This document shows, piece after piece, positions 1-42,681 of a stretch of 42,681 bases of DNA (the first letter of the stretch is position 1; every line of letters begins with the position of its first letter). The notes beneath the pieces were generated by a model. That model was given only the letters and a program-made list of their open reading frames with translations. It had not been told where the DNA came from and made no database searches. Source of the DNA: Lachnospiraceae bacterium (lineage in GTDB: Bacteria > Bacillota > Clostridia > Lachnospirales > Lachnospiraceae); contig JAFUMV010000131.1 of the NCBI GenBank assembly GCA_017482485.1, forward strand, positions 1 to 42,681, in the 5' to 3' direction. Both the position numbers and the translations under genes were made by a program.

Positions 1-1
1 G

Positions 2-73
2 CAGGGAGTTGCAATCATACAGACGGACTGGCCATACGAATTAAAACAATATCTTCTTGCTAATAAGTGGTAA
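2..73 (+). CDS. Glycerophosphodiester phosphodiesterase-like protein, C-terminal fragment (cut by window edge)
   Basis: Only the last 23 codons are inside the window. They encode a tail reading VAIIQTDWPYELKQYLL, which closely matches the ends of the two complete GDPD-like proteins at 38704-39528 (DIIQTDWPGELSQYL) and 39593-40408 (DIIQTDYADKVVKYL). In the GDPD family this is the last strand and helix of the TIM barrel. The gene ends 79 bases before the next start and runs in the same direction, so it may belong to the operon at 153-5227. The assignment rests on similarity to the two paralogs seen here; the catalytic residues are outside the window. Confidence 0.7.
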   Translation, partial: QGVAIIQTDWPYELKQYLLANKW

Positions 74-152
74 ACAGCTCTGCAATGCCTAAGCAAACCC
101 AAAAGGAAGCGCATGACAAAATCATGCAGTAAAGCACAAAGGAGGAAATGTA

Positions 153-1640
153 ATGAAAAGAAAAATCGCGTTATTATTGATCGCAGCTATGATTGGTTCC
201 AGTCTGAGCGGATGCAGCAATAGTGAAGCTGCCGGAGATGCAAAGGAAGCGGAAGCAACAAATACAGCAGATTCCGCAAATGAAACAGAATCAGCAAATG
301 CAACCGAAGCGGCAAGTGCAGCAGATGGCCAGGAAGCCGATAAGGATGTAGAGTGGTTTGGAACTGAGGATGGAGAGACAGTTACCATTCGCGTATGGGG
401 CGGCGTTCAGCCGGAGTACGGTTATGATGAACTGATTTCCAACTTCAACGAAGAGTATGCAGACAAAGGCGTACAGGCAGAATATGTTCGTTTCGTTAAC
501 GATAGTTCCGGCAATATGCAGCTGGAGACCTATCTGATGGGCGGTGGTGAAGTTGATGTATTCATGGGATACAAGAACACCACATTCCATACCCGTGTGG
601 ATTCCAATCTGGTTCTGAATATTACGGACCGCTTAGAAGAGTACGGATTTGACCTTGAAAAGGAACTTGGTAAGGTAAACGCATCCTCATTTTACTTTGA
701 TGATAATCAGGTATACGGTTTCCCGACCAAGTATGAAAATAACCGCTGGATGATGGTCAATGTGGACATGTTTGAGGAAGCAGGCGTTGAGGTTCCGTAT
801 GACGGATGGACCTACGATGAGTTTCTTTCAGCCATGGAGAAGCTGACCAAGGGTGAGGGACAGGATAAAGTTTACGGTGTATGCTGGGCATTAAAGCAGA
901 CCTTTGCAGCAGCAAAAGGCCTGGTTGGTTCCGTTCTGGGTGAGAAAGATACCTACAAAGATGAGACTGCAACTCAGGTAAACTATGACGATCCGATCTG
1001 GAAGGACGGACTGGAGATGATCAAGACCAGCATCGACAACGGCTGGGCAATTCCGTATGAGGATGAGGTTTCTGAGTCCATGACCGTTGCAAATACTTTC
1101 CTTGAGGAAAAATGTGCAGCAACTTTGTGTATTTCCCAGATGCGTCTGGTTATGGATAGCGTAGAGTATCCCCACGATTTTAAGACCGCATTGGTACCGG
1201 GTCCGGTTCCGAGCGAAGAATATATGACTGATGAATACAAATATCACAGCAACATGCCCGGTGATGGAGATATCATTGCAATCGCTGCTAATACCGAGTA
1301 TCCGGATGCAGCCTTTGAATTTATGATGTGGTATGTAACCGGTGGTATGGCACCCCTGGCAAAAGGCGGACGTATTCCGCTGTGGAATGGCATTGATCAG
1401 GATAATGTGGTAGCTATGGTAATGGAAAATGCTGGTGATACCATCGATGAGCAGTCCCTGAGAAATTATCTGTCTATTGATAAGACCCAGACCGCGAAGA
1501 AGCCCATTTCTGATAAAGGCAGCGAGGTTGATACTGTTTTTAAAGAAGAGGTGGAGGCATTCCTGTACAGCCAGCAGTCTGTCGATGAAGCAATTGCCAA
1601 TATCGTAAGCCGTTCCAATGAGATTTTACAGCAAAAATGA
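153..1640 (+). CDS. Sugar ABC transporter substrate-binding lipoprotein (family 1)
   Basis: A 495-residue extracellular receptor for a carbohydrate-type ABC importer. It starts with a lipoprotein signal (KRK n-region, hydrophobic stretch, lipobox LSGC with Cys about residue 21), followed by a low-complexity Ala/Glu/Asn/Thr linker to about residue 65. The rest is a MalE-like fold opening with VTIRVWGG and containing a typical MMWYVTGG segment near the C-terminus. The start is set by an AAAGGAGG ribosome site at 139-146. Two permease genes follow after 8 bases, with no ATPase gene nearby, which is usual for importers sharing a common MsmX-type ATPase (known for the family; not shown here). The substrate cannot be read from sequence. 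Confidence 0.9.
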   Translation: MKRKIALLLIAAMIGSSLSGCSNSEAAGDAKEAEATNTADSANETESANATEAASAADGQEADKDVEWFGTEDGETVTIRVWGGVQPEYGYDELISNFNEEYADKGVQAEYVRFVNDSSGNMQLETYLMGGGEVDVFMGYKNTTFHTRVDSNLVLNITDRLEEYGFDLEKELGKVNASSFYFDDNQVYGFPTKYENNRWMMVNVDMFEEAGVEVPYDGWTYDEFLSAMEKLTKGEGQDKVYGVCWALKQTFAAAKGLVGSVLGEKDTYKDETATQVNYDDPIWKDGLEMIKTSIDNGWAIPYEDEVSESMTVANTFLEEKCAATLCISQMRLVMDSVEYPHDFKTALVPGPVPSEEYMTDEYKYHSNMPGDGDIIAIAANTEYPDAAFEFMMWYVTGGMAPLAKGGRIPLWNGIDQDNVVAMVMENAGDTIDEQSLRNYLSIDKTQTAKKPISDKGSEVDTVFKEEVEAFLYSQQSVDEAIANIVSRSNEILQQK

Positions 1641-1648
1641 GGTGAATC

Positions 1649-2563
1649 ATGAGAAGTACCAAAGTCGGTGTTTCCAGAACGAAGGCAGCACGTGAAAATC
1701 TGGTAGCATATACATTTTTGCTTCCGAGTCTGGTGGGGCTCATTCTGTTCAGCATGATCCCCCTGGTTATGTCTCTGTATGTCAGTCTGACGGACTGGAA
1801 CTTTATGGATGGAATCGGAAACTGGAATTTTATCGGATTATCCAACTTTAAGGAATTGTGGACGGATGAATGGTTTGTGGCATCACTGAAAAATACCCTG
1901 ATCTTTACGATTGTGACAGTACCGATCAGTTTGCTGCTCGCATTGATTATTGCGGTTATGATCGATGATTTCTGTCACAAAAAAGTGGCGGGTATGGTGC
2001 GTGTGGCAATGTATATGCCGCATATCTGTAACACGGTTGCAATTTCTGCGGTATGGATGGCGTTATACTCAAAATTTGGTCCGTTTACGCAGCTAATGCG
2101 GGCGCTGGGGTGGGAAAATCCTCCCCGGTTCCTGGCGGATTATACCTGGGCGCTTCCGGCCATTATGCTGGTTGTAATCTGGGCAGGTCTGGGATACCGT
2201 ATTTTCATGTATAGTGCATCCCTGGCTTCTTTGCCGAAAGATCTGTATGAATCCGCGGAAATCGACGGTGTGAATATTGTACAGAAATTTATCTATATTA
2301 CCATGCCGCTTTTAAAACCGACTACATTTTTCCTGACAATTACCGGTATCATTTCCAGCTTCAAGGTATTTACCTATTCAAATGTTATGACGCAGGGGGG
2401 ACCGGGTTCTTCCACATACACTCTGGTATATTACATTTACACATCTGCGTTTAAATATTACCGAATGGGTTATGCTTCGGCAATTGCCGTAATCCTGTTC
2501 CTTATGCTGTTGATTGTAACTATCATACAGTGGATTCACAATAACAAAAATGAAACCAATTAA
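1649..2563 (+). CDS. Sugar ABC transporter permease, MalF/UgpA type
   Basis: A 304-residue inner-membrane permease with about six transmembrane segments. It has the usual first helix after a short basic N-terminus (LVAYTFLLPSLVGLILF) and a cytoplasmic coupling loop with the EAA-type motif (YESAEIDGVNIVQKFIYITMPLLKP, read around residues 208-232). The gene begins 8 bases after the binding-protein stop and is followed 12 bases later by the partner permease, so the three are one transcription unit. This subunit pairs with the product of 2576-3445 and an ATPase encoded elsewhere. Confidence 0.92.
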   Translation: MRSTKVGVSRTKAARENLVAYTFLLPSLVGLILFSMIPLVMSLYVSLTDWNFMDGIGNWNFIGLSNFKELWTDEWFVASLKNTLIFTIVTVPISLLLALIIAVMIDDFCHKKVAGMVRVAMYMPHICNTVAISAVWMALYSKFGPFTQLMRALGWENPPRFLADYTWALPAIMLVVIWAGLGYRIFMYSASLASLPKDLYESAEIDGVNIVQKFIYITMPLLKPTTFFLTITGIISSFKVFTYSNVMTQGGPGSSTYTLVYYIYTSAFKYYRMGYASAIAVILFLMLLIVTIIQWIHNNKNETN

Positions 2564-2575
2564 GGAGGCGTTCAG

Positions 2576-3445
2576 ATGAGTAAGCAAGTAAAGCAGATAC
2601 CGGCTTCCAAACGGGCGCTTCGTATTTTCATGACAGTCATGATTATTGTGCTGACGCTGATCATGGTTGTACCGTTTTTGTGGATGATCTCGGCATCATT
2701 TAAGACACAGAAAGATGTTATGGCCATTCCGATTCAGTGGATTCCGGATTATTTCTATCCGGATAACTACCGAAAAGTGCTTGGGATTGGAAGTAAGTCA
2801 TCAACGGACTATCATTTCCTGTTGTCATACTGGAACTCATTAAAGGTTGCTGTGATCAGCACAGTTGTAAGCGTGCTATCCTCTGCGATGGCAGGATATG
2901 CATTTGCAAAATTGAAATTCAAGGGATCCCATTTCCTGTTTATTCTGTATCTGGCACAGATGATGGTACCGTCACAGTTGACTCTGATTCCGCGATTCAT
3001 TGCCTTTTCAGAGCTGGGTATGACAAACTCTCATATGTCGCTGATCGCACCGAAGATCATTGCGGTGTCATCGACATTCATGCTGCGTCAGGCGTTTATG
3101 GGAACTCCGGATGAACTTCGTGAGGCGGCAAAAATGGATGGCGCAGGAGAGTACCGAATCTGGGCACAGATCATGGTTCCGCTTGTAAAGCCTACCCTGG
3201 CGGCCGTAGCCACGGTACAGTTTCTGGAGTCCTGGAACAATTATCTGGACCCGCTGGTATTTATTTCTCACTGGAAAAAATGGACGCTGCCGCTGGCGCT
3301 GAATCAGTTTATCGGAGCGGAAGTTACCCAGTATAATCTGATCATGGCAGCATGTTGTCTGGCAGTTGTGCCTGTGTTTGCTGTATTCCTTGCAGGACAG
3401 AAATATTTCCTGAAGGGTATGACAGTAGGGGCTGTAAAAGGCTGA
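2576..3445 (+). CDS. Sugar ABC transporter permease, MalG/UgpE type
   Basis: A 289-residue partner permease with six predicted membrane helices. Family signs are the N-terminal helix ending in PFLWMISASFKT, the EAA coupling loop (ELREAAKMDGAGEYRIW) and a C-terminal GMTVGAVKG, the usual end of MalG-class proteins. An AAGGAGG ribosome site lies just before the ATG. It forms the translocation pore with the 1649-2563 product. The gene after it starts within 20 bases, which ties the FAD-dependent protein to this transporter operon. Confidence 0.92.
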   Translation: MSKQVKQIPASKRALRIFMTVMIIVLTLIMVVPFLWMISASFKTQKDVMAIPIQWIPDYFYPDNYRKVLGIGSKSSTDYHFLLSYWNSLKVAVISTVVSVLSSAMAGYAFAKLKFKGSHFLFILYLAQMMVPSQLTLIPRFIAFSELGMTNSHMSLIAPKIIAVSSTFMLRQAFMGTPDELREAAKMDGAGEYRIWAQIMVPLVKPTLAAVATVQFLESWNNYLDPLVFISHWKKWTLPLALNQFIGAEVTQYNLIMAACCLAVVPVFAVFLAGQKYFLKGMTVGAVKG

Positions 3446-3463
3446 TAAAAAGGTGTGGGATGT

Positions 3464-5227
3464 ATGAAATATATGGTTGAAGAATTTGATATTGCGGTGA
3501 TCGGCGGAGGAATGGCCGGTATGTGTGCTGCCATTACCGCTGCCAGAGAGGGCAGTAAGGTCGTGCTTTTGCAGGAGCGGCCGGTGCTGGGCGGCAATGC
3601 CAGCTCGGAGATTCGCATGCATATCTGTGGTGCAGATTATCATGGAAAAAGACCGAATGCCAGAGAAACCGGTCTTCTGGAAGAAATCCTTCTGGAACAT
3701 AAACACAGAAACCCGGAAATCAGTTTTGCCATTTTTGACGCGATTCTGTGGGAAAAGGCAGCATTTCAGGAAAATCTGACGCTGCATCTGAACACCCATG
3801 TGAATGAGGTTTTGATGAATGGAAACCGGATTCAGGGAGTGCGCGGCAGTCAGCTTGGCACGGAAAAAAACCTGGAGATTCATGCACATATCTATGTGGA
3901 TGCTACGGGGGATGGAATGATCGCAGCCCTGGCCGGTGCGGAAACAAAAATTGGACGTGAAGCAGCAAGTCAGTATGGGGAAATTCATGCACCAGAAGAG
4001 GCAGATCATTATACAATGGGAAATTCCCTGATGTTTAAGGCGCGGGATATGGGCCATCCGGTGTCGTTTGTCACACCGTTCTGGGCAAACCACTATACCG
4101 AAGAGGACCTGAAACTGCGCAATCACAGCGAGATTTCATCCGGCTATTGGTGGGTTGAACTGGGCGGCGGCGATCATCGTGTGATTGAGGATGCAGAAGA
4201 AATTCGTGATGAACTGATGAAATCCATTTACGGCATCTGGGATCATATCAAAAACGGAGGAGACCACGGCGCTGAAAATTATGAACTGGAGTGGGTTGGT
4301 TTTCTTCCGGGCAAGCGGGAAAGCAGGAGAATCATCGGTGACTATGTGATGACCGAACCGGATTGCCAGTCCGGTGCCAGATTTGAGGATACTGTGGCAT
4401 ATGGCGGATGGCCGATGGATGTCCATGTGCCGGATGGTATCAGCAGCACCAAAGAGCAGGCGAATGTTTTCCTGATGCTGGATGATGTTTATGCAATTCC
4501 GTACCGTTGTTATTATTCCAAAAATGTGGATAATCTGATGATGGCAGGAAGAAATATCAGCTGTTCTCATATGGCATTTGCATCCGCACGTGTGATGGGG
4601 ACCTGTGCAGTCGGAGGTCAGGCGGTTGGTGTGGCGGCAGCCATGGCAGTGAAGGAAAAACTCCTGCCGCGGGACATGGGACGATATATCAAAGAAATTC
4701 AGCGAAAGCTTCAGCGCCAGGACTGTTATCTTCCGGGAATCCGTTATGTGGATGAAGCGGATAAGGCACAAAAGGCAGTGGTTTCCGCTTCTACAAGCGC
4801 TGCAGATGCAGGTCCGGAGCAGGTCATTAATGGATGGAGCAGAACCATTGGGGAGGCCAAAAACTACTGGCAGCCGGAGGCGGAGGAAAAGCCGTGGCTG
4901 AATCTGGAGTTCCCGGAAGTAAATGCTGTCAAGACTGTTGAGATTTTGTGGGATTCCAATCTTTCCCGCGAGATTATGATTTCATTGTCGGAAAAAGTGT
5001 TAAGAAAGCAGACAACCGGAACACCGCCGGAGCTGGTTAAAGATTTTAAACTTTCTTTCTGGAAAGATGGAAGTCTTGTGACAGAGCAGACCGTAAAGGG
5101 CAATTATCAGAGAAGATGTGTTGTGAATCTGGAATGTCCGGTGAATTGCGACCGGATGCGCTTGACCATTGAACAGACACATGGCACAGAGCAGCCAAAA
5201 GTGTTTGAAGTTCGGGTATATGAATAA
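3464..5227 (+). CDS. FAD-dependent oxidoreductase (FAD_oxidored family) with a C-terminal beta-sandwich-like extension
   Basis: About 587 residues. The N-terminus has a Rossmann dinucleotide motif (AVIGGGMAGMCAA) followed by the family-typical ERPVLGGNASSEIRMHICGA region, and FMLDDVYAIPYRCYYS-like and AGRNISCSHMAFASARVMG segments further on, all characteristic of secreted-sugar-operon FAD_oxidored proteins. The last 130 residues or so resemble a discoidin-like (F5/8) module. I chose ATG 3464, since AAGGTG at 3450-3455 sits 8 bases upstream; an in-frame GTG at 3455 would add three residues but overlaps that site. No signal peptide is seen, so it probably acts on imported sugar. The exact reaction is unknown. 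It is the last gene before the terminator at 5249. Confidence 0.85.
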   Translation: MKYMVEEFDIAVIGGGMAGMCAAITAAREGSKVVLLQERPVLGGNASSEIRMHICGADYHGKRPNARETGLLEEILLEHKHRNPEISFAIFDAILWEKAAFQENLTLHLNTHVNEVLMNGNRIQGVRGSQLGTEKNLEIHAHIYVDATGDGMIAALAGAETKIGREAASQYGEIHAPEEADHYTMGNSLMFKARDMGHPVSFVTPFWANHYTEEDLKLRNHSEISSGYWWVELGGGDHRVIEDAEEIRDELMKSIYGIWDHIKNGGDHGAENYELEWVGFLPGKRESRRIIGDYVMTEPDCQSGARFEDTVAYGGWPMDVHVPDGISSTKEQANVFLMLDDVYAIPYRCYYSKNVDNLMMAGRNISCSHMAFASARVMGTCAVGGQAVGVAAAMAVKEKLLPRDMGRYIKEIQRKLQRQDCYLPGIRYVDEADKAQKAVVSASTSAADAGPEQVINGWSRTIGEAKNYWQPEAEEKPWLNLEFPEVNAVKTVEILWDSNLSREIMISLSEKVLRKQTTGTPPELVKDFKLSFWKDGSLVTEQTVKGNYQRRCVVNLECPVNCDRMRLTIEQTHGTEQPKVFEVRVYE

Positions 5228-5248
5228 AAATAGATAAGAGAGAACAGG

Positions 5249-5288
5249 GAGAGCTGTAGCAGAAATTCTGCAACAGTTCTCTTTTGTT
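5249..5288 (+). terminator. Rho-independent terminator of the first ABC operon
   Basis: A near-perfect 16-base stem (5249-5264 with 5266-5281, two non-Watson-Crick positions) runs directly into CTTTTG. It lies 22 bases after the stop of the FAD-dependent gene. Confidence 0.75.
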
Positions 5289-5353
5289 GTCCTGCGAAAA
5301 GGTGTATCGGAAAATGGCATTCTGCATGAACAAATGAATTGGGCTGAAGGGAT

Positions 5354-5991
5354 ATGATTGTGTATTTCCCAAAAATCCGCTATACTGGATTTTCGCTGGG
5401 TTCCTTTTTGCTGAGAGAATATCTGGGGCGATATGATGATGAGATGGCGGGAGCTGCTATTTTGGGCACGGGTTATCAACCGGGAGCAATCCTCTCTGTC
5501 ATGATTGCAATTGTGCGCGGACAAATAAAAAAGGTAGGTTTCGAGAAAACAACGCCTTTGGTAAAGAAACTTTCTTTTGAAACCTATAATCACAAATTTC
5601 AGCCAAACAGAACACCGTCTGACTGGTTATGTGCGGATGAAGCACAGATCGATGCATATCTGACAGACCCGCTGTGTCGAAAGGATATTTCGGCAGAACT
5701 TTCTTGCAGCTGTTGTGTGCAATGAAACGCACAGGAGCGTCGGATGCGTACGCACGGTGGAACAGGGAACTGCCTGTTTTGCTGATGTCCGGGGAGGCGG
5801 ATCCGGTGGGAGATGCGGGAAAGGGTGTTCGTTGTGTAGAACAGAGAATGAAGCAGGCCGGGTTAAAAAATGTGATCATGTATTTACTTCCTGATGCGCG
5901 CCATGACCTTCTTCATGAAGAAAGCAGCGGCAGTGTAGCCTGCGCAAGGAGCATTCTTATGGACTGGTTGACAGGAAATAATCGCAAGTGA
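5354..5991 (+). pseudogene. Truncated, frameshifted alpha/beta hydrolase (lysophospholipase / serine aminopeptidase S33-like)
   Basis: The readable homology begins at the nucleophile elbow GFSLGS (from 5387) and continues through FLLREYLGRYDDEMAGAAILGTG. After DPLC near 5675 the frame changes, and the remainder continues in a second frame from about 5677 (FLQLLCAMKRTG, then PVLLMSGEADPVGDAG carrying the catalytic Asp, and DARHDLLHE carrying the catalytic His). Ser, Asp and His positions are all recognisable, but the N-terminal part before the elbow is missing and replaced by promoter-like sequence. Full-length family members are about 300 residues. I call it a pseudogene on two independent lesions, a 5' deletion and a frameshift; a sequencing error could explain only the second. 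Confidence 0.75.
5358..5386 (+). promoter_or_regulatory. Promoter-like element TTGTGT-17-TATACT, duplicated at 10371
   Basis: TTGTGT (5358-5363), 17 bases, TATACT (5381-5386). The 16 bases AAAAATCCGCTATACT here recur at 10383-10398 in front of the MATE gene, where they again form a -10 box. Here the element is fused directly to the middle of a hydrolase reading frame, so it is either a leftover of a lost gene or the promoter of the remnant. Confidence 0.45.
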
Positions 5992-6022
5992 AATAAGAAA
6001 ATAATTGATAAATAAAAAAGCA

Positions 6023-6051
6023 TTGATTACTATTATTGTATATGCTATAAT
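6023..6051 (+). promoter_or_regulatory. Probable promoter of the desulfoferrodoxin gene
   Basis: TTGATT (6023-6028), a 17-base spacer, then consensus TATAAT (6046-6051), about 70 bases before the start codon. A short inverted repeat TATTAT/ATAATA overlaps the spacer and -10 box, but it does not match a known operator closely enough to name. Confidence 0.6.
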
Positions 6052-6121
6052 AAGCCCATAGAAAAAGAAACCAATAAATAAAAGGAAAGATAAATTTTTT
6101 GAAAAAGAAAGGTGGTACTTT

Positions 6122-6496
6122 ATGAGTCAGAAATTTTATAAATGTGAGCATTGCGGAAATATTGTAGAGGTTATCAAGGATGCAGGCGTACCGATCCTGT
6201 GCTGCGGACAGAAGATGAAAGAGCTGGTAGCGGGAGAGTCCGATGGAGCGGTCGAGAAGCATGTTCCGGAATATAAGGTGGCAGGAAGCGTGGTTCATGT
6301 AAATGTTGGTTCAATCGATCATCCGATGGTGGATGAGCATTGGATTGAGTGGGTATCTTTGGAAACCAAAGAAGGCGTTCAGAGAAAGCATCTGAAGCCG
6401 GGGCAGGCTCCAAGCGTCTCCTTCGTGCTGAATGAGGGGGATGAGGTCGTTGCTGTTTATGCATACTGCAACCTGCATGGTTTATGGAAAGCCTAA
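6122..6496 (+). CDS. dfx: Desulfoferrodoxin (superoxide reductase)
   Basis: A 124-residue cytoplasmic protein that reduces superoxide to peroxide in anaerobes. The N-terminal desulforedoxin-like iron site is complete (CEHC at residues 9-12 and CC near 27-28). The catalytic Fe-His4Cys domain follows: EKHVPEY gives the first His with its Glu, then VGSIDHPM and EHWIEWV give further His ligands, and CNLHGLWK gives the Cys and last His. Length and order match class I (2Fe) desulfoferrodoxin. An AAAGGTGG ribosome site precedes the ATG. The gene stands alone with its own promoter, between the hydrolase remnant and the convergent TetR gene. Confidence 0.95.
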   Translation: MSQKFYKCEHCGNIVEVIKDAGVPILCCGQKMKELVAGESDGAVEKHVPEYKVAGSVVHVNVGSIDHPMVDEHWIEWVSLETKEGVQRKHLKPGQAPSVSFVLNEGDEVVAVYAYCNLHGLWKA

Positions 6497-6580
6497 GCAA
6501 TTCGATAAATGAAGTTTGGCGGTATCGTTATGGTTACCGTTCATCGAAGCTTATGGGGAAAATGAACGCATTTGCTGAAA

Positions 6581-7213
6581 TTATCGATGAATACGGAGAT
6601 TTTGCAGCTGGGGCTGTTGAATAAGTTCAAAGAAATGATTCTCCAGCCCGCTGCCGATTAACTTGTAAGTAAGGGTAATTACTTCGTGCATTGTTATGGA
6701 ATCCCTGTGCTGATACCAGTATTCCAGATCATTTGAGATAATGGCAAATACAAAGGAAACCAGATAGTCTGCGTAAGGATAATCTTCGGGGATATTATGC
6801 ATAAACAGGAATTTGATTTTGAAAAGATCGAACATCTTTTGGCGAAAAGATGGATCTCCGGAAGCTCCCAGTAAATGGCATAACATTTCTCCGTATTTGG
6901 TGAAAAAAGAGAGCGTCGAATTGATAAAATCATGGATGTTCATAGGAGAGGTCTGTTCCTGTAAGCAGGGGGGATTCTCCTGTGTTATAACGGAAAAGTC
7001 ATATTCTATTTGTTCTAACAAATCGTTTTCCAATTGTTCCAGTAAATCATAAATATCTTTAAAGTATTCGTAAAAAGTGCTGCGGTGTATCCCGGCACTT
7101 TTTGTAATTGCGCTGATTGTGATTTTGTCCAGTGGGGTGAAGATATAGATTTCCCAAAAAGAATCCATTATTTTTTTTCGAGTTGCTGCGGTTACATCCG
7201 GTTGTTTATGCAT
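6581..7213 (-). CDS. TetR/AcrR-family transcriptional regulator
   Basis: A 210-residue DNA-binding repressor. The N-terminal 60 residues form the TetR helix-turn-helix (ITISAITKSAGIHRSTFYEYF), and the C-terminal part is a divergent helical ligand-binding domain resembling TetR_C_7-type regulators. The gene is transcribed divergently from the exporter operon at 7346-10362, 132 bases apart, the usual arrangement for a local repressor. Three CCGACA-type half sites lie in the shared interval. The ligand is unknown, probably a compound exported by the neighbouring pump. Confidence 0.88.
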   Translation of the reverse strand: MHKQPDVTAATRKKIMDSFWEIYIFTPLDKITISAITKSAGIHRSTFYEYFKDIYDLLEQLENDLLEQIEYDFSVITQENPPCLQEQTSPMNIHDFINSTLSFFTKYGEMLCHLLGASGDPSFRQKMFDLFKIKFLFMHNIPEDYPYADYLVSFVFAIISNDLEYWYQHRDSITMHEVITLTYKLIGSGLENHFFELIQQPQLQNLRIHR

Positions 7214-7230
7214 AGCTGTCCCCTTTGATT

Positions 7231-7312
7231 ATCCGACAATAGAAGGCGGATTGTCTGTTGATCAATAATGTAAAACTTTTATATAATACTATGGTACGAC
7301 ATTGTGTCGGAT
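7231..7312. promoter_or_regulatory. Exporter promoter with candidate TetR operators
   Basis: The + strand promoter reads TTGATC (7258-7263), 18 bases, TATAAT (7282-7287). GACAAT (7235-7240) and ATTGTC (7250-7255) form an inverted repeat just upstream of the -35. CGACA-TTG-TGTCG (7297-7309) forms a second palindrome just after the -10 box. The outer halves ATCCGACA and TGTCGGAT are inverted copies of one another. Their placement around the promoter suits repression by the divergent TetR protein; this is inference from position and symmetry. Confidence 0.55.
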
Positions 7313-7345
7313 TATACAAGCATATTTGGGAGTGAAGGTGAAGAA

Positions 7346-8257
7346 ATGTCAGTTATTGAAGTAAACAATCTAACAAAGGATTACGGACATGGCAGAGGAA
7401 TATTTGACGTTTCCATTGGAGTAGAAAAGGGTGTGTGTTTTGGTTTTTTGGGACCGAATGGGGCAGGAAAAACAACTACCATTCGTCATTTGATGGGATT
7501 TTCCAGACCCCAGCGCGGAAACGCAGCCATCATGGGAATGGATTGCTGGAAGAACGCGACGAAGATTAAAAGCCAGGTCGGCTATTTGCCGGGAGAAATT
7601 GCACTGCCTAAAAATATCACCGGAACAGAATTTTTGAAAATGATGCGTCAGATGAGAAAGCTGGATGCTGACGCATATTGTAAGGAATTGCTGGAGCGAT
7701 TTGATTTTGATCCCAGGATGAATGTGGATGATATGAGTCTGGGAGAAAAAAGAAAGCTGGCGGTGGTCACAGCATTTATGCATGCCCCGGATGTATTAAT
7801 ACTGGATGAGCCCACTTCCGGTCTGGATCCCATTATGCAGCAGGTATTTATTGATTATATTCTGGCGGAGAAAAAAAGGGGAAAGACAATCCTGTTGTCA
7901 TCCCATATCTTCCGGGAAGTGGATGCGACCTGTGATATCATCGCCATTATCAAAGAAGGACGGATTGTGGCCCAGTTTCAGGCGGACAGCTTAAGAAATG
8001 TCAAAAGCAGGATTTATCGTGTTACGTTTGCAAACGAAAGGGATTATGAAAAATTTGTTGCTTTTCCCTATCATTTTACCTCTAAGAATCCACAAAAAAG
8101 GCGCGCACGCGTTTATCTGGAGGATGGAAATGTGAATCAGCTGCTTGGGGATATCGATGGAATGGCTATCGAAGAGTTTCAGGAAATCCCGTTTACCTTA
8201 GAGGATTATTTTATGCAGTACTATAAAGGAAACCGCATATTCGAGGAGGTCAGGTAA
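7346..8257 (+). CDS. ABC exporter ATP-binding protein 1
   Basis: About 303 residues, CcmA/drug-exporter class. Walker A is GPNGAGKTT, the signature segment is a degenerate MSLGEKRK, Walker B is VLILDEPTSGLDP, and the switch region is LLSSHIFREV. The C-terminal ~80 residues form the accessory domain usual in bacitracin/daunorubicin-type ATPases. I prefer ATG 7346, which has GAAGGTG at 7334-7340; the upstream GTG at 7304 lies inside the candidate operator. The stop overlaps the next start (TAATG), so the two ATPases are translationally coupled. Confidence 0.9.
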   Translation: MSVIEVNNLTKDYGHGRGIFDVSIGVEKGVCFGFLGPNGAGKTTTIRHLMGFSRPQRGNAAIMGMDCWKNATKIKSQVGYLPGEIALPKNITGTEFLKMMRQMRKLDADAYCKELLERFDFDPRMNVDDMSLGEKRKLAVVTAFMHAPDVLILDEPTSGLDPIMQQVFIDYILAEKKRGKTILLSSHIFREVDATCDIIAIIKEGRIVAQFQADSLRNVKSRIYRVTFANERDYEKFVAFPYHFTSKNPQKRRARVYLEDGNVNQLLGDIDGMAIEEFQEIPFTLEDYFMQYYKGNRIFEEVR

Positions 8258-9153
8258 TGTCGGAAACAGTGATAAAAGCAGAAAACCTCACGAAAGATTA
8301 TGGAAAAAACAGAGGGATATTTCAGGTTGATCTGGATGTAAAAAGGGGCGAGACCTTTGGCTTTATCGGGACAAACGGTTCCGGAAAAACAACAACAATA
8401 AGGAATATGATGGGATTTGTCCGTCCTGATAATGGAAAGGTGAGCATTTTAGATAAAGATGCCTGGAGAGACGCTACAGAGATCAAAAAGTATGTCAGTT
8501 ATATTCCGGGGGAAATCGCCTTTCCGGCGCTGCCTACGGGAACGGCATTTTTGAAGGCACAGGCGGATATGCTTCATGTGAAGGATTTTACCTATATGAA
8601 TCGTCTGCTTAAGCTTTTGCAGCTTGATCCCACAGCGAATTTAAGACGGATGTCAAAAGGAATGAAGCAGAAAACCGCAATTGTGGCGGCGCTGATGGGA
8701 GACAGGGAAATCCTTGTTATGGATGAGCCGACCACGGGCCTGGATCCATTGATGAGAGATGTTTTTCTGGATTTAATGCGGGAGGAAAAGGAAAGAGGAA
8801 AAACCATATTTATGTCGAGTCAGATTATTGATGAAATGGAAGAGATCTGTGACAAAGTTGCAGTCATCAATAATGGACATATTATCGGGATTCTGGACGC
8901 ATGGAGTTACAGGCATGAAGATGTGAAAAATTTTGAAATAGAACTCGCATCATCCGGTGAGATGCAAAAGCTTTGTGAGCAATGGCGGGAAAATCTGAAG
9001 GTCAATGAAGACGGCAGAAGCTGCACCGTTGCCGTGGAAAAGAAAAACACGGGAAAGCTGCTGGCTGTTTTGAAAAATTTCCGGATTGTTTCCCTGCACG
9101 AAAAGCATAAAGCTTTAGCAGATGCATTTAAAGAATTATATAGATCAGAATAG
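8257..9153 (+). CDS. ABC exporter ATP-binding protein 2
   Basis: 298 residues, clearly a paralog of the preceding ATPase: both open with a V-x-NLTKDYG-type segment and share PGEIA after Walker A. Walker A is GTNGSGKTT, signature MSKGMKQKT, Walker B ILVMDEPTTGLDP. It overlaps the first ATPase by one base and is followed 15 bases later by the single permease gene. Two different ATPases with one permease suggest a heterodimeric nucleotide-binding pair, or alternative partners. Confidence 0.9.
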   Translation: MSETVIKAENLTKDYGKNRGIFQVDLDVKRGETFGFIGTNGSGKTTTIRNMMGFVRPDNGKVSILDKDAWRDATEIKKYVSYIPGEIAFPALPTGTAFLKAQADMLHVKDFTYMNRLLKLLQLDPTANLRRMSKGMKQKTAIVAALMGDREILVMDEPTTGLDPLMRDVFLDLMREEKERGKTIFMSSQIIDEMEEICDKVAVINNGHIIGILDAWSYRHEDVKNFEIELASSGEMQKLCEQWRENLKVNEDGRSCTVAVEKKNTGKLLAVLKNFRIVSLHEKHKALADAFKELYRSE

Positions 9154-9168
9154 AAAAGAGGAATTGAA

Positions 9169-10362
9169 ATGAAAAAAGGAAGTAATGTGTTGTTTTCTAT
9201 GCCGCTCATGAAACAGAACATAAAAAGCAACTGGGTTTTGACGGTTGTGATTGTGATTGTCATGATTTTAATGAGTACAGTAATCAATTATGCCACGAGC
9301 ATTATGAGTGACAGCGAAGGCACTGTCTCGGAAGAGGTTCAGGAGGTAAAAGAAGATTTTTATTCTTATTTGTTTGCCATGGCGGCATTTAATTCGGCTT
9401 CCGGGGCGCAGTTATCCTATGAAAATTTCAGAGACACTACAGATAAAACCGTGTATGACAGCGCATTTCAGATGGTATCCATGCAGGCGGAGGAGAATTT
9501 TACCGTAGAAGAACTGGAAGATATTGTTCATACCCTGGAGGCAGAAGGGGTGTCTTTGGATAATTGTGTGCAGCAGTTTGAGTATATTTATGCTCTGCAG
9601 CAGTCAAAAGGGTGTTTCAGCGGTAATGACCTCACTTTGGAGGAAATGATGCAGATCATGCTGGACAGCATGGGAGTACCTTCCGATTTGATTGAAAGCA
9701 TGAGTGAAATGGACACCGGCAGTATGATCAATCAGATGTATTATACAGTTACCGGATTGCTGCCGATTTTACTCTATATTGTGATTGTTGCAAATGGATT
9801 GATTGTAAATCAGGTGGATCACGGCTCCATGGCATATGTGCTGTCAACGCCCACAAAGCGTTTGGCTATTGTTATTACCCAGGCAGTATTCATGATCATC
9901 ACCCCCTTACTGATGCTCGGAATTGTATGCGCTTCCAGAATTTTGAGCAATCATATTATCTATGGGGATGCAGAGGTGCTAAAGACAGTGATGCTCTATC
10001 TGGGAATGTATATTTTGATAGAGTCGATCGCGGGAATCTGTTATATGGGCAGCTGCATCTTTAACTACAGCAGAAAAGCGACTGCTTTTGGCGGCGGTCT
10101 GACCGTATGGTTTTTCCTTGCTTCTTTACTCGGAATGTTCGGAACCAAAGATCTGGTAAATATGGGCGTAGGAGTTGAGGAATTAGGTGTTTTTAATCAA
10201 CTGACCCTGATCGGTTTGTATGATATAAACGCAATTGGTACGATCGCGACGGATGAACCGGATGATTCGTTTGTGTGGAAATTGGCTGTGCTTGGAGTGA
10301 TCGCGCTGGTAACCTATGTGACAGGCGCTGTCAGATTCCAGAAAAAGGATTTGCCGTTATAA
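9169..10362 (+). CDS. ABC-2 type exporter permease
   Basis: 397 residues. One membrane helix lies near residues 20-42 (WVLTVVIVIVMILMSTVI), followed by a large, acidic extracytoplasmic domain to about residue 190 and then five further hydrophobic segments. A NQVDHGSMAYVLSTPTKR segment after the second helix is typical of ABC-2 permeases. An AAAGAGGAATTGAA stretch before the ATG gives the ribosome site. With the two ATPases it should form an exporter; the substrate is unknown, and the divergent TetR gene points to toxic small molecules or lipids. Confidence 0.85.
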   Translation: MKKGSNVLFSMPLMKQNIKSNWVLTVVIVIVMILMSTVINYATSIMSDSEGTVSEEVQEVKEDFYSYLFAMAAFNSASGAQLSYENFRDTTDKTVYDSAFQMVSMQAEENFTVEELEDIVHTLEAEGVSLDNCVQQFEYIYALQQSKGCFSGNDLTLEEMMQIMLDSMGVPSDLIESMSEMDTGSMINQMYYTVTGLLPILLYIVIVANGLIVNQVDHGSMAYVLSTPTKRLAIVITQAVFMIITPLLMLGIVCASRILSNHIIYGDAEVLKTVMLYLGMYILIESIAGICYMGSCIFNYSRKATAFGGGLTVWFFLASLLGMFGTKDLVNMGVGVEELGVFNQLTLIGLYDINAIGTIATDEPDDSFVWKLAVLGVIALVTYVTGAVRFQKKDLPL

Positions 10363-10370
10363 GATTGATG

Positions 10371-10398
10371 TTGTGTATGCAAAAAAAATCCGCTATAC
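10371..10398 (+). promoter_or_regulatory. Promoter of the MATE gene
   Basis: TTGTGT (10371-10376), 16 bases, TATACT (10393-10398). It lies just after the exporter permease stop and 56 bases before the chosen MATE start. It repeats the element at 5358-5386 almost exactly. Confidence 0.55.
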
Positions 10399-10453
10399 TA
10401 AGAGACGTTTGGTGCAGAAAGAAAAGTTTCTCACAGAAAGGTTTCAAAAACAA

Positions 10454-11791
10454 ATGAAAAAGTATGAGCTGGATATGACGCAGGGCAGCCTGTGGAAACA
10501 AATCTGGAAATATAGTCTGCCTCTCATGTTTACGAATGTGCTGCAGGTTGTGTTCAATTTGACGGATATTGCTGTGGTGGGACAGTTTGCGGGTTCTAAG
10601 GCACTGGGCAGTGTCGGTTCAACTACCACGCTGGTTACGCTGTTCACCGGTCTGCTGATCGGACTCTCCGGCGGTATCAATGTCCTTGTGGCGCAGGCCA
10701 AAGGCGAGAAAAATGGTCAAAAGACAAGTCAAACCGTACATACGTCCGCACTGATCAGTCTTATAGCCGGTATTTTGGTTTCTATGGTCTGCATTATTTT
10801 TGCCGAACCTATTCTGACAGCCATGAATACAAAACCGGAGCTTTTGGAGGGAGCGGTTCTGTATTTCAGAATTTATTTTCTGGGTGCACCGGCGATTGCT
10901 CTGTATAACTACGGAAATGCGGTGCTCAGTGCCATCGGTGATACCAGACATCCCCTGTATTATCTGTGTATTGCAGGCGTATTAAATGTGATTTTAAATT
11001 TGACCTTTGTAGTTTTATTTCAAATGGGAGTTGCCGGTGTGGCCTTGGCAAGCGCTCTTTCCCAGTGTGTATCTGCGGGACTGCTCATATGGACCCTGCT
11101 TCGCAGCACAGAGGATTATGGTCTGCGCTTAAGCAGGCTTCGTATATCCGCAGGCATCACAGGAAAACTTTTGCGCATCGGCATTCCTTCTGCCATACAG
11201 TATGCTATTTTCCAGTTTGCCAATCTGTTTGTACAGATCGGTGTCAATTCCTTCGATACGGTGATTGTGGAGGGCACTGCAGCCGCTGCCAATGCGGACG
11301 GAATTATATATGAAATGATGGCCGCCTTTTATACGGCGGGAGCCACTTTTATCGGACAGAATTTCGGCGCGGGCAAAAAGGAACGTATTTTGAAAAGTTA
11401 CTTTATCAGCACGATATATGCTGCAGCGCTGGCTCTGATACTGGGGGTAAGCCTGGTATTCTTCGGAAGACCTTTCCTGCGGATCTTTACGGGTGATGCT
11501 GCTGTCATTGAGGCGGGCATGTATCGTCTGACGGTTATGGGATTGAGCTACTGGGTATCTGCCTTTATGGACAGCGCCCTTGCCGCATCCAGAGGTCTGG
11601 GAGAGACCACGGTGCCCACAGTCATTGTGATTATGGGTTCCTGCGTATTTCGACTGATCTGGATTTATACGGTCTTTGCCTTTTTTGGAACAATTGCCTC
11701 GCTGTACCTGCTGTATGTATTCAGCTGGACGATCACAGCTGTTGCGGAAATCTGGTATTTTGCACGGCTGTACAGGAAAAAATGCAGGTGA
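10454..11791 (+). CDS. MATE-family multidrug/cation efflux transporter
   Basis: About 445 residues, with twelve hydrophobic segments in two pseudo-symmetric halves, the usual size for MATE. Typical segments are GSLWKQIWKYSLPLMFTNVLQ at the start (residues 10-30), the VGSTTTLVTLFTGLLIGLSGG region, and GQNFGAGKKERI in the second half. I chose ATG 10454 (KYELDMTQGS follows). A GTG at 10373 keeps the frame open but would place the -10 box inside the gene. A weak AAAGG lies 12 bases upstream of the ATG. It exports drugs or organic cations in exchange for Na+ or H+ (family knowledge). It may share regulation with the exporter upstream, though it has its own promoter. Confidence 0.9.
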   Translation: MKKYELDMTQGSLWKQIWKYSLPLMFTNVLQVVFNLTDIAVVGQFAGSKALGSVGSTTTLVTLFTGLLIGLSGGINVLVAQAKGEKNGQKTSQTVHTSALISLIAGILVSMVCIIFAEPILTAMNTKPELLEGAVLYFRIYFLGAPAIALYNYGNAVLSAIGDTRHPLYYLCIAGVLNVILNLTFVVLFQMGVAGVALASALSQCVSAGLLIWTLLRSTEDYGLRLSRLRISAGITGKLLRIGIPSAIQYAIFQFANLFVQIGVNSFDTVIVEGTAAAANADGIIYEMMAAFYTAGATFIGQNFGAGKKERILKSYFISTIYAAALALILGVSLVFFGRPFLRIFTGDAAVIEAGMYRLTVMGLSYWVSAFMDSALAASRGLGETTVPTVIVIMGSCVFRLIWIYTVFAFFGTIASLYLLYVFSWTITAVAEIWYFARLYRKKCR

Positions 11792-11840
11792 TTTGGAAGC
11801 AGTGCAGCTGGAAAAATCAGTTTAGTGTAAAAATGTTAAA

Positions 11841-11876
11841 ACGCAGAGGGCGCGTTTGCCTTCTCTGCGTTTTTTT
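11841..11876 (+). terminator. Terminator after the MATE gene, probably bidirectional
   Basis: ACGCAGAG (11841-11848) pairs with CTCTGCGT (11863-11870), followed by a run of seven T. On the minus strand the stem is followed by TTTTAAC, so it may also end the convergent AraC-family gene. Confidence 0.85.
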
Positions 11877-11931
11877 GTCAGAAATATTCTTTTTCTATCA
11901 GCTTTCCGCTCATGTGCGTATCCGGCATGGA

Positions 11932-14064
11932 TTACAGGTCGTTGTTTTTACGGGTGGAGCGGGGAGCTTCTCCGAAATAACGCTTGTAGGCTTTATAGAA
12001 TGAATTGGCATTTGTATAGCCTACAGATTCTGCAATTTCCTGTACGGTCAGATAGGTATCCTGAAGCATCTGGTGCGCTTTTTTCATGCGAAGGTCTTCC
12101 ACATATGCCGAAAAAGTCTTCGAAACGCAGGAATTCATGCGCTTTTGAAGGGTTGGCGCAGAAATATGGAAGTAATCGGTGACCATGGAAACACATAGCT
12201 GCTGGTTGCCTATATTTTCATCAATAAAAGCAAAAATATTCTGATCCAGATTTTGCATTTGATTCACATGCTGTTGTTTTAAGCGGATTGTAATCTGTGT
12301 AAAGCATTGCGGCAGCTCAACTTCAAACAGGTACTGAACATTTTCCGCCTTGAAATGAGGAATGGAAACATCCAGGATGTTGTTTTCAAGCTTAATTCTG
12401 ATGAGCGCATAAACGATCATCTGATGGGAATATTTTGCCGTTGCCAGATCCTGGCGGTTATTGGTTAAAAAGCTTGCCGAACCGTTCCGCAGCGCGGATA
12501 TCGCCGACTGCTCATCGCCGTTTTGCAAAGCGAGATAAATGGCCTGAATCTGCTGTATCGAAATCGGTAAATCTCTTCGGTGCGCCGGGGAAGATGAAAA
12601 CTGCTGCAGTGCTATCGTCTCATACTCCAGCTGCTGTAAAGCATCTGAAAGGAGACTGTAGTGGTGATAAATCTGGCTGACCGCAAAACTGATGGATACA
12701 GGATACTGCTCCTGAATATATTTTCTGGCACCTTCCAGCTCTGTAACGGGAGAACTTTCATCATCTGCGGGAAAGAACGCCAGCAAAGCATCCTGACTGT
12801 AGGGGAGCAGGACCATATTCGGAAGCTTTTGCTGAAAATATTGTGTCAGCAGAAGCTGTATGGAATCCTGTGCCTTCGGATTATCATCGGAGGTATACTG
12901 AATCATTGCCAGCTGCCAGTTTGCAGGAAAGTCAGGAAACGCTTCCGCAAAGGACTGGCGGGAGGATTCGTCGTACAGGCCCCTGTACAGGGCTTTTTCC
13001 AGAAGATGAATACGGTTTCGTTCTTTTTGTCCGTCTATAATCTGACTGTAGTCTGATAATTTTACCCCCATTTTTTTAATACCATCAACGATAATATCAG
13101 TAGAATTTCTTTTGAATGAATCCTCGTAAAAATGCCCCGTTTCATATAGTGTTTTGCTGATCAGATTCAGGGGACTCGCAATTCTCCAGGAGAAAAGAGC
13201 AACCCACAGGCAGACTGCAAACAGGATGATGATTAAAAATATTTGCACCAGATGTCTGAATCCGGCCAGATCCTGCTCGATATAACTGTCTGACAGTTTA
13301 AGTTCCAGGCGGATATTCCTTCCTGTACTGCTGGAAACCGTCAGCAACTCGAAGCTGTCTTCGGGGGAACTTCCAATACAGGCCAACAGGGTATCACCAT
13401 GGTACAGCGCTATCTGGCTGGTGTCCAATACTGCATGATCCACAAAGAGCTCTGCCAGCTTCTGAAGCGGATAATGAATGAAGAGATACATGTCCTTTCT
13501 GGCCGAACAGCGGTAGCCGAATGTGACCGCATCATATGCTCCCGCGGCAGTTGTATTAAAGTGTGCGGCAGGCAGGAAACAGTATGTATTTGTAAACATG
13601 TCAAAATAGTTTTCCTCATCACAGCTGAAATAGAAATCGTAAGTGAGATATTCCCGGTTAAAGTAAATTTGTTCCTTTGTAAAAAGAATCCGATCATCCT
13701 GTGTTAAGCCGAAATTTGAAATAAAGCCGTAAGGAGAGGTTAAGGAAGTTGACATAACTTCTCTTAAATCGTTGAGCACGGCGGAATCGATTTCGGCGTG
13801 GGTGTAGTAAAGCTCATTGTAGGCGGGGGTTTTTGAGATGAGATACCCGAAAGCCTGGATGGAATCGATGGAAGCGTCAAGCATCTGCATGCCGTTGTTC
13901 AGCTTGTATTGATAGTGTTCCACTACGGTAGCACGGTTGATCTGGCGGATGTAAAAATAGCATGGAATATATAAAATATTGGACAAAAAGGAAAAGACAA
14001 GCAGATAGCTAGCTATTTTCATCAGGTGGTTTGTTTTTAATGTATTCCTGGTTTTTTTATCCAT
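11932..14064 (-). CDS. Membrane-anchored AraC-family transcriptional regulator
   Basis: 710 residues. A first membrane helix lies at about residues 17-37, followed by a roughly 230-residue extracytoplasmic sensor (Cache-like by position) and a second helix at about 271-293 (IFLIIILFAVCLWVALF). A cytoplasmic region with a HAMP-like start comes next. The AraC DNA-binding domain occupies roughly the last 100 residues: YFHISAPTLQKRM is the first helix-turn-helix and VQEIAESVGYTNANSFYKAY the second. This is the YesN/one-component type found beside Lpl-class sugar importers. It is divergent from the Lpl-type operon starting near 14412 and very likely activates it in response to an external sugar or to the loaded binding protein. 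Confidence 0.9.
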   Translation of the reverse strand: MDKKTRNTLKTNHLMKIASYLLVFSFLSNILYIPCYFYIRQINRATVVEHYQYKLNNGMQMLDASIDSIQAFGYLISKTPAYNELYYTHAEIDSAVLNDLREVMSTSLTSPYGFISNFGLTQDDRILFTKEQIYFNREYLTYDFYFSCDEENYFDMFTNTYCFLPAAHFNTTAAGAYDAVTFGYRCSARKDMYLFIHYPLQKLAELFVDHAVLDTSQIALYHGDTLLACIGSSPEDSFELLTVSSSTGRNIRLELKLSDSYIEQDLAGFRHLVQIFLIIILFAVCLWVALFSWRIASPLNLISKTLYETGHFYEDSFKRNSTDIIVDGIKKMGVKLSDYSQIIDGQKERNRIHLLEKALYRGLYDESSRQSFAEAFPDFPANWQLAMIQYTSDDNPKAQDSIQLLLTQYFQQKLPNMVLLPYSQDALLAFFPADDESSPVTELEGARKYIQEQYPVSISFAVSQIYHHYSLLSDALQQLEYETIALQQFSSSPAHRRDLPISIQQIQAIYLALQNGDEQSAISALRNGSASFLTNNRQDLATAKYSHQMIVYALIRIKLENNILDVSIPHFKAENVQYLFEVELPQCFTQITIRLKQQHVNQMQNLDQNIFAFIDENIGNQQLCVSMVTDYFHISAPTLQKRMNSCVSKTFSAYVEDLRMKKAHQMLQDTYLTVQEIAESVGYTNANSFYKAYKRYFGEAPRSTRKNNDL

Positions 14065-14103
14065 AGAAAGCTGTTCTCCTTTTGTTTTGGTTGTAAAGCA
14101 GCG

Positions 14104-14134
14104 CCACCCTGCGAATCTGCGGTTCGCAGGGTGG
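14104..14134. other. Perfect 12-base hairpin in the AraC/ABC intergenic region (14065-14411)
   Basis: CCACCCTGCGAA (14104-14115) and TTCGCAGGGTGG (14123-14134) surround a 7-base loop. There is no T run on either strand, so it is not a standard terminator. It sits 39 bases upstream of the AraC-family start, in its probable 5' leader. The remaining 277 bases to 14411 are A- and G-rich; I see no confident -35/-10 pair there and no other gene. Confidence 0.6.
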
Positions 14135-14411
14135 CTTCATTATACCAAAAATCGGGATGGTTTACAAATTGCGGGGAGCGGGGTGGAAAAAACAAAAATT
14201 GTGCAAATCATCTAAATATTGTTTCCTGAAAGAGAATGTTTAAACGGAATATTTGGTAAAAATGCACATGTATTTTCGGGAAAAAAGTGAAATGTGGAAA
14301 AATGGAAAATATGAGGAAAATAGAAAACCGGTCATGTTTTCGGGAGTGTAGGGCACAAAGCACGGGGCAATCCACAGGTGTTATGGGGCAAAAATTCTGC
14401 CGGGAAACCGT

Positions 14412-16286
14412 GTGAAGAATGGAAAAAAAGTAAATGAGGAAAAAAGAAAATTAGCGGAGAAGGTGAGACGCTTTTCTTTATTTCAACTTGTGGGCGGATC
14501 CTCTGATGCATATAATTCACCTTATCAGACGTCTGCAAGCGAAAAAAGAAAAACGAGAAAGGAATGTGCAACGAGGACAACAAGACTTAGTGCGATGCTC
14601 TTGGCAACAACACTTTGCGGTTCCATGCTGACTGCCTGTGGTAACTCTGAAAGCGCTGATGACAGCGGTGCTGCTGCAGAAAGAAAAACAGAAGAAACAA
14701 AAGCGGAGGAAACAGTAAGCGCAGCGACCGAAGCGGAGGAAGATGTTGTATTGACAGTCTGGGTACCGGACAGTATGCGTATTGAGGATTGGCAGACAAA
14801 TTCCATGACCTTATGGTTTGAAGAACAGCTGGGCTACGATCTGGATATCGTTCCGTTATCTTCAGAAGATTATATTACGAAAGTGAATATGGCTCTGACT
14901 GCCGGCAACATCGAAGACCTTCCGGACGTGATCATGGGTACATTCGGAGGCAGCACAGCTTTTAATGACTCTTATGTATGGTCCTGGGCACAGGCTGAAA
15001 CGATTGTTCCTCTGACCGAATACTATAATGATCCCGAACTCACTGTAAATATCAAAGAAGCGATTGAGCGTACCGGCGTGGATTACACGCAGCAGATCGT
15101 TTCCCCTGACGGCAATATTTACGGTGTTGCTTCCTATAACCAGTCCTACGGAAATGAGTATGTGGATAAGCTCTGGATTTACGAGCCCTGGCTGGAAGCG
15201 CTGGGAGCAGAGGTTCCGACTACAACAGATGAGTTTTATGAGGTGCTCAAACAGGTGAGCGAAACCGATCTGAACGGAAACGGCAAAAAAGATGAAATCG
15301 GAATGCTGGGTTCCAACGATACTTATGCAAACTACATCAAAGTTATCATGAACGGCTTTGTTTATTCCGGCGATCCCCAGTACAGAGTAGTAGAAGACGG
15401 CACTGTTTCTGCTGCATATACCACAGACGAATGGAAAGAAGGCCTGAAATTCCTGAAGAAGATGTTTGAGGAAGGTCTGATCGCTCCTGAAAGTCTGACC
15501 ATGACAGATGATCAGTATGACACCTTATATTACAGCGAAGTTCCGATGGTATTCTCCTTTGTTCAGGCTTCCCCCGGCATGGTTACCAGCGAATACAGAA
15601 AAGGAGACGAATATACCGCAATCGATACGCTGACCGGTCCGAACGGAGTAAATTATGCTTCTTATACGCCTTCTGTTGCAAACACAACGATGGTAGTTAC
15701 TGCAAACTGTGAAAATCCGAAAGCTGCTTTCCGTCTTGGTGACCTGATGAGCTGTGAGTATATCGGTATCAGCCAGCGTTGGGGTGAAGAAGGCGTTGAC
15801 TGGGATTACGTTAAGAATCTTGAAGATTCCTCCAACTATACCGCATCCGTTGAAGGCTTTGAAATGTCCATTTACACCTATGACGATGCTGAATTCTGGA
15901 GCGGTACCGAGGCTGCTAACAGAAGCTGGAGACAGACAGGACCTTATGTACGTCAGTATGGAATCGCAAACGGATGGGCTATGGCGGCGGACGGCGCAGA
16001 TGAATTTACCAAGAAGGTAAATGCTGCAATGACATTATATCAGACCAGCGGCCATGCACCTGCTGAAGTGATTCCGAAACTGATCTACACAGAAGAAGAG
16101 ACCGAGATCGTTTCTGAAGTGGAAAGTGTTTTAAAATCTTATGTGGATGAATGTCTTGCAAGTTTCGTGACAGGCACTAAGGATATTGATTCCGAGTGGG
16201 CTGCTTACCTGGCTGAACTGGACAAGATCGGCTTAGGCGAATACCTTGAAGTGGTTCAGGGTGTATATGACCGTATGTACAAGTAA
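14412..16286 (+). CDS. Extracellular solute-binding lipoprotein, LplA-like (start uncertain)
   Basis: The mature part is a large (about 550-residue) family 1 binding protein of the LplA/oligosaccharide class: VVLTVWVPDS opens the domain, WLEALGAEVPTTTDEFYEVL and a DLNGNGKKDEIG calcium-site-like loop follow, and YDRMYK ends it. The lipobox MLTAC has its Cys at residue 76 of the open frame, far too deep for a normal signal peptide. The stretch RTTRLSAMLLATTLCGSMLT (residues 55-74) is a standard lipoprotein signal, so the real start should lie near 14565. No in-frame ATG, GTG or TTG exists there, but an out-of-frame ATG at 14564 has a good AGAAAGG site. Either a GTG at 14412 is used or a one-base shift exists near the start. 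The end is firm. Confidence 0.8.
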   Translation: MKNGKKVNEEKRKLAEKVRRFSLFQLVGGSSDAYNSPYQTSASEKRKTRKECATRTTRLSAMLLATTLCGSMLTACGNSESADDSGAAAERKTEETKAEETVSAATEAEEDVVLTVWVPDSMRIEDWQTNSMTLWFEEQLGYDLDIVPLSSEDYITKVNMALTAGNIEDLPDVIMGTFGGSTAFNDSYVWSWAQAETIVPLTEYYNDPELTVNIKEAIERTGVDYTQQIVSPDGNIYGVASYNQSYGNEYVDKLWIYEPWLEALGAEVPTTTDEFYEVLKQVSETDLNGNGKKDEIGMLGSNDTYANYIKVIMNGFVYSGDPQYRVVEDGTVSAAYTTDEWKEGLKFLKKMFEEGLIAPESLTMTDDQYDTLYYSEVPMVFSFVQASPGMVTSEYRKGDEYTAIDTLTGPNGVNYASYTPSVANTTMVVTANCENPKAAFRLGDLMSCEYIGISQRWGEEGVDWDYVKNLEDSSNYTASVEGFEMSIYTYDDAEFWSGTEAANRSWRQTGPYVRQYGIANGWAMAADGADEFTKKVNAAMTLYQTSGHAPAEVIPKLIYTEEETEIVSEVESVLKSYVDECLASFVTGTKDIDSEWAAYLAELDKIGLGEYLEVVQGVYDRMYK

Positions 16287-16299
16287 ACAGATCTATAAG

Positions 16300-16328
16300 G
16301 GGTGCCGCGGAGAAATCTGGCGGCACCC
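16300..16328 (+). other. Strong hairpin between binding-protein and permease genes
   Basis: GGGTGCCGC (16300-16308) pairs perfectly with GCGGCACCC (16320-16328). Only TT follows, so it is at most a weak terminator. Hairpins in this position commonly stabilise the upstream mRNA so that the binding protein is made in excess over the permeases (general knowledge). Confidence 0.65.
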
Positions 16329-16345
16329 TTGGTTGGGAGAAATAT

Positions 16346-17272
16346 ATGAGATTTGGTAAAAAATTGAAAACAACGCTAAAGCGGGATTGGCAGTTGTACC
16401 TGTTTATGTTGCTCCCGCTTGCCTATTTTATCATCTTTAAATTTGTTCCTATGGGAGGTTTGCAGCTTGCGTTTCGGAATTATACTCCAAAAGGCGGCTT
16501 GTGGAACAGTCCCTGGGTAGGGTTAAAAAATATTCTGAAATTTCTGGAATCTTACCAGTTTGAAAGAGTAGTGAAAAACACGTTTATTTTGTCCGTGTAT
16601 GGTCTTGTTCTGTCCACCATAATTCCGATTGGATTTGCCCTGATCTATAATACGATTGAAAAGCCTCGTTTTAAGAAAATTACGCAGACAATCGTGACGC
16701 TTCCTCATTTCATCTCGGTGGTTGTTCTGGTCGGTATCATGATGCAGCTGTTCAATAACAGAATCGGTATCTATGGCATTATGTATGAAAAATTTTTTGG
16801 TGAATTTCCTGCGGATATTTTTGGAAATCCCAAGGCTTTCAGACATTTGTATGTGTGGAGTTCTGTCTGGCAGAATTTCGGATGGAATGCCATCATTTAT
16901 ATTGCGACTCTGTCAGGGGTAGATGCGGGCTTACACGAGGCTGCCCAGCTGGATGGCGCATCCAGACTGCAGAGAGTATGGCATATCGATTTGCCGTACC
17001 TTACTCCCACGATCATTATCATGACGATCATGGGCATAGGAAACATCATGTCAGTAGGTTTTGAAAAGGCATTTTTGATGCAGAACAACCTGAACCTGGA
17101 ATATTCCGAATTGATATCTACTTATGTTTACAGTGTGGGCTTGTCCGGCACCTATAAGAGTGATTTTTCCTATGCGACTGCAATTGATCTGTTTAATGCC
17201 GTATTGAATCTGGTTCTTATCTTCACTGCAAATAAGATTGCCAGTCGTGTGTCGGATACGAGTTTGTGGTAA
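16346..17272 (+). CDS. ABC transporter permease, LplB type
   Basis: 308 residues with about six membrane helices. The opening WQLYLFMLLPLAYFIIFKFVPM is the signature start of LplB/YteP-type permeases (residues 16-37), and the GGLQLAFRNYTPKGGLW region follows. The EAA-type coupling loop is GLHEAAQLDGASRLQRVWHI. The C-terminus NKIASRVSDTSLW is typical for the class. The gene lies 59 bases after the binding protein, across a hairpin, and is followed closely by its partner. Lpl-type systems import oligosaccharides such as uronide or arabino-oligosaccharides; the substrate here is unknown. Confidence 0.92.
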   Translation: MRFGKKLKTTLKRDWQLYLFMLLPLAYFIIFKFVPMGGLQLAFRNYTPKGGLWNSPWVGLKNILKFLESYQFERVVKNTFILSVYGLVLSTIIPIGFALIYNTIEKPRFKKITQTIVTLPHFISVVVLVGIMMQLFNNRIGIYGIMYEKFFGEFPADIFGNPKAFRHLYVWSSVWQNFGWNAIIYIATLSGVDAGLHEAAQLDGASRLQRVWHIDLPYLTPTIIIMTIMGIGNIMSVGFEKAFLMQNNLNLEYSELISTYVYSVGLSGTYKSDFSYATAIDLFNAVLNLVLIFTANKIASRVSDTSLW

Positions 17273-17285
17273 GGAGATTGATAAG

Positions 17286-18197
17286 ATGCAAAGAGCAAAG
17301 ACGATAAAGAAAAAACATTCCCGGGAAGGCCTGGGAGACAGAGTGTTCAATGCGGTTGCCATCACCATCGTGCTGATTTTGACGGTTATTGTAATCCTGC
17401 CGCTGATGAACGTTGTGGCGGCGTCCTTTTCTTCCAGCGATGCAGTGAATGCCGGAAAAGTTCTTCTTTTGCCGATCGAATTCACCTTGGACAATTACCG
17501 TACTGTTCTCAAATATAACAGTGTCTGGATCGGATATCGCAATACCATTTTCTACACGGCTGCAGGAACTGTGATCAGCGTGCTGCTTTCCTTATTCTGC
17601 GCATATCCGCTGGCCACAAAGAGATTTTCGGGAAGAAAATTTTTTAACAAATTGTTTCTTCTTACGATGATTTTCAACGGTGGCATGATTCCGACCTATA
17701 TCGTGGTTCGGGATTTAAAATTATTAAACTCCGTATGGTCCGTTTTATTGCCCACGGCAATCAGCTTTTACAACGTTATCATCATGCGCAATTACATAGA
17801 GACAACGATTCCGGATGAGCTGGAAGAATCGGCCCGGGTGGACGGCTGCAGTCCGGCAAGATACTTCGTCAGCTTTGTGGTGCCTCTTGCAAAGCCGATC
17901 ATAGCGGTTATCGCCATGTATTATGCTGTTGCACAATGGAACGACTATTTTAATGCATTTCTGTATTTGACTAACAAGAATTTATATCCGCTGCAGCTGT
18001 TTTTGAGAGAAATTCTGATCAGCAGCAAGTTCAGTGCCAGCGATCTGGATCCGGATGCGATCAAGGCGATTCAGGGGTTGGCGGATACATTGAAGTATGT
18101 AATTATCGTTGTTTCCACCTTGCCTCTGATGTGCATTTATCCGTTTGTTCAGAAGTATTTTGTAAAGGGCGTAATGATTGGCTCCGTGAAGGGATGA
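17286..18197 (+). CDS. ABC transporter permease, LplC/YtcP type
   Basis: 303 residues with six predicted helices. The class features are the LPLMNVVAASFSSSDAVNAGKV segment (around residues 40-61), the NGGMIPTYIVVRDL loop, the EAA loop with ELEESARVDGCSPARYF, and the end KYFVKGVMIGSVKG. I chose ATG 17286 because AAGGAG (17272-17277) sits 8 bases upstream, overlapping the previous stop. An upstream open stretch from 17238 lies inside the preceding gene. It is the second half of the translocation pore with the LplB-type protein. Confidence 0.92.
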   Translation: MQRAKTIKKKHSREGLGDRVFNAVAITIVLILTVIVILPLMNVVAASFSSSDAVNAGKVLLLPIEFTLDNYRTVLKYNSVWIGYRNTIFYTAAGTVISVLLSLFCAYPLATKRFSGRKFFNKLFLLTMIFNGGMIPTYIVVRDLKLLNSVWSVLLPTAISFYNVIIMRNYIETTIPDELEESARVDGCSPARYFVSFVVPLAKPIIAVIAMYYAVAQWNDYFNAFLYLTNKNLYPLQLFLREILISSKFSASDLDPDAIKAIQGLADTLKYVIIVVSTLPLMCIYPFVQKYFVKGVMIGSVKG

Positions 18198-18236
18198 CGG
18201 TGCGTCGGACCATAGGGAATGTCAGGGAGATTGAGT

Positions 18237-20186
18237 ATGAAAAAGGAAATAAGGTTTCAGTTTGATAAAAGTCTTAAGATAGGAGCAGAAGACTTTTCGC
18301 CTGTCTTGAGGGAAAATGGAGATTTCTGGCGGCTGCACCTGGATTATTGTAAACCGGGAATGAATCATGAACTGGGCGTTTATGCACATGAGCAGGAAAC
18401 ACCCGAAGTCAGTGCGCGGGATGGGAAGATTGCAATTGAGTATCCACATATCATTGCGGAGGATGGAACTGTGCATGAAATCCGCCTCAAACTGACGGTT
18501 GAGGAAGAGGAGGGCGCACTGCGATTTTTTGCAGAAATGGAAAACCACAGCAAAACCCGCATCAATGAGCTGCAGTATCCCTTATTTGAATTCAACCGGA
18601 TTGATGGGGATTTTGAAGATGATATTTTCTATCTGCCGATGGGACTGGGGCAAAAGGTACAAAATCCTCATGCCTACACCCTGAAAGGTCACAGCGAGTA
18701 TATGGCAGCGGATTATAAGGACGTGATTCGTACTTACGCGTATCCGGGCGAGCTGTCCATGCCCTGGATCGGAGTAAAAAGCGGCGGAAATTATTTGTAT
18801 CTGGGAGCCCACAGCGATATCATGCGCAGGATGAATTTTGTGACGGCAGCAGAGCCCAGAGAATCAAAAGAAGAGTATCTGATTCTGTCCGCCTCATCCT
18901 ATCCGGCAGCGCTTCCGGGCGAGACGGTCTGCTATGACGGCTTTTGTCTGGCCCTGTTTGATAGCGATTGGCGGGAGGGCGCAGAGTATTATCGCAGCTG
19001 GGCAGAACAGTCGTGGCTTGAGCCCATCACAAGAAAGGATTCTGTGAAACATCTGCACGGATGGCAGAGAATCATTTTAAAGCACCAGTTTGGCGAAATT
19101 TTTCATACATACGAGGAATTGCCCCGTATTTATAAAGAAGGCGCCAAATACGGCCTCACCATGATCCTTCTTTTTGCCTGGTGGAAAGAAGGCATGGACA
19201 ATGGCTATCCGGATAATTATGAGCCGGACGAGGCGCTGGGCGGCGCAGAAAAGTTAAAACAGGCAATCAAAGAGATCAATGACCTGGGCGGAACGGTGGT
19301 TCTGTACGCTAACGGTCATCTCATGGATATCTCTTCAGAATATTATAAAAAGGAAGGCTTTCGGTATTCGCTAAAGGACATCGACAACAACGAATATCAG
19401 GAATTTTACAAGTTTTCCAACAACGGAACCCTGCTTCGGGAAGCCCATAAAACCTTTGTGGGCGGCTGTTTTGCAACGCAGCAGTGGCGAAATCAGATTT
19501 ATAAGATCACTGAAAATAACTTAAAGTACGGTTCCAACGGCATTTTCTTCGATCAGCTGGGAATTGTGTACCACACCTGCTTTGACACTTCCCATGAGCA
19601 TGGAAACCGAATCGACGAAGAGCCCCAATACAGAATTCAGACGATCCGCCATATCAAAAGCATGCTGAAAGAAGAGCACCTGCACGGAACGGAAGGCATC
19701 AACGACAGAGCGGCTTCCTACATGGATTATCTGCACGGCTGCGGCTTTGCCACCGGATATGAGCCCGACGGATATCCGCTCATTTTCCGCTACGTGTTCC
19801 CGGAAATCCCTGTGACGAACCGCTTTGCCCATGACGAGAGATGGGACTGGAAAAAACAGTTAAATTATGCGTTTGCATATGGCATGATCTATGACGTTTC
19901 CATCTACAGAGGTCGGGCCAAAAGCATCGAGGATGTGCCCAACTATGCGGCATATTTAAAGGAACTGATTGATCTGCGAAAGGAATATCTGGATTTCTTT
20001 ACCGCCGGAAAAATCGATGCGCCCCGCAGCGAGCTTCCGGAAGAGGTGCGCGGCGCGGAATTTTCCTTTGGAGAAGAAACCATTCTCACCCTGTGGAACA
20101 ATTCCGACAAGGTATACGTGCTAAGCTACGGCGCGGATGCAGGAACCTGTGTAGAGCCGGGGGAACTGAAAGTGTGCAGAATATAG
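18237..20186 (+). CDS. DUF6259-like putative glycoside hydrolase
   Basis: About 649 residues, no signal peptide, so cytoplasmic. The first 270 residues look like a beta-rich domain. The second part resembles a (beta/alpha)8 barrel: LTMILLFAWWKEGMDNGYPD (around 303-322), GGTVVLYANGHLMD, and GSNGIFFDQLGIVYHTC with an Asp at a strand end that could be the nucleophile by analogy with GH-D-type barrels. The last 60 residues form a small beta domain. I recognise it as the DUF6259 family from overall organisation, but its reaction is not established. I chose ATG 18237 (GGGAGA upstream); ATG 18219 adds six residues. As last gene of the Lpl-type operon it probably processes the imported oligosaccharide. 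Confidence 0.7.
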   Translation: MKKEIRFQFDKSLKIGAEDFSPVLRENGDFWRLHLDYCKPGMNHELGVYAHEQETPEVSARDGKIAIEYPHIIAEDGTVHEIRLKLTVEEEEGALRFFAEMENHSKTRINELQYPLFEFNRIDGDFEDDIFYLPMGLGQKVQNPHAYTLKGHSEYMAADYKDVIRTYAYPGELSMPWIGVKSGGNYLYLGAHSDIMRRMNFVTAAEPRESKEEYLILSASSYPAALPGETVCYDGFCLALFDSDWREGAEYYRSWAEQSWLEPITRKDSVKHLHGWQRIILKHQFGEIFHTYEELPRIYKEGAKYGLTMILLFAWWKEGMDNGYPDNYEPDEALGGAEKLKQAIKEINDLGGTVVLYANGHLMDISSEYYKKEGFRYSLKDIDNNEYQEFYKFSNNGTLLREAHKTFVGGCFATQQWRNQIYKITENNLKYGSNGIFFDQLGIVYHTCFDTSHEHGNRIDEEPQYRIQTIRHIKSMLKEEHLHGTEGINDRAASYMDYLHGCGFATGYEPDGYPLIFRYVFPEIPVTNRFAHDERWDWKKQLNYAFAYGMIYDVSIYRGRAKSIEDVPNYAAYLKELIDLRKEYLDFFTAGKIDAPRSELPEEVRGAEFSFGEETILTLWNNSDKVYVLSYGADAGTCVEPGELKVCRI

Positions 20187-20231
20187 GAGAAAGTTTTCCC
20201 GGAACATAATAATTTTACAAAGAAAGTGCAG

Positions 20232-20285
20232 AAACGTATAATGCGGATTGCCGGTTCGGGCGGTCCCATTATACGTTTTGTTGCT
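20232..20285 (+). terminator. Terminator of the Lpl-type operon
   Basis: AAACGTATAATG (20232-20243) pairs perfectly with CATTATACGTTT (20267-20278) and is followed by TGTTGCTTTT. The T-rich tail also contains the -35 box of the next gene. Confidence 0.75.
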
Positions 20286-20310
20286 TTTCCTCCGCAATGT
20301 GCGGTATAAT
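20281..20310 (+). promoter_or_regulatory. Promoter of the homocysteine methyltransferase gene
   Basis: TTGCTT (20281-20286), an 18-base spacer, TATAAT (20305-20310). The expected transcript start near 20317 leaves a leader of only about 25 bases, too short for an S-box or T-box; no such riboswitch is visible. Confidence 0.6.
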
Positions 20311-20341
20311 GGATAATCATAGTGAGCAGGAGGGTTTATTT

Positions 20342-22102
20342 GTGATTCCACAGACAATACAGGATAAATTAAAAAAACAGAAGCTTATCTTTGACGGTGC
20401 CTTTGGCACTTATTATGCACAGCTATATGATACAAAGGAATTACCGGAGCTTGCAAACACCCTCCATCCGGAGCGCGTGCGCAGGATTCATGAAGAATAT
20501 ATGGAAGCCGGAGCACAGATGATCCGCACCAACACATTTGCCAGCAATACCGTTTCTCTGGACTTGCCCTGGGATGCTGTGGAGGACAATATTCGTCAGG
20601 GATATCGCCTGGCCGCAGAGGCCGCTCAGGAACGGGAGTGTTATGTTGCTGCAGACATCGGGCAGATTCCCTATGAGAATCAGTCGGACCGGACCGATAT
20701 TTCCAGGGAGTATGTGGAAATCTGTCGTGTCTTTTTAGAGGAAGGCGCAAAGATTTTTGTATTTGAAACCTTTTCAAATCCGGAGGATATCTGTGAAGCA
20801 ATCGAGTTTATCGGTGATCGCGCCTTTGTGATCGTGCAGTTTTCCGTAAATCAGTTTGGCTACAGCAATTCCGGGCTGAGTGCCCGCAAGCTGGCGCAGC
20901 GTGCCGAGAGCATGGAAGGGGTGGACGCAGTGGGATTTAACTGCGGTGTAGGTCCCGGACACATGCAGCAGATTCTCAAAAATATCACTTTTTCCGGGAA
21001 AAAGTGGCTGACGGCACTGCCCAATGCAGGATATCCTCAGATCGTCAAAAACCGCATGATTTTTGACAACCGAAACATTGATTATTTTGCCGCAAAGGTA
21101 AGCGATATTGCGGCAGACGGCGCGGATATCGTGGGCGGATGCTGCGGTACAACGCCGGAATACATCTGCAGAATCAGAGAGAAACTCTCTTTTGCACAGC
21201 CCCGGAAAGCAGCGTCTGTATCGGTAAAACATACAGAAAAGGCTCCGGTACAGGATACTTCTTTTTTTGCGGGAAAGGCGGGGAAGAAGCTGATCGCGGT
21301 GGAATTGGCGCCTCCTTTGGGAAGGGATGACGAAAAGCTGATGGATGCGGCTCATTTGCTGTTAAAAAGCGGCGTGGATGTGCTGACATTTCCGGATTCT
21401 CCTTCCGGAAGAACCCGGGCAGATTCCATCCTTATGGCAGAAAAAGTGGCAAGAGAAACCGGAATGTATGTGATGCCTCATATCTGCTGCCGTGACAAGA
21501 ATGCAATTGCCATGCGGTCTCAGCTGTTGGGGGCCTATATTAATCATATCCGGAATTTTTTGGTGATCACGGGTGACCCCATTCCGTCCATGATGCGCAG
21601 CAGCATAAAAAGCGTATTCAACTTTGACTCCGTAGGCCTGATGCGCATTATGAATGATATGAATGAGGAGCATTTTGCCGAGGCTCCCATCTGTTATGGC
21701 GGTGCCATTAATCAGGGGCGCAGAAATCTGGAGGTGGAAATCCAGCGGGTGAAGAAGAAAATGGAAGCAGGAGCGTCATTCTTCCTGACACAGCCGATTT
21801 CCACGGCAGAAGGAGCCGGGCGTGTCAGACGTATCAAACAGGAGACCGGAGCCCGGATTTTATGCGGAATCATGCCTTTTGTCAGCCTGAAAAATGCCGT
21901 ATTCATGAAAAATGAAATGACGGGCATTGATGTGACGGAGGAGGTGCTGTCACGTTATCGTGAGGATATGACGCGGGAAGAAGGCGAACAGGCCGGTATC
22001 CAGCTTGCGAAAGAAATGATGGCGCTTACGGATGACTTTGCGGATGGATATTATTTTTCATTTCCGTTTAACAGGGTAAATATGTTGGAGAAAATTCTCT
22101 GA
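20342..22102 (+). CDS. Bifunctional homocysteine S-methyltransferase / methylenetetrahydrofolate reductase
   Basis: About 586 residues with two enzymes in one chain. The N-terminal ~290 residues are a homocysteine methyltransferase barrel: FDGAFGTYYAQ at the start, GFNCGVGPGHM supplying the first zinc Cys, and GGCCGTTPEYI the Cys pair. The C-terminal ~280 residues are a MetF-like barrel (LITGDP-type segment as FLVITGDPIP, FFLTQP, CGIMPFVS). Together they reduce methylene-THF and methylate homocysteine to methionine in the cytoplasm; this matches the YitJ-like fusion class. I chose GTG 20342 because AGGAGGG (20328-20334) is 7 bases upstream; the frame is open to 20297 but that includes the -10 box. 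It is the first gene of the sulfur amino acid block. Confidence 0.92.
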   Translation: MIPQTIQDKLKKQKLIFDGAFGTYYAQLYDTKELPELANTLHPERVRRIHEEYMEAGAQMIRTNTFASNTVSLDLPWDAVEDNIRQGYRLAAEAAQERECYVAADIGQIPYENQSDRTDISREYVEICRVFLEEGAKIFVFETFSNPEDICEAIEFIGDRAFVIVQFSVNQFGYSNSGLSARKLAQRAESMEGVDAVGFNCGVGPGHMQQILKNITFSGKKWLTALPNAGYPQIVKNRMIFDNRNIDYFAAKVSDIAADGADIVGGCCGTTPEYICRIREKLSFAQPRKAASVSVKHTEKAPVQDTSFFAGKAGKKLIAVELAPPLGRDDEKLMDAAHLLLKSGVDVLTFPDSPSGRTRADSILMAEKVARETGMYVMPHICCRDKNAIAMRSQLLGAYINHIRNFLVITGDPIPSMMRSSIKSVFNFDSVGLMRIMNDMNEEHFAEAPICYGGAINQGRRNLEVEIQRVKKKMEAGASFFLTQPISTAEGAGRVRRIKQETGARILCGIMPFVSLKNAVFMKNEMTGIDVTEEVLSRYREDMTREEGEQAGIQLAKEMMALTDDFADGYYFSFPFNRVNMLEKIL

Positions 22103-22112
22103 ATCGATACTG

Positions 22113-22152
22113 GTGCCGGATCCACATGCTTTAAGGCGTGTGGATCCGGCAC
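22113..22152 (+). terminator. Strong hairpin after the methyltransferase/reductase gene
   Basis: GTGCCGGATCCACA (22113-22126) pairs perfectly with TGTGGATCCGGCAC (22139-22152). The following TTGCTGGTTATT is a poor T tract, so termination efficiency is uncertain. Confidence 0.6.
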
Positions 22153-22206
22153 TTGCTGGTTATTGCTGGGCATTCGACCATCACACAAAAAAATTATAAA
22201 TAACTA

Positions 22207-22235
22207 TTGACACCGTATTAGGGCGGTGCTATAAT
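22207..22235 (+). promoter_or_regulatory. Consensus sigma-70-type promoter of the Cys/Met uptake operon
   Basis: TTGACA (22207-22212), exactly 17 bases, TATAAT (22230-22235). Both boxes are perfect consensus and an A/T-rich stretch lies upstream. The transcript would start about 22242 and run through the leader ORF at 22301. Confidence 0.85.
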
Positions 22236-22251
22236 TCAATCATTCCGCAAA

Positions 22252-22270
22252 ACCTATTAAACAAATAGGT
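22252..22270. promoter_or_regulatory. Candidate operator: 7-base inverted repeat at about +10 to +30
   Basis: ACCTATT (22252-22258), AAACA, AATAGGT (22264-22270). Its position just after the transcription start suits a repressor, and sulfur genes in Firmicutes are often under Rrf2-type CymR control. I cannot match it to a specific consensus. It could also be a small hairpin in the 5' end of the leader RNA. Confidence 0.4.
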
Positions 22271-22300
22271 AGATATGATGAGATGAAAGGAGGAAACACA

Positions 22301-22447
22301 ATGACATTACATAAGAGTTATCTGAACAACGTGACTGACGGCGTTAGGAATTCTTCGATGGGCATGGGCGCGATGCACATGTGCTGTTGTTGTGCTTGCT
22401 GTATGCAGGATGTGCTTCCTCCAGGAGATAAGTTGGGTCAAAGATAG
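22301..22447 (+). CDS. Met/Cys-rich leader peptide (48 aa), probable attenuation sensor
   Basis: A short ORF missed by length-filtered gene finders. It has a perfect AAAGGAGG ribosome site at 22286-22293 and lies directly behind a consensus promoter. Codons 20-35 read MGMGAMHMCCCCACCM: five Met and six Cys in sixteen codons, using TGC and TGT. The rest (MTLHKSYLNNVTDGVRNSS before it, QDVLPPGDKLGQR after) shows no signal peptide or domain. An intrinsic terminator follows 64 bases after the stop, and the transporter operon begins 162 bases after that terminator. Such codon runs before a terminator are the mark of ribosome-mediated attenuation, and polycysteine leader ORFs acting this way are known in mycobacteria. 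A 19-codon ORF (22450-22509) starts right after its stop and ends at the terminator. A metal-binding or modified peptide product is a less likely alternative. Confidence 0.8.
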   Translation: MTLHKSYLNNVTDGVRNSSMGMGAMHMCCCCACCMQDVLPPGDKLGQR

Positions 22448-22534
22448 CCATGAAGATGTTGAATTTTTATGAGGATTCAATGCGGGCAAATGACATAGCT
22501 TACAAATGAGGGGAGCAGAGATGCTCCTTTTTTT
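22413..22534 (+). promoter_or_regulatory. Attenuator: antiterminator strand and intrinsic terminator
   Basis: Terminator: GGAGCA (22512-22517), loop GAGA, TGCTCC (22522-22527), seven T (22528-22534). Competing strand: TGCTTCCT (22413-22420), 11 bases after the last Cys codon, can pair over eight positions (two G-U) with GGGGAGCA (22510-22517), which contains the terminator 5' arm. A ribosome stalled in the Cys run would leave 22413-22420 free and permit the antiterminator. One that reaches the stop at 22447 would cover it and let the terminator form. The pairing is seen in sequence; the switching is inference. Confidence 0.7.
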
Positions 22535-22609
22535 ACGCGATAGGAAAAGTCCAGCGGACTTCCTGTAACGTAAAAAAGCCGCTCCGCTGGGATGCGTACC
22601 CGCACGAGA
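22528..22609. repeat. Dispersed palindromic element R1, copy a
   Basis: Begins in the T run of the attenuator. An imperfect long hairpin (22528-22577, turning at AGTCC-AGC-GGACT) ends in an A run. A GC-rich tail follows with GATGCGTACCCGCACG (22591-22606). The same order (T run, hairpin with AGGAA/TTCCTGT arms, A run, GATGCGTACTCGCGCG tail) recurs at 31377. A further AGAATTTC/GAAATTCT hairpin follows at 22609-22631. The element separates the attenuator from the first transporter gene. Confidence 0.6.
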
Positions 22610-22696
22610 GAATTTCACAGAGCGAAATTCTGTTTATATTATAGTATAGAAGAGACTATGCAAATATGCCCGTCAGGGCAGAAAGGATGAGATGGG

Positions 22697-23356
22697 ATGG
22701 ATACAGAATTTATAGCCGAATATATTCCGCTTTATGTGGAAGCTTCCAGGCTGACAATCAGCATTGGGCTTATTGGTATCGTTCTTTCCTTAATCGTCGG
22801 TCTGCTGATTGCATTTATTCAGTATTTTAAGGTTCCTGTTTTAAGACAAATTGCGGCAGTGTATATTGAACTGTCGAGAAATACTCCCTTACTGGTACAG
22901 TTATTTTTCCTGTATTTCGGTCTGCCGAAAGCCGGCATCAGTATCAGCTCCGAAGGTTGCGCGATTATCGGTCTTTGTTTTCTGGGAGGCAGTTACATGG
23001 CCGAAGCTTTTCGAAGCGGCATCGAATCGGTCGGAAAAGGACAGGAAGAATCCGCTTTGGCTTTGGGATTTCAGAGAAGTCAGGTTGTCAGGTATGTGAT
23101 TTTGCCGCAGGCATTATCCGTTTCGATTCCCGCGTTATGTGCGAACATGAACTTTCTTGTTAAAGAGACATCCGTATTCAGTGTAGTTGCACTGGCAGAT
23201 CTGATGTATGTGGCGAAGGATCTGATCGGTCTTTACTATAAAACAGACGAAGCATTGCTGATGCTGGTCATTTCTTATCTGATCATACTGCTGCCGATTT
23301 CCATACTGGCAGCGCTGCTGGAAAGGAGGCTTCGTTATGCAGAATTTGGGAATTAG
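22697..23356 (+). CDS. Polar amino acid ABC transporter permease 1 (HisM/GlnP type)
   Basis: 219 residues, about five membrane helices. Family marks: SRNTPLLVQLFFLYFGLP near residues 58-75, and the coupling loop GKGQEESALALGFQRSQVVR followed by ILPQALSVSIPALCANMNFLVKETS. It is the first structural gene behind the attenuator and overlaps the next permease by 20 bases. It should form a heterodimeric pore for a cystine- or polar-amino-acid-type importer, judged by family and by the binding domain encoded downstream. Confidence 0.9.
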   Translation: MDTEFIAEYIPLYVEASRLTISIGLIGIVLSLIVGLLIAFIQYFKVPVLRQIAAVYIELSRNTPLLVQLFFLYFGLPKAGISISSEGCAIIGLCFLGGSYMAEAFRSGIESVGKGQEESALALGFQRSQVVRYVILPQALSVSIPALCANMNFLVKETSVFSVVALADLMYVAKDLIGLYYKTDEALLMLVISYLIILLPISILAALLERRLRYAEFGN

Positions 23357-24017
23357 AGTCCTGTTCATGGGAAATAACTTCGCAAGACTTCTGGGAGGCC
23401 TTTGGATTACGATTCGAATCTCACTGATCGCAGTTGCACTTTCCATCGTGTTCGGCATATTGTTGGGAATGCTGATGACGGTAAAAAATCCGATTACGAA
23501 GGCTTTAACAAAGATTTATCTGGAATTTATCCGGATCATGCCCCAGCTGGTGCTTTTGTTTTTGGTTTTCTTCGGGCTGACGAAATCCTTTGGAATCAAT
23601 CTTTCCGGTGAAGTGAGCGCCGTTATCGTATTCACCCTCTGGGGAACAGCCGAGATGGGAGACCTTGTCAGAGGAGCGCTGATCTCGATTCCAAAGCATC
23701 AATATGAAAGCGGAGCGGCAATCGGCCTCACCAAATGGCAGGTTTACTGTTACATCATCATCCCGCAGATTCTGGCAAGACTTGTGCCGCTGGCAATCAA
23801 TCTGACAACGCGAATGATCAAAACCACTTCACTGGTGGCACTCATCGGAGTTGTGGAAGTATTAAAGGTGGCGCAGCAGATTATTGAGGCAAATCGATAC
23901 ACCGTGCCGGATTCGGCATTGTGGATATATGGAACCATCTTTTTCTTATATTTCTTTGCCTGCTGGCCTATTTCACTGGTGGCAAAGAGGTTGGAGAAAA
24001 AATGGAAGACAGCATAG
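23337..24017 (+). CDS. Polar amino acid ABC transporter permease 2 (HisQ/GlnP type)
   Basis: 226 residues with about five helices. Family marks: FIRIMPQLVLLFLVFFGL, coupling loop PKHQYESGAAIGLTKWQVY, and the helix RMIKTTSLVALIGVVE. The start is fixed by AAAGGAGG at 23321-23328, inside the preceding gene, so the two permeases are translationally coupled. It pairs with permease 1 and the ATPase encoded next. Confidence 0.9.
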   Translation: MQNLGIRVLFMGNNFARLLGGLWITIRISLIAVALSIVFGILLGMLMTVKNPITKALTKIYLEFIRIMPQLVLLFLVFFGLTKSFGINLSGEVSAVIVFTLWGTAEMGDLVRGALISIPKHQYESGAAIGLTKWQVYCYIIIPQILARLVPLAINLTTRMIKTTSLVALIGVVEVLKVAQQIIEANRYTVPDSALWIYGTIFFLYFFACWPISLVAKRLEKKWKTA

Positions 24018-24031
24018 ATGAGGTGAATCAT

Positions 24032-24802
24032 ATGGCTGAGCAGTCAATCTTACTGGAAGCAAAAAATATCGTCAAAGATTACGGCCAGGGCAGGGTATTG
24101 GATGATGTTTCCTTACAGATTCATAAAGGAGAAGTCATCGTTTTAATCGGTCCGTCAGGCTGTGGAAAGAGTACTTTCCTTCGATGTATGAACGGATTGG
24201 AGCAGATCCAGTCCGGACAGATCGTTTTAGATGGTGAGGTCATTACAGAAGGCAAAACCGACTGGCCCTCTGTCAGACAAAAGATCGGTATGGTCTTTCA
24301 GAATTATGAATTATTCCCGCACAAGACTGTGCTTGATAATGTGATTCTCGGTCCCGTAAAGGTACAGGGAAGAGATAAAAAAGAAGTGACCAAAGAAGCG
24401 GAGAAACTCCTTGAGAGGGTCGGGCTTCTTGAAAAAAAGGATGCTTTCCCCAGACAATTGTCCGGTGGGCAAAAGCAGCGTGTCGCAATCGTGAGGGCAC
24501 TGATTTTAAAGCCTGAAATCCTGCTGTTTGACGAAGTGACAGCGGCACTTGACCCGGAGATGGTAAGAGAGGTACTGGACGTGATCCTGGAGCTTGCCGC
24601 AGAAGGGTATACGATGTTGATTGTGACACATGAGATGCAGTTTGCAAAGGCAGTTGCAGACAAAATTGTGTTTATCGACGGCGGAAAAATTGTGGAAAGT
24701 GACACGCCGGAGAAATTTTTTACCCAGCCAAAGACCGATCGTGCAAGACGGTTTTTGAATACATTTATTTATGAAAAGGAAACAGGAGGAGAAAAATTAT
24801 GA
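24032..24802 (+). CDS. Polar amino acid ABC transporter ATP-binding protein
   Basis: About 256 residues, GlnQ/HisP/TcyC class. Walker A GPSGCGKST, Q-loop MVFQNYELFPHKTVLDNV (about residues 88-105), signature LSGGQKQR, Walker B ILLFDEVTAALDPE (Val-Thr-Ala where most have Pro-Thr-Ser), switch VTHEM. I chose ATG 24032, 14 bases after the permease stop, with AGGTG at 24021-24025; ATG 24002 would overlap the permease. The stop overlaps the next start as ATGA, coupling it to the fused lipoprotein. Confidence 0.92.
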   Translation: MAEQSILLEAKNIVKDYGQGRVLDDVSLQIHKGEVIVLIGPSGCGKSTFLRCMNGLEQIQSGQIVLDGEVITEGKTDWPSVRQKIGMVFQNYELFPHKTVLDNVILGPVKVQGRDKKEVTKEAEKLLERVGLLEKKDAFPRQLSGGQKQRVAIVRALILKPEILLFDEVTAALDPEMVREVLDVILELAAEGYTMLIVTHEMQFAKAVADKIVFIDGGKIVESDTPEKFFTQPKTDRARRFLNTFIYEKETGGEKL

Positions 24803-26469
24803 AAAAATTCATGACACTATTGTTATCATTTGTCGTAGCACTGGGTGTTTTCACGGGATGCGGCAAGACAGAAGATGCTTCTGCAAACAGCGAAGCAGCT
24901 CAGAGCACCGCAGCAGAGTCAGAAGCTGCTGAAGAAAGCGGTGAAAAGGCAGTATACCGTACTCTTGACGAGATTAAAGAGAGCGGCACAGTTAAAATCG
25001 GTGTTTTCAGCGATAAGAATCCATTCGGCTATGTAGATGAAAATGGTGATTATCAGGGTTATGATGTTTACTTTGCTGAGCGTATCGGTCAGGATCTGGG
25101 CACCGCTGTAGAGTATGTTTCCACAGATGCAGCAAACCGTGTTGAATATCTGAAAACCGGTAAAGTTGATATCATTCTTGCAAACTTTACTGTAACAGAA
25201 GAAAGAGCAGAGTCCGTTGATTTCGCTCTTCCTTATATGAAAGTGGCGCTGGGCGTTGTTTCTCCCGATTCCGCACTCATAACATCCGCTGATCAGTTAA
25301 ACGGCAAAAAGCTGATTGTTACAAAGGGAACAACCGCTGAGACATTTTTCACAGAAAATTATCCTGACATTGAGCTTGTAAAATTTGATCAGTATACAGA
25401 AGCTTACAACGCATTGCTGGACGGCCGCGGAGATGCATTTTCCACCGATAACACAGAAGTTTTAGCATGGGCATTACAGAATGAAGGATTCAGCGTTGGT
25501 ATCGAGTCCATCGGTAACCTGGACACCATCGCACCTGCAGTATCCAAGGGCAATGAAACCTTACTGAACTGGATCAATGATGAGATTGTTGCACTGGCAG
25601 ATGAAGAGTTCTTCCATGCAGATTACAAAGAAACACTGGAGCCTGTATATGGTTCTTCCGTTGATATTGACAGCCTGGTTGTAGAAGGCGGTGTTATTGA
25701 AGAAACAGCAGCAGTAGAAGAAGAGGCAGCAGAAGTTAAAGGAACTATCACAGTAGCAGCAAGCGCAACACCTCATGCAGAAATTCTGGAGCAGGCAAAA
25801 CCTCTGCTGGCAAAAGAAGGATGGGAACTTGAAGTAACAGTATTTGATGATTATGTTCAGCCGAACCTGGTTGTGGAAAGCGGCGAGTTTGATGCTAACT
25901 ATTTCCAGCACATTCCTTATCTTGAAAGCTTTAACGAAGAGAAGGGTACACACCTTGTAAATGCAGGCGGCATTCACTATGAGCCCTTCGGAATTTATCC
26001 CGGCACAAAGAGCTCTCTTGATGATCTGGCAGAGGGTGACACAATTGCGGTTCCCAATGATACAACAAATGAAGCCAGAGCATTATTACTGTTACAGGAT
26101 AACGGTGTGATCACATTAAAGGATGGCGCAGGTCTTAAGGCAACCATTAATGATATTGAAGAAAATCCTAAGAATATCACAATTCAGGAGCTTGAGGCTG
26201 CTCAGTTACCCAGAGTAAAGGATGAAGTTGCTTTCGTAGTATTAAACGGCAACTATGCACTTGAAGCAGGTTTCTCTGTAGGAAAAGATTCCATCGCTTA
26301 TGAAAAAGCGGATTCCGAGGCTGCCAAGACATATGTGAATGTGATCGCAGTGAAGGAAGGCAATGAAGATAGCGAAGCAATTCAGACACTGGTAGATGTA
26401 TTAAAATCTGACGAGATCACAGCATATATTAACGAAACATATGATGGGGCGGTAATCCCGTTTAACTAA
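24799..26469 (+). CDS. Two-headed substrate-binding lipoprotein: polar amino acid (SBP_bac_3) domain fused to MetQ/NlpA domain
   Basis: 556 residues, about twice the usual receptor size. A lipoprotein signal ends in FTGC (Cys about 21), followed by a Ser/Ala/Glu linker. Residues about 52-285 form a family 3 polar-amino-acid/cystine-type receptor (LDEIKESGTVKIGVFSDKNP, GYDVYFAERIGQDLG, ANFTVTEERAESVDFALPY). An acidic linker (about 290-313, VIEETAAVEEEAAEVKG) joins it to a complete MetQ/NlpA-type receptor (about 314-556: ITVAASATPHAEILEQ, FDANYFQHIPYL, AVPNDTTNEARALLLLQ). The second half has no signal or lipobox of its own, and no frameshift or internal start is needed, so this is a true fusion. 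Genes for a polar-amino-acid transporter lie just upstream and MetN/MetI just downstream. One anchored protein could therefore feed two importers. Confidence 0.9.
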   Translation: MKKFMTLLLSFVVALGVFTGCGKTEDASANSEAAQSTAAESEAAEESGEKAVYRTLDEIKESGTVKIGVFSDKNPFGYVDENGDYQGYDVYFAERIGQDLGTAVEYVSTDAANRVEYLKTGKVDIILANFTVTEERAESVDFALPYMKVALGVVSPDSALITSADQLNGKKLIVTKGTTAETFFTENYPDIELVKFDQYTEAYNALLDGRGDAFSTDNTEVLAWALQNEGFSVGIESIGNLDTIAPAVSKGNETLLNWINDEIVALADEEFFHADYKETLEPVYGSSVDIDSLVVEGGVIEETAAVEEEAAEVKGTITVAASATPHAEILEQAKPLLAKEGWELEVTVFDDYVQPNLVVESGEFDANYFQHIPYLESFNEEKGTHLVNAGGIHYEPFGIYPGTKSSLDDLAEGDTIAVPNDTTNEARALLLLQDNGVITLKDGAGLKATINDIEENPKNITIQELEAAQLPRVKDEVAFVVLNGNYALEAGFSVGKDSIAYEKADSEAAKTYVNVIAVKEGNEDSEAIQTLVDVLKSDEITAYINETYDGAVIPFN

Positions 26470-26492
26470 AACCGTAACTGTCAAAGGATAGC

Positions 26493-26536
26493 AGAGATTG
26501 TCATATGGGAAAAACTATGTGACAATCTCTTTTTTT
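26493..26536 (+). terminator. Intrinsic terminator between the fused receptor and metN
   Basis: AGAGATTGTCA (26493-26503) pairs perfectly with TGACAATCTCT (26520-26530), and T continues to 26536. No strong promoter is visible between it and metN, so metN/metI probably depend on readthrough. A small GTCAGC/GCTGAC hairpin (26554-26568) also sits directly before the metN ribosome site. Confidence 0.8.
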
Positions 26537-26582
26537 AACAAAAAGTAAAAAACAGTCAGCGCTGCTGACGGGAGGATGAAAA

Positions 26583-27332
26583 ATGGAACCAATTATTCGC
26601 GTTGAGAATATCAGCAAGACTTTTCAGGCGAATAACGGACAGGTGGAAGCAGTCAAAAATATCAGCTTTTCGATTGAAAAAGGAGATATTTTCGGAATTA
26701 TCGGACTATCCGGCGCCGGTAAAAGTACACTGGTTCGATGTTTGAATTTGCTTGAAAAACAAAGTGAGGGAAATATTTATATCGATGGAAAAAATCTGAT
26801 GAAGCTTTCGTCAAAGGAGCTGCGTAAGCAGCGCCAGGATATCGGTATGATTTTCCAGCATTTCAATTTGCTGATGCAGAGAAATGTAGTGGATAATATC
26901 TGCTTTCCTTTGGAGATTGCAGGAGTCGGCAGAAAACAGGCCAAGAAGCGTGCGTTGGAACTCCTTGAAACGGTCGGTCTTACTGAAAAAGCCAGGGCAT
27001 ATCCGGCTCAGCTGTCCGGAGGCCAGAAACAGCGCGTGGCGATTGCAAGAGTTCTTGCGAATAATCCTAAGATTTTACTTTGTGATGAAGCAACGAGTGC
27101 ACTTGATCCGCAGACGACAAAGTCGATTCTGAATCTGCTAAAAGAGATTAATCAAAAGTATGGAATTACAATTGTTGTGATCACTCATGAGATGGCAGTC
27201 GTTCGGGAAATCTGCTCTAAGGTAGCCGTCCTTGACCATGGAAGGCTGGTAGAAGAAGGGACCGTTGAAGCACTGTTTGGGGCGCCGAAGACGGAGGAAG
27301 CAAAGCAATTGATTCTCAATACATATGCGTGA
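26583..27332 (+). CDS. metN: Methionine-type ABC transporter ATP-binding protein, short form
   Basis: 249 residues. Walker A GLSGAGKST, Q-loop MIFQHFNLLMQRNVVDNI (MetN-typical), signature LSGGQKQR, Walker B ILLCDEATSALDPQTT, switch VITHEM. The FNLL and SALDPQTT segments separate MetN from GlnQ-type ATPases. It ends shortly after the nucleotide-binding domain; E. coli-type MetN has about 340 residues with a C-terminal ACT-like domain that binds methionine for transinhibition, absent here. The start follows GGGAGGATGAAAA. It works with MetI and probably the MetQ half of the fused receptor. Confidence 0.9.
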   Translation: MEPIIRVENISKTFQANNGQVEAVKNISFSIEKGDIFGIIGLSGAGKSTLVRCLNLLEKQSEGNIYIDGKNLMKLSSKELRKQRQDIGMIFQHFNLLMQRNVVDNICFPLEIAGVGRKQAKKRALELLETVGLTEKARAYPAQLSGGQKQRVAIARVLANNPKILLCDEATSALDPQTTKSILNLLKEINQKYGITIVVITHEMAVVREICSKVAVLDHGRLVEEGTVEALFGAPKTEEAKQLILNTYA

Positions 27333-27352
27333 GGATGAAGAGGTGGATGATT

Positions 27353-28015
27353 ATGTTTGATGAAACAATAAGAAACATGTTGATAGATGGAACATGGGCA
27401 ACCCTTTATATGACACTGGTGTCCTCTTTGTTCGGATATGTTGTCGGACTGCCGCTGGGAATTATTCTTGCTATCACTGACAAAGAAGGGATTAAACCAA
27501 ATGCGGTTATTTACAAAATTCTTGATTTTGTTGTGAACCTGACAAGAAGTATTCCGTTCTTAATTCTGCTGATCATGGTAATGCCTTTGACAAAGGCCAT
27601 TGTGGGACAAAGCTATGGATCCACAGCCACCATTGTGCCGCTGACGATAGCGGCTGCACCATTTATCGGACGCATGGTGGAATCGTCATTAAAGGAAGTG
27701 GACAAGGGAGTCATTGAAGCGGCCCAGAGCATGGGAGCCGGTACCTTTACCATTATTTATAAAGTTCTTTTGGGAGAGGCAAGAACCTCGCTTTTGGTCG
27801 GAGTAACGATTGCTGTCGGAACGATCCTGGGCTATTCTGCAATGTCCGGTGTAGTCGGAGGCGGCGGACTGGGCGATATAGCGGTTCGTTATGGTTATTA
27901 TCGTTATGAAACCGACATTATGTTTGTTACCATCATCATATTGGTTGTTCTGGTTCAGATTCTGCAGGGAATCGGTATGATGCTGTCCAAAAAGCTGGAT
28001 CGCAGGCGCGCATAA
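27353..28015 (+). CDS. metI: Methionine-type ABC transporter permease
   Basis: About 220 residues with five membrane helices, the usual MetI size. Marks: GTWATLYMTLVSSLFGYVVG near the start, TRSIPFLILLIMVMP, and the coupling loop EVDKGVIEAAQSMGAGTFTI, then SGVVGGGGLGDIAVRYGYYRY, which is highly typical of MetI. The frame is open from GTG 27329, overlapping metN, with ATGs at 27335, 27347 and 27353. I chose 27353 because AGGTGG (27341-27346) is 6 bases upstream. It completes the second importer of the block. Confidence 0.92.
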   Translation: MFDETIRNMLIDGTWATLYMTLVSSLFGYVVGLPLGIILAITDKEGIKPNAVIYKILDFVVNLTRSIPFLILLIMVMPLTKAIVGQSYGSTATIVPLTIAAAPFIGRMVESSLKEVDKGVIEAAQSMGAGTFTIIYKVLLGEARTSLLVGVTIAVGTILGYSAMSGVVGGGGLGDIAVRYGYYRYETDIMFVTIIILVVLVQILQGIGMMLSKKLDRRRA

Positions 28016-28043
28016 AAGGCGTCTGCAAACCAAACTGGAATGA

Positions 28044-28113
28044 GATACTGTGGCCGCTGGAATGGCATAAGTTTGCAAAACTGAAGTTGTTGGTTCGAGT
28101 CCAACCGGTATCG
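28044..28113 (+). tRNA. tRNA-Cys(GCA)-like sequence, atypical
   Basis: A full cloverleaf can be drawn. Acceptor GATACTG (28044-28050) pairs with CGGTATC (28106-28112), seven pairs with one G-U. D arm GCCG/TGGC (28053-28056, 28063-28066) has a short loop with GG. The anticodon stem TAAGT/ACTGA has one mismatch, and the loop TTGCAAA (28073-28079) gives anticodon GCA with T33 and A37. The T arm GTTGG/CCAAC (28089-28093, 28101-28105) has loop TTCGAGT. Oddities: the discriminator is G rather than the U73 expected for Cys tRNAs, position 14 is not A, the D loop is short, and no CCA is encoded. It starts 28 bases after metI, on the same strand. It may be a diverged tRNA-Cys, a pseudo-tRNA, or a regulatory tRNA mimic. 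Confidence 0.6.
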
Positions 28114-28136
28114 TCTAAAAGGAATTTTTTTCATAG

Positions 28137-28181
28137 CGTCGGTGTACAGATGACAACACGGTTGCCATCCGTACACCGACG
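28137..28181. repeat. Dispersed palindromic element R2, full copy
   Basis: A 21-base inverted repeat (28137-28157 and 28161-28181) with two mismatches around a 3-base turn. Its core is GTGTACAGATG on one arm and CATCCGTACAC on the other. Related copies lie at 29186, 29881 and 40456. This copy separates the tRNA-like sequence from the convergent YitT-type gene and could fold as a bidirectional stop or RNA end. Confidence 0.65.
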
Positions 28182-28202
28182 TTAGACTTTCCTGGAAGTG
28201 GG

Positions 28203-29066
28203 TCAATGATTTTTTTCCCCCACCTGCACCATGCGAAAGCCCTCTCCATGCACTTCGCTGGATTCGAGCACAATCAGGAAGGCCTCCGGGTCTTCTTTTT
28301 TGATTGCCCTTTGCAGCAGATACATTTCCCGGTTGCTCAAGGCGCAGAGGACAATCTGACGGTATGCGCCCCGATAGCCTCCCTGAGCCTGCAGCAAAGT
28401 GGAGCCGCGGTTGCAGCAGGTGTCGATGAGCCTGCAGATTTTCCGGCCGTGACAGGTGACGATGAGGGCCATTTTTCCTGCATTGACACCGTACATGAGC
28501 TTGTCAACAGATACGGCAAACAGATAATTTACAATCATTCCGTAAATAATTCCGTCCATATCCCTAAAGATGATTCCGCCTGCCAGAATGATTCCCACAT
28601 CTGCCCAGAACGCAATTTTCCCCAGAGACAAATGAGGGCGCAGGGATTTTACCGCCATGATGATGAAATCCATTCCGCCGGTAGAGGAATTCTGCATATA
28701 GATCATCCCATAGCCGATTCCGCCGATTACACCGGTACAGAGTGCAGATAAAAGGCGGCTTCCCTCATAGACCGGAAAAAGAGGTGCCGCATAATCGATC
28801 ATGACGGAAGAGAGAATCATGCAGCGGAGGGAACTGATAAAAAATTTTTTTCCAAGAAGCCGATAGCACAAAATGGCCACCGGAATGTTTAAAAATATGG
28901 TGGACAGACCGATGGGAATCTGAAAAAGCCGATACAGAATAATGGAAATGCCGGAAAATCCGGTCATGGGGAACTGTGCCTGTACGGCAAAATTGTAGAT
29001 CGCTGCTGCGATGAGGATGCTGCCGATGATTTCCATGAAAAGCTGCTTTGCAAAGTCTTTATTCAT
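28203..29066 (-). CDS. YitT family membrane protein (DUF161/DUF2179)
   Basis: 287 residues. Five or so N-terminal membrane helices (EIIGSILIAAAIYNFAVQA first), with the family-typical GFSGISIILYRLFQIPIG and NSSTGGMDFIIM segments. The C-terminal ~85 residues form the soluble DUF2179 domain (GRKICRLIDTCCNRGSTLL, about 206-224). Length and order match YitT proteins. Function is not established for the family. It is a single gene convergent with the Cys/Met operon. The start is ATG at 29066, with a GGAGG-type site upstream on the minus strand. Confidence 0.9.
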   Translation of the reverse strand: MNKDFAKQLFMEIIGSILIAAAIYNFAVQAQFPMTGFSGISIILYRLFQIPIGLSTIFLNIPVAILCYRLLGKKFFISSLRCMILSSVMIDYAAPLFPVYEGSRLLSALCTGVIGGIGYGMIYMQNSSTGGMDFIIMAVKSLRPHLSLGKIAFWADVGIILAGGIIFRDMDGIIYGMIVNYLFAVSVDKLMYGVNAGKMALIVTCHGRKICRLIDTCCNRGSTLLQAQGGYRGAYRQIVLCALSNREMYLLQRAIKKEDPEAFLIVLESSEVHGEGFRMVQVGEKNH

Positions 29067-29148
29067 TCCTGCCTCCTGTAGTTACTTATAATGTGCCGAA
29101 AAGAGAGGTTTTTTATGTACAAAGGAATCTGTTATACGCGTTTAACCT

Positions 29149-29178
29149 TTGCGGGACCTGAATATGATATGTTATAAT
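29149..29178 (+). promoter_or_regulatory. Probable promoter of the DUF4317-like gene
   Basis: TTGCGG (29149-29154), 18 bases, TATAAT (29173-29178), about 80 bases before the start codon. The -10 box is consensus, the -35 weak. Confidence 0.45.
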
Positions 29179-29185
29179 ACTTTAA

Positions 29186-29211
29186 GTGCACAGATGGCGC
29201 GGTTCCATCTG
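29186..29211. repeat. Diverged R2 element, partial copy
   Basis: GTGCACAGATGG opens it and CCATCTG closes it; CAGATGG (29191-29197) pairs with CCATCTG (29205-29211). It resembles the inner part of the full R2 copy at 28137. It lies in the probable leader of the DUF4317-like gene. Confidence 0.45.
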
Positions 29212-29257
29212 GCCGCCGATGCTGTTGGAAATTTCAGAAAAGCACAGAGGGGATATA

Positions 29258-29877
29258 ATGATTAACAGAGAGGACATGCTGGAGCTGACCAGGCGTATGA
29301 CGGTATCACGAAGCTCCATGACAAGAATTGCCGGAAGTTATATGGACGCAGAAGGATTTGTGGACGGAACGTTCAACACCAGCTTCTTAAAACTTTCCAC
29401 CAAAGAAAAGGAAAAGAACCTGGCCATTGCCAAGTCATTCCCTTTTCTGAGACAAATAAAAATTTAAAGCGATATAAGTTTTCCCAGACTGCCATGAAAG
29501 CGGGCAGCATGTGGCAGCTTTTGATGGGCATGAAAAAGTGCGGTTTAAAAAACGATGCGCTGATGGATACTTTTTATGATCTGGTTGGGGAATGCTATCA
29601 GGCGTCCCATGATTATGCGGTGTTCGTGTTCCATGACCGTTATGATGTTCCGCTGAAAGCGGCGGACCATGAACGTCTGTGGGAATCGGAGGAAATGTAC
29701 GAATACATCATCTGCGCCATCTGTCCGGTGACGGGGGATTATGAGCCGGGCAGGCCGGAGTGTGGATTTTTGTTTCCCGCTTTTGAAGACAGGAGCGAGG
29801 ACCAGAACTATGTGGATATTTTTCAGGCAGATCCCGAACGGCCTCATGATGAGCTGAGAAAACTGCTTGGGGTATGA
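29258..29877 (+). pseudogene. DUF4317-like protein, frameshifted
   Basis: The first frame starts at ATG 29258 with an AGAGGGG site and encodes a typical opening (INREDMLELTRRMTVSRSSM, then RIAGSYMDAEGFVDG) to about 29434. From there homology continues in the next frame: IPFSETNKNLKRYKFSQTAM, then HDYAVFVFHDRYDVPLKA, YIICAICPVTGDYEPGRPEC and GFLFPAFEDRSEDQNYVDIF. One missing base between 29434 and 29440 would restore a single ORF of about 206 residues. Known DUF4317 proteins are about 380 residues, so the copy may also be C-terminally short. The rest is well conserved, so the lesion is recent or a sequence error. Function unknown. Confidence 0.75.
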
Positions 29878-29880
29878 ACG

Positions 29881-29905
29881 CGTTGTCATCCGTACACCCA
29901 TGCTG
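29881..29905. repeat. R2 half element
   Basis: CGTTGTCATCCGTACACC matches one arm of the full R2 copy (28161-28181 region). It begins four bases after the DUF4317-like stop. With the partial copy at 29186, R2-type sequence flanks that gene on both sides. Confidence 0.5.
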
Positions 29906-29971
29906 TTATTGAGAAAATTACGCTAATGCGGTAAAATGTTGTCATCACATTATGATAAAAAGGGGTTTGTT

Positions 29972-31294
29972 ATGAAAAAAAGAGATTCTTTCAATTCAAG
30001 ATGGGGATTTATCCTCTCCTGTATCGGTTCTGCGGTGGGAATGGGAAATATCTGGATGTTTCCCACCAGAGTGTCACTCTATGGGGGCGGTTCCTTCATT
30101 ATTCCATACCTTATTTTTGTGGTTTTAATCGGCTCTACCGGCATCATTGGGGAGATGAGCTTTGGGCGCGCAACAAAGTCCGGTCCGGTGGATGCCTTCG
30201 GTGCAGCCTGCGAAAGGAAAGGAAGGAGAAAACTGGGTGAGGCAATCGGTCTGATTCCCGTGCTCGGCTCCCTGGCAATGGCGATCGGATATACGGTTGT
30301 GATGGGATGGATTTTAAAATATGCCGTTGGCAGCTTTACCGGTTCCACCCTTGCAGCGACAGATGTGGACGGCTACAGTGCCGCATTTGGCAGCATGGCA
30401 TCTGCGTTCGGCAATAACGGCTGGCTTCTTGCCGCATTGATGATTGCCATTCTGATTTTGATGCTGGGCGTTGGAAAGGGCATTGAAAAGGCGAATAAAG
30501 TGATGATGCCCGCTTTTTTCCTGCTGTTTGTGATTCTGGGGATTTATGTTTTATTCCAGCCGGGTGCCGCAGACGGATATCGTTATATTTTCCGGGTGGA
30601 TCCCATTGCGCTCAAAGATCCCAAAACCTGGATTTATGCGCTGGGGCAGGCCTTTTTCTCCCTGTCCATAGCCGGCAACGGAACGCTGATTTACGGCTCC
30701 TACTTATCGGATCAGGAAAATATCCCGGCTTCCGCAGGGCGTGTTGCATTCTTTGATACACTGGCAGCGATGCTTGCAGCACTTGTGATCATTCCGGCAA
30801 TGGCGACCACAAAAACGCAGCTGAATCAGGGAGGCCCCGGACTGATGTTTATCTTCCTGCCCAACCTCTTTAGCGGCATGCAGGGGGGTACTATCGTGGC
30901 AATCGTGTTCTTTGTTGCAGTTTTGTTCGCGGGGATGACATCACTGATCAACCTTTACGAAGCGCCCATTGCAACGGTACAGGAAAAATTGGGCCTTTCC
31001 CGCATTCCGGCATGCGCGGCGGTCGGCGTGTTCAGCGCTGTGGTTTCGATCTGCATTCAGGGCATAGTTTCCGGCTGGATGGACCTGCTTTCAATTTACA
31101 TATGCCCCCTTGGTGCAGGGCTGGCAGCAATCATGTTTTTCTGGGTTTGCGGCAGAAAATATGTGGAACAACAGGTCAATACCGGACGTAAAAAGCCCTA
31201 TACCTCCAAATTTTATCCCCTTTGCAAATACGTGTTCTGCCCGATTTGTTTTTTGGTGTTAGTGCTGGGAATTGTGATGGGCGGCATCGGATGA
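29972..31294 (+). CDS. Sodium:neurotransmitter symporter (SNF) family protein
   Basis: About 440 residues with eleven to twelve membrane helices, the bacterial SNF size. The N-terminal signature is intact (SRWGFILSCIGSAVGMGNIW, residues 7-26, then FPTRVSLYGGGSFIIPY), forming the first unwound helix that binds Na+ and substrate in LeuT/MhsT-type proteins. A GQAFFSLSIAGNGTLIYGSY segment corresponds to helix 6. Probably an Na+-coupled amino acid importer in the cytoplasmic membrane. The start is set by AAAAGGGG (29957-29964) 7 bases before the ATG. A terminator follows the stop. Confidence 0.92.
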   Translation: MKKRDSFNSRWGFILSCIGSAVGMGNIWMFPTRVSLYGGGSFIIPYLIFVVLIGSTGIIGEMSFGRATKSGPVDAFGAACERKGRRKLGEAIGLIPVLGSLAMAIGYTVVMGWILKYAVGSFTGSTLAATDVDGYSAAFGSMASAFGNNGWLLAALMIAILILMLGVGKGIEKANKVMMPAFFLLFVILGIYVLFQPGAADGYRYIFRVDPIALKDPKTWIYALGQAFFSLSIAGNGTLIYGSYLSDQENIPASAGRVAFFDTLAAMLAALVIIPAMATTKTQLNQGGPGLMFIFLPNLFSGMQGGTIVAIVFFVAVLFAGMTSLINLYEAPIATVQEKLGLSRIPACAAVGVFSAVVSICIQGIVSGWMDLLSIYICPLGAGLAAIMFFWVCGRKYVEQQVNTGRKKPYTSKFYPLCKYVFCPICFLVLVLGIVMGGIG

Positions 31295-31350
31295 GAAAAG
31301 AATGAGTTGTAGAGCGAGGGTTCTGGCCTTTGAGTTTCATACGAATAAAA

Positions 31351-31381
31351 AGCAGGCGATCTTTGGATTGTCTGCTTTTTT
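31351..31381 (+). terminator. Terminator of the SNF gene
   Basis: AGCAGGCGATC (31351-31361), loop TTTG, GATTGTCTGCT (31366-31376; two G-U pairs) followed by TTTTT. The T run is also the first arm of the R1 element. Confidence 0.8.
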
Positions 31382-31523
31382 GCTCAACAGGAATTTTCTC
31401 CGAAAATTCCTGTTGAGCAAAAAGCGCTTCGCGCAACGATGCGTACTCGCGCGCGGTGAAATTGTCGCTTCGCGACCGCGCTCGACGCGGAGTGTGCGCT
31501 ATTGCGCACACTATATTATTAAA
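31377..31523. repeat. Dispersed palindromic element R1, copy b
   Basis: A perfect 22-base inverted repeat (31377-31398 and 31402-31423) with a 3-base loop, then a GC-rich tail with GATGCGTACTCGCGCG (31439-31454). Two further hairpins follow: GTCGC/GCGAC near 31469-31481 and AGTGTGCGC/GCGCACACT (31491-31512). It shares its layout and tail with copy a at 22528. Both copies start in the T run of an intrinsic terminator. Confidence 0.6.
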
Positions 31524-31699
31524 AAGTTGCCTAAAAAAGATTGATTCGTTCCAATTTTAAACCCCTGATTTTTTTATTTTCATTTACTTCCAATTAATTC
31601 CAGATGAAAAAATGCACAAAAAGCAAAGGCGAAAATTTGATAAAACGACAAAAATGTATATTTCACATAGAATTTAAACATACTTTACATGAAAAATTA

Positions 31700-31728
31700 T
31701 TGACACGTTCCAAATTAAAGAGTATTCT
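31700..31728 (+). promoter_or_regulatory. Promoter of the 31804 ABC operon, with repeated CGTTCCAA motif
   Basis: TTGACA (31700-31705), 17 bases, TATTCT (31723-31728). The spacer holds CGTTCCAAATTAAAG (31706-31720), a near copy of CGTTCCAATTTTAAA at 31547-31561, each preceded by TTGA. The repeated motif could be the operator of the LacI-type fusion regulator encoded at 36140-38431, but it is not palindromic. Apart from terminator, R1 and these sites, the 509-base gap 31295-31803 holds nothing I recognise. Confidence 0.6.
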
Positions 31729-31803
31729 ATGGATGAGCAGTGGAAAACTGCTGAATAAAATCGGATTCAGAGTAATTTTTTTACTCAAAAAGGAGGAAAA
31801 CAG

Positions 31804-33177
31804 ATGAAAAAAGTTGTAGCAACGCTGGTAATTGCAGGCATGATGCTGGGCACTGTTGCATGTGGTTCAACAGAAACAGCCAGTAAGGATGCAGCTGCTG
31901 ACACAAGTGTACAGACAGAGGAAACAGCAGAGGTAAAAGATTCTGCAGAAGCACAGGATACAACAGAAGAGACTGCTGAACTTTCCGCAACTCTGGAATA
32001 CTGGTCCAGCTGGGGCGAAACAGAGAGCCAGGCACAGGTACTGCAGGCAGCAGCAGAAGAGTTTATGGAATTAAACCCCGGAGTTACCATCAACTTCACA
32101 TTTAACGGACGTGACAACAAGACTCTGCTTGTTTCTGCAATGGATGCGGGAACCGAAATCAACATGATGGATGCAAACTGGGATAACTGTATTTCCACAT
32201 GGAGCGATTATCTTGCAGATCTGACAGAGTATTATGATAAGACTTATCCTACAACCAACGGTGAAAAATACGTTGACTGTGTAATGAGCGCTTATTCCGG
32301 CATGATCAAGGACGCATGCGACGGCAAGTACATGGGCGTTGCTTACATCCCTCAGGCGTTCGTCATTTTCTGTAACAAGGACATCTTTGAGGCATGCGGT
32401 ATTACCGAATATCCTACCACATGGGATGAACTGATGGATGTCTGCCAGACTGTTAAGGATGCAGGCTACATTCCTTTCACAGATGAAAATGCACGTGAAT
32501 GGGCAATGTTCTCTTACTATTTACAGCGTAAGATCGGCGCAGAAGCAGTAGAAGAAATCTGCTATGACAGTTCCCTCTGGCAGGAAGGCAGCAAATACTA
32601 TGATGCGATTTATGAGGCAGCTTCTGCAGTAGCTTACATGGCAGAGCAGGGTTACTATGATCCCAATGTAGCTTCCAATGTAAATCCTACCGCTCAGCAG
32701 AACATGGTATTAAACGGCGAAATCGCAATGTACATCAACGGAACATGGCTGCCTAACGAAACCGCAGCTTCCAACAGCGAATTCAACTGGGGCGCATTCT
32801 CCTTCCCTACCGTAGAAGACGGTGTTGACGGAACAGAAGCGACTGCATTCGGTACATACGCAATCTGCTGCAACAAGAACAATACCCAGGAACAGATGGA
32901 TGCAGCATTTGCATTTGCAGCATTCTTAACAACCGGCACTTATGATGAAATGTTCAGAGATCAGACTCAGTCCATCCCCATGGGTGTGAATGCAGAATGG
33001 CCTGCAGCTTTGGCGGATGTTAAGACAATCATGAGCCAGACCTCAAAACGTTATCTGTCTCAGCTGAACACGAAAGTAAATTCCGACAGCTCTCAGATCA
33101 TCGGTGATGCCTGCATCAAACTGGAAGCAGGACTGCTTACCGTAGAGGAGTTCATCAAAGAAGCAAGCAACTTCTAA
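31804..33177 (+). CDS. Sugar ABC transporter substrate-binding lipoprotein (family 1)
   Basis: 457 residues. Signal peptide with lipobox VACG (Cys about 20), then a Thr/Glu/Ala-rich linker to about residue 58. MalE-like fold opening with ATLEYWSSWGETESQAQVL, and containing AFVIFCNKDIFEACGITEYP and YINGTWLPNE. The AAAGGAGG site at 31790-31797 sets the start. The mature protein carries an unusual number of Cys (for example CC in AICCNKN) for an exported protein. Its operon also encodes two permeases and a metallophosphoesterase, and GDPD-like genes lie nearby, which hints at a phosphate-ester or glycerol-linked substrate; this is inference. Confidence 0.9.
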   Translation: MKKVVATLVIAGMMLGTVACGSTETASKDAAADTSVQTEETAEVKDSAEAQDTTEETAELSATLEYWSSWGETESQAQVLQAAAEEFMELNPGVTINFTFNGRDNKTLLVSAMDAGTEINMMDANWDNCISTWSDYLADLTEYYDKTYPTTNGEKYVDCVMSAYSGMIKDACDGKYMGVAYIPQAFVIFCNKDIFEACGITEYPTTWDELMDVCQTVKDAGYIPFTDENAREWAMFSYYLQRKIGAEAVEEICYDSSLWQEGSKYYDAIYEAASAVAYMAEQGYYDPNVASNVNPTAQQNMVLNGEIAMYINGTWLPNETAASNSEFNWGAFSFPTVEDGVDGTEATAFGTYAICCNKNNTQEQMDAAFAFAAFLTTGTYDEMFRDQTQSIPMGVNAEWPAALADVKTIMSQTSKRYLSQLNTKVNSDSSQIIGDACIKLEAGLLTVEEFIKEASNF

Positions 33178-33205
33178 AAATGAAATGAAATAGAAAACCG
33201 AGATT

Positions 33206-33250
33206 GGGCTGCCTGCGCGTCCGCGATGAAAATCGTAAGCGCGGCAGCCC
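33206..33250 (+). other. Strong hairpin between binding-protein and permease genes
   Basis: GGGCTGCC...GCGC on the left (33206-33218) pairs with GCGCGGCAGCCC (33239-33250), with one bulged base and an inner GCGAT/ATCGT stem. There is no T tract. The placement matches the hairpin at 16300 and suggests unequal expression of receptor and permeases. Confidence 0.65.
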
Positions 33251-33282
33251 TGTCTGTCATGAATGGAAAAAGGGAGGTAACC

Positions 33283-34179
33283 ATGAAGCAATCAAAAGGG
33301 ACGATTGCAGTTTTTTTAGCACCCGCCATCATTTTATTTGCCATTGTGTTCATTTATCCGGTAGTGCGTACCGTGGGCATGAGCTTCAATGAAGTGGGCA
33401 ACATCACGGCCGATTCATCCACCTGGAGCTGGACCGGAATCAGCAATTATGTTGATCTGATGAATACCAGACTGTTTCGCATCAGTATGGTCAACTTTTT
33501 GAAAATCTGGATTTTCACCGGCATTGCAACGCTGGTTCTGGCGCTGCTTTTAGCCACAATTCTGACCTCCGGAATCATCGGTCAGAAATTTTTCCGTGCT
33601 GTTATTTATATGCCTAATGTAATTTCCGGCGTAGCGGTGGGTTACATGTGGCTGCTTTATGTTTTCAATGCAGATTACGGTCTTTTACATAGCCTGTTTT
33701 TAAAACTGGGATGGGAAACAGCGGCGAATTTCCAGTGGCTGAGCGTGGGCGGCAATGTATTTCTGGCCATGTGTATCGCCTATGTGTTCAGCAGCGTGGG
33801 CTATTACATGCTGATGTATATTTCCGGTATCGAAAAGATTTCAAAAGACTACTATGAATCAGCAACACTGGACGGCGCAAATGGCTTCCAGAAATTTATG
33901 AACATCACACTTCCTCTGTTAAAAGGCGTAATCGGAACTTCCATCACCTTATGGACCAGCCGTGTTATGGGATTTTTTGCACTGTCCCAGATCTTCAACT
34001 CAACAGAGACTACCGTTCCCATGAAATATGTCTATCAGCTGCTGTTCGGTTCATCCGATGAAGTGACGGAACTGAAGGTCGGCAAGGCTGCCGCGGCGGC
34101 TGTTGTGATGACAGTTACTGTAACCATCATCTCCATGGTGATTAAGCGCGTCATCAAAGACGAAAATTATGAAATTTAA
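33283..34179 (+). CDS. Sugar ABC transporter permease, MalF/UgpA type
   Basis: About 298 residues with six helices. Opening IAVFLAPAIILFAIVFIYPV is the usual first helix; the coupling loop reads YYESATLDGANGFQKFMNI, followed by TLPLLK. I chose ATG 33283 with AGGGAGG at 33271-33277. An upstream in-frame ATG at 33226 lies inside the hairpin and would give a non-typical N-terminus. The partner permease starts 11 bases after the stop. Confidence 0.92.
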   Translation: MKQSKGTIAVFLAPAIILFAIVFIYPVVRTVGMSFNEVGNITADSSTWSWTGISNYVDLMNTRLFRISMVNFLKIWIFTGIATLVLALLLATILTSGIIGQKFFRAVIYMPNVISGVAVGYMWLLYVFNADYGLLHSLFLKLGWETAANFQWLSVGGNVFLAMCIAYVFSSVGYYMLMYISGIEKISKDYYESATLDGANGFQKFMNITLPLLKGVIGTSITLWTSRVMGFFALSQIFNSTETTVPMKYVYQLLFGSSDEVTELKVGKAAAAAVVMTVTVTIISMVIKRVIKDENYEI

Positions 34180-34190
34180 GGAGGTGGAGT

Positions 34191-35048
34191 ATGAAAAAGA
34201 CATATCCGTCAAGCGACAGACTGAAAAAGAATGTGAAAAAAGTTCCGGGATATCTGCTGGTTATTCTGTGGACCGTGTTTATCGCTGTTTTATTTGGATG
34301 GCTGATTTTGGCATCCCTGTCCAGCACCAAGGATATTTTCTCCGGTACTCTGCTGGCCAGCGGCGTCAAATGGGAGAACTATTACAGAGCACTGATTCAG
34401 AACAAGATGCTGCGCAACCTGGGAAACTCCTGCCTGTATACCTTTTCCTCCATCATTCTGATTGACGTGGTTTCCTGTCCGGCAGCTTACTGTCTGGCGC
34501 GAATGAAATTCAAGTTAAATCCTGTGATCGAAAGACTGTTTGTGGTGGGCATCAGCATTCCGGGCATCATGATCATCATGCCCATGTTTTACATGTTCAG
34601 CAAACTGGACCTGACCAACAGCAGACTGTCCATCATCTTTTTGTATACAGTCATGTCTGTGCCCTATACCACTTACTATCTGCTGACCTTCTTCCGTGGT
34701 GTTTCCACAAGTTATGAAGAGGCGGCTTATATCGATGGTGCAGGCCCTTATTATACGTTCTTAAAAATCATGCTGCCTCTGGTAAAACCCGCGGTAGTGA
34801 CTGTGACGATTTTCAACTTCATCAGCAAATGGAACGAGTACTTCCTGGCTCTGATTTTTGCGAGCAAATCCGAACTGCGTACGCTGGGCGTTGGACTGCA
34901 TCAGATGGTACAGTCTCTGCTGGTTTCAGGTGACTGGGCCGGAATGTTCACTGCGGTTGTAGTTGCCTTTATTCCGACGGTGGTCATTTATGCAATCCTT
35001 GCAAGACAGATTATTTCGGGTGTGACAGAAGGCGGCGTAAAGGGCTGA
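34191..35048 (+). CDS. Sugar ABC transporter permease, MalG/UgpE type
   Basis: 285 residues with six helices. Marks: LFGWLILASLSSTKDIFSG near residues 34-52, coupling loop SYEEAAYIDGAGPYYTFLKI (MalG type), and C-terminal SGVTEGGVKG. AAGGAGG precedes the ATG. It overlaps the possible upstream start of the metallophosphoesterase gene (TGATG), so the phosphatase is coupled to the transporter. Confidence 0.92.
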   Translation: MKKTYPSSDRLKKNVKKVPGYLLVILWTVFIAVLFGWLILASLSSTKDIFSGTLLASGVKWENYYRALIQNKMLRNLGNSCLYTFSSIILIDVVSCPAAYCLARMKFKLNPVIERLFVVGISIPGIMIIMPMFYMFSKLDLTNSRLSIIFLYTVMSVPYTTYYLLTFFRGVSTSYEEAAYIDGAGPYYTFLKIMLPLVKPAVVTVTIFNFISKWNEYFLALIFASKSELRTLGVGLHQMVQSLLVSGDWAGMFTAVVVAFIPTVVIYAILARQIISGVTEGGVKG

Positions 35049-35080
35049 TGCAAAGACCCGGGACAGGAGAATGGAAGAGA

Positions 35081-36067
35081 ATGGATAAAAAGAGTGTGAA
35101 ATTTGGACTTATGTCCGATCTGCATCTGGACATCATGCATGACGGAGCAGACAGATTACATGACTTTTTGAGAGCCTGTGATGAACAGCAGGTTGATTTT
35201 ATCATAAATAACGGTGATTTCTGTTATCCCAAAGATACCTCAAAATGCCTGTGTTCCGAAAAAAATCTGCCGGTGAATCTTGCCAATGCCATGAAAATAT
35301 CGACGCCGGTTCCGAAACTGGAACTGCTTGCGGAGTTTAATTCGTATCATAAGCCTCATTATCATGTGCTGGGCAATCATGAAATGGATTTCTGCTCCAA
35401 AGAAGAAACGATTCAGCTGTACGGGATGCCGGGCGCATATTATGATTTTCATTGTAACGGATGGCATTTTCTGGTGCTGGATTCCAATTTTTTTAAAAAT
35501 GAAAAAGGACAACTGACCGATTACTATTACGGAAATTATTTTGATTACAGGTCAGAACAGCCGTATTTGCCGGAAAGTCAGCTTCAGTGGATGAAAGAAA
35601 CCATTATGTCATCCGAAGAACCTGTGGTGATGTTTTCCCACCAGCCGCTTTTGCCGGTGAGCAGAGGTCTGAAAAATTATGACAGACTCCAGGAAGTGCT
35701 GGATGAAGTGAGAAAAGAGGATCCGGATAAAATAAAAATGTGTGTTTATGGTCATATCCATCAGGATGCGCTGTCCATAGACAGGGGCATCATTCATTAT
35801 TCCATCAACAGCATTTCAAATCACTGGATCGGACCCAAATATGCCTGTCGGAGATTTTCTGAAGAGACAGAAGAAAAATTTCCTAACCTTCAATATGTAT
35901 TTCCGTATGAAAAGCCCATCTATGGAATGGTGACACTGAACGAAGAAGGCTTACATATTGAAGGTGTGGAAGGAACATTTTTCAAACCGCTGCCGGCCCA
36001 AATCGGTTTTGACGAATATGAAGTGAGCGCCGGTGTGCGCACAAGAAGCGTAAGCTGGCCACGTTAG
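35081..36067 (+). CDS. Calcineurin-like metallophosphoesterase
   Basis: About 328 residues, cytoplasmic. All metallophosphatase motifs are present in order: SDLHLD (metal Asp and His), INNGDFCYP (GD), VLGNHEMDF (GNHE), FSHQPLL (His) and YGHIHQDA (GHxH). These bind two metal ions and hydrolyse phosphate mono- or diesters (family knowledge). I chose ATG 35081 (MDKKSVKFG); the frame is open from ATG 35048, which overlaps the permease stop. Its place as last gene of an ABC importer operon suggests it acts on the imported compound, possibly a phosphodiester. Confidence 0.88.
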   Translation: MDKKSVKFGLMSDLHLDIMHDGADRLHDFLRACDEQQVDFIINNGDFCYPKDTSKCLCSEKNLPVNLANAMKISTPVPKLELLAEFNSYHKPHYHVLGNHEMDFCSKEETIQLYGMPGAYYDFHCNGWHFLVLDSNFFKNEKGQLTDYYYGNYFDYRSEQPYLPESQLQWMKETIMSSEEPVVMFSHQPLLPVSRGLKNYDRLQEVLDEVRKEDPDKIKMCVYGHIHQDALSIDRGIIHYSINSISNHWIGPKYACRRFSEETEEKFPNLQYVFPYEKPIYGMVTLNEEGLHIEGVEGTFFKPLPAQIGFDEYEVSAGVRTRSVSWPR

Positions 36068-36139
36068 GAATAACACAAAAGCATCCGCCCACAAATCAAT
36101 TCAGCGTTTGCAGCCATTTTGCAATAAGGAGACTAGGGT

Positions 36140-38431
36140 TTAACGGTTTAACTGATCGCTGAAAAATTGGTAGGTCTGGCAGGCGTATTTTAAAGCTTCC
36201 TGTTCGGTCATGGTTCCGGTGAGCACGTTTCGGATGGAAAAACCGATGATATTCAAAAGCTGTTGCTCATTGATTCGTATGTGACTGTCCAACGGTTTAC
36301 GAATCGGGGGTTTTGCTGCATAGATTTCCGGAAAAACGGAAAGCCAGGGATATTTATCTATGACCTCGTAATTTTCATAAACGCTCTGGCAGGCTGTCAT
36401 TCCGCCGAAGAAAGCGATGGCGGATGAAATTTCCTCCTTACAAAGGTGCTGAATAAAATCAAGGGCTTCTTGCTTATGAGCAGAATTTTTATTGATGCCG
36501 ATGGAGGTGCCGCCAAACAGCGAATTGCCGCCGGGAACCTGCGCAAAGCCGATTTTGTCCGTGGAGAGAATGCCGGAATCGGCAAACTCGGACATGTAAT
36601 AGCCATAAAGAATGGACATGGCAGCTTCCCCGTGCAAAAAATTCCAGGTCGCATCGTGCCAGGAGGAATCGCCGCCTTTTTTACAGTACTTGCGCGCTTC
36701 CAGAAATTCCGAAAGGGCCTGCATACCGGCGGGAGAGTCCAGCAAAAGCCTGTTTTTATCATCAAACAGCGTGTTTGTATGGCTGAAATAACGCATGAGA
36801 AATTCCGTTGCGGTTTCGCTTGTGCTTTCCAGATTCAGCGTGGTTCCGTAGGGAACCGGTGATGCAGGAGAATAACGTCTGGTGAAAAACTGTGCAATCT
36901 GGTTGTATTCCGCGTAGGTTTTGGGCGGGCGCAGCTCCTGCCTGTATTTTTCGAAATAAAGCCGTCTGGTGATGGTGCTTTCAAAAAGATCTTTCCGGTA
37001 AAAAAGAATCTGGGGAGCAGAGGAAAACGGAATTCCGTACAGTTTCCCATTGACGTAGGAATAGGTCTGCAGCGCTTCCGGAAAGTGCGTATCCGCCATT
37101 CGGGAGGTGATCTCCGGATCCAGGCTCTTTAAATCCACAAGCAGAGATTCGGCAAGAGAAGACATCCAGAGGACATCGAGACACAATAAATCGAAATTGC
37201 CGCCGCTGTTCTGGTTTAAAATATTATACAGGTCATCATAGGAGAAGGTGGATACCGCAATTTCCACATTGGTGCTTTTGGTATAAAGGTTGGCGAGGTT
37301 TCTGATGATCTCGGTGGTATGAATATTGCGGGCAAGCAGGGAGATTTTTTTCCTGGGGCAGTTTTCCGCATAGTGCGCCCAGATTCGTCTGCCTTTGATG
37401 GGCAGAATGGTGGGATCCAGAACCGGCAGATTTTCTGCATGATCAGCTGCCTTTGTATCCTCAGCGGCCTTGGCATTATCCGCAGTTTTCGCATCATCGA
37501 CAGCTTCTGCCGCGGCATCGGAACGCTCCAGCTGGCTGATCAGACGCTCGGCGGCATGCTTTCCCAGAAGATGATAGTTCATCTCGAAATTATAAAGCTG
37601 ACTTTCGGGAATGGTATAAAGAGGCGAAACTGTGTAAACCAGTGTTTTTGTGACATCAAAAAAGTTATAAAGCATGCTCTTGACCTGCTGCGCAAGAACG
37701 ATGTTGGAGGCAAAAACCGCTTCCGGCTGCTCCTTACCGTCAAACAAAGTCATGGCAGTGCTGTAACCGTGGGCCACAGAGGACTGAACATGGTGAATCT
37801 GACAGTTGGAGTTATTTTTTACAATCTCCATAAAAGTGTGGATGAAAAGCTTCTGATCGTAAAACGCTTCATTTTCCGTAAACAGAACGATATTGCTGAA
37901 TTTTTTGCGCAAAACGGTGTTGGCCATCAGCGTCGCGCACTGTACATAATCAAAGCCGATATAGTTGGATTCGGAAAAAGGACGGCGTTCCACATACAGC
38001 AGCTCATTTTCAGAAAAGCCGGCAGCCTTATAGGGATTTTCCTCGGCAGAAGATTCCAGGGAAGAAAATGTGGCGATGCCGCGTACGATCTCGGAACGGA
38101 TCTGCGTCACAAGCTCCCGCTCGCGATGACTGCTGTTTTCTGCGATATACAGGCGCACATTGTAACCGGACTTTTCCGCTTCATGCAAAAAACTGCTGTA
38201 AAAATCGGTGTAGCAGCGGGATTCCAGATTGGGCAGAATCAGAGCAAGATCATCGGACACTCCCTTGCGAAGCAGCTTCGCTTTTTCATTCATGTTATAG
38301 CCAAGTGCGGCGATCGCATCTTCTACCATTTTGATGCGCTTGCTGCTGACATTTCCTTTTTTATTTAATACGTTTGAAACAGTGCCGTGAGAAACTCCGG
38401 CGGCTTTGGCAATGTCGTTGATTGTGATCAT
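36140..38431 (-). CDS. LacI-type regulator fused to a family 1 solute-binding-protein domain
   Basis: 763 residues, far longer than the usual 330-350 of LacI proteins. Residues 1-60 are a LacI helix-turn-helix (ITINDIAKAAGVSHGTVSNV, then LNKKG). Residues about 62-300 form the LacI periplasmic-binding-like sensor (LALILPNLESRCYTDFYSSF). A low-complexity Ala/Asp/Lys linker spans about 303-334. Residues about 350-760 match extracellular solute-binding proteins of the MalE type (YVNGKLYGIPFSSAPQILFY, LHGEAAMSILYGYYMSEF, GGTSIGINKNSAHKQEALDF). No signal peptide exists, so this receptor fold is in the cytoplasm, probably as a second effector sensor. It faces the transporter operon and is divergent from the GDPD-like genes, either of which it may control. 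Confidence 0.88.
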   Translation of the reverse strand: MITINDIAKAAGVSHGTVSNVLNKKGNVSSKRIKMVEDAIAALGYNMNEKAKLLRKGVSDDLALILPNLESRCYTDFYSSFLHEAEKSGYNVRLYIAENSSHRERELVTQIRSEIVRGIATFSSLESSAEENPYKAAGFSENELLYVERRPFSESNYIGFDYVQCATLMANTVLRKKFSNIVLFTENEAFYDQKLFIHTFMEIVKNNSNCQIHHVQSSVAHGYSTAMTLFDGKEQPEAVFASNIVLAQQVKSMLYNFFDVTKTLVYTVSPLYTIPESQLYNFEMNYHLLGKHAAERLISQLERSDAAAEAVDDAKTADNAKAAEDTKAADHAENLPVLDPTILPIKGRRIWAHYAENCPRKKISLLARNIHTTEIIRNLANLYTKSTNVEIAVSTFSYDDLYNILNQNSGGNFDLLCLDVLWMSSLAESLLVDLKSLDPEITSRMADTHFPEALQTYSYVNGKLYGIPFSSAPQILFYRKDLFESTITRRLYFEKYRQELRPPKTYAEYNQIAQFFTRRYSPASPVPYGTTLNLESTSETATEFLMRYFSHTNTLFDDKNRLLLDSPAGMQALSEFLEARKYCKKGGDSSWHDATWNFLHGEAAMSILYGYYMSEFADSGILSTDKIGFAQVPGGNSLFGGTSIGINKNSAHKQEALDFIQHLCKEEISSAIAFFGGMTACQSVYENYEVIDKYPWLSVFPEIYAAKPPIRKPLDSHIRINEQQLLNIIGFSIRNVLTGTMTEQEALKYACQTYQFFSDQLNR

Positions 38432-38525
38432 GTTCTGCGGTCCTTTCAGGCATTAGAAGAAAAGTATTTCAGTGCCGCTGACACACATTTTTGTGTGAAT
38501 TCATCCGGCCTGAACAGATAAAAAC

Positions 38526-38554
38526 ATTATAAAAAAATTTCCATATAAAAGCAA
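38526..38554 (-). promoter_or_regulatory. Promoter of the LacI-receptor fusion gene
   Basis: On the minus strand TTGCTT (38554-38549), 17 bases, TATAAT (38531-38526), about 95 bases before the start codon. A CACACA-TTTT-TGTGTG palindrome (38483-38498) lies just downstream of the expected transcript start and could be an autoregulatory operator. Confidence 0.6.
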
Positions 38555-38703
38555 GCAATTATCCTGGTCAGGGCATATGCCCCACTTAGAAAAGGCATGG
38601 CCGGGCTGTTGTGCAGTTGCTGGTTACTGCGTTCGCAGTAGCGGTATGCAGTCTGAAAGAAGCATACATATGACTTAAATTTAAGAAAGGCATGGTGACC
38701 GAA

Positions 38704-39528
38704 ATGAAATATAACCTCAGAGAATATACGAATGACAAAATCTTAATTGCCGCGCACCGCGGAAGCTGGGGTGCGAATATCGTGCCCAACACCTGCGCAT
38801 CCTTTGAGATTGCCCTTCGCCAGGGGGCAGCGATCCTGGAAATGGATGTGGCAAAAAGTGCAGACGGAGAACTGTTTATTTTTCACACGGGAACAGAACC
38901 CAGATATCTGGGAGCGGGCATCGACATTACAAAATTAACGGGAAAAGAAATTCGGCAGCTTCGCATGATAAACTGTGATGGAAATGCTACCGACTGGCGT
39001 GTAAATACCTTTGAAGAAGTGCTGGAAATGACCAAAAACCGCTGCATTTTGAATCTGGACCGGTGTGGGGATTTCTTTGATGATGTGGCTCCGATTATCA
39101 GAAAGCACGGCATGGAAAATCAGATTCTGATGAAGAGCGCTCCTACCAAAGATGCCATTGCCAGAATTGAAAACAGTCAGGCGGCAAACTGCATGTACAT
39201 TCCGATTTTGAAAGAGACAAAAGCCGGTTGGGATCTGGTGAAAAACAGCCGTCTGAATCTGGTGGGCGCAGAGATCGTGTTCGCAACGGAGCAGTCCGAA
39301 CTTCTGCAGACTGATTTTGTGGGAGAACTGCATAAAATGGGGCTGGAAGCATGGGGCAATTCTTTGGTTTACAGCTATAAGGAGCCTCTGGCAGCAGGAC
39401 ACAACGATGACATTTCTCTGACGGATGACCCTGAAAAGGGCTGGGGATGGCTTGTGGATCACGAATTTGACATCATCCAGACCGACTGGCCGGGGGAGCT
39501 TTCTCAGTATTTAAAAACAAGAAAATGA
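38704..39528 (+). CDS. Glycerophosphodiester phosphodiesterase (GDPD) family protein 1
   Basis: About 274 residues, no signal peptide. GDPD barrel marks: AAHRGSWG (first catalytic His), ILEMDV (metal Glu and Asp), and FHTG (second catalytic His; the usual HD is HT). The later IEIK-type segment reads ILNLDRC, so the third metal ligand is altered. The protein ends in GWGWLVDHEFDIIQTDWPGE. It would hydrolyse a glycerophosphodiester or a related cyclic or diester compound; the altered motifs leave the substrate open. ATG 38704 aligns with its paralog; ATG 38692, one base after AAGAAAGG, adds four residues. It is 64 bases upstream of that paralog. Confidence 0.85.
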   Translation: MKYNLREYTNDKILIAAHRGSWGANIVPNTCASFEIALRQGAAILEMDVAKSADGELFIFHTGTEPRYLGAGIDITKLTGKEIRQLRMINCDGNATDWRVNTFEEVLEMTKNRCILNLDRCGDFFDDVAPIIRKHGMENQILMKSAPTKDAIARIENSQAANCMYIPILKETKAGWDLVKNSRLNLVGAEIVFATEQSELLQTDFVGELHKMGLEAWGNSLVYSYKEPLAAGHNDDISLTDDPEKGWGWLVDHEFDIIQTDWPGELSQYLKTRK

Positions 39529-39592
39529 GAGTAGTTCGATGACTTTGGAAGGGCATCGCCGAACGGATACAAAAAGGATGAGGATTTTTGCG

Positions 39593-40408
39593 ATGGACAA
39601 AAAAGAGAATTTGCTTGCAGAATATCGAAAAAAGGGCGTATTGGCGGAAGCGCACAGAGGAAACTGCACCCGGAATCTGGTGGACAATACGTGCCGTGCC
39701 TTTGACTACACCCTAAAGCGTGGGGCGGACATTCTGGAAATGGATGTTTTTTCCAGCCTGGATGGGGAGTTATTTCTTTTTCATACCGGTATGGAAAAGG
39801 TTTTTCTGCGGGAGGATATGGATCTGCAGAAATTGAGCAGCGCGCAGATCAGAAAGCTGAAGCAATACAATCGAAACGGAGAGCTGACTGATCAGGGCAT
39901 CGATACGTTTGAGGATGCGCTGAAGCTGACAAAAGACAGATGTATTCTGAATCTGGATCGCTGTGATTCGATTTTCGGGCCTGTTGTTGAACTGGTGAAA
40001 AAGTACGGCATGGAGAATCAGATTCTGTTAAAGAGCGTTCCCACGGCTGAAAATCTGCTCCGCATGGAACGGGAAGGAGCCGGTTTTATGTACATTCCCA
40101 TTCAGCGCTACACCATGGAGGGGCTTAAGGAAGCGGAAGAAAGCCATATCAACATGGTAGGCATTGAGCTGACTTTTGACGATCCGGAAATGGTAAGTCC
40201 TGAGCGGATGAAAGCCTGGCATGAAAAAGGCTACATCTTGCTGACAAACAGCTTAAGTCTGGGCGGGAGGACGCTGAATGCGATGCATGACGATGATTTG
40301 TCCGTCAGCCGGAATCCGGATGACGGTTGGGGCTGGCTTGTGCGAAGAGGATTTGACATTATTCAGACGGATTATGCAGACAAAGTGGTAAAATATCTGG
40401 GGCGGTAA
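39593..40408 (+). CDS. Glycerophosphodiester phosphodiesterase (GDPD) family protein 2
   Basis: About 271 residues, a clear tandem paralog of the preceding gene: shared AHRG, NTC near residue 30, ILEMDV, DGELF, FHTG, RCILNLDRC, GMENQIL and GWGWLV. The same departures from the GDPD consensus (HT for HD, LNLD for IEIK) occur, so they are family features and not random decay. I chose ATG 39593 with AAGGATGAGG upstream, which matches the paralog length; ATG 39539 would add 18 residues. The pair lies behind the divergent LacI-type fusion gene and ends about 140 bases before the MgtC gene. Confidence 0.85.
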   Translation: MDKKENLLAEYRKKGVLAEAHRGNCTRNLVDNTCRAFDYTLKRGADILEMDVFSSLDGELFLFHTGMEKVFLREDMDLQKLSSAQIRKLKQYNRNGELTDQGIDTFEDALKLTKDRCILNLDRCDSIFGPVVELVKKYGMENQILLKSVPTAENLLRMEREGAGFMYIPIQRYTMEGLKEAEESHINMVGIELTFDDPEMVSPERMKAWHEKGYILLTNSLSLGGRTLNAMHDDDLSVSRNPDDGWGWLVRRGFDIIQTDYADKVVKYLGR

Positions 40409-40455
40409 GCCTGGAAGGCCGCATCGGTATGAGCGGTTTATATTGTCGATGGATT

Positions 40456-40513
40456 GCGTTGGTGTACGGAGGGCGTTGGTGTACAGGGGGTGTTGCCATC
40501 TGTACACTGACGC
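40456..40513. repeat. R2 element, copy with extra half unit
   Basis: GCGTTGGTGTACAG (40473-40486) and CTGTACACTGACGC (40500-40513) form an inverted repeat with two mismatches. An additional GCGTTGGTGTACGG lies at 40456-40469. The inner TTGCCATC is shared with the full copy at 28137. It lies in the gap before the MgtC gene. Confidence 0.6.
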
Positions 40514-40550
40514 TGCTGAATTTTCTATTATAAGAAACGGGGAGGTACTT

Positions 40551-41243
40551 ATGTGGAACTGGCTTGTAAAAACAGCCGGAGAATGGAGCATGCTTTCCAT
40601 GATGATCCGTTTGACGGCGGCGTTGTTGGTAGGTATTTTAATCGGAGTTGACAGAAGTATGAAGCGCAGAGGCGCCGGCATCAAAACCCATGTGATTGTA
40701 TGTCTGGGGTCCGCCATCGTCATGATGACAAGCCAATACATCAGCACGACTTTTCCGGAGCAGGCGGATCTGAGCCGCATGGGTGCCCAGGTCATCAGCG
40801 GCGTGGGCTTTCTGGGCGTAGGAACCATTATCGTGACCGGCAGAAACCAGGTCAGAGGCCTGACCACCGCGGCCGGGCTCTGGACCTGTGCCTGCATTGG
40901 ACTGGCGGCGGGAATCGGCTATATTGAAGGCGTAGTGCTGTGCCTTCTGTTTGCACTATTCACCTTTAAGGTGTTAAACTATTTAGACCACCTGCTGCAG
41001 AAGCATGCGAAAAGTTTTGACGTCTATGTGGAGTTTGACTCCGGCAGAAGCATCGCAAAATTCCGGGATGCCCTGCGCAGGGAGGAAATGAAGCTGTCGG
41101 TTTTTGAAATTACCAAAAGTAAATTCAAAGGAGACGGCCCCACGGCGGTCGCAACCATCGAAGTTTCCAACAAAAGCAAACGGCCGGCAGGTCTGGATAT
41201 TTTAAGAAATATCGAAGGTGTAAAATATGTGGAAGAGCTGTAA
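40551..41243 (+). CDS. MgtC/SapB family membrane protein
   Basis: 230 residues. Four to five N-terminal membrane helices with the full MgtC signature: GVDRSMKRRGAGIKTHVIVC, then DLSRMGAQVISGVGFLGVGT and RGLTTAAGLWTCACIGLAAG. A C-terminal ~85-residue soluble ACT-like domain follows. GGGGAGG at 40539-40545 sets the start; the frame is open upstream to 40443 but that part is the R2 element. MgtC proteins are linked to Mg2+ limitation and modulation of membrane ATPase (family knowledge); the role here is unknown. The amidohydrolase gene follows after 11 bases. Confidence 0.92.
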   Translation: MWNWLVKTAGEWSMLSMMIRLTAALLVGILIGVDRSMKRRGAGIKTHVIVCLGSAIVMMTSQYISTTFPEQADLSRMGAQVISGVGFLGVGTIIVTGRNQVRGLTTAAGLWTCACIGLAAGIGYIEGVVLCLLFALFTFKVLNYLDHLLQKHAKSFDVYVEFDSGRSIAKFRDALRREEMKLSVFEITKSKFKGDGPTAVATIEVSNKSKRPAGLDILRNIEGVKYVEEL

Positions 41244-41254
41244 AGGAGGATAAT

Positions 41255-42064
41255 ATGAAAATAATTGCACATCATGCCCATGTTTTTCAGGAACAGGTAA
41301 GAGCAGAAGGCAGCATTTCCAGTCTGAAAAGTGTCATGGATGAATGCAGCATCGATCAGGCGGTATGCTTTGCGCCCTTCAGCAAATACTTTCAGAGCGA
41401 AAATGGCGAAAGCGCCAACAAATGGCTCTATGAACAGATCAAAAACGAAGAGCGTCTGCTGGGATTCGGAACCATTGATTTTACCAGAGACGACCTAAAA
41501 GACCAGACTGAGGAAATCTTTGCCCTGGGACTTTCCGGCATCAAAATGCACCCCGCATTCCAGAAATTCAAAATTGACGATGACCGGGCCTGCCAGGTCT
41601 ACGAAGTAGCCCAGAAGCGCGGTCTGCCCATCTCTTTTCACACCGGCATACACTGGCACAGAATCGCTGACTACAACACCCTTCTGTATGATGAAGTGGC
41701 TTACCGCTTCCCGGAACTGAAAATCTGCATGGAGCACGTGGGAGGTTACTCCTTCTTCAACGAGGCTGTTGCCGTGATGAGCAATAACCGTACCAATGTT
41801 TTCGCCGGCCTCACCAGCGTGTTTGACAGAGGCCAGAACAAATACTGGTATCTGGGAGAAGAAAAAGTCCGGGATTTAATCTGGCTTACCGGCATCGACC
41901 GCTGTGTGTTCGGCCTGGATTTTCCTTATAATAATGCAGAGAAAATCAAAGAAGCCATTCAGAGCATGAACCATTGCCTGGACAGCCTTGGGCTGGGCGA
42001 AGAGGAAAAGGCGAAAGTGTTCGGCGGTAATTTGCTGCGGATGATTGGAAAACAGGAGAAATAA
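41255..42064 (+). CDS. Amidohydrolase family protein (amidohydro_2 type)
   Basis: 269 residues, a cytoplasmic metal-dependent TIM-barrel hydrolase or decarboxylase. Expected metal and catalytic residues are visible: HHAHVF at the N-terminus, IKMHPAF, SFHTGIHWH, CMEHVGGY and GLDFPY (the late Asp). Length fits the smaller TatD/ACMSD-like members. AAAGGAGG lies just before the ATG. It is co-directional with and close to the MgtC gene, so likely co-transcribed. Substrate unknown. Confidence 0.88.
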   Translation: MKIIAHHAHVFQEQVRAEGSISSLKSVMDECSIDQAVCFAPFSKYFQSENGESANKWLYEQIKNEERLLGFGTIDFTRDDLKDQTEEIFALGLSGIKMHPAFQKFKIDDDRACQVYEVAQKRGLPISFHTGIHWHRIADYNTLLYDEVAYRFPELKICMEHVGGYSFFNEAVAVMSNNRTNVFAGLTSVFDRGQNKYWYLGEEKVRDLIWLTGIDRCVFGLDFPYNNAEKIKEAIQSMNHCLDSLGLGEEEKAKVFGGNLLRMIGKQEK

Positions 42065-42075
42065 TAGTATATTGA

Positions 42076-42105
42076 TTGTGAGTTTTCCGGCGGTTGTGCT
42101 ATAAT
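42076..42105 (+). promoter_or_regulatory. Promoter of the 76-residue protein gene
   Basis: TTGTGA (42076-42081), 18 bases, TATAAT (42100-42105), 36 bases before the start codon. Confidence 0.55.
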
Positions 42106-42141
42106 CAGATCATCACTTTTACAAAATCAGGAGGCACATTC

Positions 42142-42372
42142 ATGGAAAGCTACTTAATTAAAGATACAACCAAAGAAGAGCGCAAGCAGATCGTGGAGGA
42201 AGCGCTCGGCAACATCTCTGCAAACTGCGATGGCTGCATGGCCGGGCTGGCTGAAATGTATGAGGAATATATTGAAGGCCGCAAGGAAATCCGCGAGATT
42301 AACATGGAATATAATGCCAGATATCTGCGCGGGGATATGGAAAAGAAAGAGCGCAGAAGCTGCGTGATGTAA
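42142..42372 (+). CDS. Small conserved-type protein of unknown function (76 aa)
   Basis: 76 residues, charged and largely helical, no membrane segment. Notable are a CDGC pair (residues 30-33) and a C-terminal Cys, and a repeated pattern of EE/EI/KE charges. The start is supported by CAGGAGG at 42128-42134 and its own promoter. Similar short proteins occur in Lachnospiraceae genomes, where I recall some carrying a doubtful purine-biosynthesis name; nothing in the sequence supports an enzyme. The upstream in-frame stretch from 42094 lies in the promoter region. Confidence 0.7.
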   Translation: MESYLIKDTTKEERKQIVEEALGNISANCDGCMAGLAEMYEEYIEGRKEIREINMEYNARYLRGDMEKKERRSCVM

Positions 42373-42489
42373 ATTTCCTGGCATTGCGCTGGCGCATCTG
42401 TATGTGGAACATGAAGAAAGCTTTCGGTTCTTCAAGGCGGAGTATATTGGTATATCGGGAGTTTTGACTTAAGTTAAGATACATTATAA

Positions 42490-42534
42490 AGAGCCAGGGC
42501 ACTGCGACAATGAGCGCATATGAGCCCTGGCTCT
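42490..42534. terminator. Shared hairpin terminator between convergent genes
   Basis: AGAGCCAGGGC (42490-42500) pairs perfectly with GCCCTGGCTCT (42524-42534). On the minus strand it is followed by TTTATAATG, on the plus strand by AAAATTT, so it fits best as the end of the minus-strand gene at 42540 but can serve both. Confidence 0.55.
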
Positions 42535-42539
42535 AAAAT

Positions 42540-42680
42540 TTACAGACATGTCTTTTTCATCTCATTTATAATGCGCAATAATTTCTTATTGTATCCATAT
42601 ATTTTGTGAGCTTTCAAGATATCATCAATATTGTCCCATTTTTCGAAAGGTTTATCCAAGAGTTCTGCCATAGATTCGCA
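42540..42680 (-). CDS. Unidentified protein, C-terminal part (cut by window edge)
   Basis: An open minus-strand frame enters from the right edge and stops at 42540-42542. It encodes 46 residues, including MAELLDKPFEKWDNIDDILK and a basic end (NKKLLRIINEMKKTCL). It is followed by a hairpin suited to minus-strand termination. No family recognised. A start at the internal Met (residue 4 of the visible part) would make it a 43-residue protein; a longer gene beyond the window is equally possible. Confidence 0.4.
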   Translation of the reverse strand, partial: CESMAELLDKPFEKWDNIDDILKAHKIYGYNKKLLRIINEMKKTCL

Positions 42681-42681
42681 A

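Follow-up and report, generated by a model that had tools for sequence, protein, structure and literature searches.

Does the short open reading frame (ORF), rich in cysteine and methionine codons, that precedes an amino acid uptake operon in a Lachnospiraceae genome control that operon by attenuation, and does it read the supply of one sulfur amino acid or of two? The window (the whole 42,681-nucleotide stretch of DNA that was analyzed, contig JAFUMV010000131.1) carries this leader region at 22207-22534. The original prediction held that ribosome stalling at scarce Cys-tRNA, and perhaps at scarce Met-tRNA, keeps a terminator from forming. The evidence set out below makes a ribosome-mediated transcription attenuator that senses Cys-tRNA, and probably Met-tRNA too, the likely explanation. 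The grounds for this reading are the codons, the gene content, the recurrence, the pairing potential and the compensatory changes; we infer translation, stalling, read-through, the substrates and the sensing of methionine as well as cysteine.

Organization of the leader region

All features of the region lie on the plus strand. The consensus promoter that had been claimed is present as a sigma-70-type sequence, TTGACA-17-TATAAT, at 22207-22235, with 12 of 12 matches and a TG ahead of the second hexamer, and it aligns with the promoters of the leaderless relatives L054, L056, and L060. The Shine-Dalgarno (SD) sequence AAAGGAGG at 22286-22293 is spaced 7 nt from the ATG at 22301, which opens a leader ORF of 48 codons (22301-22447) ending in TAG at 22445-22447. 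Exactly as described, codons 20 to 35 (22358-22405) encode the putative sensor stretch MGMGAMHMCCCCACCM, with five Met codons (20, 22, 25, 27, and 35) and six Cys codons (28 to 31, 33, and 34; 22382-22402). Fourteen codons separate the last Cys codon from the stop, and the peptide matched no Pfam or NCBIfam family at an E value of ≤0.001.

Segment 2, the candidate antiterminator strand, lies within the ORF at 22411-22424, 9 to 22 nt 3' of the last Cys codon, and the leader stop codon is 20 nt past it. A spacer stem at 22429-22502, with an inner hairpin at 22459-22480, is predicted between segments 2 and 3. The intrinsic terminator expected after the ORF was found at 22508-22531 as a predicted fold of -12.9 kcal/mol, whose 5' arm (segment 3) spans 22508-22517 and whose 3' arm (22522-22531) leads into a T-run; a simple terminator scanner called this hairpin on the minus strand only. 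The pairing proposed between 22413-22420 and 22510-22517 is also present and is in fact longer, reaching from approximately 22411-22424 to 22508-22518 at -13.2 kcal/mol. Control of the window by a T-box or SAM riboswitch was considered and rejected, as an Rfam search of the window returned no riboswitch or T-box at the gathering score (T-box, RF00230; SAM, RF00162). The SAM riboswitch model has one match elsewhere in the genome.

Genes downstream and upstream of the leader

The genes behind the leader bear out, by family, the claim of an amino acid uptake operon, with cystine-type and methionine-type importer genes. Two amino acid ABC permeases, the first of the cystine/glutamine type (22697-23356) and the second at 23337-24017, both match PF00528 and TIGR01726 above cut-off. 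They are followed by a GlnQ/TcyN-like ABC ATPase (23921-24802; PF00005, with the best NCBIfam matches below their cut-offs), whose true start is probably later than the listed GTG, as the best NCBIfam matches begin near residue 45, and by a fused binding protein with SBP_bac_3 and NlpA/MetQ parts (24799-26469; PF00497 and PF03180 above cut-off). A MetN-like ATPase (26583-27332; best NCBIfam match TIGR02314, below cut-off) and a MetI permease (27329-28015; NF008049 above cut-off) complete the importer genes. Judged by these families, the operon would combine a cystine-type importer half with a methionine-type half. Upstream, at 20297-22102, is a homocysteine S-methyltransferase/methylenetetrahydrofolate reductase fusion gene (NF006396 above cut-off).

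A second, atypical tRNA-Cys(GCA) gene (28044-28113, same strand) begins 28 nt downstream of metI, where it would close the operon, and is a candidate for its last gene, with putative cotranscription. It is divergent: its discriminator base is G and its bit score is 46, compared to T and 66 for another tRNA-Cys on contig C138 (tRNA typing covered 31 of the 42 tRNA matches of the genome). Of 199 other family genomes, 7 have relatives of this tRNA, which adjoin metK (L279 and L280), radical-SAM genes (L275 to L277 and L281), or a peptidase gene (L278). A scan of 55 related operon loci detected no tRNA-Cys. Between the terminator and the first gene lies a copy of a dispersed repeat (22537-22606, plus strand), which is probably incidental. 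There are 16 further matches to 22536-22662 in the same genome, 12 of them overlapping 22537-22606, and six of the 16 lie within 250 nt of a contig start.

Recurrence of cysteine-rich leaders in related operons

The 48-residue leader peptide was searched against 299 family genomes, its own included, and beyond itself gave only weak matches, in 87 genomes at an E value of ≤10. No clear homologue was found in the 298 other genomes (best E value 1.4e-4, with stop codons inside), and among 30 peptide-match loci the operon permeases lay within about 1.5 kb at the window's own locus alone. We therefore used the first permease of the operon as the anchor. Its best identity in 12 other genomes of the window's genus was 36%. 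Eighty loci from a named genome collection, 80 from further genomes (from whose list G112, 12 other places, and those repeated or already in the set were left aside), and the window gave 161 loci, of which 155, including the window, remained after removal of six duplicates. One of the 155 was too short, so that leader and palindrome counts use 154.

A leader was defined as an SD-led ORF of 8 to 80 codons within 450 nt upstream and with at least three Cys codons in seven. Such leaders were found in 37 of 154 upstream regions, compared to 4 of 154 reverse strands and 44 of 1,540 shuffles. The cysteine codons of the window were thus seen to recur in orthologous leaders, with at least four Cys in seven codons in 27 of 154 regions (0/154 reverse strands and 4/1,540 shuffles); some of the five doubtful candidates named next are still counted within the 37 and the 27. 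The search yielded 41 candidates, as the rule also let in CC pairs, and five doubtful ones (L078, L169, L186, L198, and L200) were set aside. A terminator was predicted before the first gene for 33 of the 36 retained leaders under a loose rule. Under a strict rule, with the terminator no more than 220 nt past the Cys cluster, it was predicted for 28 of the 36, compared to 6 of 360 shuffles; the strict rule found a terminator in the 200 nt upstream of 16 of 106 leaderless genes.

Since a leader that regulates an operon should precede its first gene, orthologous operons that begin with the methionine module were examined separately at that place. There are 24 of these, two of them cut off ahead of the first gene, which left 22. 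A Cys/Met leader preceded the first gene in 12 of the 22 (0/22 reverse strands and 15/440 shuffles) under a rule that itself counts Met. With a rule based on Cys only, leaders were found in 10 of 22 operons compared to 18 of 440 shuffles, and in 7 of 22 compared to 0 of 440 when at least four Cys were required. In these leaders Met and Cys alternate, as in TMCMCMMCCCA, MMCMCCCRM, NMCMCMCRM, and SCMSMSMMMCTMCVIMCCGM. Leaders were retained at 48 of the 155 loci in all. Their peptides have in common Cys, often Met, and their place, and share a motif among close relatives only.

For the first 80 loci, T-box and SAM regular expressions gave no match in the sequence ahead of the first permease, and the T-box expression gave none in the 155 loci; its two matches before methionine-first operons (L214 and L224) were not confirmed by Rfam. 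An Rfam scan of 17 loci found a single T-box, at L080, and a single SAM riboswitch, at L125; these do not lie directly upstream of the permease. Four consecutive Cys codons occur 35 times in the window's own genome. Among the 30 of these loci inspected, short SD-led ORFs besides that of the window were seen at L237, L242, L257, and L258/L259, and only L237 also has a predicted terminator, which is located inside the next ORF.

Pairing between the antiterminator strand and the terminator

Complementarity between a 22-nt segment and the 5' arm of the same locus's terminator peaked 8 to 12 nt past the Cys cluster, with a peak height of -2.4 ± 0.7 kcal/mol over a cross-locus null across 25 loci. 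Near-copies were dropped here much as in the folds described below. Against shuffled arms the Fisher P value was 1.6e-4, with 6 of 25 loci below 0.05, compared to 0.09 and 0.08 for two upstream control segments. A smaller second peak, of -1.5 to -1.8 ± 0.6 kcal/mol over the 25 loci, was observed about 56 to 68 nt upstream of where the Cys cluster ends.

We also folded partial transcripts, in which the RNA ends ahead of the terminator 3' arm. In the window, segment 2 occupied 0.89 of the terminator 5' arm, compared to 0.20 in shuffled sequences, and 0 of 100 shuffles reached as high a value (P = 0.010). The 25 nonredundant loci, 33 less eight near-copies, averaged 0.51 compared to 0.32 (Fisher, 1.8e-4; Wilcoxon, 0.006), with seven individually at P values of ≤0.05 and 12 scoring below 0.5. 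For ten methionine-first leaders, left after two of the 12 without a terminator were dropped and with near relatives not collapsed, the values were 0.88 and 0.31 (Fisher, 9e-8; 7 of 10 individually). In the wider set of loci, the low value of 0.11 for L213 was scored against an earlier hairpin; the later hairpin of this locus matches segment 2 at 10 of 11 positions. Little or no pairing was found for L092 (0.00) and for L105, L118, L119, L122 to L124, L126, L127, and L149 (0.00 to 0.14). The pairing in relatives, which had been put forward as a check on the prediction, is borne out in the window, the 25-locus set, and the ten methionine-first operons and fails in L092 and the L105/L118/L122 types, where either the geometry differs or our choice of segment misses the pairing. 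The nine loci from L105 to L149, among them those of Lacrimispora xylanisolvens DSM 3808 (L119) and L. algidixylanolytica SPL73 (L122), carry Lacrimispora-type and similar Cys leaders and have strong terminators.

Cruder tests separated the pairing less well. Swap shuffles of the short segments, a null that we judged too weak, gave 3 of 33 loci below 0.05 (Fisher P = 0.05), and the window's own pairing had P values of 0.19 with swap shuffles and 0.07 with shuffled arms. In a crude gapless 11-mer scan the window scored 16 and was not separated from the null (mean 15.2, maximum 18); the null maximum was exceeded in 4 of 18 loci (L219, L222, L227, and L229). Within the 12 loci that have a TCCC-like core in segment 2, position 7 was paired in all 12 (seven G-C, four A-T, and one G-T) and position 9 in all except one mismatch (seven G-C, two A-T, and two G-T). 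These are compensatory changes inside a coding stretch, in loci that partly share ancestry. The residues encoded after the Cys codons are often SRA, SRT, or SQA (L213, L219, L220, L222, L223, L227, L229, L230, L091, L148, and L160), apparently because this stretch is the antiterminator strand, so that the constraint would be on the RNA.

The pairing depends on where a ribosome would stand. With the RNA 3' end at 22519 to 22523, it was present in the window for ribosome edges from 22382 to 22412 and was gone once the RNA was free only from 22430 on. At full-length equilibrium the terminator mostly wins, so that the antiterminator must win by timing. The probability of the terminator was 0.32 at edge 22402, 0.42 to 0.45 at 22246 to 22282, and >0.6 at the other sampled positions. 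It was thus weakest near edge 22400-22403, the best geometry for antitermination and one located at the Cys codons; from the usual footprint, we take this edge to be that of a ribosome waiting on approximately Cys codons 29 to 31. With stalls at Met20 to Met25 the edge would lie more to the 5' side, a position from which the pairing is less well maintained, and the Met codons upstream of Cys28 are more poorly placed than the Cys codons.

Promoter palindrome and evolutionary history

Shortly after the -10 hexamer, at 22253-22269 on the plus strand, lies the palindrome CCTATTAAACAAATAGG. It has the consensus CCTAYTN5ARTAGG, and many promoters of clostridial cystine importers carry it near their -10. 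Similar palindromes (score of at least 9 of 10) were present in 47 of 154 upstream regions, compared to 5 of 154 shuffled ones, with leaderless operons included. The palindrome is probably an operator, for which a CymR/Rrf2-type repressor is a candidate, and it suggests a second, repressor-based layer of control. CymR-type control has been proposed for a cystine importer of Clostridium acetobutylicum, whose predicted site lies over 300 nt upstream, according to the accessible part of that paper (PMC3828012).

On a quick permease tree the leader state needs 28 changes, and the leaders of methionine operons need at least eight on well-supported branches. The window falls in a supported clade of nine rows, and the other eight, its closest orthologues, have no leader; L054, L056, and L060 have the promoter and palindrome as in the window and then the permease at once. 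Either the leader was gained in the window's lineage or it was lost several times. From this scatter, switches of the kind seem to be gained or lost with ease.

Proposed mechanism and alternative explanations

In the mechanism that we favor, the leader ORF would be translated from its strong ribosome site, and scarce cysteinyl-tRNA, and probably methionyl-tRNA too, would stall the ribosome within the Met/Cys run. The stalled ribosome would leave the segment directly ahead of it, segment 2 (22411-22424), free to pair with the terminator 5' arm (22508-22518), and RNA polymerase would continue into the genes of the cystine- and methionine-type importers. With both amino acids plentiful, the ribosome would run over segment 2, the terminator would form, and transcription would stop. 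Segment 2 would be masked by a moving ribosome rather than by a terminating one. The probable benefit is that cells switch on uptake when cysteine or methionine runs short.

That methionine is read as well was studied through the cores of the leaders, defined as the Cys cluster plus six codons on each side. The 48 leaders less ten near-copies comprise 18 with methionine uptake genes and 20 others. The Met codons in leaders of relatives, the other feature whose conservation had been called for, tend to follow these genes: the mean was 3.6 Met per core with methionine uptake genes and 1.7 without (Mann-Whitney P = 3.1e-5, kinship ignored). The difference held when the others were restricted to loci with at least 5.5 kb visible (18 and 18 leaders; P = 7.8e-5) and in permease-first operons alone, which were found by one rule (6 and 20 leaders; P = 0.003). 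A pairwise tree test of the link had four usable pairs, none contrary, and no power. Met made up 65 of 235 non-Cys core residues with methionine uptake genes and 34 of 247 without them, compared to 156 of 5,893 residues in the remaining small ORFs of these regions. Five leaders (L138, L095, L092, L109, and L154) have at least three Met with no methionine uptake genes detected, and the link is therefore a tendency. We consider the sensing of methionine, specifically, to be reasonably probable, and less certain than that of cysteine.

The main alternative is that the attenuator senses cysteine only and that its Met codons either have no role or help with initiation or spacing. This is possible but rather doubtful. 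Cys is the constant element, the cores of L086, L093, L105, L114, and L115 contain no Met, and the window's best antitermination geometry falls at the Cys codons; however, Met in the cores of methionine operons is about ten times the background, is interleaved with Cys (MCMCM and MMCMCCC), and follows methionine uptake genes. Alternatively, a nascent peptide rich in Cys, Met, and His, all of them metal ligands, might stall the ribosome by binding a metal or reacting with oxidants or thiols, and a copper-responsive upstream ORF has been described in what is accessible of one report (PMC9426467). We regard this as improbable, since what the peptides share is Cys/Met content and, beyond close relatives, no motif, the families matched downstream are those of amino acid importers rather than of metal transporters, and Met content follows methionine importers. 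It is still harder to see the small protein itself as functional, for example as a metallothionein-like product for which the terminator merely sets the dose: the promoter and SD sequence are good, but the peptide has neither a family match nor a clear homologue in the other family genomes, and the leader state changes 28 times on the tree. A chance ORF with a chance pairing, which would agree with the lack of a leader in the nearest orthologues and with the weak tests for the window's own pairing (P = 0.19, P = 0.07, and the 11-mer scan), is very improbable given the recurrence, pairing, and terminator controls and the leaders at 48 of 155 loci.

Extending the attenuator reading, we lean slightly toward the view that dual-input attenuators, each a single short leader that reads both sulfur amino acids, form a class that is widespread in Clostridia, has evolved repeatedly, and acts at the level of transcription, with the mix of Cys and Met codons tuned to the cargo of the importer. 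A codon mix that tracks importer cargo would help to predict transporter substrates. Such a class would work where T-boxes and S-boxes are the phylum's described means, and it would imply tight timing between ribosome and polymerase on these leaders in Clostridia.

Comparison with known attenuation systems

In the trp and his attenuators of Escherichia coli, stall codons in a short leader ORF decide between alternative hairpins of segments 2-3 and 3-4. The ilv and thr leaders each read several amino acids, and a ribosome that has reached the stop of trpL sits over segment 2. The window resembles the trp/his type in its short SD-led ORF, predicted to be translated, its operon-matched codon run, its terminator, and its alternative antiterminator. 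It differs in the amino acids, the taxon, the importer genes, and the position of segment 2 inside the ORF before the stop.

Cysteine leaders themselves have precedents. In Actinobacteria, Cys leader ORFs precede sulfur amino acid genes and, in the portion of the paper available, are described as having no conserved terminator hairpin (Seliverstov 2005; PMC1262725), and polycysteine attenuators of mycobacteria were reported by Canestrari in 2020, in a paper known to us through a citation (PMC13236596) and whose title calls the ORFs leaderless. As far as these sources extend, the likeness is a run of Cys in a short ORF before sulfur genes, read as a sensor of cysteine supply. The window is unlike this type in its SD-led ORF, intrinsic terminator, antiterminator pairing, Met codons, importer operon, and occurrence in Clostridia, and the actinobacterial Cys run is described as near the stop, whereas 14 codons separate the two here. 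Assignment of the window to the mycobacterial polycysteine attenuators was rejected, as its ORF is SD-led, the Cys run is 14 codons off the stop, and a terminator is present. Closer in design is uORFC-8-2 before cysS in Rhodobacterales, with tandem Cys codons, a terminator, and proposed ribosome-mediated attenuation (PMC8632094). That upstream ORF shares these three elements with the window but has two Cys codons, precedes a tRNA-synthetase gene, and belongs to alphaproteobacteria, with no Met mentioned in the accessible text.

Few descriptions of classical amino acid leader attenuation exist for Firmicutes. A His leader before hisS/hisZ in bacilli was presented as new in a 2010 survey, whose authors, in the part available, name ermC as the one leader-peptide system known to them from beyond Proteobacteria and Actinobacteria (PMC2965389). 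Like the window, it is an amino acid leader peptide in Firmicutes, there replacing a T-box; unlike the window, and from the same partial text, it concerns histidine and synthetase-type genes. The fthC upstream ORF of Streptococcus is likewise a Firmicutes leader ORF with a suggested link to methionine supply, which in the available excerpt operates through initiator tRNA and start-codon use (PMC11109978), not a run of Met codons, and concerns another gene. Antibiotic-responsive leaders such as bmrB are also described in Firmicutes, in the passages at hand (PMC4191407). For clostridial cysteine control, the accessible literature describes the T-box and S-box (PMC2940859) and CymR (PMC3828012). 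These serve the same physiological task, and the T-box and S-box likewise terminate transcription prematurely, but by that account their RNA binds tRNA or SAM directly, without a leader ORF, and none was found in the window.

RNA polymerase of Bacillus subtilis is said to outpace the lead ribosome, in the available part of a paper (PMC9226507) citing Johnson 2020. If the leaders described here work, ribosome and polymerase in Clostridia must stay near enough to each other for attenuation of the classical kind. The open-access literature searched, as far as its texts were available and with most subscription papers outside it, contained no Cys, Met, or Cys/Met leader attenuator in Clostridia, in agreement with the suggestion that a leader reading two sulfur amino acids in this class is new. 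Compared with the known systems, the mechanism is classical, and the pairing of cysteine with methionine, the place in Clostridia, and the recurrence look new in the literature searched.
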